Positions 1 to 64,000 of a stretch of DNA of 64,000 nt are shown piece after piece. Below the pieces are notes generated by a model. It was given only the letters and a program-made list of their open reading frames with translations. It was not told where the DNA came from and searched no databases. Origin of the DNA: Yoonia vestfoldensis SKA53 (GTDB taxonomy: Bacteria > Pseudomonadota > Alphaproteobacteria > Rhodobacterales > Rhodobacteraceae); assembly GCF_000152785.1 (NCBI RefSeq), contig NZ_CH672414.1:1113563-1177562 (forward strand), read 5' to 3'. Both the position numbers and the translations under genes were made by a program. The first letter of the stretch is position 1; each line of letters opens with the position of its first letter.

Positions 1-542
1 TCGGTCACCCGCACGGCGGCCATCATGTCAGGCTGGCCGATCACGGCGCCATTAGCCCCGGTGCCACGTTTGATTGCATCGACAATCTCCATGCCTGCGG
101 TGACCTGCCCCACGACCGTATATTGACCATTCAGGAAATAGCCCGGCTCGAACATGATGAAAAACTGGCTGTTCGCGGAATTGGGGTTTTGCGACCGCGC
201 CATGCCGACAACACCGCGTTCAAACGGCAGCTCCGAAAATTCGGCCGGAATGTCATCGAACGCCGACCCGCCCATGCCCGCGCGCGACAGATCACTGCCC
301 ATCACGCCGTTTTCCACATCACCGGTCTGCGCCATGAACCCGTCGATCACGCGGTGGAAGACCACGTTGTCATACCCGCCCTGTGCGGCAATCGCGGTGA
401 TCTGGGCGGTGTGCAGCGGGGCCACATCCTCGAACAGATCGATGGTGATGGTGCCGTTCGCTTCGCCCGCGATGTCGATTTCGAGACCCGCGCCAAAGGC
501 GGGACCAGCCAGCACGGCCAGTGCGATCAGATGCTTATACAT
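1..542 (-). CDS. Periplasmic peptidyl-prolyl cis-trans isomerase, cyclophilin type (3' end outside window)
   Basis: Cyclophilin that isomerises X-Pro bonds. The start at 540-542 opens a protein beginning [19 protein letters not shown], a short basic-hydrophobic signal peptide with an AFGAG cleavage region, so it should act in the periplasm. Family motifs are clear: [23 protein letters not shown], then NSANSQFFI and the YTVVGQV segment. The frame is still open at base 1 after 180 codons, so only the last few residues are missing. Its start overlaps the end of the next cyclophilin gene by 8 bp, which indicates co-transcription. The pair looks like an ancient duplication into exported and cytoplasmic forms. 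Confidence 0.93.
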   Translation of the reverse strand, partial: MYKHLIALAVLAGPAFGAGLEIDIAGEANGTITIDLFEDVAPLHTAQITAIAAQGGYDNVVFHRVIDGFMAQTGDVENGVMGSDLSRAGMGGSAFDDIPAEFSELPFERGVVGMARSQNPNSANSQFFIMFEPGYFLNGQYTVVGQVTAGMEIVDAIKRGTGANGAVIGQPDMMAAVRVT

Positions 543-1041
543 CGGCGGCCACCTTGACGCTGATCATGCGGTCGGGGGCGACGGGTGGCTCACCACGGGT
601 GATGGCATCGACATGGTCCATACCGGAAATGACCTGCCCATAGACAGTATATTGACCGTTGAGAAAATCATTATCCTTGAAATTGATAAAAAACTGGCTG
701 TTGGCCGAATCCGGGCTGGACGACCGCGCCGCGCCGATGGACCCGCGCGCATGCGGCAGCTTGGAAAACTCCGCCTTCAGGTCGGGCAGATCCGACCCGC
801 CTGTGCCAGCGCGGCGGATGTTGAAATCCTGTTCCATATTGCCATTGGCCACATCGCCCGTCTGCGCCATGAAACCGTCGATCACGCGGTGAAAGCAGAC
901 ATTGTCATAGGCACCGGCGCGGGCCAGTTCCTTCATCCGCGCGACATGGCCGGGGGCGACATCGGGCAAAAGCTGGATGATGACATCACCGTCCTTGAGG
1001 GTCATGATGATGGTGTTTTCGGGGTCTTTGATCTCGGCCAT
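535..1041 (-). CDS. ppiB: Cytoplasmic peptidyl-prolyl cis-trans isomerase, cyclophilin type
   Basis: Cyclophilin of 168 residues with no signal peptide, so cytoplasmic. The start chosen is MAEIKDPEN at 1039-1041, preceded by AAGGAG at the right distance; an upstream in-frame extension to 1218 has no cyclophilin similarity and runs antisense into pgk. Motifs seen: [14 protein letters not shown], the [20 protein letters not shown] stretch (active-site Arg, Gln and Phe region) and [11 protein letters not shown]. It is upstream of and overlaps the exported paralogue. It is divergent from pgk, so the short gap at 1042-1169 must carry both promoters. Confidence 0.95.
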
Positions 1042-1169
1042 TTGGGGCTCCTTGCAGGGTGATTGGGCTTGGACATATGGCGGATGCGCGCAAAAGCCAA
1101 GGCGGCGCTGTTGACGCGGGCACATCCTTGCCGCAACAAAGCGCCAAGCAACCCCGAAGGATGGATCAC

Positions 1170-2345
1170 ATGGGCTGGAAAACACTCGACGACATGGATT
1201 TCGCAGGCAAACGCGCATTGGTGCGGGTCGATATCAACGTGCCGGTGGAAAACGGCGTCGTGACAGATACCAGCCGGATCGAACGGATCATCCCCACGGT
1301 TGACGACATCCATGCACAGGGCGGCAAGGTGATCCTGCTGGCGCATTTCGACCGACCCAAGGGCCGCGTGGTGCCGGAAATGTCGCTTGAACATATTGCC
1401 GGCACCGTGGCCGATGTGCTGGGGCTGACGGTCACCTTCGTCAGTTCCAACTATGCCGAAGCCGTGGACGAGATGGAGGATGAAGAGGTCCTGCTGTTGG
1501 AAAACCTGCGCTTTCATCCGGGCGAAGAAAACAATGACGCAGCCTTTGCCGCGCGTCTGGCCAGCCTTGGCGATATCTATGTCAACGACGCCTTTTCCGC
1601 CGCCCACCGCGCGCATGCCAGCACCGAGGCCATCGCCCATCTGCTGCCATCCTGCGCGGGCCGCTTGATGGAGGAGGAACTGGGCGCGCTGGATGCGGCC
1701 CTTGGCAACCCCGCCCGTCCCGTGGTGGCGGTTGTCGGTGGGGCAAAAGTATCGACCAAGCTGGACCTGCTGGGCAATCTGGTGGGCAAGGTGGACCATC
1801 TGGTGATCGGCGGCGGCATGGCCAATACGTTTCTGGCCGCACAAGGCATCAATGTCGGAAAATCTTTGTGCGAACATGATCTTGCCGACACCGCCCGCGC
1901 CATTCTGGCCAAGGCGCAGGCCACGGGCTGCGAAATCATCCTGCCGCGCGACATCGTGGTGGCGCGTGACTTCAAGGCGGGGGCGGCCAGTGAAACCTGC
2001 GCCCCCGATGCCTGCCCAGATGACGCGATGATCCTTGATGCTGGCCCTGCGACGGTCGCCTATATCAACGCCGTGCTGGACCGCGCCAAAACACTGGTCT
2101 GGAACGGCCCTTTGGGCGCGTTTGAAATCGCTCCGTTCGATGCCGCCACCAATGCCGCCGCGCGCCATGCCGCCGGTCTGACGCAGGCAGGCAAGCTGAT
2201 TTCCGTCGCCGGTGGTGGCGATACGGTGTCGGCGTTAAATCAGGCCGGCGTGGCCGATGATTTCACCTATATTTCCGGCGCAGGCGGCGCGTTTCTGGAA
2301 TGGATGGAAGGCAAGACCCTGCCGGGTGTCGCAGCATTGGGGTGA
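1170..2345 (+). CDS. pgk: Phosphoglycerate kinase
   Basis: Transfers phosphate between 1,3-bisphosphoglycerate and ADP in glycolysis, or the reverse in gluconeogenesis; cytoplasmic. It has 391 residues, the usual family length. The N-terminal substrate-binding [12 protein letters not shown], the HFDRPKG loop, [22 protein letters not shown] and the nucleotide-site [12 protein letters not shown] are all present. The start [11 protein letters not shown] at 1170 is favoured over the in-frame ATG at 1161 because GAAGGA at 1156-1161 sits 8 bp before it. An aldolase gene follows on the same strand, a common glycolytic pairing in Rhodobacterales. Confidence 0.96.
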
Positions 2346-2522
2346 TCGGTGGGCGGGGTGAACGCCGCCTTACGCCTGTTGGTCGGGGTTATTCCCGACC
2401 CATGGCCGCCCCCCCGCGCGCCGTTTGCGATAACATCCCGTCCGTTCGCGCTAACATATTTGCAACCTGCGCCGCGCCGTCCTAACCCTTGCGCAACCAC
2501 TGCTGCCAAAAGGGCCAAGCAC

Positions 2523-3452
2523 ATGAAAACCACCCGCGCTGTCCAGAAAATCCTCGGCCATTACGAAGGCGAAACCCCGGGCGTCAAAGCCAACCTCGCC
2601 CGTATCTTGATGACCGGCAAACTGGGTGGCACCGGCAAGATGATCATCCTGCCGGTCGATCAGGGGTTTGAACACGGGCCTGCGCGGTCCTTTGCGCCCA
2701 ATCCCGCCGCCTATGATCCGCATTACCATTACCAGCTGGCAATTGATGCCGGGCTGAACGCCTATGCAGCACCTTTGGGGATGATCGAGGCTGGCGCCGA
2801 TACATTCGCAGGCCAGATCCCCACAATCCTCAAGGTCAATTCCGCCAATTCCCTGATCCCCGACGCCGCCCCTAAAACCCAAGCTATCACCGCCTGCGTG
2901 GATGACGCGCTGCGGCTGGGGTGTTCGGCGATCGGGTTCACGATCTACCCCGGATCATCGGCCGCATTGGACATGTTCAGCGATATCGCCGCCATGCGCG
3001 CCGAGGCTGCGGCCAAAGGCATCGCCACCGTGATCTGGTCGTATCCACGCGGCGAGGATTTGGACAAAGACGGCGAAACCGCGATTGATATCGCCGCTTA
3101 TGCCGCCCAGATCGCGGCGCTGCTGGGGGCGCATATCATCAAGATCAAACTCTCGACCGACCATCTGTCCCTGCCAGAGGCGAAAAAGGTCTATCAGGAC
3201 AAAGGTATCGACATCGCCACACAGGCCGCGCGCGTGCGCCATTGCATGCAGGCCGCGTTCAACGGGCGCCGGATCACGGTGTTTTCGGGCGGTGCCGCCA
3301 AAGGTGCCGATGCGGTCTATGACGATGCACGCGCGATCCGCGATGGCGGCGGCAACGGGTCGATCATCGGGCGCAATTCGTTCCAGCGCGACCGCGCCGA
3401 TGCGCTGGAGATGCTGGGCAAACTGGTCGATATCTATCGCGGACGTGACTGA
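2523..3452 (+). CDS. fbaB: Fructose-bisphosphate aldolase, class I (DhnA/FbaB type)
   Basis: Schiff-base aldolase that splits fructose 1,6-bisphosphate into triose phosphates; 309 residues. It belongs to the DeoC/FbaB-like class I family: the N-terminal ILPVDQGFEHGP motif, AIGFTIYPGSS, HIIKIKLSTDH (candidate Schiff-base lysine region), and the phosphate-binding FSGGAAKGA and NGSIIGRNSF loops are visible. The reading frame extends 58 codons upstream, but the ATG at 2523 gives the family N-terminus MKTTRAVQKILGHYEG. The 177-bp gap after pgk leaves room for its own promoter. Exact substrate preference cannot be read from sequence. Confidence 0.92.
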   Translation: MKTTRAVQKILGHYEGETPGVKANLARILMTGKLGGTGKMIILPVDQGFEHGPARSFAPNPAAYDPHYHYQLAIDAGLNAYAAPLGMIEAGADTFAGQIPTILKVNSANSLIPDAAPKTQAITACVDDALRLGCSAIGFTIYPGSSAALDMFSDIAAMRAEAAAKGIATVIWSYPRGEDLDKDGETAIDIAAYAAQIAALLGAHIIKIKLSTDHLSLPEAKKVYQDKGIDIATQAARVRHCMQAAFNGRRITVFSGGAAKGADAVYDDARAIRDGGGNGSIIGRNSFQRDRADALEMLGKLVDIYRGRD

Positions 3453-3468
3453 CCGCGCGCATTTTAGG

Positions 3469-3498
3469 GATTCCCTTTGCGAATCGGATATGCGATTC
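3469..3498. promoter_or_regulatory. Cluster of three GANTC sites upstream of ftsB
   Basis: GATTC (3469-3473), GAATC (3481-3485) and GATTC (3494-3498) lie within 30 bp, 43 bp before the ftsB start. The last two form an inverted repeat (GAATCG/CGATTC). GANTC is the recognition sequence of the CcrM cell-cycle methylase in alphaproteobacteria, so methylation-responsive control of this division gene is possible. This is inference; the promoter itself was not identified. Confidence 0.35.
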
Positions 3499-3540
3499 TG
3501 ATGGCAGTCGCCCGCCAGAGGCGACAGCAGAGGATCGCAG

Positions 3541-3840
3541 ATGTTCAGACGCAGCCGGCCGGCCATTGGGGCGACTTTATACTTTCTCGGGATGATCGTG
3601 CTGGGTCTGTATTTCACCTTTGCCGCCGTGCAAGGCGATTATGGCCTGTTCAAACGTGTCGAAGTCCGCGCCGAATCTGCAGCCCTGCGCCTCGAACTGG
3701 CCGGTTTGCAGGCCGAGGTCGCGCGGATGGAAAACCTGACCACGCGCTTGTCGGATAATTTTCTGGACCTTGATCTGCTGGATGAACAGGCGCGCCACCT
3801 GTTGGGCCTGATCCGCGCCGATGAAATCGTGATCCGCTGA
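3541..3840 (+). CDS. ftsB: Septum formation initiator family protein, FtsB/DivIC-like
   Basis: Small bitopic division protein of 99 residues. Residues about 11-30 form one membrane helix (ATLYFLGMIVLGLYFTFAAV). They are followed by a charged, leucine-rich stretch (about 38-75) that fits a coiled coil, and a short C-terminal region with LDLLDEQARHLLG, typical of the FtsB/DivIC family. In known systems FtsB pairs with FtsL and FtsQ to activate septal peptidoglycan synthesis. It lies between the aldolase gene and the pdh operon, its usual position in alphaproteobacteria. The ATG at 3541 follows AGAGGATC. Confidence 0.9.
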   Translation: MFRRSRPAIGATLYFLGMIVLGLYFTFAAVQGDYGLFKRVEVRAESAALRLELAGLQAEVARMENLTTRLSDNFLDLDLLDEQARHLLGLIRADEIVIR

Positions 3841-3851
3841 TCCCATCGTCA

Positions 3852-3867
3852 GAGGATAAATATCCTC
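3852..3867. repeat. 16-bp perfect palindrome after ftsB
   Basis: GAGGATA at 3852-3858 and TATCCTC at 3861-3867 flank a 2-bp AA centre. It begins 12 bp past the ftsB stop. There is no T-run, so it is not an intrinsic terminator. It may be an operator or one copy of a dispersed repeat; neither can be decided here. Confidence 0.45.
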
Positions 3868-3976
3868 GCCGAAGGCCCGGCGCAGCCGGTCAGCCAGCCT
3901 TGCACCAGATGCAGACCTGCCCCCGTGCCGTTGCGTCATATTCATGGTGGCAATCCCGTTCCAGATGCTCTAAAAG

Positions 3977-3996
3977 ATAGTTTAATACTAAACTAT
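3977..3996. promoter_or_regulatory. Operator-like palindrome upstream of pdhA
   Basis: ATAGTTT (3977-3983) and AAACTAT (3990-3996) are perfect inverted arms around AATACT, and the whole 20 bp is symmetric at 18 positions. It ends 25 bp before the pdhA start in an AT-rich patch inside GC-rich DNA, which is where the promoter of the pdh operon must lie. A dimeric repressor or activator site is the simplest reading. The binding protein is not identifiable from this window. Confidence 0.5.
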
Positions 3997-4021
3997 ATAC
4001 CAAACCGCTGGAGGAATGCCG

Positions 4022-5032
4022 ATGCCGCCAAAACAGGCCGCCGCGAAATCCAATGTCTCAGCCGAAGAATTGCTGGGCCATTACCGTGAAATGCTGCTGA
4101 TCCGGCGGTTCGAGGAAAAGGCAGGCCAGCTTTATGGCATGGGCCTGATCGGCGGCTTTTGCCACCTTTACATCGGACAGGAAGCCGTCGTTGTAGGGCT
4201 GGAAGCTGCGGCCGGTGAAGGCGACAAGCGCGTCACATCCTACCGCGACCATGGCCATATGCTGGCCTGCGGCATGGACCCAAAAGGGATCATGGCCGAA
4301 TTGACCGGGCGCGAGGGCGGCTTTTCCAAGGGCAAGGGCGGTTCGATGCATATGTTCTCGAAAGAGAAACATTTTTACGGCGGGCATGGCATTGTGGGCG
4401 CGCAGGTGCCTCTTGGTGCGGGTCTGGCGTTTTCGGATAAATACAAAGGCAATGACCGCGTCACATTCGCCTATTTCGGGGATGGGGCTGCAAACCAGGG
4501 GCAGGTTTATGAAACCTACAACATGGCGCAGCTGTGGGATTTGCCGGTGATTTTCGTGATTGAAAACAACGGCTATGCGATGGGCACCTCCGTCGTGCGG
4601 TCAACCAAATCGCCAAGCCTGTGGGAACGCGGTGCCGCTTATGGCATCAAGGGCGAAGAAGTGGACGGCATGAATGTGCTGGCTGTCAAGGAAGCGGGCG
4701 AAAGGGCTGTTGCCCACTGCCGTTCAGGCAAGGGGCCTTATATTCTTGAGGTCAAGACCTACCGCTATCGCGGCCATTCGATGTCTGATCCCGCCAAATA
4801 CCGCACCCGCGACGAAGTGCAGAAAATGCGCGACGAACGCGACCCGATCGAACAGGTCCGCGATATGCTGCTGACCGGCAAACACGCGACCGATGATGAC
4901 CTCAAGGCCATCGACAAGGAAATCAAGGCCATCGTCAACGATGCCGCCGAGTTTTCCAAAGAAAGCCCGGAGCCGCATCTCGACGAGCTTTGGACCGACA
5001 TCTACGCCACAGAAATCCCGCAGGAGGCTTGA
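4022..5032 (+). CDS. pdhA: Pyruvate dehydrogenase E1 component, alpha subunit
   Basis: Thiamine-diphosphate enzyme subunit that decarboxylates pyruvate as an alpha2beta2 heterotetramer with PdhB; 336 residues. The ThDP/Mg motif is complete, from GDGAANQG at about residue 153 to ENN at about 181-183. The conserved SYRDHGHM, KGGSMHMF and phosphorylation-loop-like YRGHSMSDPAKYR are present. GGAGG at 4010-4014 fits the ATG at 4022; the in-frame ATG at 4016 abuts it and is less likely. It is first in the pdhA-pdhB-pdhC operon and only 3 bp from pdhB. The E3 gene (lpd) is not in this operon. Confidence 0.97.
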   Translation: MPPKQAAAKSNVSAEELLGHYREMLLIRRFEEKAGQLYGMGLIGGFCHLYIGQEAVVVGLEAAAGEGDKRVTSYRDHGHMLACGMDPKGIMAELTGREGGFSKGKGGSMHMFSKEKHFYGGHGIVGAQVPLGAGLAFSDKYKGNDRVTFAYFGDGAANQGQVYETYNMAQLWDLPVIFVIENNGYAMGTSVVRSTKSPSLWERGAAYGIKGEEVDGMNVLAVKEAGERAVAHCRSGKGPYILEVKTYRYRGHSMSDPAKYRTRDEVQKMRDERDPIEQVRDMLLTGKHATDDDLKAIDKEIKAIVNDAAEFSKESPEPHLDELWTDIYATEIPQEA

Positions 5033-5035
5033 CGC

Positions 5036-6409
5036 ATGGCAATTGAAATTCTGATGCCCGCCCTGTCCCCGACGATGGAAGAAGGCACTTTGGCCAAATG
5101 GCTGGTCAAGGAAGGCGACAAAGTGTCCTCCGGTGACATTCTGGCCGAAATCGAAACCGACAAGGCCACGATGGAATTCGAGGCCGTGGACGAAGGTGTG
5201 ATCGGCAAAATCCTGATCGCTGAGGGCACCGAGGGCGTCAAGGTCAACACCGCCATCGCCGTGCTGGTCGAAGAGGGCGAAAGTGCGGACGAGGCTCCGG
5301 GGCAAGCCCGCGACGCGGCCGCCCCGGCCCCCGCGCCGGGGCCTCAACCATCCACCAAGGCCCCCGCAGTCGCCAAACCCGCAGCCCCCGTGGCCGATGT
5401 CAGCCCCGATTGGCCCGCCGATGTCGCGATGAAACCAACCACGGTCCGCGAAGCCTTGCGCGATGCGATGGCCGAAGAAATGCGCCGCGACGCGGATGTG
5501 TTCCTGATGGGCGAAGAAGTGGCCGAATATCAGGGTGCCTATAAGATCAGTCAGGGCCTGCTGGACGAATTCGGCGCCAAACGCGTGATCGACACGCCGA
5601 TCACCGAACACGGCTTTGCCGGCATCGCCACCGGAGCGGCCTTTGGCGGGCTCAAGCCCATCGTCGAATTCATGACCTTCAACTTTGCCATGCAGGCGAT
5701 CGACCACATCATCAACTCTGCCGCCAAGACGCTTTATATGTCGGGTGGGCAGATGGGCGCACCGATGGTGTTTCGCGGTCCCAACGGCGCCGCTGCCCGC
5801 GTGGGTGCGCAGCACAGCCAGGATTATACCGCCTGGTACATGCAGATCCCCGGTCTCAAGGTCGTCGCCCCCTATTCCGCTGCCGATGCCAAGGGGCTGC
5901 TCAAATCCGCGATCCGCGACCCCAATCCGGTGATCTTTCTGGAAAACGAAATCATGTACGGCAAATCCTTTGACGTGCCGGTCATGGATGATTTCACCAT
6001 TCCCTTCGGCAAGGCGAAAATCGAACGCGCCGGCACTGATGTGACCATCGTCAGCTTTAGCATCGGCATGACCTATGCGCTGCAAGCGGCCGAAAAACTG
6101 GCCGCAGAAGGGATCAGCGCCGAGGTGATCAATCTGCGCTCGATCCGCCCGATGGATACCGAAACCATCCTGGCGTCCGTGCGCAAGACCAACCGCTGCG
6201 TCACCGTCGAAGAAGGCTGGCCGCAAGGCAGCGTCGGCAGCTACATCAGTTCGGTGATCATGCAGCAGGCATTCGATTATCTGGATGCACCCGTGATCAA
6301 TTGCACCGGCAAGGATGTGCCGATGCCCTATGCCGCCAACCTTGAAAAACACGCCTTGCTGACCGTCGATGAAGTCGTCGCCGCCTGCAAGCAAGTGACC
6401 TACCGCTAA
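5036..6409 (+). CDS. pdhB: Pyruvate dehydrogenase E1 component, beta subunit, with N-terminal lipoyl domain
   Basis: Completes the E1 ThDP site with PdhA. Residues 1 to about 80 form a biotinyl-lipoyl domain with lipoyl-lysine K43 in ETDKATMEF. An Ala/Pro-rich linker (about 83-125) follows, then a full transketolase-type E1-beta (about 140-457: [36 protein letters not shown]). The extra lipoyl domain on E1-beta is known in alphaproteobacterial PDH. The linker contains a palindromic repeat read in frame (5291-5345). The start has AGGAGG 8 bp upstream. Part of the lipoyl coding sequence is identical to that of pdhC. Confidence 0.96.
5291..5345 (+). repeat. Palindromic repeat inside the pdhB linker
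   Basis: A degenerate CCGGGG-CAAG-CCCGCG hairpin is followed by the arms GCCCCGGC (5321-5328) and GCCGGGGC (5335-5342). The last 25 bp (5321-5345) are identical to 6731-6755 in pdhC. It is translated in frame into a PGQARDA...PAPAPGP linker. It looks like an interspersed repeat tolerated because the linker is flexible. Confidence 0.6.
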
Positions 6410-6421
6410 GGAGACAATGCG

Positions 6422-7732
6422 ATGCCTACAGAAATTCTGATGCCCGCCCTGTCGCCCACGATGGAGGAAGGCACGCTGGCCAAATGGCATGTCAAGGAAG
6501 GCGACAAAGTGTCGTCAGGTGACATTCTGGCCGAAATCGAAACCGACAAGGCCACGATGGAATTCGAGGCCGTGGACGAAGGGATCATGGGCAAGATCAT
6601 GATCGCTGAGGGCACCGAAGGCGTCAAAGTCAACGACGTGATCGCCGTGCTGTTGGAAGAGGGTGAATCAGCCGGTGATATCAGCAAGGTCCCGGGTGAA
6701 GCCCGGGACGCGTCGGCGAAGAAAGCTGACGCCCCGGCCCCCGCGCCGGGGCCTCGCGCCGCAGCCGCCGCACCCGCCGTAGCCCCCGCCAAGGACAGCA
6801 GCCGCGTTTTCGCCTCCCCCCTCGCCCGCCGCATCGCGGCTGAAAAGGGTCTCGATCTGGCAGGTGTCAGCGGCTCCGGCCCGCATGGCCGGATCGTCAA
6901 GGCCGATGTGCAAACCGCCAAGGCCGGTGCCACGCACGCCCCCACCACGGCAGCGGCCCCCAAGGCCGAAGCCCCCAAAGCCGCCACCACCATGGCAACT
7001 GGCCCCAGCACCGACGCCGTTATCAAGATGTATGACGGCCGTCCCTACACCGAGGTCAAGCTTGACGGGATGCGCAAAACCATCGCCGCCCGTCTGACCG
7101 AAGCCAAGCAATCGGTGCCGCATTTTTATCTGCGCCGCGATATCAACCTCGATGCGCTGATGGCTTTTCGTGGTCAGCTCAACGCCCAGCTTGAAGGGCG
7201 CGGCGTCAAACTGTCGGTCAATGATTTCATCATCAAAGCCTGCGCGCTGGCGCTGCAACAGGTGCCTGACGCCAATGCCGTCTGGGCCGGTGACCGCACG
7301 CTGAAGTTCGCAAAATCCGATGTGGCCGTGGCTGTCGCGATCGAAGGCGGGCTGTTCACCCCCGTCCTGCGCGATGCGGAAATGAAATCGCTTTCGGCGC
7401 TGTCCGCGGAAATGAAAGACTTGGCCACCCGCGCGCGCGACCGCAAACTCGCCCCGCAGGAATACCAAGGCGGCAGTTTCGCGATCTCAAACCTTGGCAT
7501 GTTCGGCATCGACAATTTCGACGCGATCATCAATCCGCCACATGCCGCGATCCTCGCCGTGGGTGCAGGCGTCAAAAAGCCTATCGTGGGCAAGGATGGC
7601 GCATTGGCTGTGGCGACGATCATGTCTGTCACCCTGTCGGTAGATCACCGCGTCATTGATGGCGCCTTGGGTGCGAACCTGCTGGCCGCGATCAAGGACA
7701 ATCTGGAAAACCCTCTGACCATGCTGGCCTGA
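6422..7732 (+). CDS. pdhC: Pyruvate dehydrogenase E2, dihydrolipoamide acetyltransferase
   Basis: Core acetyltransferase of the pyruvate dehydrogenase complex; it takes acetyl from E1 and forms acetyl-CoA. Domain order in 436 residues: one lipoyl domain (1 to about 80, lipoyl-lysine K43), linker, peripheral subunit-binding domain (about 126-160: [28 protein letters not shown]), a second linker, then the catalytic domain (about 205-436). The latter carries the CAT-type active site DHRVIDG, with His about 409 and Asp about 413. GGAGA directly after the pdhB stop serves as ribosome site. A strong hairpin at 7754-7783 ends the operon. Confidence 0.97.
6686..6755 (+). repeat. Palindromic repeat inside the pdhC linker
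   Basis: Two hairpins: TCCCGGG (6690-6696) with CCCGGGA (6702-6708), and GCCCCGGC (6731-6738) with GCCGGGGC (6745-6752). The second half matches the pdhB linker repeat exactly for 25 bp. The element is read in frame as VPGEARDAS...PAPAPGP. Confidence 0.6.
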
Positions 7733-7753
7733 TTAAGCTGGTCAGAGAAAAAC

Positions 7754-7783
7754 AAAACGCCGGTCCTGTGTGGCCGGCGTTTT
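7754..7783. terminator. Bidirectional intrinsic terminator between pdhC and cysE
   Basis: AAAACGCCGG (7754-7763) and CCGGCGTTTT (7774-7783) form a 10-bp stem with a 10-base loop. The plus strand ends the stem with TTTTGCGTT and the minus strand continues TTTTGTTTTT, so it can serve both convergent genes. Confidence 0.85.
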
Positions 7784-7787
7784 GCGT

Positions 7788-8597
7788 TCAGTGGTCGTGA
7801 TCGAACAGATGATCCATCGTCACCGAAGGCTGTGAACAGCCTGCCTCGCCCACGATGCGCGCAGGCACGCCCGCCACGGTCTTCATCGGCGGCACATCGT
7901 CCAGCACGACGGACCCCGCCGCGATCCGGCTGCAATGGCCGACCTTGATATTGCCCAACACCTTGGCCCCCGCCCCGATCAGCACGCCATTGCCGATCTT
8001 GGGGTGGCGGTCGTCATCTTCCTTGCCGGTGCCGCCCAAAGTGACCGAATGCAGCATCGACACATTATCACCGACCACAGCCGTTTCCCCGATCACCACG
8101 GAATGAGCATGATCAATCATGATCCCCTTGCCCATACGGGCGGCAGGGTGGATATCGACGCCGAATACCTCGCTCACCCGCATCTGGATGAAATAAGCCA
8201 TGTCGCGCCGCCCTTGGGTCCACAGGTAATGCCCCAGCCGGTACGCCTGGACCGCCTGAAACCCCTTGAAGAACAGCAAAGGCTGGATCAGCCGGTGGCA
8301 GGCCGGATCGCGGTCATAGATCGCAACCAGATCGGCACGCGCGGCCAGCGCCAGCGCGGGATCAGCGGCATAGGCGGCATTGGCGGTTTCGCGCAAAATC
8401 TGTTCCGACATCTCCGCCGAGGCCAGTTTCAGCGAAATCCGGTAGCCAAGCGCCGCCGCGAATGTCGTATGATGCAACACGCCCGCATGGACCAGCCCGC
8501 CGATCAGCGGCTCAGAGACGATGGCGTCTTCGGCTTCTTGCCGGATGCGGTGCCAGACTGGGTCAATTTCGGTCAGGGCGGGTTTTGGCTGGCGCAT
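7788..8597 (-). CDS. cysE: Serine O-acetyltransferase
   Basis: Makes O-acetylserine from serine and acetyl-CoA, the committed step of cysteine synthesis. The N-terminal helical domain (about 1-140) is followed by a left-handed beta-helix of hexapeptide repeats. Catalytic Asp162-His163 lie in IDHAHSVVIGE, with MLHSVTLGG after them and NIKVGHCSRIAAGSVV near the end. The start MRQPKPALTE at 8595-8597 gives 269 residues, a normal length. It sits 16 bp downstream of the last gene of the GTA cluster on the same strand and is probably co-transcribed with it. cysE at this end of the cluster is typical of Rhodobacterales. Confidence 0.95.
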   Translation of the reverse strand: MRQPKPALTEIDPVWHRIRQEAEDAIVSEPLIGGLVHAGVLHHTTFAAALGYRISLKLASAEMSEQILRETANAAYAADPALALAARADLVAIYDRDPACHRLIQPLLFFKGFQAVQAYRLGHYLWTQGRRDMAYFIQMRVSEVFGVDIHPAARMGKGIMIDHAHSVVIGETAVVGDNVSMLHSVTLGGTGKEDDDRHPKIGNGVLIGAGAKVLGNIKVGHCSRIAAGSVVLDDVPPMKTVAGVPARIVGEAGCSQPSVTMDHLFDHDH

Positions 8598-8613
8598 GGC
8601 ATCGATCCTGTTT

Positions 8614-8946
8614 TCAAGATGTCCTGTGTAACCCAGATAGGGTGCCATCGCCAATATCAAAGGTGTCATCCATCACATCACCAATCGTGATGGCCACAAA
8701 AGCCAGACAGTGCAGATAGTCCCGTGTCAGCACGGCTGGGCGCGGCGCGATTGATACGCGCGACAGCGCCGACATCAGCGTGCCGGTGCCATGATCGGGA
8801 TGCGCCGTGCCACAGGCCGCATGATGCGCCGCGCCACGCCGTGCCATATCGAGCAGCCGCGCCAAAAGGGCGGCTCTTTCGCAGGCGGGCAGCAGCAGCA
8901 AGGCCCGCGTGGCCAGTTCCAGATCGGCCAGTTGCAGCCCCCTCAC
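8614..8946 (-). CDS. Small protein of unknown function at the end of the GTA cluster
   Basis: 110 residues, starting with GTG at 8944-8946 that overlaps the TGA of g15 in a GTGA junction, so translation is coupled to g15. The N-terminal part is alanine/leucine-rich and helical (LADLELATRALLLLPACERAALLARLLDMARRG). It is followed by a His-rich segment (HHAACGTAHPDHG) and a hydrophobic part (YLHCLAFVAITIGDVMDD). No catalytic motif was recognised. A longer in-frame version reaches 9063, but its extra residues overlap g15 and look random. Its place between g15 and cysE suggests a GTA-associated role, which is inference only. Confidence 0.7.
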   Translation of the reverse strand: MRGLQLADLELATRALLLLPACERAALLARLLDMARRGAAHHAACGTAHPDHGTGTLMSALSRVSIAPRPAVLTRDYLHCLAFVAITIGDVMDDTFDIGDGTLSGLHRTS

Positions 8947-11900
8947 CCGACGATCCGCGCGGTAAAGGGGCCGGGACCGAACCGGTCGGACACTTGTGCA
9001 ACTTCGACGCGATAGGCCGCCCCGCCATGATCGGCGGCAATCAGGCTCGCGGGATAATGCCAAACCGGCGCGTCCAATGTCACGCTGCGGCGGATGATCC
9101 CGTCACGGATCACGCGGAGCTGATAACTTTCCACCGCCTCGCCCAACGGCACATCCGCGTCGCCCCAAAGATCGCCGTCAATCCGGCTGCACCTGATCCA
9201 TGACAGATGCAGCCCGTCCGCCGCCTGCCGCGCGCGCAGATGCGCCACCGGATAGGGCCGCAGCCCGTTGCCTTGGAACGCCGCGACGGTATAGCGGAAA
9301 CTGGGATCACCCAAGGGCCGCTTGGCCGGGCCATAGCGGAAATGGCGCGCCGCACCGCGCGCAGAAGACGCCAGCACCAGCTGGTCAACACGGGTGTCGA
9401 GCACCACAACGCGTGACCCCGCAGGCCACAGATCCGGCATGATCCCGCGACTGCCCGCCTGCCCGCGCAAAAGCCCGCGCAACCGGAACGCACCCGCACC
9501 CAAAGGCGTGGCATCACGGAATTGCAGCACTTCCCACGCGTCAGGCGATCCGTCACCGATGGCCAGCAGGTTCGCCCCCGCCAGCACCGCCTGCGCCGTG
9601 GCACTGCCCAGCGCGCCGGTCAGCAACCGCACATCAAACCCCGCCTGCCGGTCCCACAGCCCCGCCCGCCCGCGCGGCAGGGGCGTCAGCGTCTCGCCAA
9701 TGCCGGCGGGATCGCGGATAATGTCCTGCAAGGCATAATCGCTGTCCTGCGCGGCACCGTAAACCGCCACCGACCCCGGCCAAGGTGCGCCCGCCACCGC
9801 CAGATGCGGCGCATGGGGGATTTCATCGCCGCGCAGCAAGGGCAGATCAAGAAACAGCAATTCCACCGGCACGGGGGCGGCAAAGGGTTTCAGCACGGCG
9901 GCCTGATCCTCGGACCGGACAGGCTGATAGGTGCCAGCACTGATCCGCGTGGCGTCAACCAATTGCAGACCCGCATCTTCAATCCGGTCGATGCGGTAAT
10001 CCCCCGCATGCCCGGGCAGATCGACAGCAACCACATCGCCCGCCCCCACCGCACGCGAGGGCGGCAGCGCGAAGGTGATACTGTCGCGCGCAACCCGCGC
10101 CTCTTGCAGCCAGCGTGTCGCGATGGCGCGGCCTTCGGCACGGGTCAGCGCCAAGGGCAATTCATGCCGCGCCACGGCAAGGCTGGTCGCATCGGCATGG
10201 GCGGCATCGGCGGCGGCGGGTTCATAATCGCCATCGGCATCCAGATGCAGCACCTGCACGCGCTGTGCGGTCTCTGACGCAGGCGCGCGGGTCAGCGACC
10301 ATGCCTGATCCTGTTCGGGGTCAAGCGCCAGATCGGCCAATCCCAGCTGCGCGCTGATCCGTGCCGTGCGATTGCGGAAAATCAGCGTACCACCCTGTTC
10401 GACCGCATCAAACCCGTAGGCCAGCATCAAGGGCTGCAAGGCCGCCCGCCCGCTGGCCGCATGATCCAGCAGATAGCCGCGCACGATGCCAAACAGCCGC
10501 GAGACATCATAGGCCACAATCCCCGCAGCCTCGCAAATCGCCGCGACAACCGAGGCCAGCGGCAGGTTGGTCGCCCGCCCGCCCAACCAATGCCCGCGCG
10601 CGTAATTGCCCGCATCGGCCCACAGGGTGCGATTGGCCGGAAAGAACGGATAGGGCCGCGCATCCCATGCCCAGACATGCATCCGGCCTGTATCGACCAT
10701 CGGCCCACCATAGACGGACGAGACGGGATTATTGGCAGGGTCGGCATAATGCTGCGTCATCGCGCGCAGATATTGCATCTGCATCAGATCATCGCGCTGG
10801 CCGTTGGAATAATGCGGCAGGCCGGATTCCGATGATTTGGCATCCAGAAACTTGTTGGGCTGGTTGGCGCCTTTGTCGATGGCCGCACAGCCATATTCGG
10901 TAAACCAGACCGGTTTGGATTGCGGCACCCATGCGGTGGGGGTGGCACTGCGCAGGCCCCCCACGCGGTCATGATGCGGCTGGCCCCACCAATTGACGAT
11001 ATCCTTGGTGCGCCAGATCCACGGCTCGCCCAGACCATCGGTGATGGGTTCACGGCGTTGGGCATCGCGGGCCTCTGGTGTGGGATAAAACCAGTCATAG
11101 CCTTCACCACCTGCGATATTGCCGCGCAGATAGGCCAGATCATGGATCGCGCCTGCGCTGGCATCGGCATGGGTATCGCCATCGCGCCAATCGGCCAGCG
11201 GCATGTAATTGTCGATCCCGATGAAATCCACGTTGGGGTCAGCCCAAAGCGGGTCAAGGTGAAAAATCTTGTCCGCCGTCCCTGCGGGCTGATACCCGTG
11301 ATATTCCGACCAATCGGCAGCATAGCTGATCTTGCAATCAGGCCCGAGGATCGCGCGCACATCACCGGCCAGCGCGCGCAGGGCCGCCACCGCCGGAAAG
11401 CTGCCATCACTGCTGCGCACCTGCGTCAGCCCGCGCATTTCCGAGCCGATACAAAAAGCATCGACCCCGCCCGCCGCCGCACATAGATGCGCGTAATGCA
11501 AAATGAACCGCCGGTAGCCGCCATTGGCCGGGCCGGTATAATCGACCCGCGTGCCTTGGACGCTGAAATGCGCAGGTTGCGCTGCGCCCATGAACGCCGC
11601 CACCTCGGCCGCCGCTGTCGCTGTGCCATTGCCCGCCGCCGTGATCCGCCCGCGCCATGGCAAGGCGGGCTGGCCGATGTCGCCGGTCCACGGATCGGGC
11701 AGATCGTTTCCCGCCAGCTGTTCCATCAGGATGAACGGATAAAACACCGCTGCAATGCCGCGCGCGCGCTGGTCGATGATTGCCTGCACCACCGCCGCAT
11801 CCGCAGGCGTGCCGCCATAAACCGGCGCGCCTGCGTCAAAGGCCACACGCGAGGCAGTCGCCCGGGTCAGGCCCGACACGCGCCACGGCATCGCCTGTGC

Positions 11901-12806
11901 ATCCACATCGTTCTGTTCGACCTTTGGCAGCACGGTGCAATCGCCACAGCGCAGGTCATCGCCAAACCATGACACCACCAGCACCAAGGATGTGCAGGCA
12001 GGCAGATCACCTTGCAGCGCATCCATCGCATGGGTGTAATCGGTCTGGCCGGACGGCGCGTTCATATTCACCGCCACCTGTTCGCCAAAACGTGGCGACA
12101 GATACACAGGCTGCGTCGCCAGCCCGTATTCGCCGGTGCCGGGGATCAGCGCCACGCCTTGCACGACAGCAGCAAGGCCCCCGTCCAGCCCGGCGCGGAT
12201 CACCTCGAAGGTCAGTTGCGGAATGCGGTTGCCAAAGCCGCCCAGATCCAGATCCTCGATCACCACATAGGCGGTGCCGCGATAGGCGGGGACATGGCCT
12301 GCACCTTCGACGGCCTCCATCTTGGGGTCGGGGAATTGGTCGGCACTGCCGGTATAGACCCGCATGTTCAGATCATCGGGCGCGATTTCCACCCCATCGG
12401 CCCAGATCCGGCCCACACGGCTGATCGGCCCTTCGCACAAAGCCAAGGCAAAGCTCGCGCGGTAGCTATAGGTCGTGGTCCTTGGCGCGGCAGGCGCGCC
12501 TTTGCCACCGCCGGTCGTGGTGCTGGATTGGGTGAAATGGCTGGCCCAGATCACTTGGCCCCCCACGCGCATGCGGCCATAAACCTGCCCGATATCGCGG
12601 CCTTCGGCAGCCCCCGTCAGGCGGAACCGGTCAACGCGGCCGGTGTCCACCGCAGCGCTGCCCGCGCCCATCAGGCGCTGGTCGATCCGCGCGCCGATCA
12701 TCGCGCCCGCCGCACGACCCGCCGCCGCCATCGACAGCCCCATGACGGTGCCACCCACCGAGCCGCCCAGCGCCATGCCCGCCGCCGCAAGAACAATCGT
12801 TGCCAT
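8943..12806 (-). CDS. GTA megatron / host-specificity baseplate protein (g15)
   Basis: The largest GTA protein (1287 residues), matching RcGTA orf g15, which builds the central baseplate fibre-hub and contacts the host cell. The N-terminus MATIVLAAAGMALGGSVGGT is Gly/Ala-rich and hydrophobic. A region at about 380-780 carries the TIM-barrel-like glycosidase fold (CIGSEMRGLTQVR, FIGIDNYMPLADWRDG, KPVWFTEYGCAAIDKG), followed by phage-tail beta-rich domains and a C-terminal domain related to the Rcc01698 family. The start at 12804-12806 has AGGATC upstream; the longer in-frame start at 12827 overlaps g14. No frame breaks were noticed across 3.9 kb. Confidence 0.93.
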   Translation of the reverse strand: MATIVLAAAGMALGGSVGGTVMGLSMAAAGRAAGAMIGARIDQRLMGAGSAAVDTGRVDRFRLTGAAEGRDIGQVYGRMRVGGQVIWASHFTQSSTTTGGGKGAPAAPRTTTYSYRASFALALCEGPISRVGRIWADGVEIAPDDLNMRVYTGSADQFPDPKMEAVEGAGHVPAYRGTAYVVIEDLDLGGFGNRIPQLTFEVIRAGLDGGLAAVVQGVALIPGTGEYGLATQPVYLSPRFGEQVAVNMNAPSGQTDYTHAMDALQGDLPACTSLVLVVSWFGDDLRCGDCTVLPKVEQNDVDAQAMPWRVSGLTRATASRVAFDAGAPVYGGTPADAAVVQAIIDQRARGIAAVFYPFILMEQLAGNDLPDPWTGDIGQPALPWRGRITAAGNGTATAAAEVAAFMGAAQPAHFSVQGTRVDYTGPANGGYRRFILHYAHLCAAAGGVDAFCIGSEMRGLTQVRSSDGSFPAVAALRALAGDVRAILGPDCKISYAADWSEYHGYQPAGTADKIFHLDPLWADPNVDFIGIDNYMPLADWRDGDTHADASAGAIHDLAYLRGNIAGGEGYDWFYPTPEARDAQRREPITDGLGEPWIWRTKDIVNWWGQPHHDRVGGLRSATPTAWVPQSKPVWFTEYGCAAIDKGANQPNKFLDAKSSESGLPHYSNGQRDDLMQMQYLRAMTQHYADPANNPVSSVYGGPMVDTGRMHVWAWDARPYPFFPANRTLWADAGNYARGHWLGGRATNLPLASVVAAICEAAGIVAYDVSRLFGIVRGYLLDHAASGRAALQPLMLAYGFDAVEQGGTLIFRNRTARISAQLGLADLALDPEQDQAWSLTRAPASETAQRVQVLHLDADGDYEPAAADAAHADATSLAVARHELPLALTRAEGRAIATRWLQEARVARDSITFALPPSRAVGAGDVVAVDLPGHAGDYRIDRIEDAGLQLVDATRISAGTYQPVRSEDQAAVLKPFAAPVPVELLFLDLPLLRGDEIPHAPHLAVAGAPWPGSVAVYGAAQDSDYALQDIIRDPAGIGETLTPLPRGRAGLWDRQAGFDVRLLTGALGSATAQAVLAGANLLAIGDGSPDAWEVLQFRDATPLGAGAFRLRGLLRGQAGSRGIMPDLWPAGSRVVVLDTRVDQLVLASSARGAARHFRYGPAKRPLGDPSFRYTVAAFQGNGLRPYPVAHLRARQAADGLHLSWIRCSRIDGDLWGDADVPLGEAVESYQLRVIRDGIIRRSVTLDAPVWHYPASLIAADHGGAAYRVEVAQVSDRFGPGPFTARIVG

Positions 12807-12807
12807 A

Positions 12808-13242
12808 TCAGATGATCCTTTGTGCAAAGAGGAAACGCGCCGCGATCCGGCGCGCCCAAGGTGCGCTCAGCGGGCTTTCGACAACGCCATGCCCGCTATA
12901 GGCGTGAATGAACGCAGGGGCGGCGCCGGTGACTGACACCAGCCCCAGATGCTTGGCCACCCCGCCCGCGCGCATCCGAAACAACAGCACATCGCCCGCC
13001 GCCAGCGGCCCCGTGGCGGGCGGCATATGGCGCAGCGCGGCCTGCCACAGCCGTTCCTGCCCCTGCGGTTCGGACCAATCGGGCGTGTAGGCCGGAACCT
13101 GTTCCGGCTCTGCCCCATGCAATTCACGCCAAAGCCCGCGCAACAGGCCCAGACAATCGCAACCGACACCCTTGGCCGCCGCTTGGTGCAGATAGGGCGT
13201 ACCGATCCAGTCCCGCGCGGCCAGTACCACGGGCGGCGTCAT
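12808..13242 (-). CDS. GTA cell-wall peptidase, NlpC/P60 family (g14)
   Basis: 144-residue cysteine peptidase expected to open the recipient peptidoglycan during GTA DNA entry, as for RcGTA g14. The start MTPPVVLAARDWIGTPYLHQ at 13240-13242 overlaps the g13 stop in an ATGA junction. The catalytic Cys is in GVGCDCLGLLRGLW and the His in FIHAYSGHGVVES. The DVLLFRMRAGGVAKHLGLV segment is the usual NlpC/P60 core strand region. It ends 1 bp before the g15 start. Confidence 0.93.
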   Translation of the reverse strand: MTPPVVLAARDWIGTPYLHQAAAKGVGCDCLGLLRGLWRELHGAEPEQVPAYTPDWSEPQGQERLWQAALRHMPPATGPLAAGDVLLFRMRAGGVAKHLGLVSVTGAAPAFIHAYSGHGVVESPLSAPWARRIAARFLFAQRII

Positions 13243-14120
13243 GGGTTGCGCCGGCTTTGGCCGGTCAGGTTGCTGTCGCTGCGCGGCACAGCGACCAGCC
13301 AATCATCGCCCGGGATATCGGGAAAGCCCTGAAAGTTCAGCAGATTGGCAAATTTCACGCGGCAGGTCACAGCCGCCTTGTCGCAGCCCGCGGTCAGGGT
13401 CAACATATCCGCCACGCCAATGCCTGCGCGGATCGGGTCCCACAGCGTAATCTCGCGTACCGCGTTCAACAGCCGGTCGGATTTCACCACCCCCGACAGG
13501 CCAGCGGCAGGGCCGGTGGTGACCTGCAATTGCCCCGCCTCAAACCAGCCATCGTTGAACATGGCCTGCCCCGCAAAACGGAACACACGGTTATCTTGCA
13601 CCGCGACAGGCTGTGCGCTGAACCGGTAGGCCGGATCATCCAGCGCGAACCGGCAACGCGCATCCCCCAACACAGCGGAGCATTGCGTCAGATATGACCG
13701 CCCCTGCGGCTGGTTCAGCATCTCGGTCAGCCCGCGAAGTTCGGCCTGAAAGCCACCTTTGGCGCGGGTGATCTCGCCCAGGATGCCCGCAAATTGCAGT
13801 GCGCGGTCGGCCAGCGCATCCCAGCGCACCTGCCAGATGCGCACCATGGCCCCGTCATAGCGGCCCGCGGTGATATCGGCCTCAGATATCGCATCCGACG
13901 ACAGCGCGCCCAGCGCCTCGGTATTGTTCACCGACAGCCCCGTGGTGCTGGACAAGGCGCGCGCAGACAGACCCGTGTCAGGGGCAAAGCGGATACCGTC
14001 AAAGCTCAGCGGCAGATCATGGTCGGTGAACCCCAAGGTCACCCCGTCAAGACGGGTGACGGCCCAGCAATGGCAGGTCTGCGTCGCGCCACCTGCCAGA
14101 TGTGCGGCAAGCCCGGTCAT
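13239..14120 (-). CDS. GTA tail hub protein, DUF2163/BR0599-like (g13)
   Basis: 293 residues, homologous to RcGTA g13, the baseplate hub related to phage lambda L-type tail tip proteins. Two cysteine pairs occur in the C-terminal half (QCSAVLGDARC at about 145-160, and GCDKAAVTC at about 250-260). They are positioned as expected for the iron-sulfur site of this family. An extra TCHC lies at residues 15-18. Both ends overlap neighbours by 4 bp (g12 stop/ATG and TGA/g14 ATG). No abnormality seen. Confidence 0.92.
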   Translation of the reverse strand: MTGLAAHLAGGATQTCHCWAVTRLDGVTLGFTDHDLPLSFDGIRFAPDTGLSARALSSTTGLSVNNTEALGALSSDAISEADITAGRYDGAMVRIWQVRWDALADRALQFAGILGEITRAKGGFQAELRGLTEMLNQPQGRSYLTQCSAVLGDARCRFALDDPAYRFSAQPVAVQDNRVFRFAGQAMFNDGWFEAGQLQVTTGPAAGLSGVVKSDRLLNAVREITLWDPIRAGIGVADMLTLTAGCDKAAVTCRVKFANLLNFQGFPDIPGDDWLVAVPRSDSNLTGQSRRNP

Positions 14121-14746
14121 ATCCGCACCTCGATCACCGGCACGTCGGGGGCCTCGCCCGCCTGAAAGCGTGACATGGATGTGCGGATCGTATCGGTGGC
14201 AAAACGCACCGGCACGTCAAATTCGAACGCCGCCCTGATTTGCGCGCCAATGTCGGGCGGATCGGTGAAACTGACGATGCCGGTCGTAACATCGACGGTA
14301 TAATCCACCCCTGCGACCATCGCATCACCCCCACGGCTGACACGGATCGTGCCTGCGACGGGTTTCGTGATGGGGCGGATATAGCTGGTCTCGCCCGACC
14401 GATAGGTCTTGGACAGCTGGAATTGCGTGGTCAGCTCGTCACCCAGACCGATCAACTGGTCCGGCCCTGCAGTATCCTGCGAGGGCAGGCAGGATTTGTA
14501 ATCCGACCAGTCTTTCCAGCGAAAACCGATCAACTGGCCTTGGCGCGCCTCGAAAAACGCGATCAGCACCGCCAGATCGTCCAGCGCGCTCAGCCCCAGC
14601 CCCGCGTCATAACGCCTGCGCGCATGCGCCCAAGGCGTGTTGCGTTCCTCGTATCCATTGGCAAGGGTGACCACCTCGGTGCGCCGTTCCGGCCCGCCGG
14701 TGGCGCCGAATGACAGGTTGGCGGGAAATCTGATCTCGTGAAACAT
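14117..14746 (-). CDS. GTA distal tail protein, DUF2460 family (g12)
   Basis: 209 residues, corresponding to RcGTA g12 (distal tail ring linking tube and baseplate). Start MFHEIRFPANLSFGATGGPE at 14744-14746 with AAGGAC upstream. A longer in-frame start at 14884 would overlap the tape-measure gene and adds Arg/Ser-rich noise, so it is rejected. Motifs of the family: RRTEVVTLANGYEERN, FFEARQGQLIGFRWKDWSDYKS, and a beta-rich C-terminus ending VPVIEVRI. It overlaps g13 by 4 bp. Confidence 0.92.
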   Translation of the reverse strand: MFHEIRFPANLSFGATGGPERRTEVVTLANGYEERNTPWAHARRRYDAGLGLSALDDLAVLIAFFEARQGQLIGFRWKDWSDYKSCLPSQDTAGPDQLIGLGDELTTQFQLSKTYRSGETSYIRPITKPVAGTIRVSRGGDAMVAGVDYTVDVTTGIVSFTDPPDIGAQIRAAFEFDVPVRFATDTIRTSMSRFQAGEAPDVPVIEVRI

Positions 14747-14756
14747 CGCGTTGTCC

Positions 14757-15416
14757 TTAGCTGTTGCGCTGGCTGCGCTGCATCGCGCGCGCCATCTGCT
14801 GTGCGATCTGCGACTGGCTGCGCTGGAAGCCCTGCACATCGGGTGTGGTGATCTGCATGGTGACATGCACGCCACCGCCACCACCGCCGCGCACGCCCAG
14901 CCGCCCGTCAGGGCCGCGCGCCAGTGGCATGATCGCCTCTGGCCCCGCCTCGCCCATCAATCCGGTGCCGCCGCGCATCGGGAATGTCGTGGGGCTGGAC
15001 ACGATCCCACCCTTGGCAAAGGGCATCACGCGGCCTTGCGAAAACGGCGCACCATCGGCAAAGGGCATCAGGCCGGAGACCAGGCTGTTCAGCCCCCCTG
15101 CCAGCATCCCGCCGAAATGGTCGGTCACAGGTTTCAGCGCGGCATTATAGACCGTGCCAGACATCGACCGGCCCAGACCGGCAAAGACATCCGACAGGGT
15201 CTTGCCATCCAGCACCAGCCCATCCAGCGCGCGGCGCAATCCGTTTGAGAACCCCCGTTCGAGATTGCCCAGATCGCGGGTCGTATCGCTCAGCGCAGTT
15301 TGCGTGCCGCGCAATTGCGCCTCAAAGGCCGCCGTGACAGCCGACACATCGCCAAGGCTGCGTTCCAGCGCGGAAATATCGCTGTCAAAGGCATCAAGCC
15401 GGTCAAGATCATTCAT
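14757..15416 (-). CDS. GTA tail tape-measure protein (g11)
   Basis: 219 residues, corresponding to RcGTA g11. The N-terminal half is helical and heptad-like (SALERSLGDVSAVTAAFEAQL...), fitting a short tail tape measure. It is followed by the conserved FAKGGIVSSPTTFPM and GEAGPEAIMPLARG of tape-measure C-termini, then a Gly-rich stretch and a Gln/Arg-rich tail. Two in-frame ATGs exist: 15420-15422 lies immediately after AGGGT, while 15414-15416 has better spacing and is used here. It overlaps g10.1 by 8 bp. Confidence 0.9.
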   Translation of the reverse strand: MNDLDRLDAFDSDISALERSLGDVSAVTAAFEAQLRGTQTALSDTTRDLGNLERGFSNGLRRALDGLVLDGKTLSDVFAGLGRSMSGTVYNAALKPVTDHFGGMLAGGLNSLVSGLMPFADGAPFSQGRVMPFAKGGIVSSPTTFPMRGGTGLMGEAGPEAIMPLARGPDGRLGVRGGGGGGVHVTMQITTPDVQGFQRSQSQIAQQMARAMQRSQRNS

Positions 15417-15612
15417 CTTCATACCCTATTGGATCATCGGGAAAGGCGCGCGCCAGCGCATCCAGCCCCGCGCGCGTCATCGGCGCAGGCCCGGCCTGCG
15501 CGCCCAGCATCAATTGCAGTTCCGCAGGCGTCAGCGCCCAAAAGACGGCAGGCGACAGGCGCAAGCTGCAAAGCCCCGCGCGCATCAGCCCTGCCCAGTC
15601 CAGCGGTGTCAT
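15409..15612 (-). CDS. GTA small tail-assembly protein (g10.1 position)
   Basis: 67 residues. The position between g10 and the tape measure matches RcGTA g10.1 and the second tail-assembly chaperone of siphophages. The core reads WAGLMRAGLCSLRLSPAVFWALTPAELQLMLGA, typical of this short family (Trp-x-x-PxE/L core). Its start overlaps the g10 stop in an ATGA junction. No programmed frameshift is needed to make it, because it has its own start. Confidence 0.86.
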   Translation of the reverse strand: MTPLDWAGLMRAGLCSLRLSPAVFWALTPAELQLMLGAQAGPAPMTRAGLDALARAFPDDPIGYEDE

Positions 15613-15923
15613 TGCGGCACTGTGAAGGCCCGCGCCAGCAGGCGCGCGGCCAGCCGTGCCGCACCCAGCGGCCCGCCGGGAAAATCCACCGCCAGCAGAT
15701 CATCCGCCTGTCCGCGCCAGCCGCCGCCGCGCAGCCCTGCCACGATCACGGCCATCACATCGCGGCTGGAAAACGCACCACATTCAAACCGCGCCACCAG
15801 ATCGACCAGCGACCCGGTTTGCAGGGTCGCTTCCAGCTCGGCCAAAGCACCCAGCGTCAGCTTGGCCTCGATCACGCTGTCACCGATGGTGACGGCCACT
15901 TCACCCGCGAAAGGATTGGCCAT
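15609..15923 (-). CDS. GTA tail-assembly chaperone, GTA_Gp10 family (g10)
   Basis: 104 residues beginning MANPFAGEVAVTIGDSVIEAKLTLGALAELEATL, the typical opening of the Gp10 family, in which a small beta domain precedes helices (SSRDVMAVIVAGLRGGG). It likely helps load tail-tube subunits or the tape measure. Start and stop overlap neighbours by 1 bp (TGATG with g9) and 4 bp (ATGA with g10.1). Confidence 0.9.
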   Translation of the reverse strand: MANPFAGEVAVTIGDSVIEAKLTLGALAELEATLQTGSLVDLVARFECGAFSSRDVMAVIVAGLRGGGWRGQADDLLAVDFPGGPLGAARLAARLLARAFTVPQ

Positions 15924-16339
15924 CAGACCAGCGCCACGAATTGCAAGGCGCCGCCCGACGCCAGCGCGATTTCATAGCTCGCCTCGCCGTTATGGCTGCC
16001 TGCGTAATCAATGCCGGTGATCTGGAAAGCGCCTTGCAGCATGCCGAAACCGGGGATGATGACCTGAAAATCCGGCATCAGCCCGCCAAAGAAAATCTGG
16101 CGCGCGCGCTCGTCCGTGGCGTCATCCTTGAACACGCCCGCGCCGGAAATCGCGGCGGTTTTCACCCCCGCACCGCCCAGCAATTCGCGCCAGCCCCCGG
16201 TGCTGTCAAGGCTGGTCACATCCACCGTTTCCGCATTCAGGCTGATCCGCGTCGCGCGCAGGCCGGCCAAGGTTTCAAACTGGCCATCGCCGGTCATGTC
16301 GATCTTGATCAGCAGGTCTTTTCCGTTCTGGGCCACCAT
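15923..16339 (-). CDS. GTA major tail tube protein, TP901-1-like (g9)
   Basis: 138 residues. Begins MVAQNGKDLLIKIDMTGDG and contains the family pattern LRATRISLNAETVDVTSLDSTGGWRELL with a C-terminal beta-strand region ending in FVALV. This is the repeating tube subunit of the GTA tail. AAAGGAGAG sits 8 bp before the ATG. A 24-bp gap to g8 is one of the few non-overlapping junctions in the tail genes, in keeping with a separate strong ribosome site for a highly expressed protein. Confidence 0.92.
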   Translation of the reverse strand: MVAQNGKDLLIKIDMTGDGQFETLAGLRATRISLNAETVDVTSLDSTGGWRELLGGAGVKTAAISGAGVFKDDATDERARQIFFGGLMPDFQVIIPGFGMLQGAFQITGIDYAGSHNGEASYEIALASGGALQFVALV

Positions 16340-16363
16340 CGGGGCTCTCCTTTATGATCGGGG

Positions 16364-16777
16364 TTAAATGTCGTCGGCCACACGGGCGCGAAAGGTCAGG
16401 GTGATCTGGCGCATGTTGCCGGTGCTGGTGCGCGCGGCCTTGGCCTTGGTGAAATGCAGGCCGACCAGCGTGCCGCGCGACAGCGTCAATGGCGCATCCA
16501 GCAGCGCATCGCAGACAGCGCCGGCCGCGGCCTTGGCACCGGCGAACCCTGCCGCCTCGCTCAGTACATCAATGCTCAGCGCATGCGTGGCGCCATTGCC
16601 GGTCTTGTCGGAGGCATCGCGCACATCCTCGTTGCCCAGCACCACATAAAGCGGCGGCAAGGGACCGGCAGGCACCGCGTCATAGATCGCAGCCCCCACC
16701 AGCGTGGCAAGTGCCGGATCAGCACTCAGCCGTGTATAAACCGCCGTCTGCAGCGCGGCCGCGATGGCATAGGTCAT
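16364..16777 (-). CDS. GTA tail terminator protein, DUF3168 family (g8)
   Basis: 137 residues with the DUF3168 pattern: ALQTAVYTRLSADPAL, AIYDAVPAGPLPPLYVVLGNE, HALSIDVLSE, and a C-terminal beta strand QITLTFRARV. In RcGTA and siphophages this ring caps the head-proximal end of the tail. The start overlaps the g7 stop in an ATGA junction. Confidence 0.9.
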   Translation of the reverse strand: MTYAIAAALQTAVYTRLSADPALATLVGAAIYDAVPAGPLPPLYVVLGNEDVRDASDKTGNGATHALSIDVLSEAAGFAGAKAAAGAVCDALLDAPLTLSRGTLVGLHFTKAKAARTSTGNMRQITLTFRARVADDI

Positions 16778-17112
16778 GTGGCCACCTCCTCGGTTGCGGT
16801 GCAGGTCAGATACAGACCCTTGTCATCAGCCTCGGTCACCGCCGCGATGGCGAACAACCGCGCGCCCAGCCGGAACCTTTGGCCCGGTTGCGGGCGCGAT
16901 GGCGCACCATGAGGCGCGGCACGCAGGATGATCTGGTAAGGCACGCGCGACAGGCTGGCCGACAGCGCCGCTGCCTCCCGCCCGGTGCCGGGCTTGATTG
17001 CGGCCCAGACGCGGCCCAAGCTCTGCCAGTCGCTGCTGAAACCACCTGCGCCATCAGGGGTCTGCACGCGGTGTTCCAGCACCAGCGCGCGGGTCATTTG
17101 CGGAATGCTCAT
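16774..17112 (-). CDS. GTA head-tail stopper/adaptor protein (g7)
   Basis: 112 residues with the phage head-tail adaptor fold signature: MTRALVLEHRVQTPDGAGGFSSDW, VWAAIKPGTGREAAALSASLSRVPYQIILR, and PGQRFRLGARLFAIAAVTEAD. It is expected to close the neck between connector and tail. It overlaps g6 and g8 by 4 bp each. Confidence 0.91.
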   Translation of the reverse strand: MSIPQMTRALVLEHRVQTPDGAGGFSSDWQSLGRVWAAIKPGTGREAAALSASLSRVPYQIILRAAPHGAPSRPQPGQRFRLGARLFAIAAVTEADDKGLYLTCTATEEVAT

Positions 17113-17696
17113 GCCCGCCCCCCCAGACGCAGATCGCGGAACCTGTCCACCATGGCGGTGACGCTGGGCGGCAGGGCGGCGATGGCCATATCATGGCGGC
17201 TGTCGTAATGATGGGCGGCCAGCATCAGGCTGGCCTGTGCCAGATCGGCAGGCAGGTCCGACCAGTCCGGCCCGAACCCCGCCATCAGCCCGATCCGCAC
17301 CGACCCATGCGGCGGCACCGGCGGCAACACCCCACCCTTGGCCACCAGCGCGGGGCGCGTCGCATCAGCCACCAGATACCATGTGGCGGGGTCGGTGAGG
17401 GTTGCGGCCCCGTCATGGGCCAGCTGCGTGACATGCACGATGGCATTGACCGGCGCGATCGGCAGCAGCTGACGCACCGGATCGCGCCAGGCACGCAGGG
17501 TCCAGGTGAAATCGCGGTCAATCAGGATCTTGCCAGTGCGTGCCTCGATCGCGGCCATGGCGGCGCGCAGATGCCGCAACAACAGCCCGTCCTGATCGGC
17601 ATCATCGACAAAACCCGTGGCAAGGCGCAGATATTCTTTCAGCTGCGCCACCGGCAAAACCGCGTCGGGTACCGGATTTTCTTCGACTAACATCAT
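17109..17696 (-). CDS. GTA head-tail connector protein (g6)
   Basis: 195 residues, RcGTA g6-like adaptor that sits under the portal. The N-terminal helical part (LKEYLRLATGFVDDADQDGLLLRHLRAAMAAIEARTG) is the gp6/YqbG-like connector motif. Then come ILIDRDFTWTLRAWRDPVRQLLPIAPV and a C-terminal helix LAQASLMLAAHHYDSRHD. Start Met at 17696 (a second Met follows) has GGAG 9 bp upstream. A 154-bp gap separates it from the capsid gene. Confidence 0.9.
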   Translation of the reverse strand: MMLVEENPVPDAVLPVAQLKEYLRLATGFVDDADQDGLLLRHLRAAMAAIEARTGKILIDRDFTWTLRAWRDPVRQLLPIAPVNAIVHVTQLAHDGAATLTDPATWYLVADATRPALVAKGGVLPPVPPHGSVRIGLMAGFGPDWSDLPADLAQASLMLAAHHYDSRHDMAIAALPPSVTAMVDRFRDLRLGGRA

Positions 17697-17816
17697 GGAT
17701 TTGCTCCGAGTTCATATGGCACAGCTATCCCGGACACAGACCCACCCGGCCATGCTCGGACGGAAGGGGGGGCTGCTAGACATGGCCGCTTGGGCCTGTA
17801 TCCGGGGGCCGGGCAA

Positions 17817-17832
17817 CGCGCAGTGCTGCGCG
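17817..17832 (-). other. Short GC hairpin between g5 and g6
   Basis: CGCGCAG and CTGCGCG are perfect 7-bp arms around a 2-base centre in the 154-bp gap after the capsid gene. There is no downstream T-run, so it is not a typical terminator. It could slow transcription or protect the capsid mRNA 3' end, allowing more capsid than connector; that is inference. Confidence 0.35.
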
Positions 17833-17850
17833 CGCCCTATCGGGTCAGGA

Positions 17851-19029
17851 TCAGCTGACCGCGAATTTCAGCAGCTTGATCGCGGCGAAATCGCTGACCG
17901 CACCGCCCACGCGCTTGGTGGCATAAAACAGCACATGCGGCTTGGCCGAGAACGGATCGCGCAACACGCGCAGATCGGGGCGTTCGGCCACGGTATAACC
18001 CGCCCCGAAATCACCGAACGCGATGGCGGCAGAGCCTGCCGCGATATCGGGCATGTCTTCGGCCACCAGCACCGGATAACCCATCAGCCGCGCAGGCTCG
18101 CCCGCGGCCAGACCGTCGGACCACAAGAAGCGGCCGTCATTGTCCTTGAGCTTGCGGATCGTGCCAGCGGTCTTGGAATTCATCACAAAGCTGGCATTGG
18201 CGCGGTACACCGCCCCCAAGGCATAGACGAGGTCCACAATCGGATCACCCGACTGGATGCCACCGGAAACACCCGTGGCCACGAAACCGATATTGCCCCA
18301 TTCCCAGATCTCGTTTTCGACCTGTGGATAGGTCAGCATCCCCTTGGGCTTGTCGATCCCGTCGCCGTTGATAAACGCCGCCGCTTCCGAGCGCGCGAAT
18401 TTATCCGCGATCCGGCCTGCCAACCAGCCTTCGATGTCAAAGGCACTGTCATCCAGCAGCCGCTGCGACGCCTTGGGCAGCGCCGAAAGTTCATGCAGCG
18501 CAATGCTGATCCGGTCGATCTGCGGTGTAGTGGTTTCCGCCATGCTGCCCGTCTCGGTCGCCCAGCCAGCGCCCATTTCGGTGTGATCGACCAGCACGTC
18601 ATAAGATGTGGCATCCACCGTCACAACGCTGGCCACAGCCCGCAAGGATGCGGTCGAGGACAAGGTGCTTTTGATCGTCTCGGCGGTCTGGGGGTCCACC
18701 AGATAGCCACCATCGGCGGCCATCACCGATGACAGCGCCTTGCCGTCCAGATCCAGCCCGCGCAGCGCGTCATCATCGCCCGAGCGCAGATAGGCGGCAA
18801 AGGCCTTTTGATGCGGTGCATCCGGCACAGCCCCTGTCGTCAACGCGCTGCGGGCGGTCATCATCGTCTTGCGATCCAGCTTGTTCATGCGGTCATCCTG
18901 TTTTTGAAGTTTGGCCTGCAGGCCGTTGGTAAAGTTGGTGAAATCCGCCAGAAATCCGGCGATGGCTTCGGTCAGGTCAGGCGCGGACAGATCTTCTGCG
19001 ATCCGGGCCTTGGGCACGGGTGTGGTCAT
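17851..19029 (-). CDS. GTA major capsid protein, HK97 family (g5)
   Basis: 392 residues. The N-terminal 90 residues are charged and helical (KLQKQDDRMNKLDRKTM), the part removed by the prohead protease in RcGTA. The HK97-fold core starts near ALSSVMAADGGYLVDPQTAE and includes VDHTEMGAGWATETGSMAE, SQRLLDDSAFDIEGWLAGRIADKF, EAAAFINGDGIDKPKG and a C-terminal P-domain with DFGAGYTVAERPDLRVLRDPFS. The length and order are normal. TTTCC (minus GGAAA) precedes the ATG. Maturation of this protein depends on g4, whose gene is out of frame here. Confidence 0.95.
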   Translation of the reverse strand: MTTPVPKARIAEDLSAPDLTEAIAGFLADFTNFTNGLQAKLQKQDDRMNKLDRKTMMTARSALTTGAVPDAPHQKAFAAYLRSGDDDALRGLDLDGKALSSVMAADGGYLVDPQTAETIKSTLSSTASLRAVASVVTVDATSYDVLVDHTEMGAGWATETGSMAETTTPQIDRISIALHELSALPKASQRLLDDSAFDIEGWLAGRIADKFARSEAAAFINGDGIDKPKGMLTYPQVENEIWEWGNIGFVATGVSGGIQSGDPIVDLVYALGAVYRANASFVMNSKTAGTIRKLKDNDGRFLWSDGLAAGEPARLMGYPVLVAEDMPDIAAGSAAIAFGDFGAGYTVAERPDLRVLRDPFSAKPHVLFYATKRVGGAVSDFAAIKLLKFAVS

Positions 19030-19053
19030 GGGGTTTTCCTTTGGCGGTCGGGG

Positions 19054-19586
19054 TTAAAGCGGGGGCAGCAGGTGGCGCGCCTGCGCAAAAGCACGCGCAA
19101 GACGGTCCAGATCATCGGTGTCGCGGGCCTGCGCCTTGGCAGTGACACGGGCCTCGGGCAGCATCGGAAAGGTGACCAAGGACACTTCCCACAGGTCCAG
19201 TTCCGACAGGCGGCGCGCGCCGCTGGCGTCTTTATGCGCGCGCAGCGTGCGATAGCCGATCGACAGCCCGTCGATGGCGCCCGCCGCGATCAGGCTTGCG
19301 GCCTCGCGGGCGCGGGCGATGTCGGTCAACAGACGGCCCCGGACCCAGAGGCCCTTGGCATCCTCGACCACCTCGTCCCAGACGCCGATGGGCTGGGCCG
19401 GATCATGCTGCCATAGCATCTTGATCCGGCGTCCCTTGGACAGGCTGATGCGATAGGCACCGGCCTCGACGATATCGCCCCCCCCTGATCGGTTGCGCCG
19501 AACAAGGATGCATAGCCGCTGATCACCTGCCCGTCGGTAACGGTCACGGCCTGCGGGCCGGTGCAGAATTTATGTTCCAAACTCAT
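19054..19586 (-). pseudogene. GTA prohead protease, HK97 family (g4), frame broken at a run of eight G
   Basis: The start MSLEHKFCTG at 19584-19586 overlaps the g3.5 stop (ATGA) and reads the normal N-terminus to GYASLFGATDQGG. At 19478-19485 (8 C on the plus strand) the rest of the protease continues in the -1 frame: DIVEAGAYRIS, MLWQHDPAQPIG (catalytic His), GAIDGLSIGYRT (catalytic Ser) and the normal end HLLPPL. Six or nine G would keep one frame. Without a shift the product is 86 residues and ends at 19326. A sequencing error, a real mutation, a phase-variable tract or -1 slippage on G GGG GGG would all fit; see findings. Everything else about the gene is intact. Confidence 0.85.
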
Positions 19587-19789
19587 GATATGGCTCCAGT
19601 GATTGCCTTGACGATCTCGATAACCAGCAGACCGGCGCAGCCGCAGACCACGATCCAGACCTGCCATGCCAGCCGTGCGATGATGCTTTCGATCCGGCCA
19701 AGGCGCAGATCGACCTGCGCGAACCAGAAATCCGATGCAGGCGGCGGCGGGCGGCGCTGGCCGCGCAGGGCGATCACCTTGTCATCCAT
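19583..19789 (-). CDS. GTA small membrane protein (g3.5), head formation family
   Basis: 68 residues, start MDDKVIALRG at 19787-19789 overlapping the portal stop by 8 bp. A Pro/Arg-rich stretch (QRRPPPPASDFWFAQVDLRLGRIESI) is followed by one predicted membrane helix (WQVWIVVCGCAGLLVIEIVKAI). Its place between portal and protease matches RcGTA g3.5 (rcc01685), reported to be needed for head formation. The membrane helix suggests heads may assemble near the membrane, which is inference. Confidence 0.85.
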   Translation of the reverse strand: MDDKVIALRGQRRPPPPASDFWFAQVDLRLGRIESIIARLAWQVWIVVCGCAGLLVIEIVKAITGAIS

Positions 19790-20957
19790 GCTGGCCGACC
19801 TCCTGCGCAGGCAGGCCCAACAGGCGGCGCTTTTCGGCATCACTCAGGAACGCAGCCGCCCCCACCCGCGCCCACAGGCTGTCACGTTCATGCGACAGCG
19901 CGGCGATCTGGTCGCTATCGGGGCGGATCTCGATCCGCTGGCCCGAAAAATCCGACAGCCAGTCCGCGATGACCGATGCCACGCGGGTCGCCAAAGGCAG
20001 CACCGTCAGGCGGTAGAAGGCGCGGTTGGCCTCTTGGTAATTGGCATAGGTCGCGTCACCGGGAATCCCCAGCAGCATCGGCGGCACACCAAAGGCGATG
20101 GCAATCTCGCGCGCGGCGGCCTCCTTGGTTTTCTGAAATTCCATGTCAGAGGGCGAAAACCCCATCGGTTTCCAGTCCAGCCCCCCTTCCAGCAGCATCG
20201 GCCGGCCTGCGTTGCGCGCGCCCTGATGCTGGCTTTCCATTTCACTGACCAGCCGGTCGTATTGATCACTGGTCAGCGCAGATTGACCATCCGCACCGCG
20301 ATAGACAATCGCGCCCGAAGGCCGTGCCGCATTGTCAAGCAAGGCCTTGGACCAGCGCGAAGCGGCATTATGCACGTCGATGGCCGCGGCACAGGCCTGC
20401 AAAGGCGAAAACCCGTAATGATCATCTTGCGGATGAAAGGATTTGACATGGCAGATCGGGCTGTGATCCTCGGTGACGGCAAAGCGGTGCTTGCGGCCAT
20501 CGACACTATATTCATACCCCTTGGGCCAGCCATCCGGCCCCGGGATCACGGCCATCCGGTCAGAGCGCAGAACATGGATCTCGGCCGGCAGGCGATCCAC
20601 CGCCACCGCCTCCAGATAACCGTTGCCGGTCAGCAGCAACTGCCCGAACAAGGCTTCGAGCAATTCTGCACGGCCCTGTGCGCCATTGGGACGCGCCAGT
20701 AGCGCCTGCACCGGATGGCGGTCATAGCGGTGGTCGTCATCCTGCACCACCAGCGGGATCGCTGCGGCCGCCTCGGCAATCAGGCGCACCGCACGAAAGC
20801 CGACCGGATTGCCCAGAAACCCTGTCCGGGTCAACGACACGACATCGCGCGGCGACCAGGCCACCCGCCCCGCCCCCTGCAGCGCGACGACACGGCCCGT
20901 GGCCGAGGTCTTGACCTGCGGTGCAGCGGGCGGTTTGCGGTTCAGGAAATCAAACAT
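19782..20957 (-). CDS. GTA portal protein, HK97/phage portal family (g3)
   Basis: 391 residues forming the dodecameric DNA entry ring. Family landmarks: FRAVRLIAEAAAAIPLVV, LLARPNGAQGRAELLEALFGQLLLTGNGYLE, VKSFHPQDDHYGFSPLQACAAAIDVHN, MDFQ-like MEFQKTKEAAAREIAIAFGVPPMLLG and QEANRAFYRLTVLPLA. Start MFDFLNRKP with GAGGAGAAGCC upstream. It is separated from the terminase gene by 253 bp of repeat-rich DNA, unlike the tight spacing elsewhere, so it may need its own promoter or read-through. Confidence 0.94.
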   Translation of the reverse strand: MFDFLNRKPPAAPQVKTSATGRVVALQGAGRVAWSPRDVVSLTRTGFLGNPVGFRAVRLIAEAAAAIPLVVQDDDHRYDRHPVQALLARPNGAQGRAELLEALFGQLLLTGNGYLEAVAVDRLPAEIHVLRSDRMAVIPGPDGWPKGYEYSVDGRKHRFAVTEDHSPICHVKSFHPQDDHYGFSPLQACAAAIDVHNAASRWSKALLDNAARPSGAIVYRGADGQSALTSDQYDRLVSEMESQHQGARNAGRPMLLEGGLDWKPMGFSPSDMEFQKTKEAAAREIAIAFGVPPMLLGIPGDATYANYQEANRAFYRLTVLPLATRVASVIADWLSDFSGQRIEIRPDSDQIAALSHERDSLWARVGAAAFLSDAEKRRLLGLPAQEVGQHG

Positions 20958-21210
20958 GGCTTCTCCTCGAAACGATCATTGCGGCGTTGAAAGGACTTTA
21001 GCGCACAGGGCTGAGGATGCGGTTACGGCACCGTGCGCGCCCGCACGCAACACCTGCCCGGGCTGCACCGGCAGGAGCGCTCCGCGCGGGAGTATTTAAG
21101 GAAAAGAGAAGTCGAAAGAAAAAGCTGGGGCCCGCTGTTGATGCCCCGGCTTCTTATTTCCAAAAATACTCCCGCGCGGCGCGCCCGAGCAGCCCGCAGG
21201 GCTGCGACGG
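20958..21210. other. Non-coding spacer between GTA terminase and portal genes
   Basis: 253 bp without a supportable gene. It contains a 98-bp nested inverted repeat (21082-21179) and a separate hairpin GCAGCCC/GGGCTGC (21189-21195 and 21199-21205) directly after the g2 stop. The ORFs crossing it are made of repeat sequence and differ in every frame. A promoter for g3 could lie at 20958-21080, but no clear -35/-10 pair was found. Confidence 0.7.
21082..21179. repeat. 98-bp nested inverted repeat (two opposed palindromic-repeat copies)
   Basis: Outer arms: 16 bp at 21082-21097 and its exact inverse at 21164-21179 (CCGCGCGGGAGTATTT type). These continue with partial symmetry through GGAAA...AGAAG. 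Inner arms: AAGCTGGGGC (21122-21131) and GCCCCGGCTT (21143-21152), with one G:U-compatible mismatch. The outer arm with CTTCTTATTTCCAAAAATACT looks like a dispersed intergenic element of Rhodobacterales, present here as two convergent copies. Confidence 0.75.
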
Positions 21211-22587
21211 CTACAACCCCCTGATCTGGGGGTGGCGCCAGCTTTGGGCCGGGCCGATCATCAGGTCGTGGATCGCCCAGACCAAAGCATCGACACGGTC
21301 GGGCGATCCGCGGCCCTGATAGCCCGCGCCGGTCATCTGGCACATCTGGTCCTCCAGATCGCCAAGCCCGCGCAGGTGCCGCACGCGGCCCTGTTCATAA
21401 AGGGCGGCGACAGGTTCGGCGCGCGCGATCTTGCCACGGCTGGCATGGACCGCGCGCAACGGCACCAGCGGGTCGATCTGGCGGATCACGGCAGCGACCA
21501 TGTCACCGCCCTGGTTCACCTCGGCCACCAGCCGGTCGGCATTGTGGCGCGCCATGGCACCAATGGCAGCGCGCGCCCAGGTATCGGGGCTGGCGCCTTG
21601 CAGGCTCGCGTCTTCGAGCACATAGGCGCGCCAGTCCTGCACCGGCCCTGCCATCACCACGCCTGCGACGATGATCCCGCAGGCATCCGATCCGGCATGG
21701 GCCGTGGTGGGCGGGTCGATCGCGACGACAATTCGCGTCAGCGGCGGTGCTCTGTCCACCTGACAGGCGGCCAGCGCGCCCATCTGCCATAAGGCGCCAT
21801 CCACATCATCGAGCATCACGCCTTCGAGTTCCTGCCGCCCCAATGCCGTGCCAGCATATTCCGCCGTCATTTCCGCCAGAAAGCTGTCGGCGAGATTGGC
21901 GCGATTGGCGCTGGTGGGGGCATGGGTGACGACCGTGCTGGGCCGGTCCAGCAGTTTGCGCAGCAATGCCTGCCTGCGCGGCGTTGTCGTGACGCAGACG
22001 CGCGGTGCATCCCCCAGCCGCAACCCGAATTGCAGCATGTCCCATGTGGCCGCAGCCTTGCGCCATTTGGCCAGCTCGTCCACCCACGCGGCATCGAACT
22101 GGGGGCCGCGCAGCGCCTCTGGGTCTTGCGCGGAAAACAGCGTGGCCTGCGCGCCATTGGGCCAGACCAGCATCTGGCGGGTAGCGATCCATTTGGGGCG
22201 CGCGTCGGGCGGGCAGACCGCCATGATCCCGCTGTCACCGAACACCATCACCTCGCGCGCCTGGTGATAGGTTTCACCGACCACCGCGATCCGGCGCGCA
22301 CCACTGGCCACCATGCGGCGCACCCATTCGGCGCCCGCGCGGGTCTTGCCGGCCCCCCGTCCGCCCAAGATGACCCAGGTCCGCCAATCGCCCTGCGGCG
22401 GCAATTGATGCGGCATCGCCCAGAAGGCAAACAGATAGGGCAGCGCCTGCAATTCGGCGTCACTCAGGCTGGTCAGGAACGCCTGTTGCACCGAGACTGG
22501 CGCGGAGGCGATCAAATCTGCGCCCAAGCTCGTCGCGGATGCTGTCAAGGTCGGCGCTGTCAGCGGGGTTTGCGGTTTGGGCAGCAT
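21211..22587 (-). CDS. GTA large terminase subunit (g2)
   Basis: 458-residue packaging motor that fills GTA heads with host DNA. The ATPase domain has Walker A GGRGAGKT (75-82) and Walker B AWVDE (167-171), followed by the coupling motif VCVTTTPRR. The nuclease domain has acidic residues in VVAIDPPTTAHAGSDACG, LVAEVNQGGDMV and a C-terminal SPDRVDALVWAIHDL. The first 128 bp overlap the 3' end of g1 in another frame. A later in-frame start would remove this overlap but also the N-terminal residues; the longer form is kept with moderate certainty about the exact start. Confidence 0.94.
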   Translation of the reverse strand: MLPKPQTPLTAPTLTASATSLGADLIASAPVSVQQAFLTSLSDAELQALPYLFAFWAMPHQLPPQGDWRTWVILGGRGAGKTRAGAEWVRRMVASGARRIAVVGETYHQAREVMVFGDSGIMAVCPPDARPKWIATRQMLVWPNGAQATLFSAQDPEALRGPQFDAAWVDELAKWRKAAATWDMLQFGLRLGDAPRVCVTTTPRRQALLRKLLDRPSTVVTHAPTSANRANLADSFLAEMTAEYAGTALGRQELEGVMLDDVDGALWQMGALAACQVDRAPPLTRIVVAIDPPTTAHAGSDACGIIVAGVVMAGPVQDWRAYVLEDASLQGASPDTWARAAIGAMARHNADRLVAEVNQGGDMVAAVIRQIDPLVPLRAVHASRGKIARAEPVAALYEQGRVRHLRGLGDLEDQMCQMTGAGYQGRGSPDRVDALVWAIHDLMIGPAQSWRHPQIRGL

Positions 22588-22816
22588 TGAAAGCCTCCTC
22601 TGCGGTCAGCACCTTGAGATGCGCCGCGATCAATTGATCCATACGGGTGATAATCGTGCGGGGGGTATCTTCGGTCAGATCGTCGGTGATCCGCAGGCTG
22701 TGGTCCAGCAAGGCGCGGATTCGCGCGAACAGGGTCGTGATTTCCGCCACCCGCGCCTGAGCCTGAGCCTGTGCCTTGGCCTGCGCGGTGGAATCGTGGT
22801 CGTGTCGTGCAGTCAT
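22460..22816 (-). CDS. GTA small terminase subunit (g1)
   Basis: 118 residues, first gene of the cluster. The N-terminus is low-complexity (Ala/Gln repeats, residues 10-22), followed by a helical region (VAEITTLFARIRALLDHSLRITDDL, IITRMDQLIAAHLKVLTAEEAFNAA) and a charged C-terminus. It corresponds to RcGTA g1, a divergent TerS. The predicted ATG at 22814-22816 has only a weak ribosome site (CAGGTC). The DNA just upstream (22817-22916) must hold the GTA promoter, but no sigma-70-like pair is obvious, in line with dependence on a dedicated activator (GafA) in R. capsulatus. Confidence 0.85.
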   Translation of the reverse strand: MTARHDHDSTAQAKAQAQAQARVAEITTLFARIRALLDHSLRITDDLTEDTPRTIITRMDQLIAAHLKVLTAEEAFNAAQTANPADSADLDSIRDELGRRFDRLRASLGATGVPDQPE

Positions 22817-22916
22817 GGTGTTGTGACCTGTTAGGAGCCTTCCGCAGGTCGAGTGGGCGACGATCCCGTCACGCCATCTAGCGGGCCGATCCTATCGCAA
22901 ACCGGCACAAAACGCA

Positions 22917-22951
22917 ACAAAGGGCCGCCCGAGCAGCGGGCGACCCTTTGT
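22917..22951 (-). terminator. Intrinsic terminator after mltG, isolating the GTA cluster
   Basis: Arms of 15 bp (22917-22931 and 22937-22951), ACAAAGGG/CCCTTTGT at the base and CGCCCG/CGGGCG above, with one mismatch and a 5-base loop. It lies 25 bp past the mltG stop on the same strand and before g1. It stops fatty-acid operon transcripts from entering the GTA genes. Confidence 0.8.
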
Positions 22952-22975
22952 CAGTTTCTTTATCTTTTCAACGGA

Positions 22976-24133
22976 TTACTGGTTTGATTCGCGCTCGGCC
23001 TCGATCCGGCGCCAAATGGCCACCGCGCGGTTATGGTCGGCCAGATTGGTGGTGAACGTATGCCCGCCGGTGCCATTAGCGACGAAAAAGATATAATCGG
23101 TTTCATCGGGATTGACCGCTGCGGCGATACTGGCCTGACCTGGATTGGCAATTGGCGTCGGCGGCAAACCGTCGATCACATAGGTGTTCCACGGATTGTC
23201 ATCGCGCAATTCGCTTTGCCGGATGCCGCGGCCCAGCACGCCCTGGCCACGCGTCACGCCATAGATCACGGTGGGGTCGGTCTGCAAACGCATCCCCTGC
23301 CGCAGGCGGTTGACGAAGACGCTGGCGACCTGCCGGCGTTCGTCGATCTCGCTGGTTTCCTTTTCGATGATGCTGGCAAGGACCAGCATTTCGGCAGGGC
23401 TGTCCAGCGGCAGGCCGTCCTGCCGGTTGGCCCAGGCCGTGGCGATGGTATCGTTCTGCCGCGCCGTCATCTGCGCAAGGATCGCGGACACGGGCGCGCC
23501 TGGGGTGAATTCATAGCTGGCAGGGGCCAGCGATCCCTCAGGCGGGGTTTCGGTGACATCGGCATCCAGCGTGCTGATGCCGCGCAACGCGTTCAGCACC
23601 TGCCAGCTGGTGACACCTTCCGCCAGCACGACGCGAAAACGGGTATCGGCCTGCGTGCGAACCTCAGTATAGATCGCGGGGTCGTCTTGGGACAGCGGGT
23701 CAAAGCTGGCACGCTCCACGAAACGGTTGGTCGCGGGGTCCAGTTCGCGCACCACGCCTTGCAGCTGGTTCACACCGATGCGGTAAATCACCTCGGTGCC
23801 GCAGCTATTGGCACCGCCGCGCGTGATGATATCCATGATCTGTTCCATCGACGCCGCTTCCGGCACAAGGAAACTGCCCGCTTTCAACAGGCCCGATGTC
23901 TCGCTGTAATCGGCACCGATGCGCAGGATCGTGCCGTTGCTGACAGCCCCCTGCGCCACCAACGTATCCGTGACCCGTGACATCGACGCGCCGCTGGGCA
24001 CCTGAAAACAGATCGCTTGGGCCAAGGGGCCGGGGTCGCGGTATTGTTTCGTCCCCCAGCCAACAGCCCCGGCCAGCAAGAACAGCGCAACCGTGAAAAA
24101 GGTCAGGAAATTCGCTGCGATATGTCGCCACAT
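22976..24133 (-). CDS. mltG: Endolytic peptidoglycan transglycosylase MltG
   Basis: 385 residues. Start MWRHIAANFLTFF at 24131-24133 shares one base with the fabF stop (TGATG). One N-terminal membrane helix (about 6-27) is followed by LysM-like and YceG catalytic domains. The catalytic Glu is in LASIIEKETSE, with SVFVNRLRQGMRLQTDPTVIYG and NTYVIDGLPPTPIANPG typical of the family. It cleaves nascent glycan strands at the inner membrane and sets their length. Downstream of fabF, a frequent arrangement in alphaproteobacteria. Confidence 0.95.
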   Translation of the reverse strand: MWRHIAANFLTFFTVALFLLAGAVGWGTKQYRDPGPLAQAICFQVPSGASMSRVTDTLVAQGAVSNGTILRIGADYSETSGLLKAGSFLVPEAASMEQIMDIITRGGANSCGTEVIYRIGVNQLQGVVRELDPATNRFVERASFDPLSQDDPAIYTEVRTQADTRFRVVLAEGVTSWQVLNALRGISTLDADVTETPPEGSLAPASYEFTPGAPVSAILAQMTARQNDTIATAWANRQDGLPLDSPAEMLVLASIIEKETSEIDERRQVASVFVNRLRQGMRLQTDPTVIYGVTRGQGVLGRGIRQSELRDDNPWNTYVIDGLPPTPIANPGQASIAAAVNPDETDYIFFVANGTGGHTFTTNLADHNRAVAIWRRIEAERESNQ

Positions 24134-25395
24134 CAAGCGATTTTCCCGAAAATCACGCTGGCATTGGTGCCCCCGAAGCCAAAGGAATTCGACAGGGCAA
24201 TGTCGATCCGGCGTGCGCGTTTGGTATTGGCACACAGGTCCACGGTGGTTTCGACATCGGGATTGTCCAGATTGATCGTCGGCGGAGCCACCTGATCGCG
24301 GATCGCAAGGATGGAAAACACCGCTTCAATCGCGCCAGCAGCCCCCAGCAGGTGGCCGGTCGCCGATTTGGTCGAGGACATGGTCAGTTTCGCCGCGGCC
24401 TGCGGCCCGACAAGCCGTTCCACCGCGCCCAGTTCGATCGTATCGGCCATGGTCGATGTGCCATGCGCGTTGACGTAATCAATCTGCGCGGGGTCGATGC
24501 CGGCATTGCGGCAGGCAGCGCGCATCGCGCGTTCGGCACCTTCATGGTCGGGCGGCGGGGCAGTGATGTGATGGGCGTCACCGGACAGACCGTACCCCAA
24601 CACCTCGGCATAGATTTTCGCACCGCGCGCCTTGGCATGTTCATATTCTTCGAGCACGACGATCCCTGCCCCCTCGCCCATGACAAACCCGTCACGGTCA
24701 CGGTCCCAGGGGCGGCTGGCCTTGGTCGGATCATCGTTATGGGCGGTGGACAAAGCCTTGCAGGCGTTGAAACCGGCAATGCCAAGTTCGCAAATCGCGG
24801 CCTCTGCGCCGCCTGCGATCATCACATCGGCATCGCCGAACATGATCAGGCGGGATGCGTCGCCAATCGCATGCGCGCCGGTGGAACAGGCGGTGACAGG
24901 CGCATGGTTCGGCCCGCGAAACCCGTAGCGGATCGACACCTGCCCAGAGATCAGGTTGATCAACGCGCCGGGCACAAAGAAAGGCGACACGCGGCGCGGC
25001 CCTTTTTCGGCCATCATCACGGCGGTATTGGCGATGGAATTGAGACCACCAATCCCCGACCCGATCATCACGCCCGTGCGTTCAAGATCGGCAGGGTCTG
25101 TGGGCTGCCAGCCCGCATCCTCGATCGCCTGCTGGGCGGCGGCCATGCCGAACAGGATAAAGGTATCGACCTTGCGCTGTTCTTTGGGTTCCATATAGGC
25201 GTCGGCGTTGAACGTGCCGTCACTGCCATCGCCCAAGGGAACCTCGCAAGCATATTGCGTGGTCAAACGGCTGGGATCAAAGCCGGTGATCTTGCCCGCG
25301 CCAGACGCACCGGCCAGCAGGCGTTCCCATGTTTTTTCAACCCCGTCAGCCAGCGGCGTGACCAACCCCAACCCAGTTACAACGACACGACGCAT
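24133..25395 (-). CDS. fabF: 3-oxoacyl-[acyl-carrier-protein] synthase II
   Basis: Condenses malonyl-ACP with acyl-ACP in fatty acid elongation. 420 residues with the full thiolase-fold triad: Cys170 in VTACSTGAHAIG, His311 in NAHGTSTMAD and His348 in SATGHLLGA, plus Lys in SSTKSATG and the GFGGTNAS C-terminal loop. GAGGA precedes the ATG. It lies 152 bp after acpP with a terminator hairpin between, so it probably has partial read-through or its own promoter. Confidence 0.96.
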   Translation of the reverse strand: MRRVVVTGLGLVTPLADGVEKTWERLLAGASGAGKITGFDPSRLTTQYACEVPLGDGSDGTFNADAYMEPKEQRKVDTFILFGMAAAQQAIEDAGWQPTDPADLERTGVMIGSGIGGLNSIANTAVMMAEKGPRRVSPFFVPGALINLISGQVSIRYGFRGPNHAPVTACSTGAHAIGDASRLIMFGDADVMIAGGAEAAICELGIAGFNACKALSTAHNDDPTKASRPWDRDRDGFVMGEGAGIVVLEEYEHAKARGAKIYAEVLGYGLSGDAHHITAPPPDHEGAERAMRAACRNAGIDPAQIDYVNAHGTSTMADTIELGAVERLVGPQAAAKLTMSSTKSATGHLLGAAGAIEAVFSILAIRDQVAPPTINLDNPDVETTVDLCANTKRARRIDIALSNSFGFGGTNASVIFGKIA

Positions 25396-25504
25396 CTGAT
25401 GTCCTCACCCTTTTGGTGTATTTTCGACTTGATACCCCAGCCCACCCACACGGGGCAAGGGCGGGGATGATGGCACGGGCGCAAAGCGACGCGCCAAAGC
25501 AAAA

Positions 25505-25524
25505 CGGCGCCCCGAAGGACGCCG
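25505..25524 (-). terminator. UUCG-loop terminator after acpP
   Basis: On the minus strand CGGCGTCC-TTCG-GGGCGCCG is followed by TTTTGCTTT. The 8-bp stem includes one G:U pair and the very stable UUCG tetraloop. It lies 23 bp past the acpP stop and can adjust the acpP to fabF transcript ratio. Confidence 0.8.
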
Positions 25525-25547
25525 CCCGCAACCCCGCAGGGCTGAAT

Positions 25548-25781
25548 TTATTGCGCGCTGGAAATGAATTTCACGGCGTCGCCAAAGGTCTGGATCGTTT
25601 CGGCAGCATCATCGGGGATCTCGATCCCGAATTCTTCTTCGAACGCCATTACCAATTCGACGGTATCAAGGCTGTCTGCACCCAGATCATCAATGAAGGA
25701 CGCAGTCTCCGTCACTTTGTCTTCTTCAACACCAAGATGCTCTACAACGATCTTGCGTACGCGGTCGGCCACATCGCTCAT
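25548..25781 (-). CDS. acpP: Acyl carrier protein
   Basis: 77 residues, acidic, with the phosphopantetheine attachment Ser37 in [19 protein letters not shown]. It carries growing acyl chains for FabD, FabG and FabF encoded around it. The ATG has GAGGAATT upstream. Length and sequence are canonical, with high conservation expected. Confidence 0.98.
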
Positions 25782-25951
25782 GTCAATTCCTCATGTCTTT
25801 CTGGGCAGCTGCCCGTTTTCAGATTCCCTTGCGGGATTTAGCAAAGCGGGCATTCACCGCATCTTCAAGCTGCGAGGCTCATAGCAGAGAATTTCGTCTT
25901 GGCAAACGATTTCCCCGCCCGCCTGGTTCCCCGCCTGTTTCCCCGCCTGGT

Positions 25952-26689
25952 TCACAGCATGGCCATCCCGCCATTCACATGCAAGGTGCTGCCGGTGACA
26001 TAACCGGCCTCTTGGCTGGCCAGATACAACACCGCCGCCGCGATCTCGCCCGCCTCGCCCATCCGGCCTGCGGGGACTTGTGTCAGGATCGCGGATTTCT
26101 GGTCGTCGTTCAGCTTGTCCGTCATGGCGGTGGTGATGAAACCGGGCGCCACGCAGTTCACGGTGATGCCCCGGCTTGCGACCTCATAGGCGATGGATTT
26201 CGACATGCCGACCATGCCGGCCTTACTGGCCGCATAATTCGCCTGCCCCGGATTGCCGGTGGCCCCGACGATGGACGAGATATTCACGATCCGGCCCCAG
26301 CGCGCTTTCATCATGCCGCGGATCACGCCTTTGCACAGGCGCATGGTCGATGTCAGATTGACCTCCAGCACCGATGACCATTCCTCGTCCGACATCCGCA
26401 TGAACAGGTTGTCGCGGGTGATGCCGGCATTATTGACCAAAATATCGACAGACCCCATCAGATCGGCGGCCTGTTTGGGCAGCGCGGTCACCGCCTCGGC
26501 ATCCGACAGGTTGCAAGGCAGCACATGGGCGCGATCGCCAAGCGACGCGGCCAGCGCCTGTAGTGGTTCAACCCGTGTGCCGGACAGCGCGACGGTCGCA
26601 CCGGCGTCATAAAGTGCCTTGGCAATCGCGCCGCCAATGCCACCTGACGCGCCCGTAATCAGTGCCGTTTTTCCAGTTAAATCAAACAT
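25952..26689 (-). CDS. fabG: 3-oxoacyl-[acyl-carrier-protein] reductase
   Basis: NADPH-dependent short-chain dehydrogenase; 245 residues starting MFDLTGKTALITGASGGIG at 26687-26689 with AAGGAAAACA before the ATG. The cofactor loop is TGASGGIGG (13-20). NNAG lies at about 86-89, and catalytic Ser139, Tyr152 and Lys156 are in ISSIVG and NYAASK. It follows fabD by 10 bp and is co-transcribed with it. A 46-codon upstream extension is antisense-type noise overlapping fabD and is rejected. Confidence 0.97.
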   Translation of the reverse strand: MFDLTGKTALITGASGGIGGAIAKALYDAGATVALSGTRVEPLQALAASLGDRAHVLPCNLSDAEAVTALPKQAADLMGSVDILVNNAGITRDNLFMRMSDEEWSSVLEVNLTSTMRLCKGVIRGMMKARWGRIVNISSIVGATGNPGQANYAASKAGMVGMSKSIAYEVASRGITVNCVAPGFITTAMTDKLNDDQKSAILTQVPAGRMGEAGEIAAAVLYLASQEAGYVTGSTLHVNGGMAML

Positions 26690-26699
26690 TTGTTTTCCT

Positions 26700-27638
26700 T
26701 TATTCATGCAGTGCAGCAGCCATGGCCACCACATCCTCGGGGGTGCCAATGGCGGTGGCGGCCAGATCACGGTTGATCCGCTTGACCATGCCGGACAGGG
26801 CCTTGCCCGCCCCGATTTCATAGACATGCGTCACACCCTGCGCCGCCATGAAAGCCACGCTTTCGCGCCAGCGCACCGACCCCGTGACCTGTGCGACCAG
26901 CAATTTGCGGATCTGCGCAGGGTCGCTGACAACATCGGCCAGCACATTGGCGACCAGCCCCACGACAGGCGGGGTGATCGACACGCCGTCAAGCGCCTGC
27001 GCCATCACATCGGCCGCAGGGGCCATCAGGCTGCAATGAAACGGCGCAGAAACAGGCAGCAGCATGGCGCGCTTGGCCCCTTTGAGTTTCGCAATCTCCA
27101 GCGCGCGTTCCACCGCGGCCTTGTGGCCAGAGACAACCACCTGCCCCGGATCATTGTCATTGGCAGCCTCGCAAACCTCGCCTTGGGCGGCTTCTTCGGC
27201 CACAGCGCGGGCCTGATCAAAATCGAGACCCAGCAACACGGCCATCGCGCCCACCCCCACCGGCACGGCATCTTGCATGGCACGGCCACGGACGCGCAAC
27301 AGGCGCGCGGTATCGGCGATGGTCAAGGCGCGCGCCGCGGCCAGGGCGGCATATTCGCCAAGGCTGTGACCAGCCACGAAACGGGCGGCGGTCACATCCA
27401 CGCCTTCGGCCTCCAGCGCGCGGATCGTGGCCAGCGATGTGGCCATCAACGCAGGCTGCGCATTCTGTGTCAGGGTCAGCGTGTCGATATCGCCCTCCCA
27501 GATCAGCGCAGACAGGTTTTCGCCCAAAGCGTCGTCAACCTCGTCAAACACGGCCTTTGCCGCCGGATAGGCCATCGCAAGCGCGCGCCCCATCCCGATT
27601 GTCTGCGCCCCTTGGCCGGGAAAAACGAATGCCCGCAT
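26700..27638 (-). CDS. fabD: Malonyl CoA-acyl carrier protein transacylase
   Basis: Transfers malonyl from CoA to ACP. 312 residues starting MRAFVFPGQGAQ at 27636-27638 with AAGGAG upstream; the further upstream TTG is unlikely. Active-site Ser92 is in GHSLGEYAAL, the catalytic His in SAPFHCSLM, and the GQ motif at residues 8-9. First gene of the fabD-fabG-acpP-fabF-mltG group. Confidence 0.97.
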   Translation of the reverse strand: MRAFVFPGQGAQTIGMGRALAMAYPAAKAVFDEVDDALGENLSALIWEGDIDTLTLTQNAQPALMATSLATIRALEAEGVDVTAARFVAGHSLGEYAALAAARALTIADTARLLRVRGRAMQDAVPVGVGAMAVLLGLDFDQARAVAEEAAQGEVCEAANDNDPGQVVVSGHKAAVERALEIAKLKGAKRAMLLPVSAPFHCSLMAPAADVMAQALDGVSITPPVVGLVANVLADVVSDPAQIRKLLVAQVTGSVRWRESVAFMAAQGVTHVYEIGAGKALSGMVKRINRDLAATAIGTPEDVVAMAAALHE

Positions 27639-27806
27639 CGAGAGCTTCTCCTTCAAATTGTTCGATCATGCGGGTTTACCCTGCGCAACCGGACACGGCA
27701 AGCAGACTGGGCCTCGCGCAGAATTGCACATTGTCTCTGCATGGTGGCGTCTATGCGCGGCGGGGCTTGGCTGCTATCTGGGGGCGATCGTAACGAGGAT
27801 TTAGCA

Positions 27807-29000
27807 ATGTCAGTATCCAATACCGCCCGCAGCTATGGCACCGTCACCAAGACCTTTCACTGGCTGACCGCGCTTTTGATCTTGATGATCGCGCCTTTGG
27901 GGATGATCGCACACGATCTGCCTTACGGCACCGATGCGGAACTGGCGCAAAAGGCGTTTTTGTTTTCGCTGCATAAAACGCTTGGGGTCACGGTGTTTTT
28001 CGTGGCGCTGGCGCGCATTCTATGGGCGCTTGGGCAGGTCAAACCGGGGGCGTTAACCGCGCCCCACAGCGCGCAAGCAATGATCGCAAGCCTTGTGCAT
28101 TGGCTTTTATATATCAGCATTGTCGCTGTGCCACTTACCGGCTGGGTGCATCACGCCGCGACCAGCGGCTTTGCCCCGATCTGGTGGCCCTTCGGCCAAG
28201 ACCTGCCATTGGTGCCAAAATCCCAAAGCCTGGCCGAGGTCACAGCGGTCCTGCATGGGCTGTTCAGCCAGATCATGATCGCATCAATCGCCTTGCATGT
28301 TGCTGGGGCGTTCAAACATCACCTGATCGACAAAGACGCAACGTTGCGCCGGATGTGGTTTGGCAAAACCAACGCAGCGGGCTTGGGCGGGGCGCATGGC
28401 AGCTGGCGCGCGCCGGTGGCGGCACTGGCGATCTTTGCGCTGACGGGCGGCATTGGTGCGGCGGTGGCTCTGGTCCAATCGTATGATACAGCCGCACCGG
28501 CCCAAATCGCGCTGGAACAGGTCAGCGCCGGTTGGACAGTGACCGATGGCCAGATCAGCATTGGCATCACCCAATTGGGCAGCAATGTGCAGGGCAGCTT
28601 TACCGATTGGACCGCCGCGATCAACTTTGACCCTGCCGCCACCGGCATCGCGGGCGAGGTCAGCACGACCATTTCGATCCCATCGCTGACGCTGGGGTCA
28701 GTGACATCGCAGGCGATGGGGGCAGATTTCTTTGACAGCGCAACCTATCCGACGGCGCGCTTTACCGGCGCGATCATCGCAGAGGCCGGCAGCTATACCG
28801 CCGATGGCGTGCTGGCGATCAAAGGCAGCGAAGTGCCGGTCCGCTTTCCTTTCGATCTGACGGTCGCGGGCGATACCGCAGAGATGTCGGGCACCCTGAC
28901 ACTGGACCGGCGCGATTTCGGCATCGGCGCGTCGATGGCGGATGAAAGCAGCCTTGGCTTTGCGGTGGATGTAACGCTGTCAGTCAGCGCAACACGCTAG
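27807..29000 (+). CDS. Cytochrome b561-YceI fusion protein
   Basis: 397 residues joining two families. Residues 1 to about 200 are a di-heme cytochrome b561/Ni-hydrogenase b-type membrane domain with four helices and candidate heme ligands in FHWLTALLIL, SLHKTLGVT, VHWLLYIS and ALHVAG. After a further helix (about 208-227), residues about 235-397 form a YceI-like periplasmic lipocalin domain (GWTVTDGQISIGI, GSFTDWTAAINFDP, ADFFDSATYPTARF). YceI proteins bind isoprenoids, so electron transfer coupled to a bound quinone-like lipid is plausible. ATG at 27807 follows GAGGAT. A separate yceI gene lies convergent to it. Confidence 0.9.
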   Translation: MSVSNTARSYGTVTKTFHWLTALLILMIAPLGMIAHDLPYGTDAELAQKAFLFSLHKTLGVTVFFVALARILWALGQVKPGALTAPHSAQAMIASLVHWLLYISIVAVPLTGWVHHAATSGFAPIWWPFGQDLPLVPKSQSLAEVTAVLHGLFSQIMIASIALHVAGAFKHHLIDKDATLRRMWFGKTNAAGLGGAHGSWRAPVAALAIFALTGGIGAAVALVQSYDTAAPAQIALEQVSAGWTVTDGQISIGITQLGSNVQGSFTDWTAAINFDPAATGIAGEVSTTISIPSLTLGSVTSQAMGADFFDSATYPTARFTGAIIAEAGSYTADGVLAIKGSEVPVRFPFDLTVAGDTAEMSGTLTLDRRDFGIGASMADESSLGFAVDVTLSVSATR

Positions 29001-29040
29001 GAAGGGGGCGCCCCCTCCCCCCCGCAAAAGGCACAAAAAA

Positions 29041-29066
29041 ACCGCGCTGGATTTCGCCAGCGCGGT
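29041..29066 (-). terminator. Intrinsic terminator after yceI
   Basis: ACCGCGCTGG (29041-29050) and CCAGCGCGGT (29057-29066) form a 10-bp stem with a 6-base loop. On the minus strand it is followed by TTTTTTG. It sits 24 bp past the yceI stop. Confidence 0.85.
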
Positions 29067-29090
29067 GTCATGTTTTGCGGTGATGGCGGC

Positions 29091-29660
29091 TTATTCGGCC
29101 TGCATCGCCTCGATCGAGATCATCACTTCGACTTCGTCGCTGACGAAAGGCGCGAAATTGCCGACGTTGAAATCGGACCGCAGCAAGGTGGTTGTTGCAT
29201 CAAAACCGGCCCAGCCCTTGTTTTCCATCGGATGCATACCGGCCTGGTTCAGCGTGGCGTCCAGCACGACGCTTTTGGTCACGCCGTTCAGCGTCAGATC
29301 ACCCGTGATCAGCGCGGTGGTGTCGCCGGTCACTTCGATCCCGGTAGAGGTAAAACTCACCATTTCATCATCGGCGGCATCAAAGAAATCCGCGCTCATG
29401 AAATGGTTGAAACGGCCTTCCCAGCCGGTCAGCATGGTGCGCACAGGAAAAGACACATTGACCGATGACGCGGCGGGGTTTGCCTGGTCAAAGTCGATTT
29501 CGCCGTCAAAGCCCGAGAACATGCCATAAGTGGTCGAGAACCCAAGATGGTTATAGCTGAACACGATCTGGCTGTGGCTGGCGTCCAGAACATAGGTTTC
29601 GGCGACGACAGGCGCGGCCAACAGCATGGCGAAGGCGGCGGTCGAAAGGATCTTTTTCAT
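29091..29660 (-). CDS. YceI family periplasmic protein
   Basis: 189 residues with a clear signal peptide (MKKILSTAAFAMLLAAPVVA, cut after AVA-type site). Then comes the YceI beta-barrel: YVLDASHSQIVFSYNHLGFSTTYGMFSGFDGEIDFD, the MSADFFDAADDEMVSFTS loop and LNGVTKSVVL. The family binds long polyisoprenoid lipids in the periplasm. Convergent with the b561-YceI fusion, suggesting both act on related lipids; function in this organism is unknown. Confidence 0.92.
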   Translation of the reverse strand: MKKILSTAAFAMLLAAPVVAETYVLDASHSQIVFSYNHLGFSTTYGMFSGFDGEIDFDQANPAASSVNVSFPVRTMLTGWEGRFNHFMSADFFDAADDEMVSFTSTGIEVTGDTTALITGDLTLNGVTKSVVLDATLNQAGMHPMENKGWAGFDATTTLLRSDFNVGNFAPFVSDEVEVMISIEAMQAE

Positions 29661-29763
29661 GGGTCAACTCCAATGTTTATACGATTCCCATAGGCCCGTT
29701 TGCGTCCCAAAACACAATTGCGCAATTCCGAACATACAGTGTTCGATGACACGCGATGCGCGA

Positions 29764-30324
29764 TCAGGTAACGCGCGGATCGCCTATCACGTCGCGCGCA
29801 AGGCGGTCGTGCAACGCGTCCAACCGGGGCGCGCTGGCCATGGCGATGCAGATCGACAGCACGGTGTCATTGCCCTGCAGGACCAGCAGCGCGGTGCCAC
29901 TTGCGTCATCGCGTTGCGTCGCGATATCGGTGATCTGGGCAAAATCATGCGTTTGCAGGATCGTCGGGCGGCCCGCACGGTTACGGATCACCTGATGAAT
30001 CTCGCGGATGCTGGTGTCGATATGGATCTCGGTTCGGGTGCCACGGCTTGCGAACCATAACAGATAGGCCGCCACCGCCCCCAAAAGCGCCACCACAGCC
30101 ATGCGAAACGGGGTCAGCGCCACGCCAAACATCAGCGGCGTCAGCGTTGCCACGCCCGCAGCCATGACCAGGCACGCCATGCCTAACACCAAACAGGCCG
30201 ATTGCAGCAGAACAAAGCCGAAGGATTCGCCCCTCTCACTGCGGATCAGATAGCCCCAATAAGTATCTTCAACGGCGACCAACGGCTGCGGTTTGAAAAA
30301 TGCCATGATCGTGTCATTGCTCAT
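29764..30324 (-). CDS. Hypothetical inner-membrane protein
   Basis: 186 residues, start MSNDTIMAFFKPQPLV at 30322-30324 with AGGAGG upstream. Two hydrophobic segments (about residues 37-60, VLLQSACLVLGMACLVMAAGVATL, and about 68-90, RMAVVALLGAVAAYLLWFA) flank a short loop. They are followed by a soluble part with RTEIHIDTSIREIHQVIRNRAGR and ICIAMASAPRLDALHDRLARDV. No family was recognised with confidence. It is divergent from rpsF, sharing the 264-bp gap. The soluble part looks like a small PH-type domain, but this is a guess. Confidence 0.8.
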   Translation of the reverse strand: MSNDTIMAFFKPQPLVAVEDTYWGYLIRSERGESFGFVLLQSACLVLGMACLVMAAGVATLTPLMFGVALTPFRMAVVALLGAVAAYLLWFASRGTRTEIHIDTSIREIHQVIRNRAGRPTILQTHDFAQITDIATQRDDASGTALLVLQGNDTVLSICIAMASAPRLDALHDRLARDVIGDPRVT

Positions 30325-30451
30325 CTGGGTCGGGTTCCTCCTTGCCGACCCAGCATAGCCGCAAAAGACGACCAGAAATGGGCAACAGCAAGGCCGCGTC
30401 TGGCAAATGGGCCGCATCTGACCGAAGCCAGGCAAAACAGGCCGCCAAGGC

Positions 30452-30479
30452 TTGCATTGCAGCCCAAGCTGCGTATAAG
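30452..30479 (+). promoter_or_regulatory. Predicted promoter of the rpsF operon
   Basis: TTGCAT (30452-30457) and TATAAG (30474-30479) are spaced 16 bp apart, a reasonable sigma-70-type pair. It predicts a leader of about 100 nt before rpsF. Confidence 0.5.
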
Positions 30480-30524
30480 GCGGCATCCTTCTGCGGATGT
30501 TATGAACTGCGCAGTCTCTCGTGG

Positions 30525-30552
30525 ATGGGGTGCAGAAGGCTCACTGCCCCAT
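30525..30552 (+). promoter_or_regulatory. Hairpin in the rpsF leader
   Basis: ATGGG/CCCAT and GCAG/CTGC stack around a 2-base bulge, ending 36 nt before the rpsF start. Leaders of rpsF operons in many bacteria bind the S6:S18 complex for feedback control. The known CCG-bulge consensus was not confirmed here, so this is only a candidate. Confidence 0.3.
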
Positions 30553-30588
30553 TCTTTGAAATGCGCCGAGAAAAGAACTGGAGTATGC

Positions 30589-30990
30589 ATGCCGCTGTAT
30601 GAGCATGTGATGATTGCGCGTCAGGACTTGTCCAACACGCAAGCCGAAGCCCTGATCGAACATTTCGGGACCATTCTTGCCGACAACGGTGGCAAGCTCT
30701 TGGAAAACGAATATTGGGGCGTCAAGACGATGGCCTACAAGATCAACAAGAACCGCAAGGGCCATTACGCCCTGCTGCGCACCGATGCGCCCGCACCAGC
30801 GATCCAGGAAATGGAACGCCTGATGCGCCTGAACGAAGACGTCATGCGCGTGCTGACCATCAAGGTCGATGCCCACGAAGACGGCCCATCCGTGCAGATG
30901 CAAAAGCGCGAAGAGCGTGGCGACCGTGGCGATCGCCCCGATCGTGGTGACCGCGGTGACCGTGGCGGCGAACGCCGCGAACGTCGTTGA
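30589..30990 (+). CDS. rpsF: 30S ribosomal protein S6
   Basis: 133 residues: a normal S6 body (MPLYEHVMIARQDLSNTQAEALIEHF, YWGVKTMAYKINKNRKGHYALL, RLMRLNEDVMRVLTIKVDAHE) plus a C-terminal tail of about 30 residues made of Gly-Asp-Arg repeats. S6 binds S18 on the 30S platform. The start ATG at 30589 has GGAG 5 bp upstream; the long upstream extension of the frame lies in the leader and is not coding. First gene of rpsF-rpsR-rplI. Confidence 0.97.
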   Translation: MPLYEHVMIARQDLSNTQAEALIEHFGTILADNGGKLLENEYWGVKTMAYKINKNRKGHYALLRTDAPAPAIQEMERLMRLNEDVMRVLTIKVDAHEDGPSVQMQKREERGDRGDRPDRGDRGDRGGERRERR

Positions 30991-31009
30991 TCAGTAAAGG
31001 ATAGCAATC

Positions 31010-31237
31010 ATGGCAACCAAACCATTCTTCCGCCGCCGCAAGTCCGATCCGTTCGAAGGCACTGATGCGCCAAAGATCGACTATAAGGACACACGCACGC
31101 TGCAGCGCTATATCTCCGAGCGTGGCAAGATCGTGCCCGCCCGCATCACTGCTGTCGGTTCCAAGAACCAGCGCGCTCTCGCCCGTGCGATCAAGCGTGC
31201 CCGGTTCCTTGCCCTGCTGCCATACGCTGTAAAGTAA
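31010..31237 (+). CDS. rpsR: 30S ribosomal protein S18
   Basis: 75 residues with [29 protein letters not shown] and the [21 protein letters not shown] signature. Binds 16S rRNA next to S6. Preceded by AAAGGATAG. Canonical gene order and length. Confidence 0.98.
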
Positions 31238-31246
31238 GGACATATC

Positions 31247-31828
31247 ATGGATATCATTCTTCTCGAACGCGTGGCAAAACTCGGTCAGATGGGCCAAGTC
31301 GTATCCGTCAAGGACGGCTATGCCCGCAACTTTCTGCTGCCACAGGGCAAAGCCCTGCGGGTGAACGCGGCCAATATGGCCCGTTTCGAGGCTGAAAAGG
31401 CCCAGCTGGAAGCGCGCAACCTCGAAACCAAGAAAGAAGCACAGGCCCTTGCAGACAAGCTTGATGGCCAGCGTTTCGTCGTCATCCGTTCCGCCTCTGA
31501 CGGTGGTGCGCTTTACGGTTCGGTCACGCCACGCGATGCCGCCGAAGCCGCAACAAAAGCCGGTTTCAGCGTCGACAAAGGTCAGATCGTTCTGACCGGC
31601 GCGATCAAGGACCTTGGCCTGCATGATGTGCTGGTCAACCTGCACCCCGAAGTCACTGCCACGATCACGCTGAACGTCGCCCGTTCCGCCGAAGAGGCCC
31701 AGCTTCAGGAAGCCGGCAAATCCATCGCCGAACTGGCCGCCGAAGAAGAGGCAGCCGCCGAGTTCGAGATTCAGGAATTGTTCGACGACATCGGCGGCGC
31801 TGCCGACGGCGAAGACGACCGCGACTAA
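31247..31828 (+). CDS. rplI: 50S ribosomal protein L9
   Basis: 193 residues: N-terminal domain [36 protein letters not shown], a connecting helix rich in Glu/Ala/Lys (about 45-75), the C-terminal rRNA-binding domain, and an acidic extension (AEEEAAAEF...GEDDRD) of about 40 residues beyond the E. coli length. Such acidic tails are common in alphaproteobacteria. Ends the operon before a strong terminator. Confidence 0.97.
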
Positions 31829-31850
31829 ATCTTGGCGATACGTTATTAAC

Positions 31851-31883
31851 AAGGGCCGCGGCATTTTGCCAGCGGCCCTTTTT
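31851..31883 (+). terminator. Intrinsic terminator of the rpsF-rpsR-rplI operon
   Basis: AAGGGCCGC (31851-31859) pairs with GCGGCCCTT (31872-31880), with an additional GGCA/TGCC pairing in the loop. The run TTTTT follows. Confidence 0.88.
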
Positions 31884-31969
31884 GTTTGTTCGGTCCTCGG
31901 CCAGGCACATGTGGTGACACGTCCCCCCGTACCACGCGCTGCAACATTGCCTTATTGGAAAAGATCCAG

Positions 31970-32539
31970 ATGTTTCAATTCCCCCATGACTTTGATCCTC
32001 AACCGTCACTCGCGAATGACATGCTTGAGCTTGCGCCGCTGGCGCGCACAGATATCGACGCGCTCGCCTTCGCGGCAAGTGATCCTGCCATTTGGGCTGG
32101 CCATCCGGCGCGGAACAGACACCAAAGAGACGTCTTCGACGGATATTTCACGGCTCTTCTTGATGTGGGTGGCACGCTGTTGGTGCGAGATCGCGCAACA
32201 GACGCGGTGATCGGATGCTCTGCATACTATACAGATCCTTCAGCCCCCTCGCGGCTATCAATCGGATACACTTTTCTGACCTGTGCATATTGGGGCGGCG
32301 CGACAAACTACGCGCTGAAAAGCCTGATGCTGGGTCATCTGTACCAGCATCATTCCGAAGCCTGGTTTCATATTGCGCCGCAGAATATTCGGTCGCAAAC
32401 AGCGACGATGAAACTTGGTGCGGTGTTGGCGCATGACGCTGATCTGGATCTGGGCGGCGGCCACCAACTCTGGCGGTGCTATTGCCTCTCCCGCGAATCT
32501 TGGACGCATAAAGTGTCCAGTCGCGGCACAAAAACCTGA
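31970..32539 (+). CDS. GNAT family N-acetyltransferase, RimJ/RimL-like
   Basis: 189 residues, start MFQFPHDFDPQPSLAND chosen at 31970 because the upstream 28 codons overlap the terminator. Pattern of the GNAT fold: LAPLARTDIDALAFAASDPAIWAGHP (substrate strand), LLVRDRATDAVIGCSAYY, LSIGYTFLTCAYWGGATNYALKSLMLGHLY (acetyl-CoA loop region) and HIAPQNIRSQTATMKLGAVL. Similar proteins acetylate N-termini or amines, but the substrate cannot be told. The ribosome site is weak. Confidence 0.85.
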   Translation: MFQFPHDFDPQPSLANDMLELAPLARTDIDALAFAASDPAIWAGHPARNRHQRDVFDGYFTALLDVGGTLLVRDRATDAVIGCSAYYTDPSAPSRLSIGYTFLTCAYWGGATNYALKSLMLGHLYQHHSEAWFHIAPQNIRSQTATMKLGAVLAHDADLDLGGGHQLWRCYCLSRESWTHKVSSRGTKT

Positions 32540-32669
32540 CGACAGGCCAACCCAGCCCATACAGCAGATATCCGGCGCGACAGGGCTGTCGAGATCATCG
32601 TCAAGAACACTGCACGCCCTTTGTCCGAATGGCGTGACACCATGACATGTCAAAGCAACATTTCACAAA

Positions 32670-32693
32670 AAAGGGCACCCGCAGGTGCCCTTT
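32670..32693 (-). terminator. Intrinsic terminator after tig
   Basis: AAAGGGCACC and GGTGCCCTTT form a 10-bp stem around CGCA. The minus strand continues TTTTTTG. It lies 23 bp past the tig stop. Confidence 0.85.
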
Positions 32694-32716
32694 CCCGTCG
32701 CCGCATGGCGCAGTAT

Positions 32717-34048
32717 TTATTCTTCTTCCAGCTTCTCGACCGCTTTTTGCAGGTCTTCCTTGCTGACGTCTTTTTCTGTCACGGTCGCCGCGGCAAAGAT
32801 ATGGTCAACGACCTTGTCTTCGAACATCGGCGCCTGCAATTGCTGACGGAACTGCGCGTTCTGCTGCACGAATTCAAAGAACTGGCGCTCCTGACCGGGA
32901 TATTGCCGCGCCTGGTTCATGATGGCCTGGGTCATTTCCTGATCGGTGACCTTCACGTCGGCCTTCTGGCCGATGTCAGCCAGCAACAGGCCCAGTTTCA
33001 CGCGACGTTGCGCCAGTGACTGATGCTCGTCCGTCGGCGTGATCTCGGGGTGATCGTGGCCGTGGACATCAGGGTTTTCCTCATGCCACAGCTGATGCGC
33101 GATCTGGTTGGCTTCGGCTTCGACCAGCGCCTTTGGCAGTTCGAAACTGACAACGCCGTCCAGCGCATCCAGCAAGGCACGTTTGGCCAGCGCCCGCGAC
33201 GCACCGCTATATTCAGCCTCCAGACGATCAGCGATCTGGGTCTTGAGCGTGGCCAGATCCTCGGCCCCGAATTTCGCCGCCAGCTCGTCATTGATTTCCG
33301 GCGCTTTGGGCGCGCGGACATCCTTGATGGTACAGGTGAACACGGCTGTCTTGCCGGCCAGATGGGCGGCCTGATATTCTTCGGGGAAGGTGACTTCGAC
33401 ATCCTTGACGTCGCCGGTCTTGACCTTCAGCAACCCATCCTCGAACCCGGGGATAAAGGAATTGGACCCCAGAACCAGCGGGTAATCCTCGGCGGTGCCA
33501 CCTTCAAAAGCTTCACCATCGACCTTGCCCACGAAATCCAGAACGACTTGGTCGTCCTTTTTGGCTTGGGTTTTCTTGGTCTCATAGGTCATGGCCTGCG
33601 GCGATGCGGCCAGGTTGTCCAGGGCTTCCTGCACAGCGGCGTCATCGGCCTTCACGACCATGCGCTCCAGCGTGATCTTGGCGAAATCGACTGCCGGAAT
33701 ATCGGGCAGCTTTTCATAGGACACATCGACCAGCACGTCATCGCCGGGCTTCCAGTCGGGGTTGGACATCTTCATCTCGGGCTGGCCCGCAGGGCGGTCA
33801 CCGCTACTGTCCAGATGGTCGCGCACGGCAGAATCAATGCTGTCCTGCATTGCTTCGCCCATCAGCCGCTCGCCATATTGCTTGCGCAGCAATGCCATCG
33901 GGACCTTGCCCTTGCGAAAGCCTTTCATCTCGATGGTTGGCTGGGCTTCTTTGAGCTTTTCTTCAACCTTCGCGTCCAGCTCTGCCGCTGTGACGGTGAT
34001 GGCATAGCCGCGCTTGAGGCCGTCGTTCAGGGTCTCGGTGACCTGCAT
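32717..34048 (-). CDS. tig: Trigger factor
   Basis: Ribosome-bound chaperone and prolyl isomerase, 443 residues. The N-terminal ribosome-binding domain contains [17 protein letters not shown] (signature loop). The FKBP-type domain (about 150-240: [45 protein letters not shown]) and a helical C-terminal chaperone domain (to VEKLEEE) follow. AAAGGACAAC precedes the ATG. Just downstream of tRNA-Leu on the same strand. Confidence 0.97.
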
Positions 34049-34071
34049 GTGTTGTCCTTTTTTTCACTACC

Positions 34072-34156
34072 TGGTGCGGGTGGAGGGACTTGAACCCCCA
34101 CGCCTTGCGGCGCCAGAACCTAAATCTGGTGCGTCTACCAATTTCGCCACACCCGC
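34072..34156 (-). tRNA. tRNA-Leu, anticodon UAG
   Basis: Minus-strand cloverleaf of 85 nt, reading from GCGGGTG at 34156. The acceptor stem GCGGGTG pairs with CACCCGC. The anticodon stem is CCAGA/TCTGG with loop TTTAGGT, giving anticodon TAG (reads CUN leucine codons). A long variable arm typical of leucine tRNAs and a GGTTCAAGTCC T-arm follow, then an encoded CCA end (34072-34074). Confidence 0.95.
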
Positions 34157-34166
34157 ATGATCAAAA

Positions 34167-34190
34167 GGGGCAGGTTTTCACGCCTGCCCC
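34167..34190 (-). terminator. Terminator-like hairpin upstream of tRNA-Leu
   Basis: GGGGCAGG (34167-34174) and CCTGCCCC (34183-34190) form an 8-bp stem; on the minus strand it is followed by TTTTG. It is oriented to stop minus-strand transcription arriving from the glnB side, where no minus-strand gene is known. Confidence 0.6.
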
Positions 34191-34367
34191 ATGTTGGGCG
34201 CTGTCTAGCAAAGCTGGTGGCGGGATGCGAGAGGAAAAATCGCCTGCGCGCCACTGGGTGAAATGGTTGCTAAACGCGGCAGGGCTTTGCAGGTCCGGCG
34301 CAATCAGCCCCGACCCTAAGGCCAACACCTGCGCATCGGCGCGCCCCACCCGCCCCCATCGTTAGAG

Positions 34368-34402
34368 CCCAAATATCCCGGGGGTCCGGGGGCTGGCCCC
34401 CG
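34368..34402. repeat. GC-rich palindromic repeat (CCCAAATATCCCGGGGG type)
   Basis: CCCAAATATCCCGGGGGTCC is followed by CGGGGG-CTGG-CCCCCG (34387-34402), a 6-bp GC hairpin. It resembles the AAATACTCCCG arm in the GTA spacer, suggesting related dispersed intergenic elements. Confidence 0.55.
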
Positions 34403-34634
34403 CCGTGTGGCCCCCCCCTGCCACAGCGGCCACAATCAGCACCTGTGCGATGCTGGCCGTTTGGGCGAGCCTCAGCAAATATGTCAAAAGATGGGCCTTA
34501 AAGTTTTCATTAAGCATGTTATTTGTGCAAACAGCCCAAGATGTAATCACATATATCTGTTTCCGACGGTGCATGCGCATCAAGACTTTGCCACGAATTG
34601 TCCCCATGCAACAGAAATGGTCTCACCGCTGTGA

Positions 34635-34997
<363 letters not shown>

Positions 34998-35067
34998 CAC
35001 CGCTTGCCGCCGCCCGGTTGGGCGTACGCCAAGCAAAACCCGAGATGCTACAGAAAGGTGCCCAAGA

Positions 35068-36474
35068 ATGGACAAGAAAGCTGTTCTCAAACTGATCAAG
35101 GATGAAGAGGTCGATTACGTCGATATCCGCTTCACCGACCCGCGCGGCAAGTTGCAGCACGTCACCGTGGTTGCCGATCTTGTCGACGAAGACTTCCTTG
35201 ACGAAGGCTTCATGTTCGATGGCTCGTCCATCGCCGGCTGGAAATCCATCGACCAGTCCGACATGAAACTGATGCCCGACGCCTCCAGCGCCTATGTCGA
35301 TCCGTTCTATGCGGAAAAGACGATCTGCATCCATTGCAACGTTGTCGAACCCGACACGATGGAACCCTATGACCGCGACCCACGTGGCACCGCCGTCAAG
35401 GCCGAGGAATATCTGAAATCTTCCGGTGTGGGCGACACGGCCTATTTCGGGCCAGAGGCTGAATTCTTCGTCTTCGACGATGTGCGTTTCAGCGTTTCGA
35501 TGAACAAAGTGTCCTACCAGGTCGATGCGCTCGACGGCGCATGGAACACCGACACCGAATATGAAATGGGCAACACCGGCCACCGTCCCGGCATCAAGGG
35601 CGGCTATTTCCCGGTCAACCCGATCGACGATGCGCAGGAAATGCGCTCTGAAATGCTGTCCACGATGAAGCGGATGGGCATGAAGGTCGACAAGCACCAC
35701 CACGAAGTGGCGTCTTGCCAGCACGAACTGGGCCTGATTTTCGGCACGCTGACCAAGCAGGCCGACGAGATCCAGAAATACAAATATGTCATCCACAACG
35801 TGGCGCAGGCTTATGGCAAATCGGCGACCTTCATGCCGAAACCCATTGCTGGCGACAACGGCACCGGCATGCATGTGAACATGTCGATCTGGAAAGATGG
35901 CAAGCCTTTGTTCTCGGGCGACAAATACGCCGATCTGTCACAAGAGGCGCTGTATTTCATCGGCGGTATCTTGAAGCATGCCAAGGCGCTGAACGCGATC
36001 ACCAACCCGACCACCAACAGCTACAAGCGTCTGATCCCCGGATTCGAGGCCCCCGTGCTGCGCGCCTATTCCGCACGCAACCGGTCGGGCTGTGTGCGTA
36101 TTCCATGGGCCGAATCGCCCAAGGCAAAACGCGTCGAGGCCCGTTTCCCCGACCCGGCCGCCAACCCCTATCTGGCCTTTGCCGCGCTGTTGATGGCTGG
36201 CATCGACGGGATCAAGAACAAGATCGATCCCGGCCCGTCCTCGGACAAGGATCTCTATGACCTGCCGCCAGAAGAGCTGGCATCGATCCCGACTGTCTGC
36301 GGATCGCTGCGCGAAGCCCTGCAAGAGCTGGAAGCAGATCACGAATTCCTGCTGGCCGGTGACGTGTTCACCAAATCCCAGCTCGAAGGCTATATGGCGC
36401 TGAAGTGGGAAGAGGTTTACGCCTACGAGCACACACCGCATCCGATCGAGTTCAAGATGTATTACAGCTGCTAA
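35068..36474 (+). CDS. glnA: Glutamine synthetase, type I
   Basis: 468 residues, dodecameric ATP-dependent ammonia-assimilating enzyme. Substrate and metal motifs: [60 protein letters not shown] and [11 protein letters not shown]. Tyr397 in DLYDLPPEE is the adenylylation site, so GlnE-type control is expected. The upstream reading frame overlaps glnB, but [22 protein letters not shown] is the true N-terminus. A strong terminator follows. Confidence 0.98.
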
Positions 36475-36495
36475 ACGCAGGCTGTTTGCAAACAC

Positions 36496-36527
36496 GCCCC
36501 GCCTGAGAAATCAGGCGGGGCTTTTTG
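36496..36527 (+). terminator. Intrinsic terminator of glnB-glnA
   Basis: GCCCCGCCTGA (36496-36506) and TCAGGCGGGGC (36511-36521) form an 11-bp stem with a GAAA tetraloop, followed by TTTTTG. Confidence 0.92.
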
Positions 36528-36578
36528 TTTTGTGAATGTGCCGGCAACAACAGGTCACATCTCTCTACAGGACCGGGG

Positions 36579-36623
36579 TATGCAGGGCTGGTCTATGCAG
36601 GACTGGTCTATGCAGGACTGGGC
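36579..36623. repeat. 15-bp tandem repeat, three copies
   Basis: Units TATGCAGGGCTGGTC, TATGCAGGACTGGTC and TATGCAGGACTGGGC at 36579-36593, 36594-36608 and 36609-36623. They differ at two positions. Located in the 240-bp non-coding gap between glnA and bioY. The overlapping frames are low-complexity and not accepted as genes. Confidence 0.8.
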
Positions 36624-36718
36624 ATCCACCCGCGTGGCCGAAAGACTTTGTCAAACGCCTTTCGTTGCCCGCCAAGAATATGCGGCGCATATTTTTCTGC
36701 CCCCATCGCATGAAAAAA

Positions 36719-36740
36719 GCGCGGACCTTTCAGCCCGCGC
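36719..36740 (-). terminator. Intrinsic terminator after bioY
   Basis: On the minus strand GCGCGG...CCGCGC with a 10-base loop is followed by TTTTTTC. It lies 26 bp past the bioY stop. Confidence 0.7.
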
Positions 36741-36766
36741 CTTGTCTCTCTCAGCCTTGTCCGCGC

Positions 36767-37372
36767 TTATTTGCGCGCGTCACCGATCAGCTTCCACAGG
36801 CCCGGCACCAGCAATGCCGCCAGCCCCAGTTTCAGCGCATCGCCCAGCAGGAACGGCGTCAGCCCCCAGGCCAGGATCGGCTGGTCCAGACCGTAAAGCA
36901 CGGCAAGCCAGGCCAGACCCGGTACATAGATCAGCACATTGCCGATCAGCATGGCAAGCGCCATCAGCACGACCGACCGGTCCCAGCCCGCGCGCGCCGC
37001 ATAACCCAGCGCCAGTGTCGCCAGCACATAGCCGACCAGATAGCCGCCCGTGCTGCCCATCATATAGCTGATCCCGTTCAGATCGGCGGTCGAGCTTTGG
37101 AACACGTCAAACCCCAGCATCCCCACGATCATCCAGCCCAGAAGCGTCGTCAGCCCCAGACGCGGGCCATAGGCCGCACCGATGGTCAGCACGGCGAATG
37201 TGCCCATGCTGATCGCGACGGGGCTGCCGGGAACCGGCACCTTGATCTTCGCCATCACGGCCAGCAGCACGATGCCAAGGACGACCATCAGCGCCTGCTT
37301 GACGCGCAGGGCGGTGCCTTCGCTCGGGCCGAAAACCTCGGTCATGACGGATTTGTTGAGTGCGAGGGCCAT
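36767..37372 (-). CDS. bioY: Biotin transporter substrate-binding protein BioY
   Basis: 201 residues, membrane S-component of the ECF biotin transporter. About six hydrophobic segments are visible; family motifs are KVPVPGSPVAISMGTFAVLTIGAAYGPRLG and MGSTGGYLVGYVLATLALG. No bioM/bioN genes are adjacent, so it would work alone or with ECF parts encoded elsewhere. No BioR-type TTATMKATAA operator was recognised upstream. Confidence 0.93.
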   Translation of the reverse strand: MALALNKSVMTEVFGPSEGTALRVKQALMVVLGIVLLAVMAKIKVPVPGSPVAISMGTFAVLTIGAAYGPRLGLTTLLGWMIVGMLGFDVFQSSTADLNGISYMMGSTGGYLVGYVLATLALGYAARAGWDRSVVLMALAMLIGNVLIYVPGLAWLAVLYGLDQPILAWGLTPFLLGDALKLGLAALLVPGLWKLIGDARK

Positions 37373-37447
37373 CTGCCACTCTCCCCTGTTTGTGATTACC
37401 TGTGTGATTTATCGCTGATGCCACGTCGCAGCGCAAGCGATCCGCGC

Positions 37448-37469
37448 GTAAGGTAGATTTTAATCCACC
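37448..37469. repeat. GTAAGGT-headed REP-like element, copy 1
   Basis: GTAAGGTAGATT...AATCCACC, a hairpin with 8-bp arms and one G:U-compatible mismatch. It covers the stop codon of the DUF6314-like gene. It belongs with copies at 42388-42409 and 47298-47320. Confidence 0.55.
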
Positions 37470-37882
37470 CTACGCCTATAATCCGTCACAGAGGTATAAT
37501 CCTTGCGCGGCCCCCGCACATCCCATGTCGCGCGCCAATCCGGCCAGCGGGTGAAATCATAAACAACGGTATAATGATCGTCCCCGCAGGGATGATCCGT
37601 TCCCGCCGCCTGCCCCGCAGGCGCAAAGCTGTGAAAATCGCGCCCATCCTCGAACCGGACTGTGACCAGCCCCTCTGCGACTTCCCACAGATAGCGCCGC
37701 ACGGCCTGCATCACCGGCGCGGCCCCGATCCGCATCTGCCCGGTTTCCGTATAGATCAGCCCGTGCTCTCCCGCAGGATTCAAGACGGCCATGCCCGTAA
37801 AATCGCCCTGCATTGCCCCGTGCCGGTCGTCGATCCGGCGCAGAACTTGCCAGCGCCCTGCAAAATCATCCCGTCCCAACAC
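37460..37882 (-). CDS. DUF6314-like conserved protein
   Basis: 140 residues if started at GTG 37880-37882 (VLGRDDFAGRWQVLRRIDD). An in-frame ATG at 37984 gives 174 residues but would overlap the divergent purB start, and the extra part has no family-like pattern. Conserved-looking features: FAGRWQVLRRIDDRHGAMQGDFTGMA, GLIYTETGQMRIG, RRYLWEV, VRFEDGRDFHSF, HPCGDDHYTVVYDF, WRATWDVRGPRKDY. Probably a small lipocalin-like beta-barrel; biochemical role unknown. Confidence 0.8.
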   Translation of the reverse strand: MLGRDDFAGRWQVLRRIDDRHGAMQGDFTGMAVLNPAGEHGLIYTETGQMRIGAAPVMQAVRRYLWEVAEGLVTVRFEDGRDFHSFAPAGQAAGTDHPCGDDHYTVVYDFTRWPDWRATWDVRGPRKDYTSVTDYRRRVD

Positions 37883-37974
37883 CGTATCTGTCCCGTTCTT
37901 GGCTTGAGGCTTGGCCCCGTCCCTCTTATGACGCAAAGGCAACCCGCTGCCCAGACCAACGAAAAGGTGCCCCG

Positions 37975-39282
37975 ATGATCCCACGTTATTCCCGCCCCGA
38001 CATGACCGCCATCTGGGAGCCCGCCACCAAGTTCCGCATCTGGTACGAGATCGAGGCCCATGCCTGCGACGCCCAAGCCGCCATCGGCGTGATCCCCGCT
38101 GAAAACGCTGCCGCCGTCTGGAAAGCCAAAGACGCCACCTTTGACGTCGCCCGCATCGACGAGATCGAGGCCGTGACCAAACATGACGTCATCGCCTTTC
38201 TGACCCATCTGGCCGAAATCATCGGGCAGGATACTGCGCGTTTCGTGCATCAGGGCATGACATCATCGGACGTGCTGGACACCACATTCAACATCCAGCT
38301 GGTCCGCGCCTCTGACCTGCTGCTGGCAGGCATGGACCGCGTGCTGGCCGCGCTGAAAACCCGCGCGCTGGAACATAAGGACACGGTGCGCATCGGGCGC
38401 AGCCACGGCATCCACGCCGAACCGACGACGATGGGCCTGACCTTTGCGCGCTTTTATGCCGAAATGGACCGTAACCGCGCGCGTCTGGTCAATGCGCGCG
38501 CCGAAATCGCCACCGGTGCGATTTCCGGCGCTGTCGGCACCTTTGCCAATATCGACCCGAGCGTCGAGGAACATGTCTGCGCCCAGCTTGGCCTGATCCC
38601 CGAACCGATCAGCACACAGGTCATCCCCCGCGACCGGCATGCGATGTTCTTTGCCACGCTTGGCGTGATCGCCTCGAGCATCGAAAACATCGCGATCGAG
38701 ATCCGCCACATGCAGCGCACCGAAGTGCTGGAGGCCGAGGAGTTTTTCTCTGCCGGGCAAAAAGGCAGCTCTGCCATGCCGCATAAACGCAACCCCGTGC
38801 TGACCGAAAACCTGACCGGCCTTGCGCGGCTGGTGCGCATGTCGGTGATCCCTGCAATGGAAAACGTGGCGCTCTGGCATGAGCGCGATATCAGCCATTC
38901 ATCGGTCGAACGCGCCATCGGGCCGGATACGACCATCACGCTGGATTTCGCGCTGCACCGGCTGGCTGGTGTCATCGAAAAACTGGTGATCTATCCCGAA
39001 AACATGCTGGCCAATATGAACAAATTCCGCGGGCTGGTGATGTCACAGCGCGTCTTGCTGGCGCTAACGCAGGCCGGTGTGAACCGTGAAGACGCGTACC
39101 GGCTGGTACAACGCAACGCGATGCGGGTCTGGGAACAGGGGGCGGATTTCAAAACCGAACTGCTGGCCGATGCGGACGTGCTGGCCGCCCTGTCACCTGC
39201 CGAGATCGAGGAAAAATTCGACCTTGGCTATCACCTGAAGCATGTTGATACGATTTTCGCGCGCGTGTTCGGCGCGCAGTAA
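37975..39282 (+). CDS. purB: Adenylosuccinate lyase
   Basis: 435 residues, acts twice in purine synthesis (SAICAR and adenylosuccinate cleavage). The start MIPRYSRPDMTAIW at 37975 has AAGGTG upstream. The fumarase/aspartase superfamily signature GSSAMPHKRNP lies at about 263-273. HQGMTSSDVLDT and RSHGIHAEPTTMG carry further active-site residues. Length is standard. Confidence 0.97.
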   Translation: MIPRYSRPDMTAIWEPATKFRIWYEIEAHACDAQAAIGVIPAENAAAVWKAKDATFDVARIDEIEAVTKHDVIAFLTHLAEIIGQDTARFVHQGMTSSDVLDTTFNIQLVRASDLLLAGMDRVLAALKTRALEHKDTVRIGRSHGIHAEPTTMGLTFARFYAEMDRNRARLVNARAEIATGAISGAVGTFANIDPSVEEHVCAQLGLIPEPISTQVIPRDRHAMFFATLGVIASSIENIAIEIRHMQRTEVLEAEEFFSAGQKGSSAMPHKRNPVLTENLTGLARLVRMSVIPAMENVALWHERDISHSSVERAIGPDTTITLDFALHRLAGVIEKLVIYPENMLANMNKFRGLVMSQRVLLALTQAGVNREDAYRLVQRNAMRVWEQGADFKTELLADADVLAALSPAEIEEKFDLGYHLKHVDTIFARVFGAQ

Positions 39283-39308
39283 CAGGCCAAGCAGCAGCGC
39301 CGATGCGG

Positions 39309-39947
39309 TCACAGTGGTGCGTCTGCTTGCGGGCGCTGTGACCGCGTGGTGGGCTGTGACCTGCGCATGACCGCAGGCATGCGCATCGCGACGTAGCGGC
39401 GCGCATCATGCAGGTTGACGTAAGAATCGCCGATGATCCGCGCCGCAAACCCCAGCTGCCGCAGCGTCCGCGCGAACACCGGCGGACAAAGTGCGATGAT
39501 TTCCGTCGCACCATGCGCGCGGGCCTGCGCAACGATCCCGTCCAGCACAAGCGACAGACATGCAGCGCGGTCCGCCTGCGTTGTCACATCATCTGAAATG
39601 ACGACACGGGTTGCTTCCCAGACCATCGGCGTGACCTCGGCATGGGGGATGATATCGGCTGGGATGCCGATCAGCTTGCCGTCCACCGCATCGCGCAACA
39701 TATAGGTATGCGCCCCCCATTGCGCGGTGGTGGCCATCGCACGCATGCCGCCGATGACCTTGCCGTCGCGCAGCACCAGCGAATAATACGCTTTGGGATT
39801 ATCGTATTGATCCATCTCGACCTGATCATCATGCGGGATATCCCAGCCTAGCTGATCAACGAAAAACCGTTTGCGCAGCGCAAGAAATTCGAAAAAGGCT
39901 GGGCCATGGCGATGCAGGTCCAAAAGATTGAAAGTAATATTTTCCAT
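39309..39947 (-). CDS. luxI: Acyl-homoserine-lactone synthase, LuxI family
   Basis: 212 residues, makes N-acyl-homoserine lactone from acyl-ACP and S-adenosylmethionine. Start MENITFNLLDLHRHG at 39945-39947. Conserved LuxI pattern: FLALRKRFFVDQLGWDIPH with Arg and Trp, DQYDNPKAYYSLV, GGMRAM, and WEATRVVISDD. In R. capsulatus the homologue GtaI produces long-chain AHL that stimulates GTA release. It lies 119 bp downstream of luxR on the same strand, with AT-rich dyads between that may be the regulated promoter. Confidence 0.93.
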   Translation of the reverse strand: MENITFNLLDLHRHGPAFFEFLALRKRFFVDQLGWDIPHDDQVEMDQYDNPKAYYSLVLRDGKVIGGMRAMATTAQWGAHTYMLRDAVDGKLIGIPADIIPHAEVTPMVWEATRVVISDDVTTQADRAACLSLVLDGIVAQARAHGATEIIALCPPVFARTLRQLGFAARIIGDSYVNLHDARRYVAMRMPAVMRRSQPTTRSQRPQADAPL

Positions 39948-39985
39948 ATCGACCCCTGAGCATTCAATCCACAGCCACGCAGTTG

Positions 39986-40003
39986 CGACAACCGGAAGTG
40001 TCG
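39986..40003. promoter_or_regulatory. 18-bp dyad upstream of luxI, possible lux-type box
   Basis: CGACA and TGTCG flank 8 bp, 39-56 bp before the luxI start. The size and place fit a LuxR-type operator, but the match is only five bases per arm. A second dyad (AAATTAC/GTAATTT at 40016-40038) lies next to it. Confidence 0.3.
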
Positions 40004-40066
40004 TCACGATGCCTCAAATTACGCTTTAATTGTAATTTATAAATTAAAAAGTTTAGGGGAAAGCGG

Positions 40067-40675
40067 TCAGATCAGACCGTATTGGCTGGCAAGGGCGGCG
40101 GCTTGTGTGCCGGTCTTTGCCCCCAGCTTGAGCTTGGCATTCTTCAGCCGCTGTTTCACGGCGCCTTCGCTGACCTTTAACTGAAAGGCAATTTCCTTTA
40201 ACCGCCGGCCGTCCTTGATCATGCCCAGGGCCTCGATCTCGGCCTTGGTCAGATTCGTGGGCGGGGCTGTTTCGGTGTGGCGGCGGGTCAGATAGACCTG
40301 CAACAATTTCGCCTCCAGCGTGCTGAACTCCCGGTCAGACCGCGTGAAAGAGGCCAGTGACCGCTGCTGATCCTTGCTAGCGTCGAACACCGACACCGTC
40401 AGACCGTAGCGCATCCCGAATGACCGGGCCTGGGCCAAAACACGCTTGGGATCGTCCAGCGTGATCTCGCTCCAGCGGATGCAACCGACATTGGAATAGG
40501 CCCATCTGACCGTCGGATCATACAGCATAAAGCGTTGTTTTGTATAATGATCTATCCAGTCAGACGACAAGGCATTGGTTTCTTCAATCGGGAAGGCAAA
40601 GCCGATACGCAACGCAATATAATAACCGGCGGGAGCAAGCTGTCCGATCTCGGCCGGACCGATTAAAACAGACAT
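40067..40675 (-). CDS. luxR: LuxR family transcriptional regulator, autoinducer-binding
   Basis: 202 residues. The N-terminal autoinducer-binding domain (about 15-135) has the usual Trp, Tyr, Asp and Pro positions in WIDHYTKQRFMLYDPTVRWAY and IRWSEI. The C-terminal LuxR-type helix-turn-helix (about 140-200) reads LTKAEIEALGMIKDGRRLKEIAFQLKVSEGAVKQRLKNAKLKLGAKTGTQAAALA. The start MSVLIGPAEIG has AGGGGAG upstream. Upstream of luxI; homologous in role to GtaR. It faces away from a related gene lacking the DNA-binding domain. Confidence 0.93.
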   Translation of the reverse strand: MSVLIGPAEIGQLAPAGYYIALRIGFAFPIEETNALSSDWIDHYTKQRFMLYDPTVRWAYSNVGCIRWSEITLDDPKRVLAQARSFGMRYGLTVSVFDASKDQQRSLASFTRSDREFSTLEAKLLQVYLTRRHTETAPPTNLTKAEIEALGMIKDGRRLKEIAFQLKVSEGAVKQRLKNAKLKLGAKTGTQAAALASQYGLI

Positions 40676-40752
40676 CCGCTCCCCTTGACGAGCCCCACAC
40701 ATGAGAAAGCTCTTGTTGCTGCGCCCTGCATCACACTAGACTGACCCATGCG

Positions 40753-40772
40753 TTTTGTTTGCAGTGGCAAAA
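40753..40772. promoter_or_regulatory. 20-bp dyad in the luxR-divergent region
   Basis: TTTTG and CAAAA flank 10 bp between the divergent luxR and autoinducer-domain genes. The arms are only 5 bp; it is listed as a weak candidate operator for the divergent promoter region. Confidence 0.25.
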
Positions 40773-40810
40773 TGATAAACCTGACATGGCAACCGTAAAG
40801 CGAGTGTTCC

Positions 40811-41299
40811 GTGCCTAATAAACAGTTGCAGATTACCAGTATTTTGGGGCGTTTCAATGGCCTGGCACCAGATGGATATGCAATAGGCCTTAATATTGCG
40901 TATACGACGCCACGTTTCATGTTTCAAACCTATCCCAAGGCTTGGCTTGACTATTATTCGGGAAATGGGCTGATCATGTCGGACCCGATGGTGGCATGGG
41001 GTTTTGAAAATGCCGGCATTGCGCGCTGGTCGGAATTGGACGATCCGGCAGGCGTTATGCATAAGGCGGCCGAATTCGGGCTGGCGCATGGCGTCGTGAT
41101 TGTCGCATTATCCAATGACGACCGCAGCATCTGTGGATTTGCCAAAAATACCGCGGAATTCACTGATACCGAAATAGATGAATTGGCCGAAAACGTTGCA
41201 GCCCTGCATGCGCTGACAGCCGATCTGTTGCGGCTGGACCCCGAAACGGTCGCGCAGCTGCGTAAGATGTCGATCATGGTGACGCATCCTGGATCCTGA
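40811..41299 (+). CDS. LuxR-type autoinducer-binding domain protein without DNA-binding domain
   Basis: 162 residues, nearly all covered by an autoinducer-binding domain related to the neighbouring LuxR: GLAPDGYAIGLNIAYTTPRF, WLDYYSGNGLIMSDPMVAWGFENAGIARWSEL, HGVVIVALSNDDRSICGFAKNTAEFTDTEIDELAENVAALH. It ends at 41299 with no helix-turn-helix, and fliG begins 46 bp later, so no lost HTH remains nearby. It may be an AHL sink or a dimerisation partner that blocks LuxR, like truncated TrlR with TraR in Agrobacterium. That role is inference. Confidence 0.85.
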   Translation: MPNKQLQITSILGRFNGLAPDGYAIGLNIAYTTPRFMFQTYPKAWLDYYSGNGLIMSDPMVAWGFENAGIARWSELDDPAGVMHKAAEFGLAHGVVIVALSNDDRSICGFAKNTAEFTDTEIDELAENVAALHALTADLLRLDPETVAQLRKMSIMVTHPGS

Positions 41300-41345
41300 C
41301 AGGGTTGGCAAGGGTTTGTTTACAGCTCTGCGCTAGGGTCAGGAT

Positions 41346-42383
41346 ATGAGCTATATGTCCGACATCCATTCCGCTGCGGCGATGACGCGCCGCCGCAAGG
41401 CCGCCATCGTGGTGCAGATGCTGATCGCCGATGGCGGCAGCATGCCGCTGGCTGACCTGCCCGAACATCTGCAGGAATTGCTGACCGGCGAATTGGCCCG
41501 TTTGCGCCGGCTGGACCGGGTGACAATGGACGCGGTGGCCGAAGAATTCGCCTCTGAACTTGACGCCATGGGCATGGCCGCCCCCGGCAGCCGCGACAAT
41601 GCGATCACGGCGCTGGCCGATCACCTCAGCCCAAGCTTGGCCAGCCGCCTGCAAGCGCAGATGGACAGCGTGCGCAACGGCGATCACTGGCCTGTGGTGG
41701 CCGATCTGGCGGTGCCGGTGCTGGCGCGGATCATGCAATCGGAAAGCATCGAAATCTGCGCTGTCACGCTGTCAAAACTACCTGTGGCCAAGGCGGCAGA
41801 AGTGCTGGCAAAAACGCCCGGCGACCGTGCGCGCCGGATCACCTATGCGATGTCGGTGACCGGCGATGTGACGCCTGATGTGGTGCGGCGCATCGGGCGC
41901 GCGCTGGCGCAGGAATATGCGCATCCCCCCGCCACCGCCTTTGACAAAGCGCCCGTGCAGCGGCTTGGCGCGATCCTCAATTCCGCCACCACCGACACGC
42001 GCGAGGATGTCCTCGAAGGTTTGGGTGCAAAGGATCCGGACTTTGCCAGCGATGTGCGCAAGGCAATTTTTACCTTCAAGGACATCGCGCCACGGGTCAA
42101 ACCAAACGATATTTCCACCTGTACCCGCGCGGTCGATGCAGCCGTTCTGTCCACGGCGATTGCGGCGGCGCTGGCAGGCGATGCCGATGTGGTGGCCTCG
42201 GCGGAATATGTGCTCGCCAATCTGTCGCAGCGCATGGCGGCCCAGCTGCGCGAAGATGCGGCGGAACGCGGCCCGATCAAAAAGGCCGATGCAGAGGCTG
42301 CGATGTCCGCCATCACCACCGCCGTGCGCGAACTGGCCGATGGCGGGCTGATCGTGCTGCGCGACCCCGATCAGGAGGAATGA
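41346..42383 (+). CDS. fliG: Flagellar motor switch protein FliG
   Basis: 345 residues with the three-domain FliG pattern. The N-terminal SAAAMTRRRKAAIVVQMLIADGGSMPLADLP is followed by a middle domain, and the C-terminal motor domain has VRKAIFTFKDIAPRVKPNDISTCTRAVDAAVLSTAIAAAL and EYVLANLSQRMAAQLREDAAERGPIKKADAEAAMSAITT. The charged torque helix is present (AQLREDAAERG). AGGG precedes the first ATG; a second at 41355 is possible. No other flagellar gene lies nearby, so it is an isolated copy. Confidence 0.88.
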   Translation: MSYMSDIHSAAAMTRRRKAAIVVQMLIADGGSMPLADLPEHLQELLTGELARLRRLDRVTMDAVAEEFASELDAMGMAAPGSRDNAITALADHLSPSLASRLQAQMDSVRNGDHWPVVADLAVPVLARIMQSESIEICAVTLSKLPVAKAAEVLAKTPGDRARRITYAMSVTGDVTPDVVRRIGRALAQEYAHPPATAFDKAPVQRLGAILNSATTDTREDVLEGLGAKDPDFASDVRKAIFTFKDIAPRVKPNDISTCTRAVDAAVLSTAIAAALAGDADVVASAEYVLANLSQRMAAQLREDAAERGPIKKADAEAAMSAITTAVRELADGGLIVLRDPDQEE

Positions 42384-42387
42384 CAAG

Positions 42388-42409
42388 GTAAGGTGGGTCA
42401 TGCCCCACC
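42388..42409. repeat. GTAAGGT-headed REP-like element, copy 2
   Basis: GTAA followed by GGTGGG and CCCACC arms around a 6-base loop, 4 bp after the fliG stop. Same head and layout as the copies at 37448-37469 and 47298-47320. No T-run, so not a standard terminator. Confidence 0.6.
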
Positions 42410-42667
42410 CGACGGATCACCCGATGCAAGGATCGCTTTATCGCGTGGACAGCACGGCACGATCCGCTTAATCCTTGGGCATGACACAGCAAAACAGCAT
42501 CACCGCCCGCCGCTGGTATGATACAGGCGGGTCTTGGTCCCATGAGCGCAGCTGGCCACACGATGGTGCCGCGCATTGCGCCCCCTCTGCGGACGGATAC
42601 CGATGCTGGCCGTGACCGACCGCGCCAATCTGCGCAGGATCGCCCCCGCCACGGCAGCACCGCGGCT

Positions 42668-43555
42668 GTGACCAATCCCGACCAGATCACCGGCAGCCTG
42701 GCCGACCGTGCCGCTGACCTTGCCCTGCGCGGCCTGATCGGCAGCGCGCGCCGCCTGCCCTATGCCGCGCGTGTTCGGCTGATGGGGGCTGTGCTTGCGC
42801 GCGGGATCGCGCCGCTGGCAGGGTACCGCAAAAGGGCCGAAACCCATCTAGCGCTGATCTATCCCGATATGGAAACCGCCGACCGCCGCCGCCTTGCGCG
42901 CGCCTGTTGCGACAATTTCGGCCGCACCCTGATCGAGAATTACTGCTGGCGCGATTTGGCCATCCATCTGGCTGGCACCCTGCCCACTGGCCCCGGCGTT
43001 GCGGCGCTGGAACAGGCTGCCGCCGCCAAACGCCCAGTGATCTTTGCCACTGGCCATTTCGGCAATCACGAGGCCCCGCGCCAGGTGCTGACCGGTCTGG
43101 GCTATGACATTGGCGGGCTGTACCGGCCGATGCAGAATGCGTTTTTCAACGCCCATTATGCGCGCACCATGACATCTTGGGGCGGGCCGGTCTTTGCACA
43201 GGGCCGCCAGGGCACGATGGGCTTTGTGCGCCACCTGCGCGGCGGCGGCATGGGCACCTTGCTGTTCGATGTCGCGGCCAATGGCCCCGCGATCCCGTTT
43301 ATGGGCCAGCCCGCGCATACCGCGACATCCATCGCCGATATCGCGCTGCGCACCGATGCGCTGGTCATTCCCTATTACGGTCTGCGCCAGCCCGACGGGC
43401 TGTCCTTTGCAGTCGTGCTGGACGCCCCGATCGACACCGGCACCCCGCTGGCGATGATGCAGGCGCTGACTGCGTCACTGGAACGCCAGATCGCGGCCAA
43501 TCCCGCGCAATGGTTCTGGGTACATCGGCGTTGGAAACCGCGCACAGGCAGCTAG
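42668..43555 (+). CDS. Lysophospholipid/lipid A acyltransferase, LpxL/HtrB family
   Basis: 295 residues from a GTG start at 42668 (VTNPDQITGSLADRAADLALRG). The in-frame ORF extends to 42518, but its extra part is Arg-rich noise. The acyltransferase HX4E-type motif is GHFGNHE (about 125-135), followed by GGLYRPMQNAFFNAHY, the RQG and RGGGMGTLLFDVA regions and the C-terminal WFWVHRRWKPR. It should add a fatty acyl chain to lipid A or another lysolipid at the inner membrane. The upstream TGA of a tiny frame overlaps the GTG, so the exact start is uncertain. Confidence 0.88.
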   Translation: MTNPDQITGSLADRAADLALRGLIGSARRLPYAARVRLMGAVLARGIAPLAGYRKRAETHLALIYPDMETADRRRLARACCDNFGRTLIENYCWRDLAIHLAGTLPTGPGVAALEQAAAAKRPVIFATGHFGNHEAPRQVLTGLGYDIGGLYRPMQNAFFNAHYARTMTSWGGPVFAQGRQGTMGFVRHLRGGGMGTLLFDVAANGPAIPFMGQPAHTATSIADIALRTDALVIPYYGLRQPDGLSFAVVLDAPIDTGTPLAMMQALTASLERQIAANPAQWFWVHRRWKPRTGS

Positions 43556-44241
43556 CGCAGCCGCGCCGCCCCCATGATCGCGCCATGCCCCGCCTGCTGG
43601 ATGATGGCGACAACAGCCTCCGGCCCGTCGGCCTGCACCTGCATGGCCAAGGGCGCGGCCCCGTCCCATTGCCCCAAAAGCACCCAGGACGTGACGATAT
43701 TGGCGTAATCCACCGTATTGCCCGCGTTTTCGCCGTTTCTGATCGCCACTGTCTGATGCGGCACATAACGGACCAGCTGCACGTCATAGACGCCCACAGC
43801 CCCCGGCCCCGCGTTCAGCGAAACCAGATCCCCCGACCGGACCAGCCGCAGATCGAACGGATAAGGCTGACTGGCATGGGCCTGCAATGCATCCATCACC
43901 TGCATCGGGCGCGATCCGACGATCTGGTCGATCCCGCCGACGATCATTTGCGGCGTATAGATCATCTTTGCCTGTGCCGCGCGGGCATAGGCCTGCTGGC
44001 GGGCGGTATGTTCTGCCTTGCCGAACAGATCGACCCAGCCAAGATAATCCCAGTAATCCACATGCAGCGCCAGCGCGATCACATCGTCACGCGGGGCCAA
44101 TGCGCGCAGCATATCATCGGCGGGCGGACAGGATGAACAGCCTTGCGAGGTATAAAGCTCCACCACCACCGCATTATCCTGGGCTGCGGCCTGTGTGGCC
44201 AGCAGGCCGATCAGCCCAAGTGCTACTCGTAAATGGCGCAT
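43552..44241 (-). CDS. DUF1223 thioredoxin-like exported protein
   Basis: 229 residues. Start MRHLRVALGLIGLLATQAAAQ (signal peptide, cut after AAA). The mature part starts VVVELYTSQGCSSCPPADDML with a CxxC, typical of the DUF1223 thioredoxin-fold family, then HVDYWDYLGWVDLFG and YTPQMIVGG. Its stop overlaps the convergent acyltransferase stop by 4 bp. Function unknown; likely periplasmic and possibly redox-active. Confidence 0.9.
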   Translation of the reverse strand: MRHLRVALGLIGLLATQAAAQDNAVVVELYTSQGCSSCPPADDMLRALAPRDDVIALALHVDYWDYLGWVDLFGKAEHTARQQAYARAAQAKMIYTPQMIVGGIDQIVGSRPMQVMDALQAHASQPYPFDLRLVRSGDLVSLNAGPGAVGVYDVQLVRYVPHQTVAIRNGENAGNTVDYANIVTSWVLLGQWDGAAPLAMQVQADGPEAVVAIIQQAGHGAIMGAARLR

Positions 44242-44318
44242 GTTCAATCCCGACTGACGCTGTCCAACCCGTTTAGGCAAAAAAGGGCCGAAATGCCAAT
44301 CAACCAATTGCGACTGTC

Positions 44319-44382
44319 TTGTGTACAATGTTTCAATCAGATTCCGGCAAAAAGCCATCTATTGTGTGCAATGGTATACAAT
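44319..44382. promoter_or_regulatory. Operator-like dyads upstream of acnA
   Basis: TTGTGTACAA at 44319-44328 is near-palindromic, and a second dyad (ATTGT...ACAAT arms, 44361-44382) lies 33 bp on. Both share the core TTGTGT(A/G)CAATG as direct repeats. They sit 90-150 bp before the acnA start in AT-rich DNA. The pattern resembles GntR/FadR-type sites, but the regulator is unknown. Confidence 0.4.
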
Positions 44383-44471
44383 TTTTCATCTACCCCCCTT
44401 GATCGGCCATCGCACATCGGGCAAAAGCGCAGCAATAGCCTTGCTTTGCATAAGCCATGAAAGGGATAGCC

Positions 44472-47249
<2,778 letters not shown>

Positions 47250-47254
47250 ACGCA

Positions 47255-47286
47255 AAAACCCCGGTGGAAACACCGGGGTTTTTTAT
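47255..47286 (+). terminator. Intrinsic terminator of acnA
   Basis: AAAACCCCGGTG (47255-47266) pairs with CACCGGGGTTTT (47271-47282) around a GAAA loop, followed by further T. Confidence 0.92.
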
Positions 47287-47297
47287 CGCTAGGCGGC

Positions 47298-47320
47298 GTA
47301 AGGTGCGCATTTTGCGCACC
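47298..47320. repeat. GTAAGGT-headed REP-like element, copy 3
   Basis: GTAA followed by GGTGCGCA and TGCGCACC arms around TTT, between the convergent acnA and ccmG genes. The stem is perfect over 8 bp. Same head as the other two copies. Confidence 0.6.
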
Positions 47321-47324
47321 CGTG

Positions 47325-47864
47325 TTAGCCGCCCGTCGCCTTGGCCAGTTCAGGCAAAAACCTTTGTTCGTAATCCGACCCCACCAGCGGGCCGATGAAC
47401 CGGAACAACACCATCCCGTCACCATCCACGATGAATGTTTCAGGCGGGGCTGTGACCCCCCAATCAATCGCGGACCTGCCGCGCAGATCAAACCCCGTGG
47501 CAAAGAACGGATCATCGTAATCCACCAGATAGCCCGAGGCCTGCGGTTGCTGGTCGCGGAAATTGATACCGGCGACACGGTAACCCTGATCTTGCAGCGC
47601 CAGCAGATTGGGATGTTCGGCCCGGCAGGGCGGGCACCAGCTGGCCCAGAAATTGACGATGGTCACCTCGCCACTGCGCAGATCGGCATCGGTCAATTGC
47701 ACGGTGCCAGCGACCGCCTCGGCCGGGACAGGCGGGGCTTGGCGACCGACAAAGGTCGATGGTAATTCCTCAGGATTGTCGCGCAAGAGACCGGCAAGGA
47801 ACAGGCCCGCAAAGGCGGCAAAAACCACCGGCGGCACAATCATCAGGGGCGACAGCCTAGCCAT
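47325..47864 (-). CDS. ccmG: Thiol:disulfide interchange protein CcmG/DsbE
   Basis: 179 residues, periplasmic thioredoxin tethered by an N-terminal helix (LMIVPPVVFAAFAGLFLAGLL). It reduces apocytochrome c before heme attachment. The active site is FWASWCPPCRAEHPN, and the GVTAPPETFIVD cis-Pro loop matches CcmG. The ATG at 47862-47864 (MARLSP) has GAGG upstream; the further TTG is rejected. It overlaps ccmD by 8 bp and is the last gene of the ccm block here. Confidence 0.95.
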   Translation of the reverse strand: MARLSPLMIVPPVVFAAFAGLFLAGLLRDNPEELPSTFVGRQAPPVPAEAVAGTVQLTDADLRSGEVTIVNFWASWCPPCRAEHPNLLALQDQGYRVAGINFRDQQPQASGYLVDYDDPFFATGFDLRGRSAIDWGVTAPPETFIVDGDGMVLFRFIGPLVGSDYEQRFLPELAKATGG

Positions 47865-48000
47865 TCTTTTCAACCTCGTCCAAGGCGGCGCGCACCCGCA
47901 GATACCGCCGCCAGCTCAGCCCCAGTATACCCGCCAACAGCGCGATACTGCCGACATAGGCCGCCGTCACCTCGACAGCATAGGTTCCCAGATCAGGCAT
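47857..48000 (-). CDS. ccmD: Heme exporter protein CcmD
   Basis: 47 residues from ATG at 47998-48000: MPDLGTYAVEVTAAYVGSIA..., one membrane helix (about 12-31, AAYVGSIALLAGILGLSW) and a basic C-terminal tail (RRYLRVRAALDEVEK). CcmD stabilises CcmC-CcmE complexes. It overlaps ccmC (8 bp) and ccmG (8 bp), which fixes its place in the operon despite its small size. Confidence 0.92.
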   Translation of the reverse strand: MPDLGTYAVEVTAAYVGSIALLAGILGLSWRRYLRVRAALDEVEKNG

Positions 48001-48721
48001 GTTGCCCCCTTGCCTGCAACGCCCTGATCCGGCGCACGCGAATTTCGGTACGGGTGCGCATCAGCACCAAGGCGACAAACAACAGCACGAACCCCGCGAT
48101 GCAAATCAGCAGCGGGTAATAAAACACATCCGCCACGTTCTTTTCCGCATCCAGCGACAATGATGCGCCCTGATGCAGCCCCTGGTTCCAGAAAAACACC
48201 GCATAGCGCGCCAGGATCGCAAAGATCGACCCCACGATGCACAGGATCGACGTCAGGTCAGCGGCGGTGTCGGGGTCCTCGATCGCTTCCCAAAGCGCGA
48301 TATAGCCCAAATAGAACAAAAACAGGATCAGAAAGGATGTCAGGCGCGGGTCCCATGCCCACCATGTCCCCCACATCGGCTGGCCCCAGACAGCGCCGGT
48401 CCACAGCGCGATCAGCGTCATCACCACCCCCACAGGGGCAGCCGCCCTTGCGGCCAGCGCGCTGACGTGATGGCGGCGCACGACCCAGATCATTGAGGCC
48501 ACCAGCATCATGATCCAGGCATTGATCGCCATCAGCGCGGCGGGCACATGCAGGTAAATGATCTTGACCGTCGATCCCTGTCTGAAATCATTGGGGGTGA
48601 AAAAGAACCCCCAGATCAATCCAACGACCAGACAGACCCCCGCCAGACCAAAGGTCCAGGGCAGGACAGATCTTGTCCAGCTCATAAAAAGCCTTGGATT
48701 GGCATATTCCCATAACGACAT
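47993..48721 (-). CDS. ccmC: Heme exporter/handling protein CcmC
   Basis: 242 residues, six-helix membrane protein of the heme-handling family. The tryptophan-rich WGTWWAWDPRLTS motif and the flanking His residues (YLHVPAALMAIN, HQGASLSL region) bind heme for transfer to CcmE. It follows ccmB by 42 bp. Canonical length. Confidence 0.97.
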   Translation of the reverse strand: MSLWEYANPRLFMSWTRSVLPWTFGLAGVCLVVGLIWGFFFTPNDFRQGSTVKIIYLHVPAALMAINAWIMMLVASMIWVVRRHHVSALAARAAAPVGVVMTLIALWTGAVWGQPMWGTWWAWDPRLTSFLILFLFYLGYIALWEAIEDPDTAADLTSILCIVGSIFAILARYAVFFWNQGLHQGASLSLDAEKNVADVFYYPLLICIAGFVLLFVALVLMRTRTEIRVRRIRALQARGQHA

Positions 48722-48763
48722 GGCGTCTATTTATCCTTCTGACACATCTGGCTCAATCCCCGA

Positions 48764-49420
48764 TCACCGCAGATTGATGCGTAACACGGCCGCAGTGGCG
48801 AATGGCAGGATCGCGAAACAGCCCGCCGTGATCCCCCCCTGCAAGATCAGCGCGCCGCTGGCGTCCAGCCCCGCCGCGCCACGCCGCACCGCCTCGGCCC
48901 CGAAGATCAGCGTCGGCACATAAAGCGGCAGCACCAGCAGCGACAACAACAGCCCGCCGCGGCGCAAGCCGACGGTCAGTGCGGCCCCAAAGGTGCCGAT
49001 CATCGACAGGGCCGGCGTGCCGATCAGCAAGGATGCCAGCAGATAGCCGTAGGCCTCTGGCGTCATCAACAGCAAAAAGCCGAACAACGGTGCCGCCAAT
49101 GTCAGCGGCAGGCCCGTGGTGATCCAATGCGCGCAGGCCTTGATCAGCCCTGCAGCCTCCAGTGGCAAGGGCGATGTGGCCAGCAAGGCCAGCGATCCAT
49201 CCTCGAAATCCAGCGCAAAGATCCGGTCCAGCGACAAAAGCGCCGCCAGCAAGGCCCCGATCCACAAGATACCCGGTGCAATCGGGCTGAGGACGTCACG
49301 GTCAGGCCCAACGCCGAACGGCACCAGCACCACCACGATCAGGAAAAACGCAAGGCCAAGGCCAAACCCGCCGCCTGCCCGCAACGCCAGCCGCAAGTCG
49401 CGTTTCAGCAAGGCGATCAC
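48764..49420 (-). CDS. ccmB: Heme exporter protein CcmB
   Basis: 218 residues, six hydrophobic helices; ABC membrane partner of CcmA. Family features: LLKRDLRLALRAGGG at the start, FALDFEDGSLALLATSPLPLE and GAALTVGLRRGGLLLSLLVLPLYVPTLIFGA. It overlaps the ccmA stop by 4 bp. Confidence 0.96.
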   Translation of the reverse strand: MIALLKRDLRLALRAGGGFGLGLAFFLIVVVLVPFGVGPDRDVLSPIAPGILWIGALLAALLSLDRIFALDFEDGSLALLATSPLPLEAAGLIKACAHWITTGLPLTLAAPLFGFLLLMTPEAYGYLLASLLIGTPALSMIGTFGAALTVGLRRGGLLLSLLVLPLYVPTLIFGAEAVRRGAAGLDASGALILQGGITAGCFAILPFATAAVLRINLR

Positions 49421-50031
49421 AAAAACGCCTCATCCGTGCCGCCGCCGGTGCCGGGGGCGGATTGGAACGGGGTCAGGTCGAGCACGGGCGCATCAAGCCC
49501 CAGATCAATATGGGTAGCGATCACCGCAATCCCGCCTTGGGCCAGATGGTCCCCCTGCAGCCAGCGCGCGAACATCGCCACCGATCCTGTGTCCAGCGAC
49601 ACGGTCGGTTCATCCAGAAACAGGATCTTGCGCCCGATCACCGCCAGCCGCGCCAGCCCCAGCCGCCGCTTTTGCCCCGCCGACAGGGTGCCGCCCTGCC
49701 GGTTGCGCAAGCCAGCCAGATCGAACCTGTCCAGCACCGCCAGATCCAGCGGCATGCCGTAAACCTCGGCCCAAAAGGCCAGGTTTTCGGTCACCGTCAG
49801 CGCGGTCTTGATCCCGTCGGCATGGCTGGCATAGGCGGCTGTTTCCTCTGGCATCACCACATCGCCAGTGATCGGCGGTTGCAGCCCCGCCAGCGTGCGC
49901 AGCAAGGTGGTTTTGCCAATGCCATTGGGCCCACGCAGGACCAGCGCCTGCCCTGCGACCAGATCAAAGCTGACATTGCTCAGGACCGCTGCACCGCCGC
50001 GGGCGCAGCCCAGACCCACGACATGCAACAT
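49417..50031 (-). CDS. ccmA: Heme exporter ATP-binding protein CcmA
   Basis: 204-residue ABC ATPase that drives release of holo-CcmE. Walker A GPNGIGKTT (about 34-42), ABC signature LSAGQKRRLGLARL and Walker B ILFLDEPTVSLD are present, followed by the switch His in IATHIDLG. It lies directly after the Mth938-like gene with no gap, indicating one transcript with secD-secF. Confidence 0.97.
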   Translation of the reverse strand: MLHVVGLGCARGGAAVLSNVSFDLVAGQALVLRGPNGIGKTTLLRTLAGLQPPITGDVVMPEETAAYASHADGIKTALTVTENLAFWAEVYGMPLDLAVLDRFDLAGLRNRQGGTLSAGQKRRLGLARLAVIGRKILFLDEPTVSLDTGSVAMFARWLQGDHLAQGGIAVIATHIDLGLDAPVLDLTPFQSAPGTGGGTDEAFL

Positions 50032-50385
50032 TCAGACAGGGATCAGGGCAACCGCGACGCGGCGCCCTTCGGATAAAAGCACATTATAGGTCCTACAGGC
50101 AGCAGGCGACGCCATGCTTTCCACGCCGATCCCGGCCTGTTCGAGCGTGCTGCGAAAATCCGCAGGCAGATGCGCGATTTCCGCACCAGTGCCGACGAAC
50201 ACCACATCGACATCCGCCATCCGGTCGATGATCGCACCCGTATCCGTGAACCCGTCCCAAGGTGACACGCCTGTCGGGAACACCAGCACAGCGCCCTGCA
50301 CGACCTTGCCGCCGATGCGAAAAAAGCCGGGGCCATAGCCGTCAATCGGGACAGAATCATTATATCTGATCTCGTTCAGGCGCAT
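50032..50385 (-). CDS. Mth938-like domain-containing protein
   Basis: 117 residues of the Mth938/NDUFAF3-like family (DUF498): MRLNEIRYNDSVPIDGYGPGFFRIGG, QGAVLVFPTGVSPW, VDVVFVGTGAEI, and SPAACRTYNVLLSEGRRVAVALIP. The family has a small alpha/beta fold; mitochondrial members assist complex I assembly. Linkage to secDF is common in alphaproteobacteria. The bacterial role is not established. Confidence 0.92.
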   Translation of the reverse strand: MRLNEIRYNDSVPIDGYGPGFFRIGGKVVQGAVLVFPTGVSPWDGFTDTGAIIDRMADVDVVFVGTGAEIAHLPADFRSTLEQAGIGVESMASPAACRTYNVLLSEGRRVAVALIPV

Positions 50386-50397
50386 CGGTTTCCCGCC

Positions 50398-51366
50398 TCA
50401 GCTATCAATATGGCCGTATTTGGTGCCTGCGGCGGGGTCTTTTTTGGACCAATCCCGCTTGACCCCCAACATCAGCACGATGTTCTTGGCGACATAAAGC
50501 GAAGAATAAGTCCCGACAATGATGCCCCATGCAATCGCAAAGACAAAGCCCCGGATCACATCACCGCCCAACACCAGCAATGCAATCAACGCGATCAGCG
50601 TCGTGCCAGAGGTCATGATCGTGCGGCTGAGCGTTTCATTGGCCGACAGGTTCAACACATCAACCAAGGGCTTGGCCTTGTATTTGCGCAGGTTTTCGCG
50701 GGCGCGGTCAAACACGACCACGGTGTCGTTGATCGAATAGCCCACGATGGTCAGCAGCGCCGCGATAATCGCCAGATCGAACCTGATCTGGAACATCGAA
50801 AAAATCCCAATCGTCAGCGCCACGTCATGGATCAGCGCAGCCACTGCGCCCACGGCAAATTGCCACTCGAACCGCAGCCAGATGTAAATCACGATCGCCG
50901 TCAACGCGCCCAAAACCGCCATGACCGCCGTGCGGATCAATTCGCCCGACACCTTTGGCCCCACGCTTTCCACGGATGGGAAGGTAATGTCGGGGGCAAC
51001 GCCGCGCAGGGCGTCTTGAATCTGCGCAATTGTCTGCGGCGAGATGCTTTCATCGCCATCTTGCGCCTGAATCCGGATCATCGCGACATTCTGGTCATCG
51101 TCAAAGGTCGGATCAAAGACCTGCGTGATACTGATATCGCCCAATTCAAGCGGGTTCAGCGCCTCGCGATAGGCGGCGACATCGACGGATTGGGTCGATT
51201 CCGTGCGGATCGACGTGCCGCCGCGAAAATCGATCCCGAAATTCAGGCCATACACCACAAACACCACCAACGACATGACCACCATCAGCGCGGACGCGCC
51301 AAAGCTCAGCCAAGCATAGCGGAAAAAGTTGATATTCGTCTGTTCAGGAACCAGCCGCAGGCGCAT
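50398..51366 (-). CDS. secF: Protein translocase subunit SecF
   Basis: 322 residues, inner-membrane partner of SecD. Family motifs: FGIDFRGGTSIR, the periplasmic P1 domain and the four-helix block with IGYSINDTVVVFDRARENLRKY and LSRTIMTSGTTLIALIALLVLGG. It uses the proton gradient to pull exported chains. It starts 4 bp after secD. Confidence 0.97.
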   Translation of the reverse strand: MRLRLVPEQTNINFFRYAWLSFGASALMVVMSLVVFVVYGLNFGIDFRGGTSIRTESTQSVDVAAYREALNPLELGDISITQVFDPTFDDDQNVAMIRIQAQDGDESISPQTIAQIQDALRGVAPDITFPSVESVGPKVSGELIRTAVMAVLGALTAIVIYIWLRFEWQFAVGAVAALIHDVALTIGIFSMFQIRFDLAIIAALLTIVGYSINDTVVVFDRARENLRKYKAKPLVDVLNLSANETLSRTIMTSGTTLIALIALLVLGGDVIRGFVFAIAWGIIVGTYSSLYVAKNIVLMLGVKRDWSKKDPAAGTKYGHIDS

Positions 51367-51370
51367 GGCG

Positions 51371-53032
51371 TCAAACCTCGATTGTCTTGGGTCGGCGGTA
51401 TGCGAACCAGATGGAAATCAGCGACCGGGTGACGAAAATCGCGGTAAAGACCGATGTAATGATCCCCAGTCCCAGCGTGATGGCGAAACCGCGCACAGGG
51501 CCGGACCCCAGCGCAAACAGGATCACCGCCACCATGAAAGTGGTGAAATTGCTGTCCGTGATCGCCGATAGCGCGCGTTCATAGCCAAGCTCGATCGCGC
51601 GGGCCGGGCCTTTGGCGGTTTTCAATTCTTCACGGATACGTTCGAACACCAGCACATTGGCATCCACCGCCATACCCACGGTCAGCACGATCCCCGCGAT
51701 CCCGGGCAGCGTCAGCGTGGCGCCCACCAGCGACAGCACGCCAAAGATCAGGCCAAGGTTGATCACCAGCGCGGTATTGGCAAACCAGCCGAAAAGACCA
51801 TAGCTCAGACCCATGAACAAGACGACCAGCAGCCCGCCCACCAGCGCGGCCAGACGGCCCGCATCAATCGAATCCTGCCCTAATTCGGGGCCGATGGTGC
51901 GTTCTTCCAGAAAGGTCAGTTCCGCAGGCAAGGCACCCGCGCGCAGCAGCACGGCAAGATTGGTGGCCTCTTCGGTGGTGAAATTGCCGGTAATGATGCC
52001 CGATCCACCCGGAATATGGCTTTGGATCGTGGGGGCGGAAATCACCTCGTTATCCAGCACGATGGCAAAGGGCGATCCGATATTGGCCAAAGTATAATCG
52101 CCGAAAACCCGCGCGGCAGAGGTGTTGAACCGAAAGCCAACCGCCGCCCGCCCGTTCTGGTCGAAATCCAGCTGCGCGTTTTCGAGCTGTTCGCCGGTCA
52201 CGACTGGGCGGCGTTCAAGGATATAGAACAGCCCCGGGTCATCCAGCGATGGCACAAGGAAATTGCCGGTACCGGGGGATTGGTTTGCATTGCTGGTGCG
52301 CGCGACCACAGGGTTGAATGTCAGCTGTGCGGTGGTGCCCAGCAGGTCCTTGATTTCCTGCGCCGATCCGACACCGGGCACCTGCACCAGCACGCGTTCG
52401 AGCCCTTGGCGTTGGATCGTGGGTTCACGGGTCCCAACCTCGTCGATGCGGCGGCGGATAATTTCCAGCGTTTGCAGCATCGTGCGTTCGTTCATGGCGG
52501 ACATTTCCGCCTCGTTGATCGTGATGGTCAGCAAGGTGCCATTGATCCGCACGTCGATATTGGACGCCGCAGCCCCGGTGAAAGACGTGACCGGACGGCC
52601 CAGACCGCGCACCAGCTCAAAGGCGCGCGCGGCCCCCGCCGCATCAGAAATGCGCACGCGCAATTCACTGGCGGGGCCTTCCTCGCGCGTCACAAAGCCC
52701 ACAACATCGCGTTCCGCCGCCAACACGTCACGCACCTGCGGCCAGAAACCTTCGAGAAAGGATGCGTGGACATCCTGCACCGCGACTTCGACCAGCAGAT
52801 GCGCGCCACCGCGCAGATCCAGCCCCAGATTAACCAGCGTGGATGGCAGGAATGACGGCCAAAGACCGGCATCATGTTCCAGCGCGGCACTGGTCTGGCC
52901 CGTGGCGATCAGCGCGCGCGCATCATTCGCCACCTCGACACGGCTGTAAAACCCGTTCGGTAGCGCCAGCATCAGGCCAACCACCACGGTCAGCCAGATC
53001 ATGATCTGCTTGGGATAAGAAATAGACAGCAT
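51371..53032 (-). CDS. secD: Protein translocase subunit SecD
   Basis: 553 residues. The N-terminal helix is followed by [16 protein letters not shown], a large periplasmic domain (about 90-370) and a five-helix C-terminal block with [19 protein letters not shown] and [18 protein letters not shown]. Works with SecF and YajC in SecYEG-dependent export. Twenty-one bp after yajC. Confidence 0.97.
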
Positions 53033-53053
53033 CTGGCGGCCTTTTCGGCGTCG

Positions 53054-53335
53054 TTAGGTTTTGGTCGGCTCGGTCTTGTTCAGCACCGATACGATCGTCG
53101 GCTTCATGACACGGACGATAACGCCAGAGGCGATCTCGACCTCGACCTCGCTGACCTCGTCCTTGACCTTGACGATCTTGCCGACAACGCCACCCTGCGT
53201 GACGACCTGATCGCCTCGGCGCAGTGCAGCCAGCATCGCGGCATGTTCTTTCACCCGCTTTTGCTGAGGCCGGATCAGCAGGAAATACATGATCCCGAAG
53301 ATCAACAGCAACATAACCAGATCGGCAGCTCTCAT
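53054..53335 (-). CDS. yajC: Preprotein translocase subunit YajC
   Basis: 93 residues: one N-terminal membrane helix ([16 protein letters not shown]) followed by [33 protein letters not shown], the YajC signature. AAGGGATCC precedes the ATG. First gene of the yajC-secD-secF-ccm transcript and divergent from serS. Confidence 0.96.
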
Positions 53336-53584
53336 TTTGGATCCCTTGTATTGGTTGGGGCCTGGCGGCCCGACAGTCGCAAGACCCTAAAAGTTGCAAG
53401 GCTGATTTGCAACAAGGTCCCTTCCTTGTGCCATATGGGGCAAGGGTGCGCCGGATGCAATCGGGCAGGCCCGCGCGGGGCGCACTTTTGCGCCAGCTTT
53501 GGGGGTGGGCGTGATCTGGCCTACTTTCCTCTGCCCGCAAACTGCGGCATATGTCGCGCAAACGACCAAGCCAAGGACAAGCCC

Positions 53585-54877
53585 ATGCATGATATCCGAT
53601 CAATCCGCGACACTCCGGATGCGTTTGATACGGCCCTGTCCCGGCGCGGGCTGGCCCCTGTCGCGGCCACGATCCTTGATCTGGACGAGGCGCGGCGCAA
53701 GCTGATCCTTGCCGCCGAAACCGCGCAGGCCGAGGCGAACAAAGCGTCCAAGGATGTGGGCGCCGCCAAGGCGCGCGGCGACGACGCCGAATTCGACCGC
53801 CTGCGTGGCTTGATCGCCGACAGCAAATCCCGCATCGCCGCCATGAACGACGAGGCGAAAGCGAAAGATCAGGCGCTGAGCGACCTGCTGGCCACGCTGC
53901 CCAACCTGCCCGACCCTTCTATCCCCGATGGCAAGGACGAGGCCGACAATGTCGAAATCCGCCGTCATGGCACGCCACGCATCTTCAGCTTTGCGCCGGT
54001 CGAACATTACGACATCGCGGGTATCAAACAGGGCATGGATTTTGAAACCGCCGCAAAACTGTCCGGCAGCCGTTTTGTGTTGCTGAGCGGCGCTGTCGCG
54101 CGCCTGCACCGCGCATTGGCGCAATTCATGCTGGATTTGCATGTCGAGGAGCACGGGCTGACAGAAACCATCACCCCCGTCATGGTCCGCGAAGACATGA
54201 TGTACGGCACCGGCCAGCTGCCCAAATTCGGCGAGGACAGCTATCAGACCACCAATGGCTGGTGGCTGATCCCCACCGCCGAAGTCACGCTGACCAATAT
54301 CGTCAATGGCGAAACGGTGGACGAATCCACCCTGCCCCGCCGCCATGTCGCCCACACGCTTTGTTTCCGCTCCGAGGCAGGATCGGCAGGCCGCGACACA
54401 TCGGGGATGCTGCGCCAGCACCAGTTCGAAAAGGTCGAGATGGTCAGCATCACGACCCCCAATCAAAGTGCCGCCGAACACGACCGCATGACGCAATGCG
54501 CGCAAACCGTGCTGGAACGGCTGGGCCTGCCTTACCGCACCGTCGTGCTCTGCGCGGGCGACATGGGTGCCGGTGCCACCAAGACCCATGATATCGAGGT
54601 CTGGCTGCCCGGTCAGAACACCTACCGCGAAATCAGCTCTGTCTCGGTCTGCGGCGATTATCAGGCGCGGCGCATGAATGCGCGGTTCCGCCCCGCAGGC
54701 GGCGGCAAGCCCGAATTCGTCCACACGCTGAACGGATCAGGCCTCGCCGTGGGCCGCACCCTGATCGCCGTGGTGGAAAACGGCCAGCAAGAGGACGGAT
54801 CGGTCGATCTGCCTGCAGCGCTGCACCCCTATCTGGGCGGCAAGACGCGGATCACGGCCGAAGGTATGCTCGAATGA
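53585..54877 (+). CDS. serS: Serine--tRNA ligase
   Basis: 430 residues, class II synthetase. The N-terminal long coiled-coil arm (about 25-110, Ala/Glu/Lys-rich) grips the tRNA variable arm. Motif 2 is [26 protein letters not shown] and motif 3 [16 protein letters not shown]. The start [15 protein letters not shown] at 53585 has AAGGA upstream. It overlaps the next gene by 4 bp (ATGA). Confidence 0.97.
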
Positions 54878-55584
54878 CACATATCCGGGCCTATCTGACC
54901 CTGCTATTCACGGTGACATTCGTCACCTCGCCCCTGTTTACCAGCCCGTTCAGCGGCTTTCGCGCCGATCAATTGCCGATCCCGCAGATCGACCCGCCGA
55001 TCCAGCCTGCGGGCTATGCCTTTGCGATCTGGGGTCTGATCTATGGCTGGTTGGTTGTGTCGGCGGTTTACGGGCTGTGGAAACGGCGCGGCGCGCGGGC
55101 TTGGGACCGCGTGCGCCTGCCGCTGCTGATCAGCCTTGCGCTCGGCACGCCGTGGCTGGCGGTCGCCAACGCCAGCCCGATCTGGGCAACGGTGCTGATC
55201 TTTGCGATGGCGGTGCCTGCGATCTGGGCCGTGATGGTAGCCCCGCGAACCGACCGGTACTGGTTGCGCGCGCCGGTCTCGATCTATGCGGGCTGGCTGA
55301 CGGCGGCGGCTTTCGTGTCGCTGGGCAGCACGGCGGCGGGATACGGCGTGCTGATGGGCGCGTTGGGCTGGGCCTATGTCGGGATCATCGCAGCCCTTGG
55401 CGTCGCGGTCTTTACCCAATGGCGCAGCCGCGCACCCGGTTACGGGCTGACAGTAATCTGGGCCTTGTTCGCGATCATCATGGCCAATGGCACTGCTGCG
55501 TTGGGCGTCAGCCTGCTGGCGGGGGCGGGTATCGCGGTGATGACGATCCTGGCCATCACCACCACGGGCCGCCCTATTTCTTGA
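54874..55584 (+). CDS. TspO/MBR-related tryptophan-rich membrane protein
   Basis: 236 residues with about six hydrophobic segments. The N-terminal part resembles the TspO/MBR family in [25 protein letters not shown], and Trp recurs in most helices, but the protein is longer than classical TspO (about 160 residues). Translation is coupled to serS (ATGA). TspO proteins bind porphyrins and affect tetrapyrrole traffic; whether this long form does so is unknown. It ends overlapping the convergent der gene by 11 bp. Confidence 0.8.
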
Positions 55585-57031
55585 GATGCTTTGACAGGCG
55601 CGACGGCTGCGAGGATTTTTTATCCTTGTAGGGGTTCTTGTCACCCTGATCGCGCAGATACAGCCGGATCGGCGTACCCGGCATATCAAAATCAGCCCGC
55701 AACCCGTTGACCAGATAGCGTTTATAGCTTTCGGGCATCAGGTCGGGATGCGATGTCATCACCACGAATGCGGGCGGGCGGGTTTTCACCTGCGTGGCGT
55801 AACGCATCTTGATCCGCTTGCCCCCCGGGGCGGGCGGCGGGTGCTGTTCCAGCATGCCGATCAGCCAGCGGTTTAATTGTGCGGTGGTCACACGGCGGTT
55901 CCAGACGTCATGCGCGCGCATGATCGCCTGTTGCAGCTTATCGAGACCCTTGCCCGTCTTGGCCGATACCGTGACCAAAGGCGCGCCGCGCAGCTGTGGC
56001 AGCAGGCGCTCGAAACTTTCGCGCAATTCGCGCAATTTGTCCTGCTTGTCGTCCTCGGTGTCCCATTTGTTCACCGCGATCACCACGGCGCGGCCTTCAC
56101 GCTCGGCAAGGTCTGCGATGCGCAAATCCTGCTGTTCGAACGGGATTTCCACGTCGAGCAGGACAACCACGACTTCGGCGAATTTTACCGCGCGCAGGCC
56201 GTCCGACACTGACAGTTTTTCCAGTTTTTCATGGATCTTGGCCTTGCGGCGCATACCTGCGGTATCAAAGATCCGCATCGGCACGCCAATACCGTCCGGC
56301 CCCGCCCAAACCTGTTTCACGGAAATCGCATCGCGGGTGATCCCCGCCTCAGGTCCGGTCAGCAGGCGTTCTTCGCCGATGATCTTGTTGATCAGGGTGG
56401 ATTTGCCCGCATTGGGGCGGCCCACAACTGCAATCTGCAAAGGTTTGGCGATGGTCGGCACGCGCGGCGCATCTTCGTCGTCTTCGCCCACATCGACATC
56501 GGTTTCGGGCGCGTCCAATGCGGCGCGTTCCTCGAAAGCATCGGAAATCGGGCGGAGCACATCCATCAATTCGCCCATGCCTTCGCCATGTTCGGCGGAA
56601 ATGCGGATCGGCTCGCCCAGACCCAGCGCATAGGCCTCGAGGATGGTGTTATCAGCGGCGCGGCCTTCGCCCTTGTTCGCGGCCAGAATGACGTTCGCGT
56701 TCTTCTTGCGCAGGATATCGGCAAAAACCTGATCGGCAGGCAGAACACCGGCCCGCGCGTCGATCATGAACAGGCAGACATCGGCCATTTCCACCGCACG
56801 TTCGGTCAGGCGGCGCATCCGGCCTTGCAGGCTGTCGTCGGTGGCTTCTTCCAGACCGGCGCTGTCGATCACGGTAAACCGCAGATCGGCCAGCCGCCCT
56901 TCGCCTTCGCGCAAATCACGGGTGACGCCGGGCTGGTCATCGACCAACGCCAGTTTCTTGCCGACAAGTCGGTTGAACAAGGTGGATTTTCCCACATTGG
57001 GACGGCCCACGATGGCAAGGGTAAAGGTCAT
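55574..57031 (-). CDS. der: Ribosome-associated GTPase Der (EngA)
   Basis: 485 residues, with two tandem GTPase domains needed for 50S assembly. Domain 1: P-loop GRPNVGKST, with DSAGLEE and NKGEG-type motifs. Domain 2 (about 195-370): [17 protein letters not shown] and NKWD. The KH-like C-terminal domain ends in a lysine-rich tail ([21 protein letters not shown]). An acidic linker ([12 protein letters not shown]) joins the G domains. Downstream of bamB by 48 bp. Confidence 0.97.
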
Positions 57032-57079
57032 ATCTACGGCTCCTGACGCGCTAGATGCGTCCGCTACACCATTCAGGGC

Positions 57080-58363
57080 CTAACGGAAAGCGTGCAGTTG
57101 CCCTGTCTTGCTGATGACGTAAAGGGTCTGGCCCGCCACCACCGGCGCCGAAGCCGCCCCACCGGGCAAGCCAATCGTGCCAATCAACGCGCCAGAGGCC
57201 GGATCAAACTGCCGGATCACCCCGTCAGAGGAGGCCACAATCAACCGCCCCCCGGCCAGTACCGGGCCGAAATGCGCGATCACGCTGCGCTGGCGGCCGG
57301 TATTGTCACCCTCAAAATCGGGCAGGTCCACGCGCCAAACAGGCGCGCCGGTGGCGGCATCAAGCCGAACCAGTTCGCTGATATCATTGACCATGAACAA
57401 CGACCCGCCCGCAGGCCAGATCGGGCCAACAGCCCCCTCGCCCGCAGTCCAGATGCGGCTGCCGTCGCGGATATCAAAGGCAACGCTGCGTCCGCCGAAA
57501 CTTGCGGCATAGACGCGGCCCGCGTCGATCACCGGCGCACCGGCGATATCGCTGACAAGACTGGCGGCACGGCCCAGCCGGTCGCCCGCCACAACATTGG
57601 TCCAGCGCGGCAGCCCGCCCTGGGGATAGGTGGCCAGTATTTCACCCGACGGGAATGGAATCACTACGGTTTCACCGCTGACCGCAACGGCGGCGCTGCC
57701 CGCAAAGGTCGTCAGTGACGGCGTGCCGCTTTGCTGCCAGCGCGTCAGGCCTGTTGCGGCATCCAGCGCCCAAGCCGTGCTGTCGCGGGCCACGACATAG
57801 ACCAGATCACCGTTGATGGTCGCAGGCGCATTGACCGGCGCGTTCAGCGTCTTGGTCCAGATCACCGCCCCCGTGGCGGGGTCTAGCGCGCTGATTTCAC
57901 CAAATCCGGTCGTGACATAGACCCGCCCGCCGCCAAAAGACACCGCCCCGCCCGATGCCTGCCCCGCGTTGAAACGGTCAGGTGTCAGGTCGCGCTGCCA
58001 GATGGTTTGGCCGGCAGCCCCGGTCGCTGTCACCGTCGCGCCGGAATCGACGGTATAGATCACGCCGTCTACGACCACCGGTTCGCCTGTCAGGCGCGCA
58101 CGGCGGCTGTCACCCTGCCCGATATCGGCAACAAAAACAGGCTGCAATGCCGCCCCAAGGGCAGGATGCGCCGGAATTGCCGCGCGCTGGGTCCAGTCGG
58201 CATTGACCTGCGCCTGGGGCAGCGCCAAGGGCAGGGTCTGGTTGACCACAGGGGCTGTGTCGCGGATGTCGAACCGGTCGCCGGGCAGGATGATCTGCTC
58301 TTCACCACAGGCAGCCAGTACCGACAGGACGAAGGCAGCACCAATGAAGGGTCTCAGGGTCAT
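57080..58363 (-). CDS. bamB: Outer membrane protein assembly factor BamB, PQQ-repeat lipoprotein
   Basis: 427 residues. The start MTLRPFIGAAFVLSVLAAC at 58361-58363 gives a lipoprotein signal with lipobox LAAC. The rest is an eight-blade PQQ-like beta-propeller with repeated VYV..G..SALDPATGAVIWTKTL, AWALDAATGLTRWQQSG and RLDAATGAPVWRVDL units. It supports beta-barrel insertion with BamA. Upstream yfgM-like and downstream der match the conserved order. Confidence 0.94.
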   Translation of the reverse strand: MTLRPFIGAAFVLSVLAACGEEQIILPGDRFDIRDTAPVVNQTLPLALPQAQVNADWTQRAAIPAHPALGAALQPVFVADIGQGDSRRARLTGEPVVVDGVIYTVDSGATVTATGAAGQTIWQRDLTPDRFNAGQASGGAVSFGGGRVYVTTGFGEISALDPATGAVIWTKTLNAPVNAPATINGDLVYVVARDSTAWALDAATGLTRWQQSGTPSLTTFAGSAAVAVSGETVVIPFPSGEILATYPQGGLPRWTNVVAGDRLGRAASLVSDIAGAPVIDAGRVYAASFGGRSVAFDIRDGSRIWTAGEGAVGPIWPAGGSLFMVNDISELVRLDAATGAPVWRVDLPDFEGDNTGRQRSVIAHFGPVLAGGRLIVASSDGVIRQFDPASGALIGTIGLPGGAASAPVVAGQTLYVISKTGQLHAFR

Positions 58364-58391
58364 GGGGGGTCCAATCCGTTTTTTCGGCCAG

Positions 58392-59051
58392 TTACTGCGC
58401 CAATGCGGCACCCGCCGCGTCTTCACCAAGCGCAATCAGCAGGGTCTGCACCCGGTCCGAGAGGCCACGGGTCACGGCGGCATCTTCGGCAATCTGGCGC
58501 AGGATCGCAACCGCGCCGGTCTGATCACCGGTTTCCAGCGTCAGATAGGCCATCTGTTCCAGCGCCAGCAGCCGAAAGGGTTGGCCGGGCTGGGCCAAAG
58601 GCGCAAGCGCGGCCAGACGGGCGGGCATGTCCCCCACAGGCAGCATCGCCGCCTTGATCGCCGCCAGATCGCGGTAGATCGCAGTGGTGTCGGCATTGGT
58701 GGCAAGCGCGCTTAAACTTGCGGCGGCGGCCTCGGCCTGTCCTGCCTGCTGTTGCGTCGATGCCGTCAGCAGCGCGGTGATCACGGCGGCATTGCCTGCG
58801 GCACTCACCGCAGCCATCGCCGTCGCACGCGCCGCTTCGTCATTTTCGGCCAAGGCCGCGAGCAAGGCATCGCCCGCCGCCTGCGCTGCCGCGCGGTCTT
58901 GTGCGCTGCGGTATTCATTCCAGGCTGTGCCACCGACGATCCCCAGCACGATCAGCACCGCGACCCAGCCATAGCGGCGCAGATAGCCAAACAGCTTGTC
59001 ACGGCGCATTTCCTCGGTGACTTCGTCGATAAAGCTGTCTGGATTGCTCAT
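58392..59051 (-). CDS. YfgM-like tetratricopeptide membrane protein
   Basis: 219 residues, start MSNPDSFIDEVTEEMRRDKLFGYLRRYGW at 59049-59051 with AGGGGG upstream. One membrane helix (about 29-45, VAVLIVLGIVGGTAWNEY) and an Ala-rich helical periplasmic part with TPR-like repeats follow. The YfgM family links BamB-region genes with the Sec translocon as an ancillary chaperone. Low-complexity alanine content makes fine repeat borders uncertain. Confidence 0.88.
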   Translation of the reverse strand: MSNPDSFIDEVTEEMRRDKLFGYLRRYGWVAVLIVLGIVGGTAWNEYRSAQDRAAAQAAGDALLAALAENDEAARATAMAAVSAAGNAAVITALLTASTQQQAGQAEAAAASLSALATNADTTAIYRDLAAIKAAMLPVGDMPARLAALAPLAQPGQPFRLLALEQMAYLTLETGDQTGAVAILRQIAEDAAVTRGLSDRVQTLLIALGEDAAGAALAQ

Positions 59052-59196
59052 CCCGGCCCCCTTTTGCGCCGCAAGCGGCATGATCATTGCAGGGTTCATA
59101 TCGTGAAGCCCGCCTACTGGACAAGAGCAGAGCGCAGATTGCCACCCCAAGGCACCAAATTCTCGCTTGTCCGCAGGTTAATGCCAGCATAACTTG

Positions 59197-59213
59197 AACT
59201 GAATGGTTCAGTT
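59197..59213. promoter_or_regulatory. Perfect palindrome upstream of the RND efflux genes, TetR-type operator candidate
   Basis: AACTGAA (59197-59203) and TTCAGTT (59207-59213) around TGG. It lies 87 bp before the adaptor start and 146 bp before the divergent yfgM-like start. Such dyads in front of RND pumps are often bound by TetR/AcrR repressors. No such regulator gene lies within the window. Confidence 0.55.
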
Positions 59214-59299
59214 TAAAACGTGATCCACCCGCGCATTTTGCGCGTATTATCATCAGGCGTACTTTGATGCCTGTGTCTAAAGTCTGGAAAGGCCCGTCA

Positions 59300-60517
59300 A
59301 TGCGCTTGATGTCGATGTTTGCGGCTGTAGTTGTCGCGGCTATTTTGTATCTGATTGTGTTTCAACGGGACCAATTGCTGGGTTTCGCGGGTGCCGACAG
59401 CGACACCCCCGTGACCGTCGCAATGTCAGACACGGCCACAGCGCAAGGGATTGGCGTCATTGCAATCCGCGCGCAGGCGCAAGCAATCGACAGCGCGGTC
59501 TTGCTGCGCGGCCAGACCGCAGCGGCGCGCGACGTGACGGTTGCCGCGGAAACATCCGGCCTTGTGGTGTCAGAACCTCTGCCCAAGGGCAGTTTTGTAA
59601 ACGCGGGCGATACGCTTTGCACGCTCGACCCCGGCACGCGCGCTGCCACATTGGCCGAGGCGCGCGCCCGCCTGTCCGAGGCGCAAAGCCGCGTCCCCGA
59701 GGCCGAGGCGGGCGTCATCGAAGCCCAGGCGCGGGTGCGCGAGGCAGAGATCAATCTCAACGCGGCACGCGCGCTGTCACAGGATGGGTTCGCCTCTGAA
59801 ACCCGTGTCGTGGGCGCGCAGGCGGCGATGGAGTCGGCCAGTGCCGGTGTGCAGCGCGCGCGCAGCGCGGTGTCATCCGCGCTGGCGGGAATCGAATCGG
59901 CCCAAGCCGCTGTCGCAAGCGCCGAACGCGACATTGCCCGCCTTGTGATCACTGCCCCTTTCGAAGGCTTGCTGGAAACCGATACCGCCGAGCTTGGGTC
60001 GTTGATGCAGCCCGGCGCGCCCTGTGCGACGATTATCCAGCTGGACCCGATCCGTCTGGTCGGTTTTGTCCCCGAGGCGGACGTAGGCCGGATCACTGTC
60101 GGAGCGATGGCGGGCGGGCGATTCTCTGACCAGCAAGAGGTTGTGGGCGAGGTTACATTCCTGTCGCGCAGTGCCGATCCCGTCACCCGCACCTTTCGCG
60201 TCGAAGTGACGGTGCCAAACCCCGATCTGGCCATCAGCGACGGGCTGAGCGCCGAAATCATCGTCGCGGCCGACGGGCAATCGGCGCATCTGATCGCGCA
60301 ATCCACGCTGACGCTGAATGATGCAGGCACGCTGGGCGTGCGGATCGTCGGCCCTGACATGACCGCGCAATTCATGCCCGTCACCCTGCTGCGCGACACC
60401 GCCGAGGGCGTCTGGGTCGCGGGTTTGCCCGATGCGGTGGATATCATCACGCTGGGGCAGGAATTCGTCATTGATGGGGTGCCAATCGTGCCAACCTACG
60501 CAGAGGCCAACCAATGA
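59300..60517 (+). CDS. RND efflux periplasmic adaptor subunit
   Basis: 405 residues. The start MRLMSMFAAVVVAAILYLIVF at 59300 has AAAGG upstream, and the N-terminal helix anchors it. Order: lipoyl half (AETSGLVVSEPLPKGSFVNAGDTLCTLDPGT), a long alpha-hairpin (about 120-215, Ala/Glu/Arg heptads), the second lipoyl half (ARLVITAPFEGLLETDTAELGSLMQPGAPC), and beta-barrel and membrane-proximal domains. HlyD/MFP family. It overlaps the pump gene by 4 bp (ATGA). Confidence 0.94.
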   Translation: MRLMSMFAAVVVAAILYLIVFQRDQLLGFAGADSDTPVTVAMSDTATAQGIGVIAIRAQAQAIDSAVLLRGQTAAARDVTVAAETSGLVVSEPLPKGSFVNAGDTLCTLDPGTRAATLAEARARLSEAQSRVPEAEAGVIEAQARVREAEINLNAARALSQDGFASETRVVGAQAAMESASAGVQRARSAVSSALAGIESAQAAVASAERDIARLVITAPFEGLLETDTAELGSLMQPGAPCATIIQLDPIRLVGFVPEADVGRITVGAMAGGRFSDQQEVVGEVTFLSRSADPVTRTFRVEVTVPNPDLAISDGLSAEIIVAADGQSAHLIAQSTLTLNDAGTLGVRIVGPDMTAQFMPVTLLRDTAEGVWVAGLPDAVDIITLGQEFVIDGVPIVPTYAEANQ

Positions 60518-63500
60518 TCGGGATTGTCGATTGGGCCGCATCGCGCGCCCGCATGGTGCTGGCCTTTATCGCGCTGTCGCTGATCGCGGGTGGTGCCGCC
60601 TATGTCAGCCTGCCCAAAGAGGGCGAGCCTGACATCGAAATCCCTGCGGTATTCGTCTCGGTCCCCTTCCCCGGTATTTCCGCCGCCGACAGCGAAACGC
60701 TGCTGGTGCGGCCGATGGAAACCGAATTGTCCGATCTGGACGGGCTGAAAACCATGACCGCCACCGCCGCCGAAGGCTTTGCCGGCATGGCGCTGGAATT
60801 CGAATTCGGCTGGGACAAGACCAAGATCATCGCCGATATCCGGTCTTCCATGAACAACGCGCAGGCCAGTTTTCCTGCCGGTGCCGACCAATATTCCATC
60901 ACGGAAATCAACTTTTCCGAATTTCCCATCATCATCGTCAACCTGACCGGCGATGTGCCAGAACGCACCCTGCTGCGCACCGCCAAAAGCCTGCAAGACC
61001 GCATCGAAAACATCGATGCCGTGCTCGAGGCCGGGCTGGCCGGTCAGCGCGACGAAATGCTCGAGGTGCTGATCGACCCGCTGCGGCTGGAAACCTATAA
61101 CGTCACGGCAGGCGAATTGATCGGGGTTGTGACCAATAACAACATGCTGATCGCCGCGGGTGAAGTGGACACAGCCCAAGGCACATTTGCCGTCAAGATC
61201 CCGTCGTCGTTCAACAGCCCGCAGGATGTCTATGACCTGCCCGTCAAGACCAATGGCGACAGTATCGTCACCCTTGGCGATCTGGCCACGATCCGCCTGA
61301 CATTCGAAGACCGCGTTGGCGTCGCGCGGTTCAACGGGGTCAATACCGTGGCCTTGCAGGTCGTCAAGCGCAAGGGGTTCAACCTGATCGACACCACCGC
61401 CCTTGTGCGCGACGCGGTCGCGGCTGAACGCGCCACATGGTCGCCCGAATTGCGCGCGGCAATCACCATCGGCACATCGAACGACCAGTCGCGCAGCGTG
61501 GCTTCGATGGTCAGCCAGCTGGAAGGCTCGGTGCTGACCGCCATCGCGCTGGTGATGATCGTGGTGCTGGCCTCGCTTGGGACACGCTCGGCGCTGCTGG
61601 TGGGTTTTGCGATCCCCACGTCATTCCTGTTGTGTTTCGCCCTGCTGGCGGTGATGGATATCACGATTTCCAACATCGTCATGTTCGGCTTGATTCTGGC
61701 CGTGGGGATGCTGGTGGACGGGGCCATTGTCGTTGTCGAATATGCCGACAAACGCATCCAGGAAGGCACCGGCCCGATGTCGGCCTATACCGAGGCTGCC
61801 AAGCGGATGTTCTGGCCGATCATTTCATCCACCGCGACCACGCTTTGCGCATTCCTGCCGATGCTGTTCTGGCCGGGCGTGCCGGGGCAGTTCATGGGGA
61901 TGTTGCCGGTCACGTTGATCTTTGTGCTATGCGCGTCATTGGTCGTGGCTTTGGTCTATCTGCCCGTGATGGGCGGCGTCACTGGCCGGATGAGCCGCGC
62001 CTTTGGCAAATCATCCGACATGTTGCGCGCGCGCCTGCCATGGGCCGCCTGTGCGGCGCTGGTGGTGCCTGCGATCATGGTGGTCTTTACCGGCGCGATG
62101 CTGGTGCTGAACCCGGCCTATCTGTCGGGCGATGCTGTCCAGACAACGGGCTTTGTCGCATCCCTGCCCGGGATCGTGCTGTTTCTGGGGGGGGCGGTCG
62201 GCTTGTCGATCACGCTGGGTGCGGCACGGATCGAACGGCCCGCCAAACGGATCAAGGCTGGCTATCAGCGCTCGCCCTTTGGCCGTGTCATGCATTTCAT
62301 CGTCGGCAATCCCGTGATGCCGCTGGTCACGATCGCCGCGGTGATCTTTACCGTGGTGTCGATCTTTGGCTATTACGGGGCCAATAATAACGGGGTCGAA
62401 TTCTTTGTCGAATCCGAACCCGAACAGGCGATTGTCTATGTGCGCGCGCGCGGCAACCTGTCGCTGGCCGAAAAGGACGCGCTGGTCCGGCAGGCCGAAC
62501 AGATCGTGCTGGCGCATCCGGGCGTGATTACCGCGTTTTCCTTTGCCGGTGACGGCGGGCTGAACACCGATGCAAGCGGCGCCAGCACCCCGCGCGACAC
62601 GATCGGACAGGTCCAGCTGGAAACGATCCCCTGGGAAGACCGCGCCGGTATCGCCGCACTTGACGGTGATCTGGTGCTGGCGCAATTGCAGGACCAGCTG
62701 AACACCATCCCCGGGATCGAGACAGAGATTCTGGCACAGGCGCGCGGCCCCGCATCGGGCAAGCCCGTGCATCTGCGGCTGAAAGGCGACGATTGGGATG
62801 ATCTGATCAGCGCCGCCCAGATCACACGCGCCCATTTCGCGCAGACCCCCGGCCTGATCACGATCGAAGATTCGCTGCCCCTGCCCGGCATCGACTGGCA
62901 GATCGACGTCGATGTGGCGACCGCAGGCCGGTTTGGCGCGGATGTGGCCAGCGTCGGTGGCATGGTACAATTGGTGACGCGGGGCATCTTGCTCGATACG
63001 ATGCGCGTTGACAGCTCGGACGAGGAAATCGAAATCCGCGTCCGCCTGCCTGAACAGGACCGCGTGCTGTCCACGCTGGATACCTTGCGCGTGCGCACGG
63101 CGGACGGGCTGGTGCCTTTGTCCAATTTCATCACCCGCACGCCGGTGGCCAAACTGGCGCAGATCGACCGGATCGACCAGCAACGCTATTTTGACGTCAA
63201 GGCGGGCGTCACCAGCGGGCTGACCAATCTGCTGGCAGATGGCAGCGCGGTGGCTGTCGCACAGGTCGACCGCAGCGCGACCGGCATGGCGCGCTACGGC
63301 GATGTGACGCTGCTGGATGGCACCACGGCGGATCGCTTTGCGCAATTGGTGGCGGATGGGGCCATCACCGAAACCCCGCTGAACGCCAATGAACGGATCG
63401 CCATGCTGACCGATTGGCTGTCCGATAACCCGCTGCCTGCCGGCGTCGCCTGGGAATGGACCGGCGATCAGGAAGAGCAGGCCGAATCCGGTGCCTTTTT

Positions 63501-64000
63501 GATGACCGCCTTTGCCGGCGCGCTGGGGCTGATGTTCATCATCCTGCTGGCGCAGTTCAACAGCATCTATAATTCGGTGCTGGTGCTGCTGGCCGTAGTG
63601 CTGTCCACCGCCGGATCGCTGGTGGGGATGCTGGTTATGGATCAGGCGTTTTCCATCATCATGACCGGCACGGGGATCGTGGCACTTGCGGGGATCGTGG
63701 TGAACAACAACATCATCCTGATCGACACCTATCAGGATTACAGCCGCTATATGCCCAAGACCGAGGCGATCACCCGCACCGCCGAGGATCGCATCCGCCC
63801 CGTGTTGCTGACCACAATCACAACAATGGCAGGGCTGGCGCCGATGATGTTCGGCCTGAGCCTTGATTTCATGCAGGGCGGCTATTCGATCGACAGCCCG
63901 ACAGCACTTTGGTGGAAACAACTGGCCACGGCCGTGGTCTTTGGTCTTGGTATCGCAACGGTGCTGACGCTGGTCTTCACCCCCTCGATGCTGGCGGCGC
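60514..64000 (+). CDS. RND efflux transporter permease subunit (3' end outside window)
   Basis: At least 1162 residues, open at the window end. The N-terminus MIGIVDWAASRARMVLAF and porter domain lead to the AcrB-type membrane signature: GLILAVGMLVDGAIVVVEYADKR (TM4 acidic residues), and near the window end GTGIVALAGIVVNNNIILIDTY. Between TM6-like and the second porter repeat, an additional hydrophobic stretch (about residues 507-580: WAACAALVVPAIMVVF, ASLPGIVLFLGGAVGLSITLG) makes it longer than AcrB (about 1050). The substrate is unknown. Confidence 0.94.
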   Translation, partial: MIGIVDWAASRARMVLAFIALSLIAGGAAYVSLPKEGEPDIEIPAVFVSVPFPGISAADSETLLVRPMETELSDLDGLKTMTATAAEGFAGMALEFEFGWDKTKIIADIRSSMNNAQASFPAGADQYSITEINFSEFPIIIVNLTGDVPERTLLRTAKSLQDRIENIDAVLEAGLAGQRDEMLEVLIDPLRLETYNVTAGELIGVVTNNNMLIAAGEVDTAQGTFAVKIPSSFNSPQDVYDLPVKTNGDSIVTLGDLATIRLTFEDRVGVARFNGVNTVALQVVKRKGFNLIDTTALVRDAVAAERATWSPELRAAITIGTSNDQSRSVASMVSQLEGSVLTAIALVMIVVLASLGTRSALLVGFAIPTSFLLCFALLAVMDITISNIVMFGLILAVGMLVDGAIVVVEYADKRIQEGTGPMSAYTEAAKRMFWPIISSTATTLCAFLPMLFWPGVPGQFMGMLPVTLIFVLCASLVVALVYLPVMGGVTGRMSRAFGKSSDMLRARLPWAACAALVVPAIMVVFTGAMLVLNPAYLSGDAVQTTGFVASLPGIVLFLGGAVGLSITLGAARIERPAKRIKAGYQRSPFGRVMHFIVGNPVMPLVTIAAVIFTVVSIFGYYGANNNGVEFFVESEPEQAIVYVRARGNLSLAEKDALVRQAEQIVLAHPGVITAFSFAGDGGLNTDASGASTPRDTIGQVQLETIPWEDRAGIAALDGDLVLAQLQDQLNTIPGIETEILAQARGPASGKPVHLRLKGDDWDDLISAAQITRAHFAQTPGLITIEDSLPLPGIDWQIDVDVATAGRFGADVASVGGMVQLVTRGILLDTMRVDSSDEEIEIRVRLPEQDRVLSTLDTLRVRTADGLVPLSNFITRTPVAKLAQIDRIDQQRYFDVKAGVTSGLTNLLADGSAVAVAQVDRSATGMARYGDVTLLDGTTADRFAQLVADGAITETPLNANERIAMLTDWLSDNPLPAGVAWEWTGDQEEQAESGAFLMTAFAGALGLMFIILLAQFNSIYNSVLVLLAVVLSTAGSLVGMLVMDQAFSIIMTGTGIVALAGIVVNNNIILIDTYQDYSRYMPKTEAITRTAEDRIRPVLLTTITTMAGLAPMMFGLSLDFMQGGYSIDSPTALWWKQLATAVVFGLGIATVLTLVFTPSMLAA

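Follow-up and report, generated by a model that had tools for sequence, protein, structure and literature searches.

Organization of the g4 locus

The stretch of DNA analyzed here, referred to as the window, comprises 64,000 nucleotides from the genome of Yoonia vestfoldensis SKA53, which is assembled as 3.07 Mb in three contigs. The window's minus strand carries an RcGTA-like gene cluster that begins with g1 near 22.8 kb and ends with g15 at 8.9 kb; its head-tail genes, among them those for terminase, portal, S78 protease, and HK97-fold capsid, stand in order. The genes g1 to g15, whose numbers we assign by their order (g1 and g2 being named by position), are syntenic with those of two related genomes (G022 and G055), and all are open in the window except g4. 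The features are as follows:

8943..17696, minus strand: g6 to g15, each one open frame and each aligning to G055 in one piece
17851..19029, minus strand: g5, major capsid protein, open
19054..19485, minus strand: continuation of g4 in another frame, with the HK97-type prohead protease (Peptidase_S78) domain
19054..19419, minus strand: possible restart ORF of 121 aa, from the ATG of MLWQHDP
19326..19586, minus strand: zero-frame ORF of g4, 86 aa, g4-like only over its first ~35 residues
19478..19485, minus strand: eight-G tract at which g4 leaves its frame
19583..19843, minus strand: g3.5, open, matching the NCBIfam RCAP_rcc01685 family below its cut-off
19782..20957, minus strand: g3, portal, open
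21211..22587, minus strand: g2, large terminase, open, with a TIGR01630 match below its cut-off
22460..22816, minus strand: g1, open

Elsewhere in the window, two ORFs (5036-6406 and 6422-7732) adjoin and are alike in their N-terminal ~95 residues.

At 19478-19485 the plus strand has eight C, which read as eight G in the minus-strand g4. From the ATG at 19586, the zero frame reads MSLEHKF...GATDQGG, continues as ISSRP..., and ends in a stop at 19326; its 86-aa product is without a match in the Pfam profile search. The neighboring frame reads GGGDIVEAGAYRISLSKGRRIKMLWQHDP... after the tract and continues to 19054. It matches Pfam PF04586 (Peptidase_S78) with E=3.1e-27 over profile positions 35-158 of 165, and it is the only frame in which the profile of the HK97-type prohead protease (PF04586 / TIGR01543) rises above the cut-off over the catalytic domain. 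No single open frame in the window leads from the start of g4 to that domain. The frames and the Pfam match thus bear out the original prediction, according to which g4 reads from a normal start to DQGG and loses its frame at the eight-G tract. When the downstream part of the protease was searched against the PDB, nothing matched convincingly (best E 0.15). For the restart ORF, the nearest purine-rich stretch is AAGGGA, 12 bases before the ATG, a weak candidate for a ribosome site. A strong inverted repeat lies within g4 at 19397-19430 (GCCGGATCA ... TGATCCGGC) and is also present in G022, G055, L268, and L270.

The codons across the tract are GAT CAG GGG GGG GCG ATA, so that the canonical heptamer G GGG GGG does stand in the zero frame, as had been claimed. 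It is weak evidence, however, because by arithmetic any eight-G run contains such a heptamer in two of its three phases. Runs of eight G are not enriched in the window either (three observed against 5.6 expected, with at least three in 84 of 100 shuffles), and the run was therefore dismissed as a special feature.

Alleles of the tract among relatives

The break of g4 is unusual among relatives. The g4 domain was matched in 42 of the 56 genomes of the genus, the window genome included; of the 41 others, 29 were inspected at the tract, and every one of these reads through it in one frame. Outside these 29, G046 has a shorter g4 match (query 2-109) in an open frame of 156 aa. In a set of 110 loci that includes the window, and in which some strains are present twice, 93 show DQGGD at the slot, 16 show a close variant of it, and the window alone is split. 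None of the 109 non-window loci has a third glycine at the slot, and the run there is at most four G in 105 of them, the same Gly-Gly being encoded by broken runs. No frameshifted g4 was found among the best 80 of 514 relatives in the genome collection, where seven stop flags were natural C-terminal ends. The same best 80 gave further flags in g5, g7, g12, and g14, and two metagenome-assembled genomes (MAGs) have genes split between frames (L090 in g5, L097 in g11). In the family, g4 is matched in 233 of 295 genomes; among the 150 matches listed, only that of the window begins after residue 10.

Environmental sequences provide closer comparisons, with species labels for their contigs assigned from identity in the g4 region. 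Of the best 80 of 588 viral-collection loci, the frame is unbroken from near the start of g4 in 76 and split in three (L188, L189, and L190); in a further contig, L248, the match to g4 starts at residue 28. Two 32-base patterns, one on each side of the tract, both retrieve the same six contigs. The comparison of close relatives that had been suggested as a check found six G, in frame, in L273, G022, L268, and L272, and an A followed by six G in L270 and L271. The contig L273 is 99.14% identical to the window in nucleotides over 8.3 kb; its g4 is intact, and each gene from g1 to g5 keeps one frame, as does g6 over the 175 of 195 residues that the contig covers. It is a single contig that stops short of the tail-fibre gene, and its identity to the window over 8.3 kb suggests that it is conspecific with the window strain. 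L268 and L272 are identical over 3.5 kb; in both, the portal gene g3 shifts frame near the C-terminus (L268 from 4471, L272 from 2769), giving 410 aa with an altered end. L270 and L271 are longer copies of L189 and L190. They come from two metagenomes, are 99.8% alike, and are one base out of frame in g4, and in L271 the other genes tested, from g1 to g14, are each in one frame. The same eight G as in the window are found in L188/L269, which is 100% identical to the window over 10 kb; given this identity, we take it for an assembly of the window's own strain and not for independent proof of eight G.

In the tree, the window groups with L273, apart from G022, L268/L272, and L270/L271. Because the break in the window (eight G) and that in L270/L271 (one base gained) differ, and both occur beside in-frame alleles, comparison of these sequences indicates that the tract has been hit by at least two separate frameshifts, each with in-frame close relatives.

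Age of the lesion

Since its split from L273, the window lineage has accumulated 13 synonymous and no nonsynonymous changes of its own in g1 to g6, and L273 has 14 and 7. Under neutrality, 13 to 0 would have P of about 2e-8 by simple site counts, with about a quarter of sites synonymous. The break is therefore young, or the genes were under selection until very recently; the sequence comparison makes a young g4 lesion probable, and the earlier argument against old decay holds. These counts date the g4 lesion only, not the tail-fibre stop described below. Over 13 GTA genes, the ratio of nonsynonymous to synonymous changes is 0.271 on the window branch and 0.119 on the G022 branch (Fisher P 0.0012), compared with 0.212 and 0.224 for 149 other genes. 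On the window branch alone, the difference between GTA and other genes gives P 0.055. Reading this contrast as old decay was rejected, since it owes much to the low value of G022; nor was the nonsynonymous excess accepted as decay in the window strain, since it predates the split from L273.

A second lesion and other accessory genes

The window genome has one gene of the DUF2793 family, 1.4 Mb from the cluster (G000:C1:2565558-2565815; L177 1432-2187), and this gene contains a TAG at codon 43 of 251, where both G022 and G055 have TCG. It lies between the same neighbors in the window genome (G000), G022, G055, and G054. In five other genomes searched, the family is present as a single copy in four and as four copies in G054. 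The accessible part of a published account assigns DUF2793 to the RcGTA tail-fibre family (PMC10883770), so that the possibility of a head-spike protein was rejected. The gene in the window genome is thus a member of the GTA tail-fibre family, with a putative tail-fibre role assigned from family membership. The tail-fibre interaction appears essential for transfer, according to the part of PMC10218006 that was available. The tail-fibre relative in G022 matches 8gtc_S in the PDB search (E=3.5e-15). Substitutions in this gene (13.5 synonymous and 7.5 nonsynonymous on the window branch, 8 and 2 on that of G022) are too few to judge.

The uptake genes dprA and comEC are open in the window genome. 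Also open is the DUF6456 gene (410 aa), which is presumably linked to GafA. The whole genome has one S78 match and no second S78 protease; a back-up protease compensating for g4 was accordingly rejected.

Competing explanations for the break

The original prediction left four explanations side by side. One of them, an error of sequencing or assembly in a strain whose true tract is in frame and whose g4 is intact, could be invoked since the tract is a homopolymer known from a single assembly and the closely related contig L273 is in frame. It is unlikely: when mechanically picked ORFs were compared with G055 over 224 kb of the window genome, 1 of 191 was split, and this was g4 itself. With a codon-use filter, it was 1 of 177, again g4; mid-gene stops were flagged in 6 of the 177, of which, by eye, four resemble over-extended starts and two spurious frames. 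By the same test, G055 itself has 2 of 192 ORFs split, and the G022 assembly is probably noisy, with 14 split records in 13 of 180 ORFs (14 in 12 of 175 by G055 ORFs). These include its GTA g12, a break that is probably an error and was not counted as real, and G022 was rejected as the sole comparator. Conversely, 3 of 184 G022 ORFs are split in the window genome: an antisense reading of the same tract, an ORF that is split in G022 itself, and one at offset 13. Other runs were also considered, with the first 30 loci of the run list and the window giving 27 distinct runs of at least eight G/C. In 15 of them, including runs inside long ORFs (L119, L122, L124, L130, L135, and L144), the sequence scores best in one and the same frame before and after the run. 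In the other 12 the best frame differs, most clearly at g4; nine others score negatively on one side or switch strand, and L133 and L143 are weak cases. The genome also holds a run of 22 G (G000:C1:2027127-2027148). An error in this one assembly would, moreover, have to be set against the same site being broken in two metagenome contigs (L270 and L271) and against a substitution-type stop in the second GTA-family gene.

Of the two explanations in which the tract would have a function, phase variation takes it for a contingency tract that reversibly switches capsid maturation, and hence GTA production, on and off among sibling cells of the Yoonia clade. The differing tract lengths among close relatives are consistent with this, as is the otherwise good conservation of g4, and in-frame and out-of-frame lengths occur within what is presumably one species (the window and L273). 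If the switch were true, the window, L270, and L271 would be OFF and L273, G022, L268, and L272 ON at g4, and producers and non-producers would be kept in one population. Such a switch is nevertheless doubtful. The in-frame state is six G, which is short for a hypermutable tract; in most other lineages the codons for this Gly-Gly are interrupted G runs; and the nonsense codon in the tail-fibre gene of the window strain is a lesion that a switch in g4 cannot undo. Of the proposed length-variable on/off tract, the difference in length between strains (eight and six G) stands, while a reversible switch is improbable. Recoding, whether by programmed -1 ribosomal frameshifting or by slippage of transcription on the run, would yield a full-length protease and is highly improbable. 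The zero-frame heptamer would suit it, and the downstream RNA is predicted to fold better than shuffles (z -3.7) and more strongly than in the in-frame L273 (-38.2 vs -30.0 kcal/mol). However, the heptamer is a by-product of the run, the strong stem begins 47 bases past the tract, and the in-frame L268 and L272 share the 83 bases of the window, with the same predicted fold in the in-frame G022; the fold therefore did not arise for a shift and was rejected as an RNA stimulator. Across the relatives examined, the shift is not conserved either: they are in frame without one or, in L270 and L271, shifted the other way, so that this allele would need the opposite (+1) shift. A -1 product would also hold an extra glycine, which none of the 109 other loci has.

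Probable recent loss of function of g4

The explanation that fits best is an inactivating mutation, because an intact allele exists at 99.1% identity (L273), a second frameshift occurs at the same place (L270/L271), and the tail-fibre-family gene carries a nonsense codon. It is likely that g4 carries a real and recent loss-of-function mutation. In the Yoonia clade, a synonymous change from GGC GGC (G055, DSM 16212) to GGG GGC would have created the six-G run, and replication slippage may then have lengthened that run by two G in the window strain; in a separate event, a sister lineage (L270, L271) would have acquired one base there. An HK97-type capsid deprived of its protease should fail to mature, and working gene-transfer particles would not be expected; the nonsense codon in the tail-fibre-family gene points to the same loss. 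In a strain that has a further lesion in a GTA-family gene, an essential GTA gene thus probably carries a real and recent loss-of-function allele.

No report of a frameshift in a GTA prohead protease was found in the literature searched. Among the listed papers that combine gene transfer agents, phase variation, and Rhodobacter, titles and the beginnings of abstracts mention no GTA-protease tract, and in the accessible part of one paper on homopolymers and slippage that mentions "gene transfer agent," the variable repeats lay in an adhesin gene. The accessible parts of PMC13236601, PMC9765227, PMC7296036, and PMC6209664 contain nothing on a broken g4. The mechanism is ordinary; what makes the case interesting is that very close relatives differ at a single mutable site of an essential GTA gene, some with the frame kept and others with it broken, and show little other decay. 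This looks like recent, recurrent gene loss rather than a new way of reading a gene. The g4 tract could serve as a place to measure the rate of GTA loss, its spread, and a possible G-run switch.

Comparison with known systems

The g4 of RcGTA (rcc01686, Rhodobacter capsulatus) belongs to the same protein family as g4 of the window. With the RcGTA gene order as we take it to be, both stand beside portal, g3.5-like, and capsid genes. The RcGTA gene works, whereas the copy in the window is frameshifted. According to the accessible part of one study, disruption of RcGTA g4 leaves no recombinants, and the gene is needed for gene transfer (PMC9690577).

Pseudogenised or missing clusters have led to the proposal that "cheaters" lose GTA production, as stated in the available text of a 2024 article (J Bacteriol 2024, PMC10883770). 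Like pseudogenised RcGTA-like clusters, the GTA of the window has a broken essential gene, with intact close relatives and with dprA and comEC open. It departs from them in two respects: its other cluster genes have not decayed after the strains separated, and two hits fell on one site. A g4 mutant whose lysis genes were induced would, in addition, still bear the cost of lysing, and so would be no obvious cheater.

The poly-G contingency tracts of Campylobacter jejuni have seven or more G, as given in the part of PMC4965091 that was available. The window g4 resembles poly-G contingency loci in that its G run lies within the gene, the length of the run sets the frame, and more than one length occurs among close relatives. 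It differs from them in that its in-frame state is six G and in that the strain carries a second, unlinked lesion.
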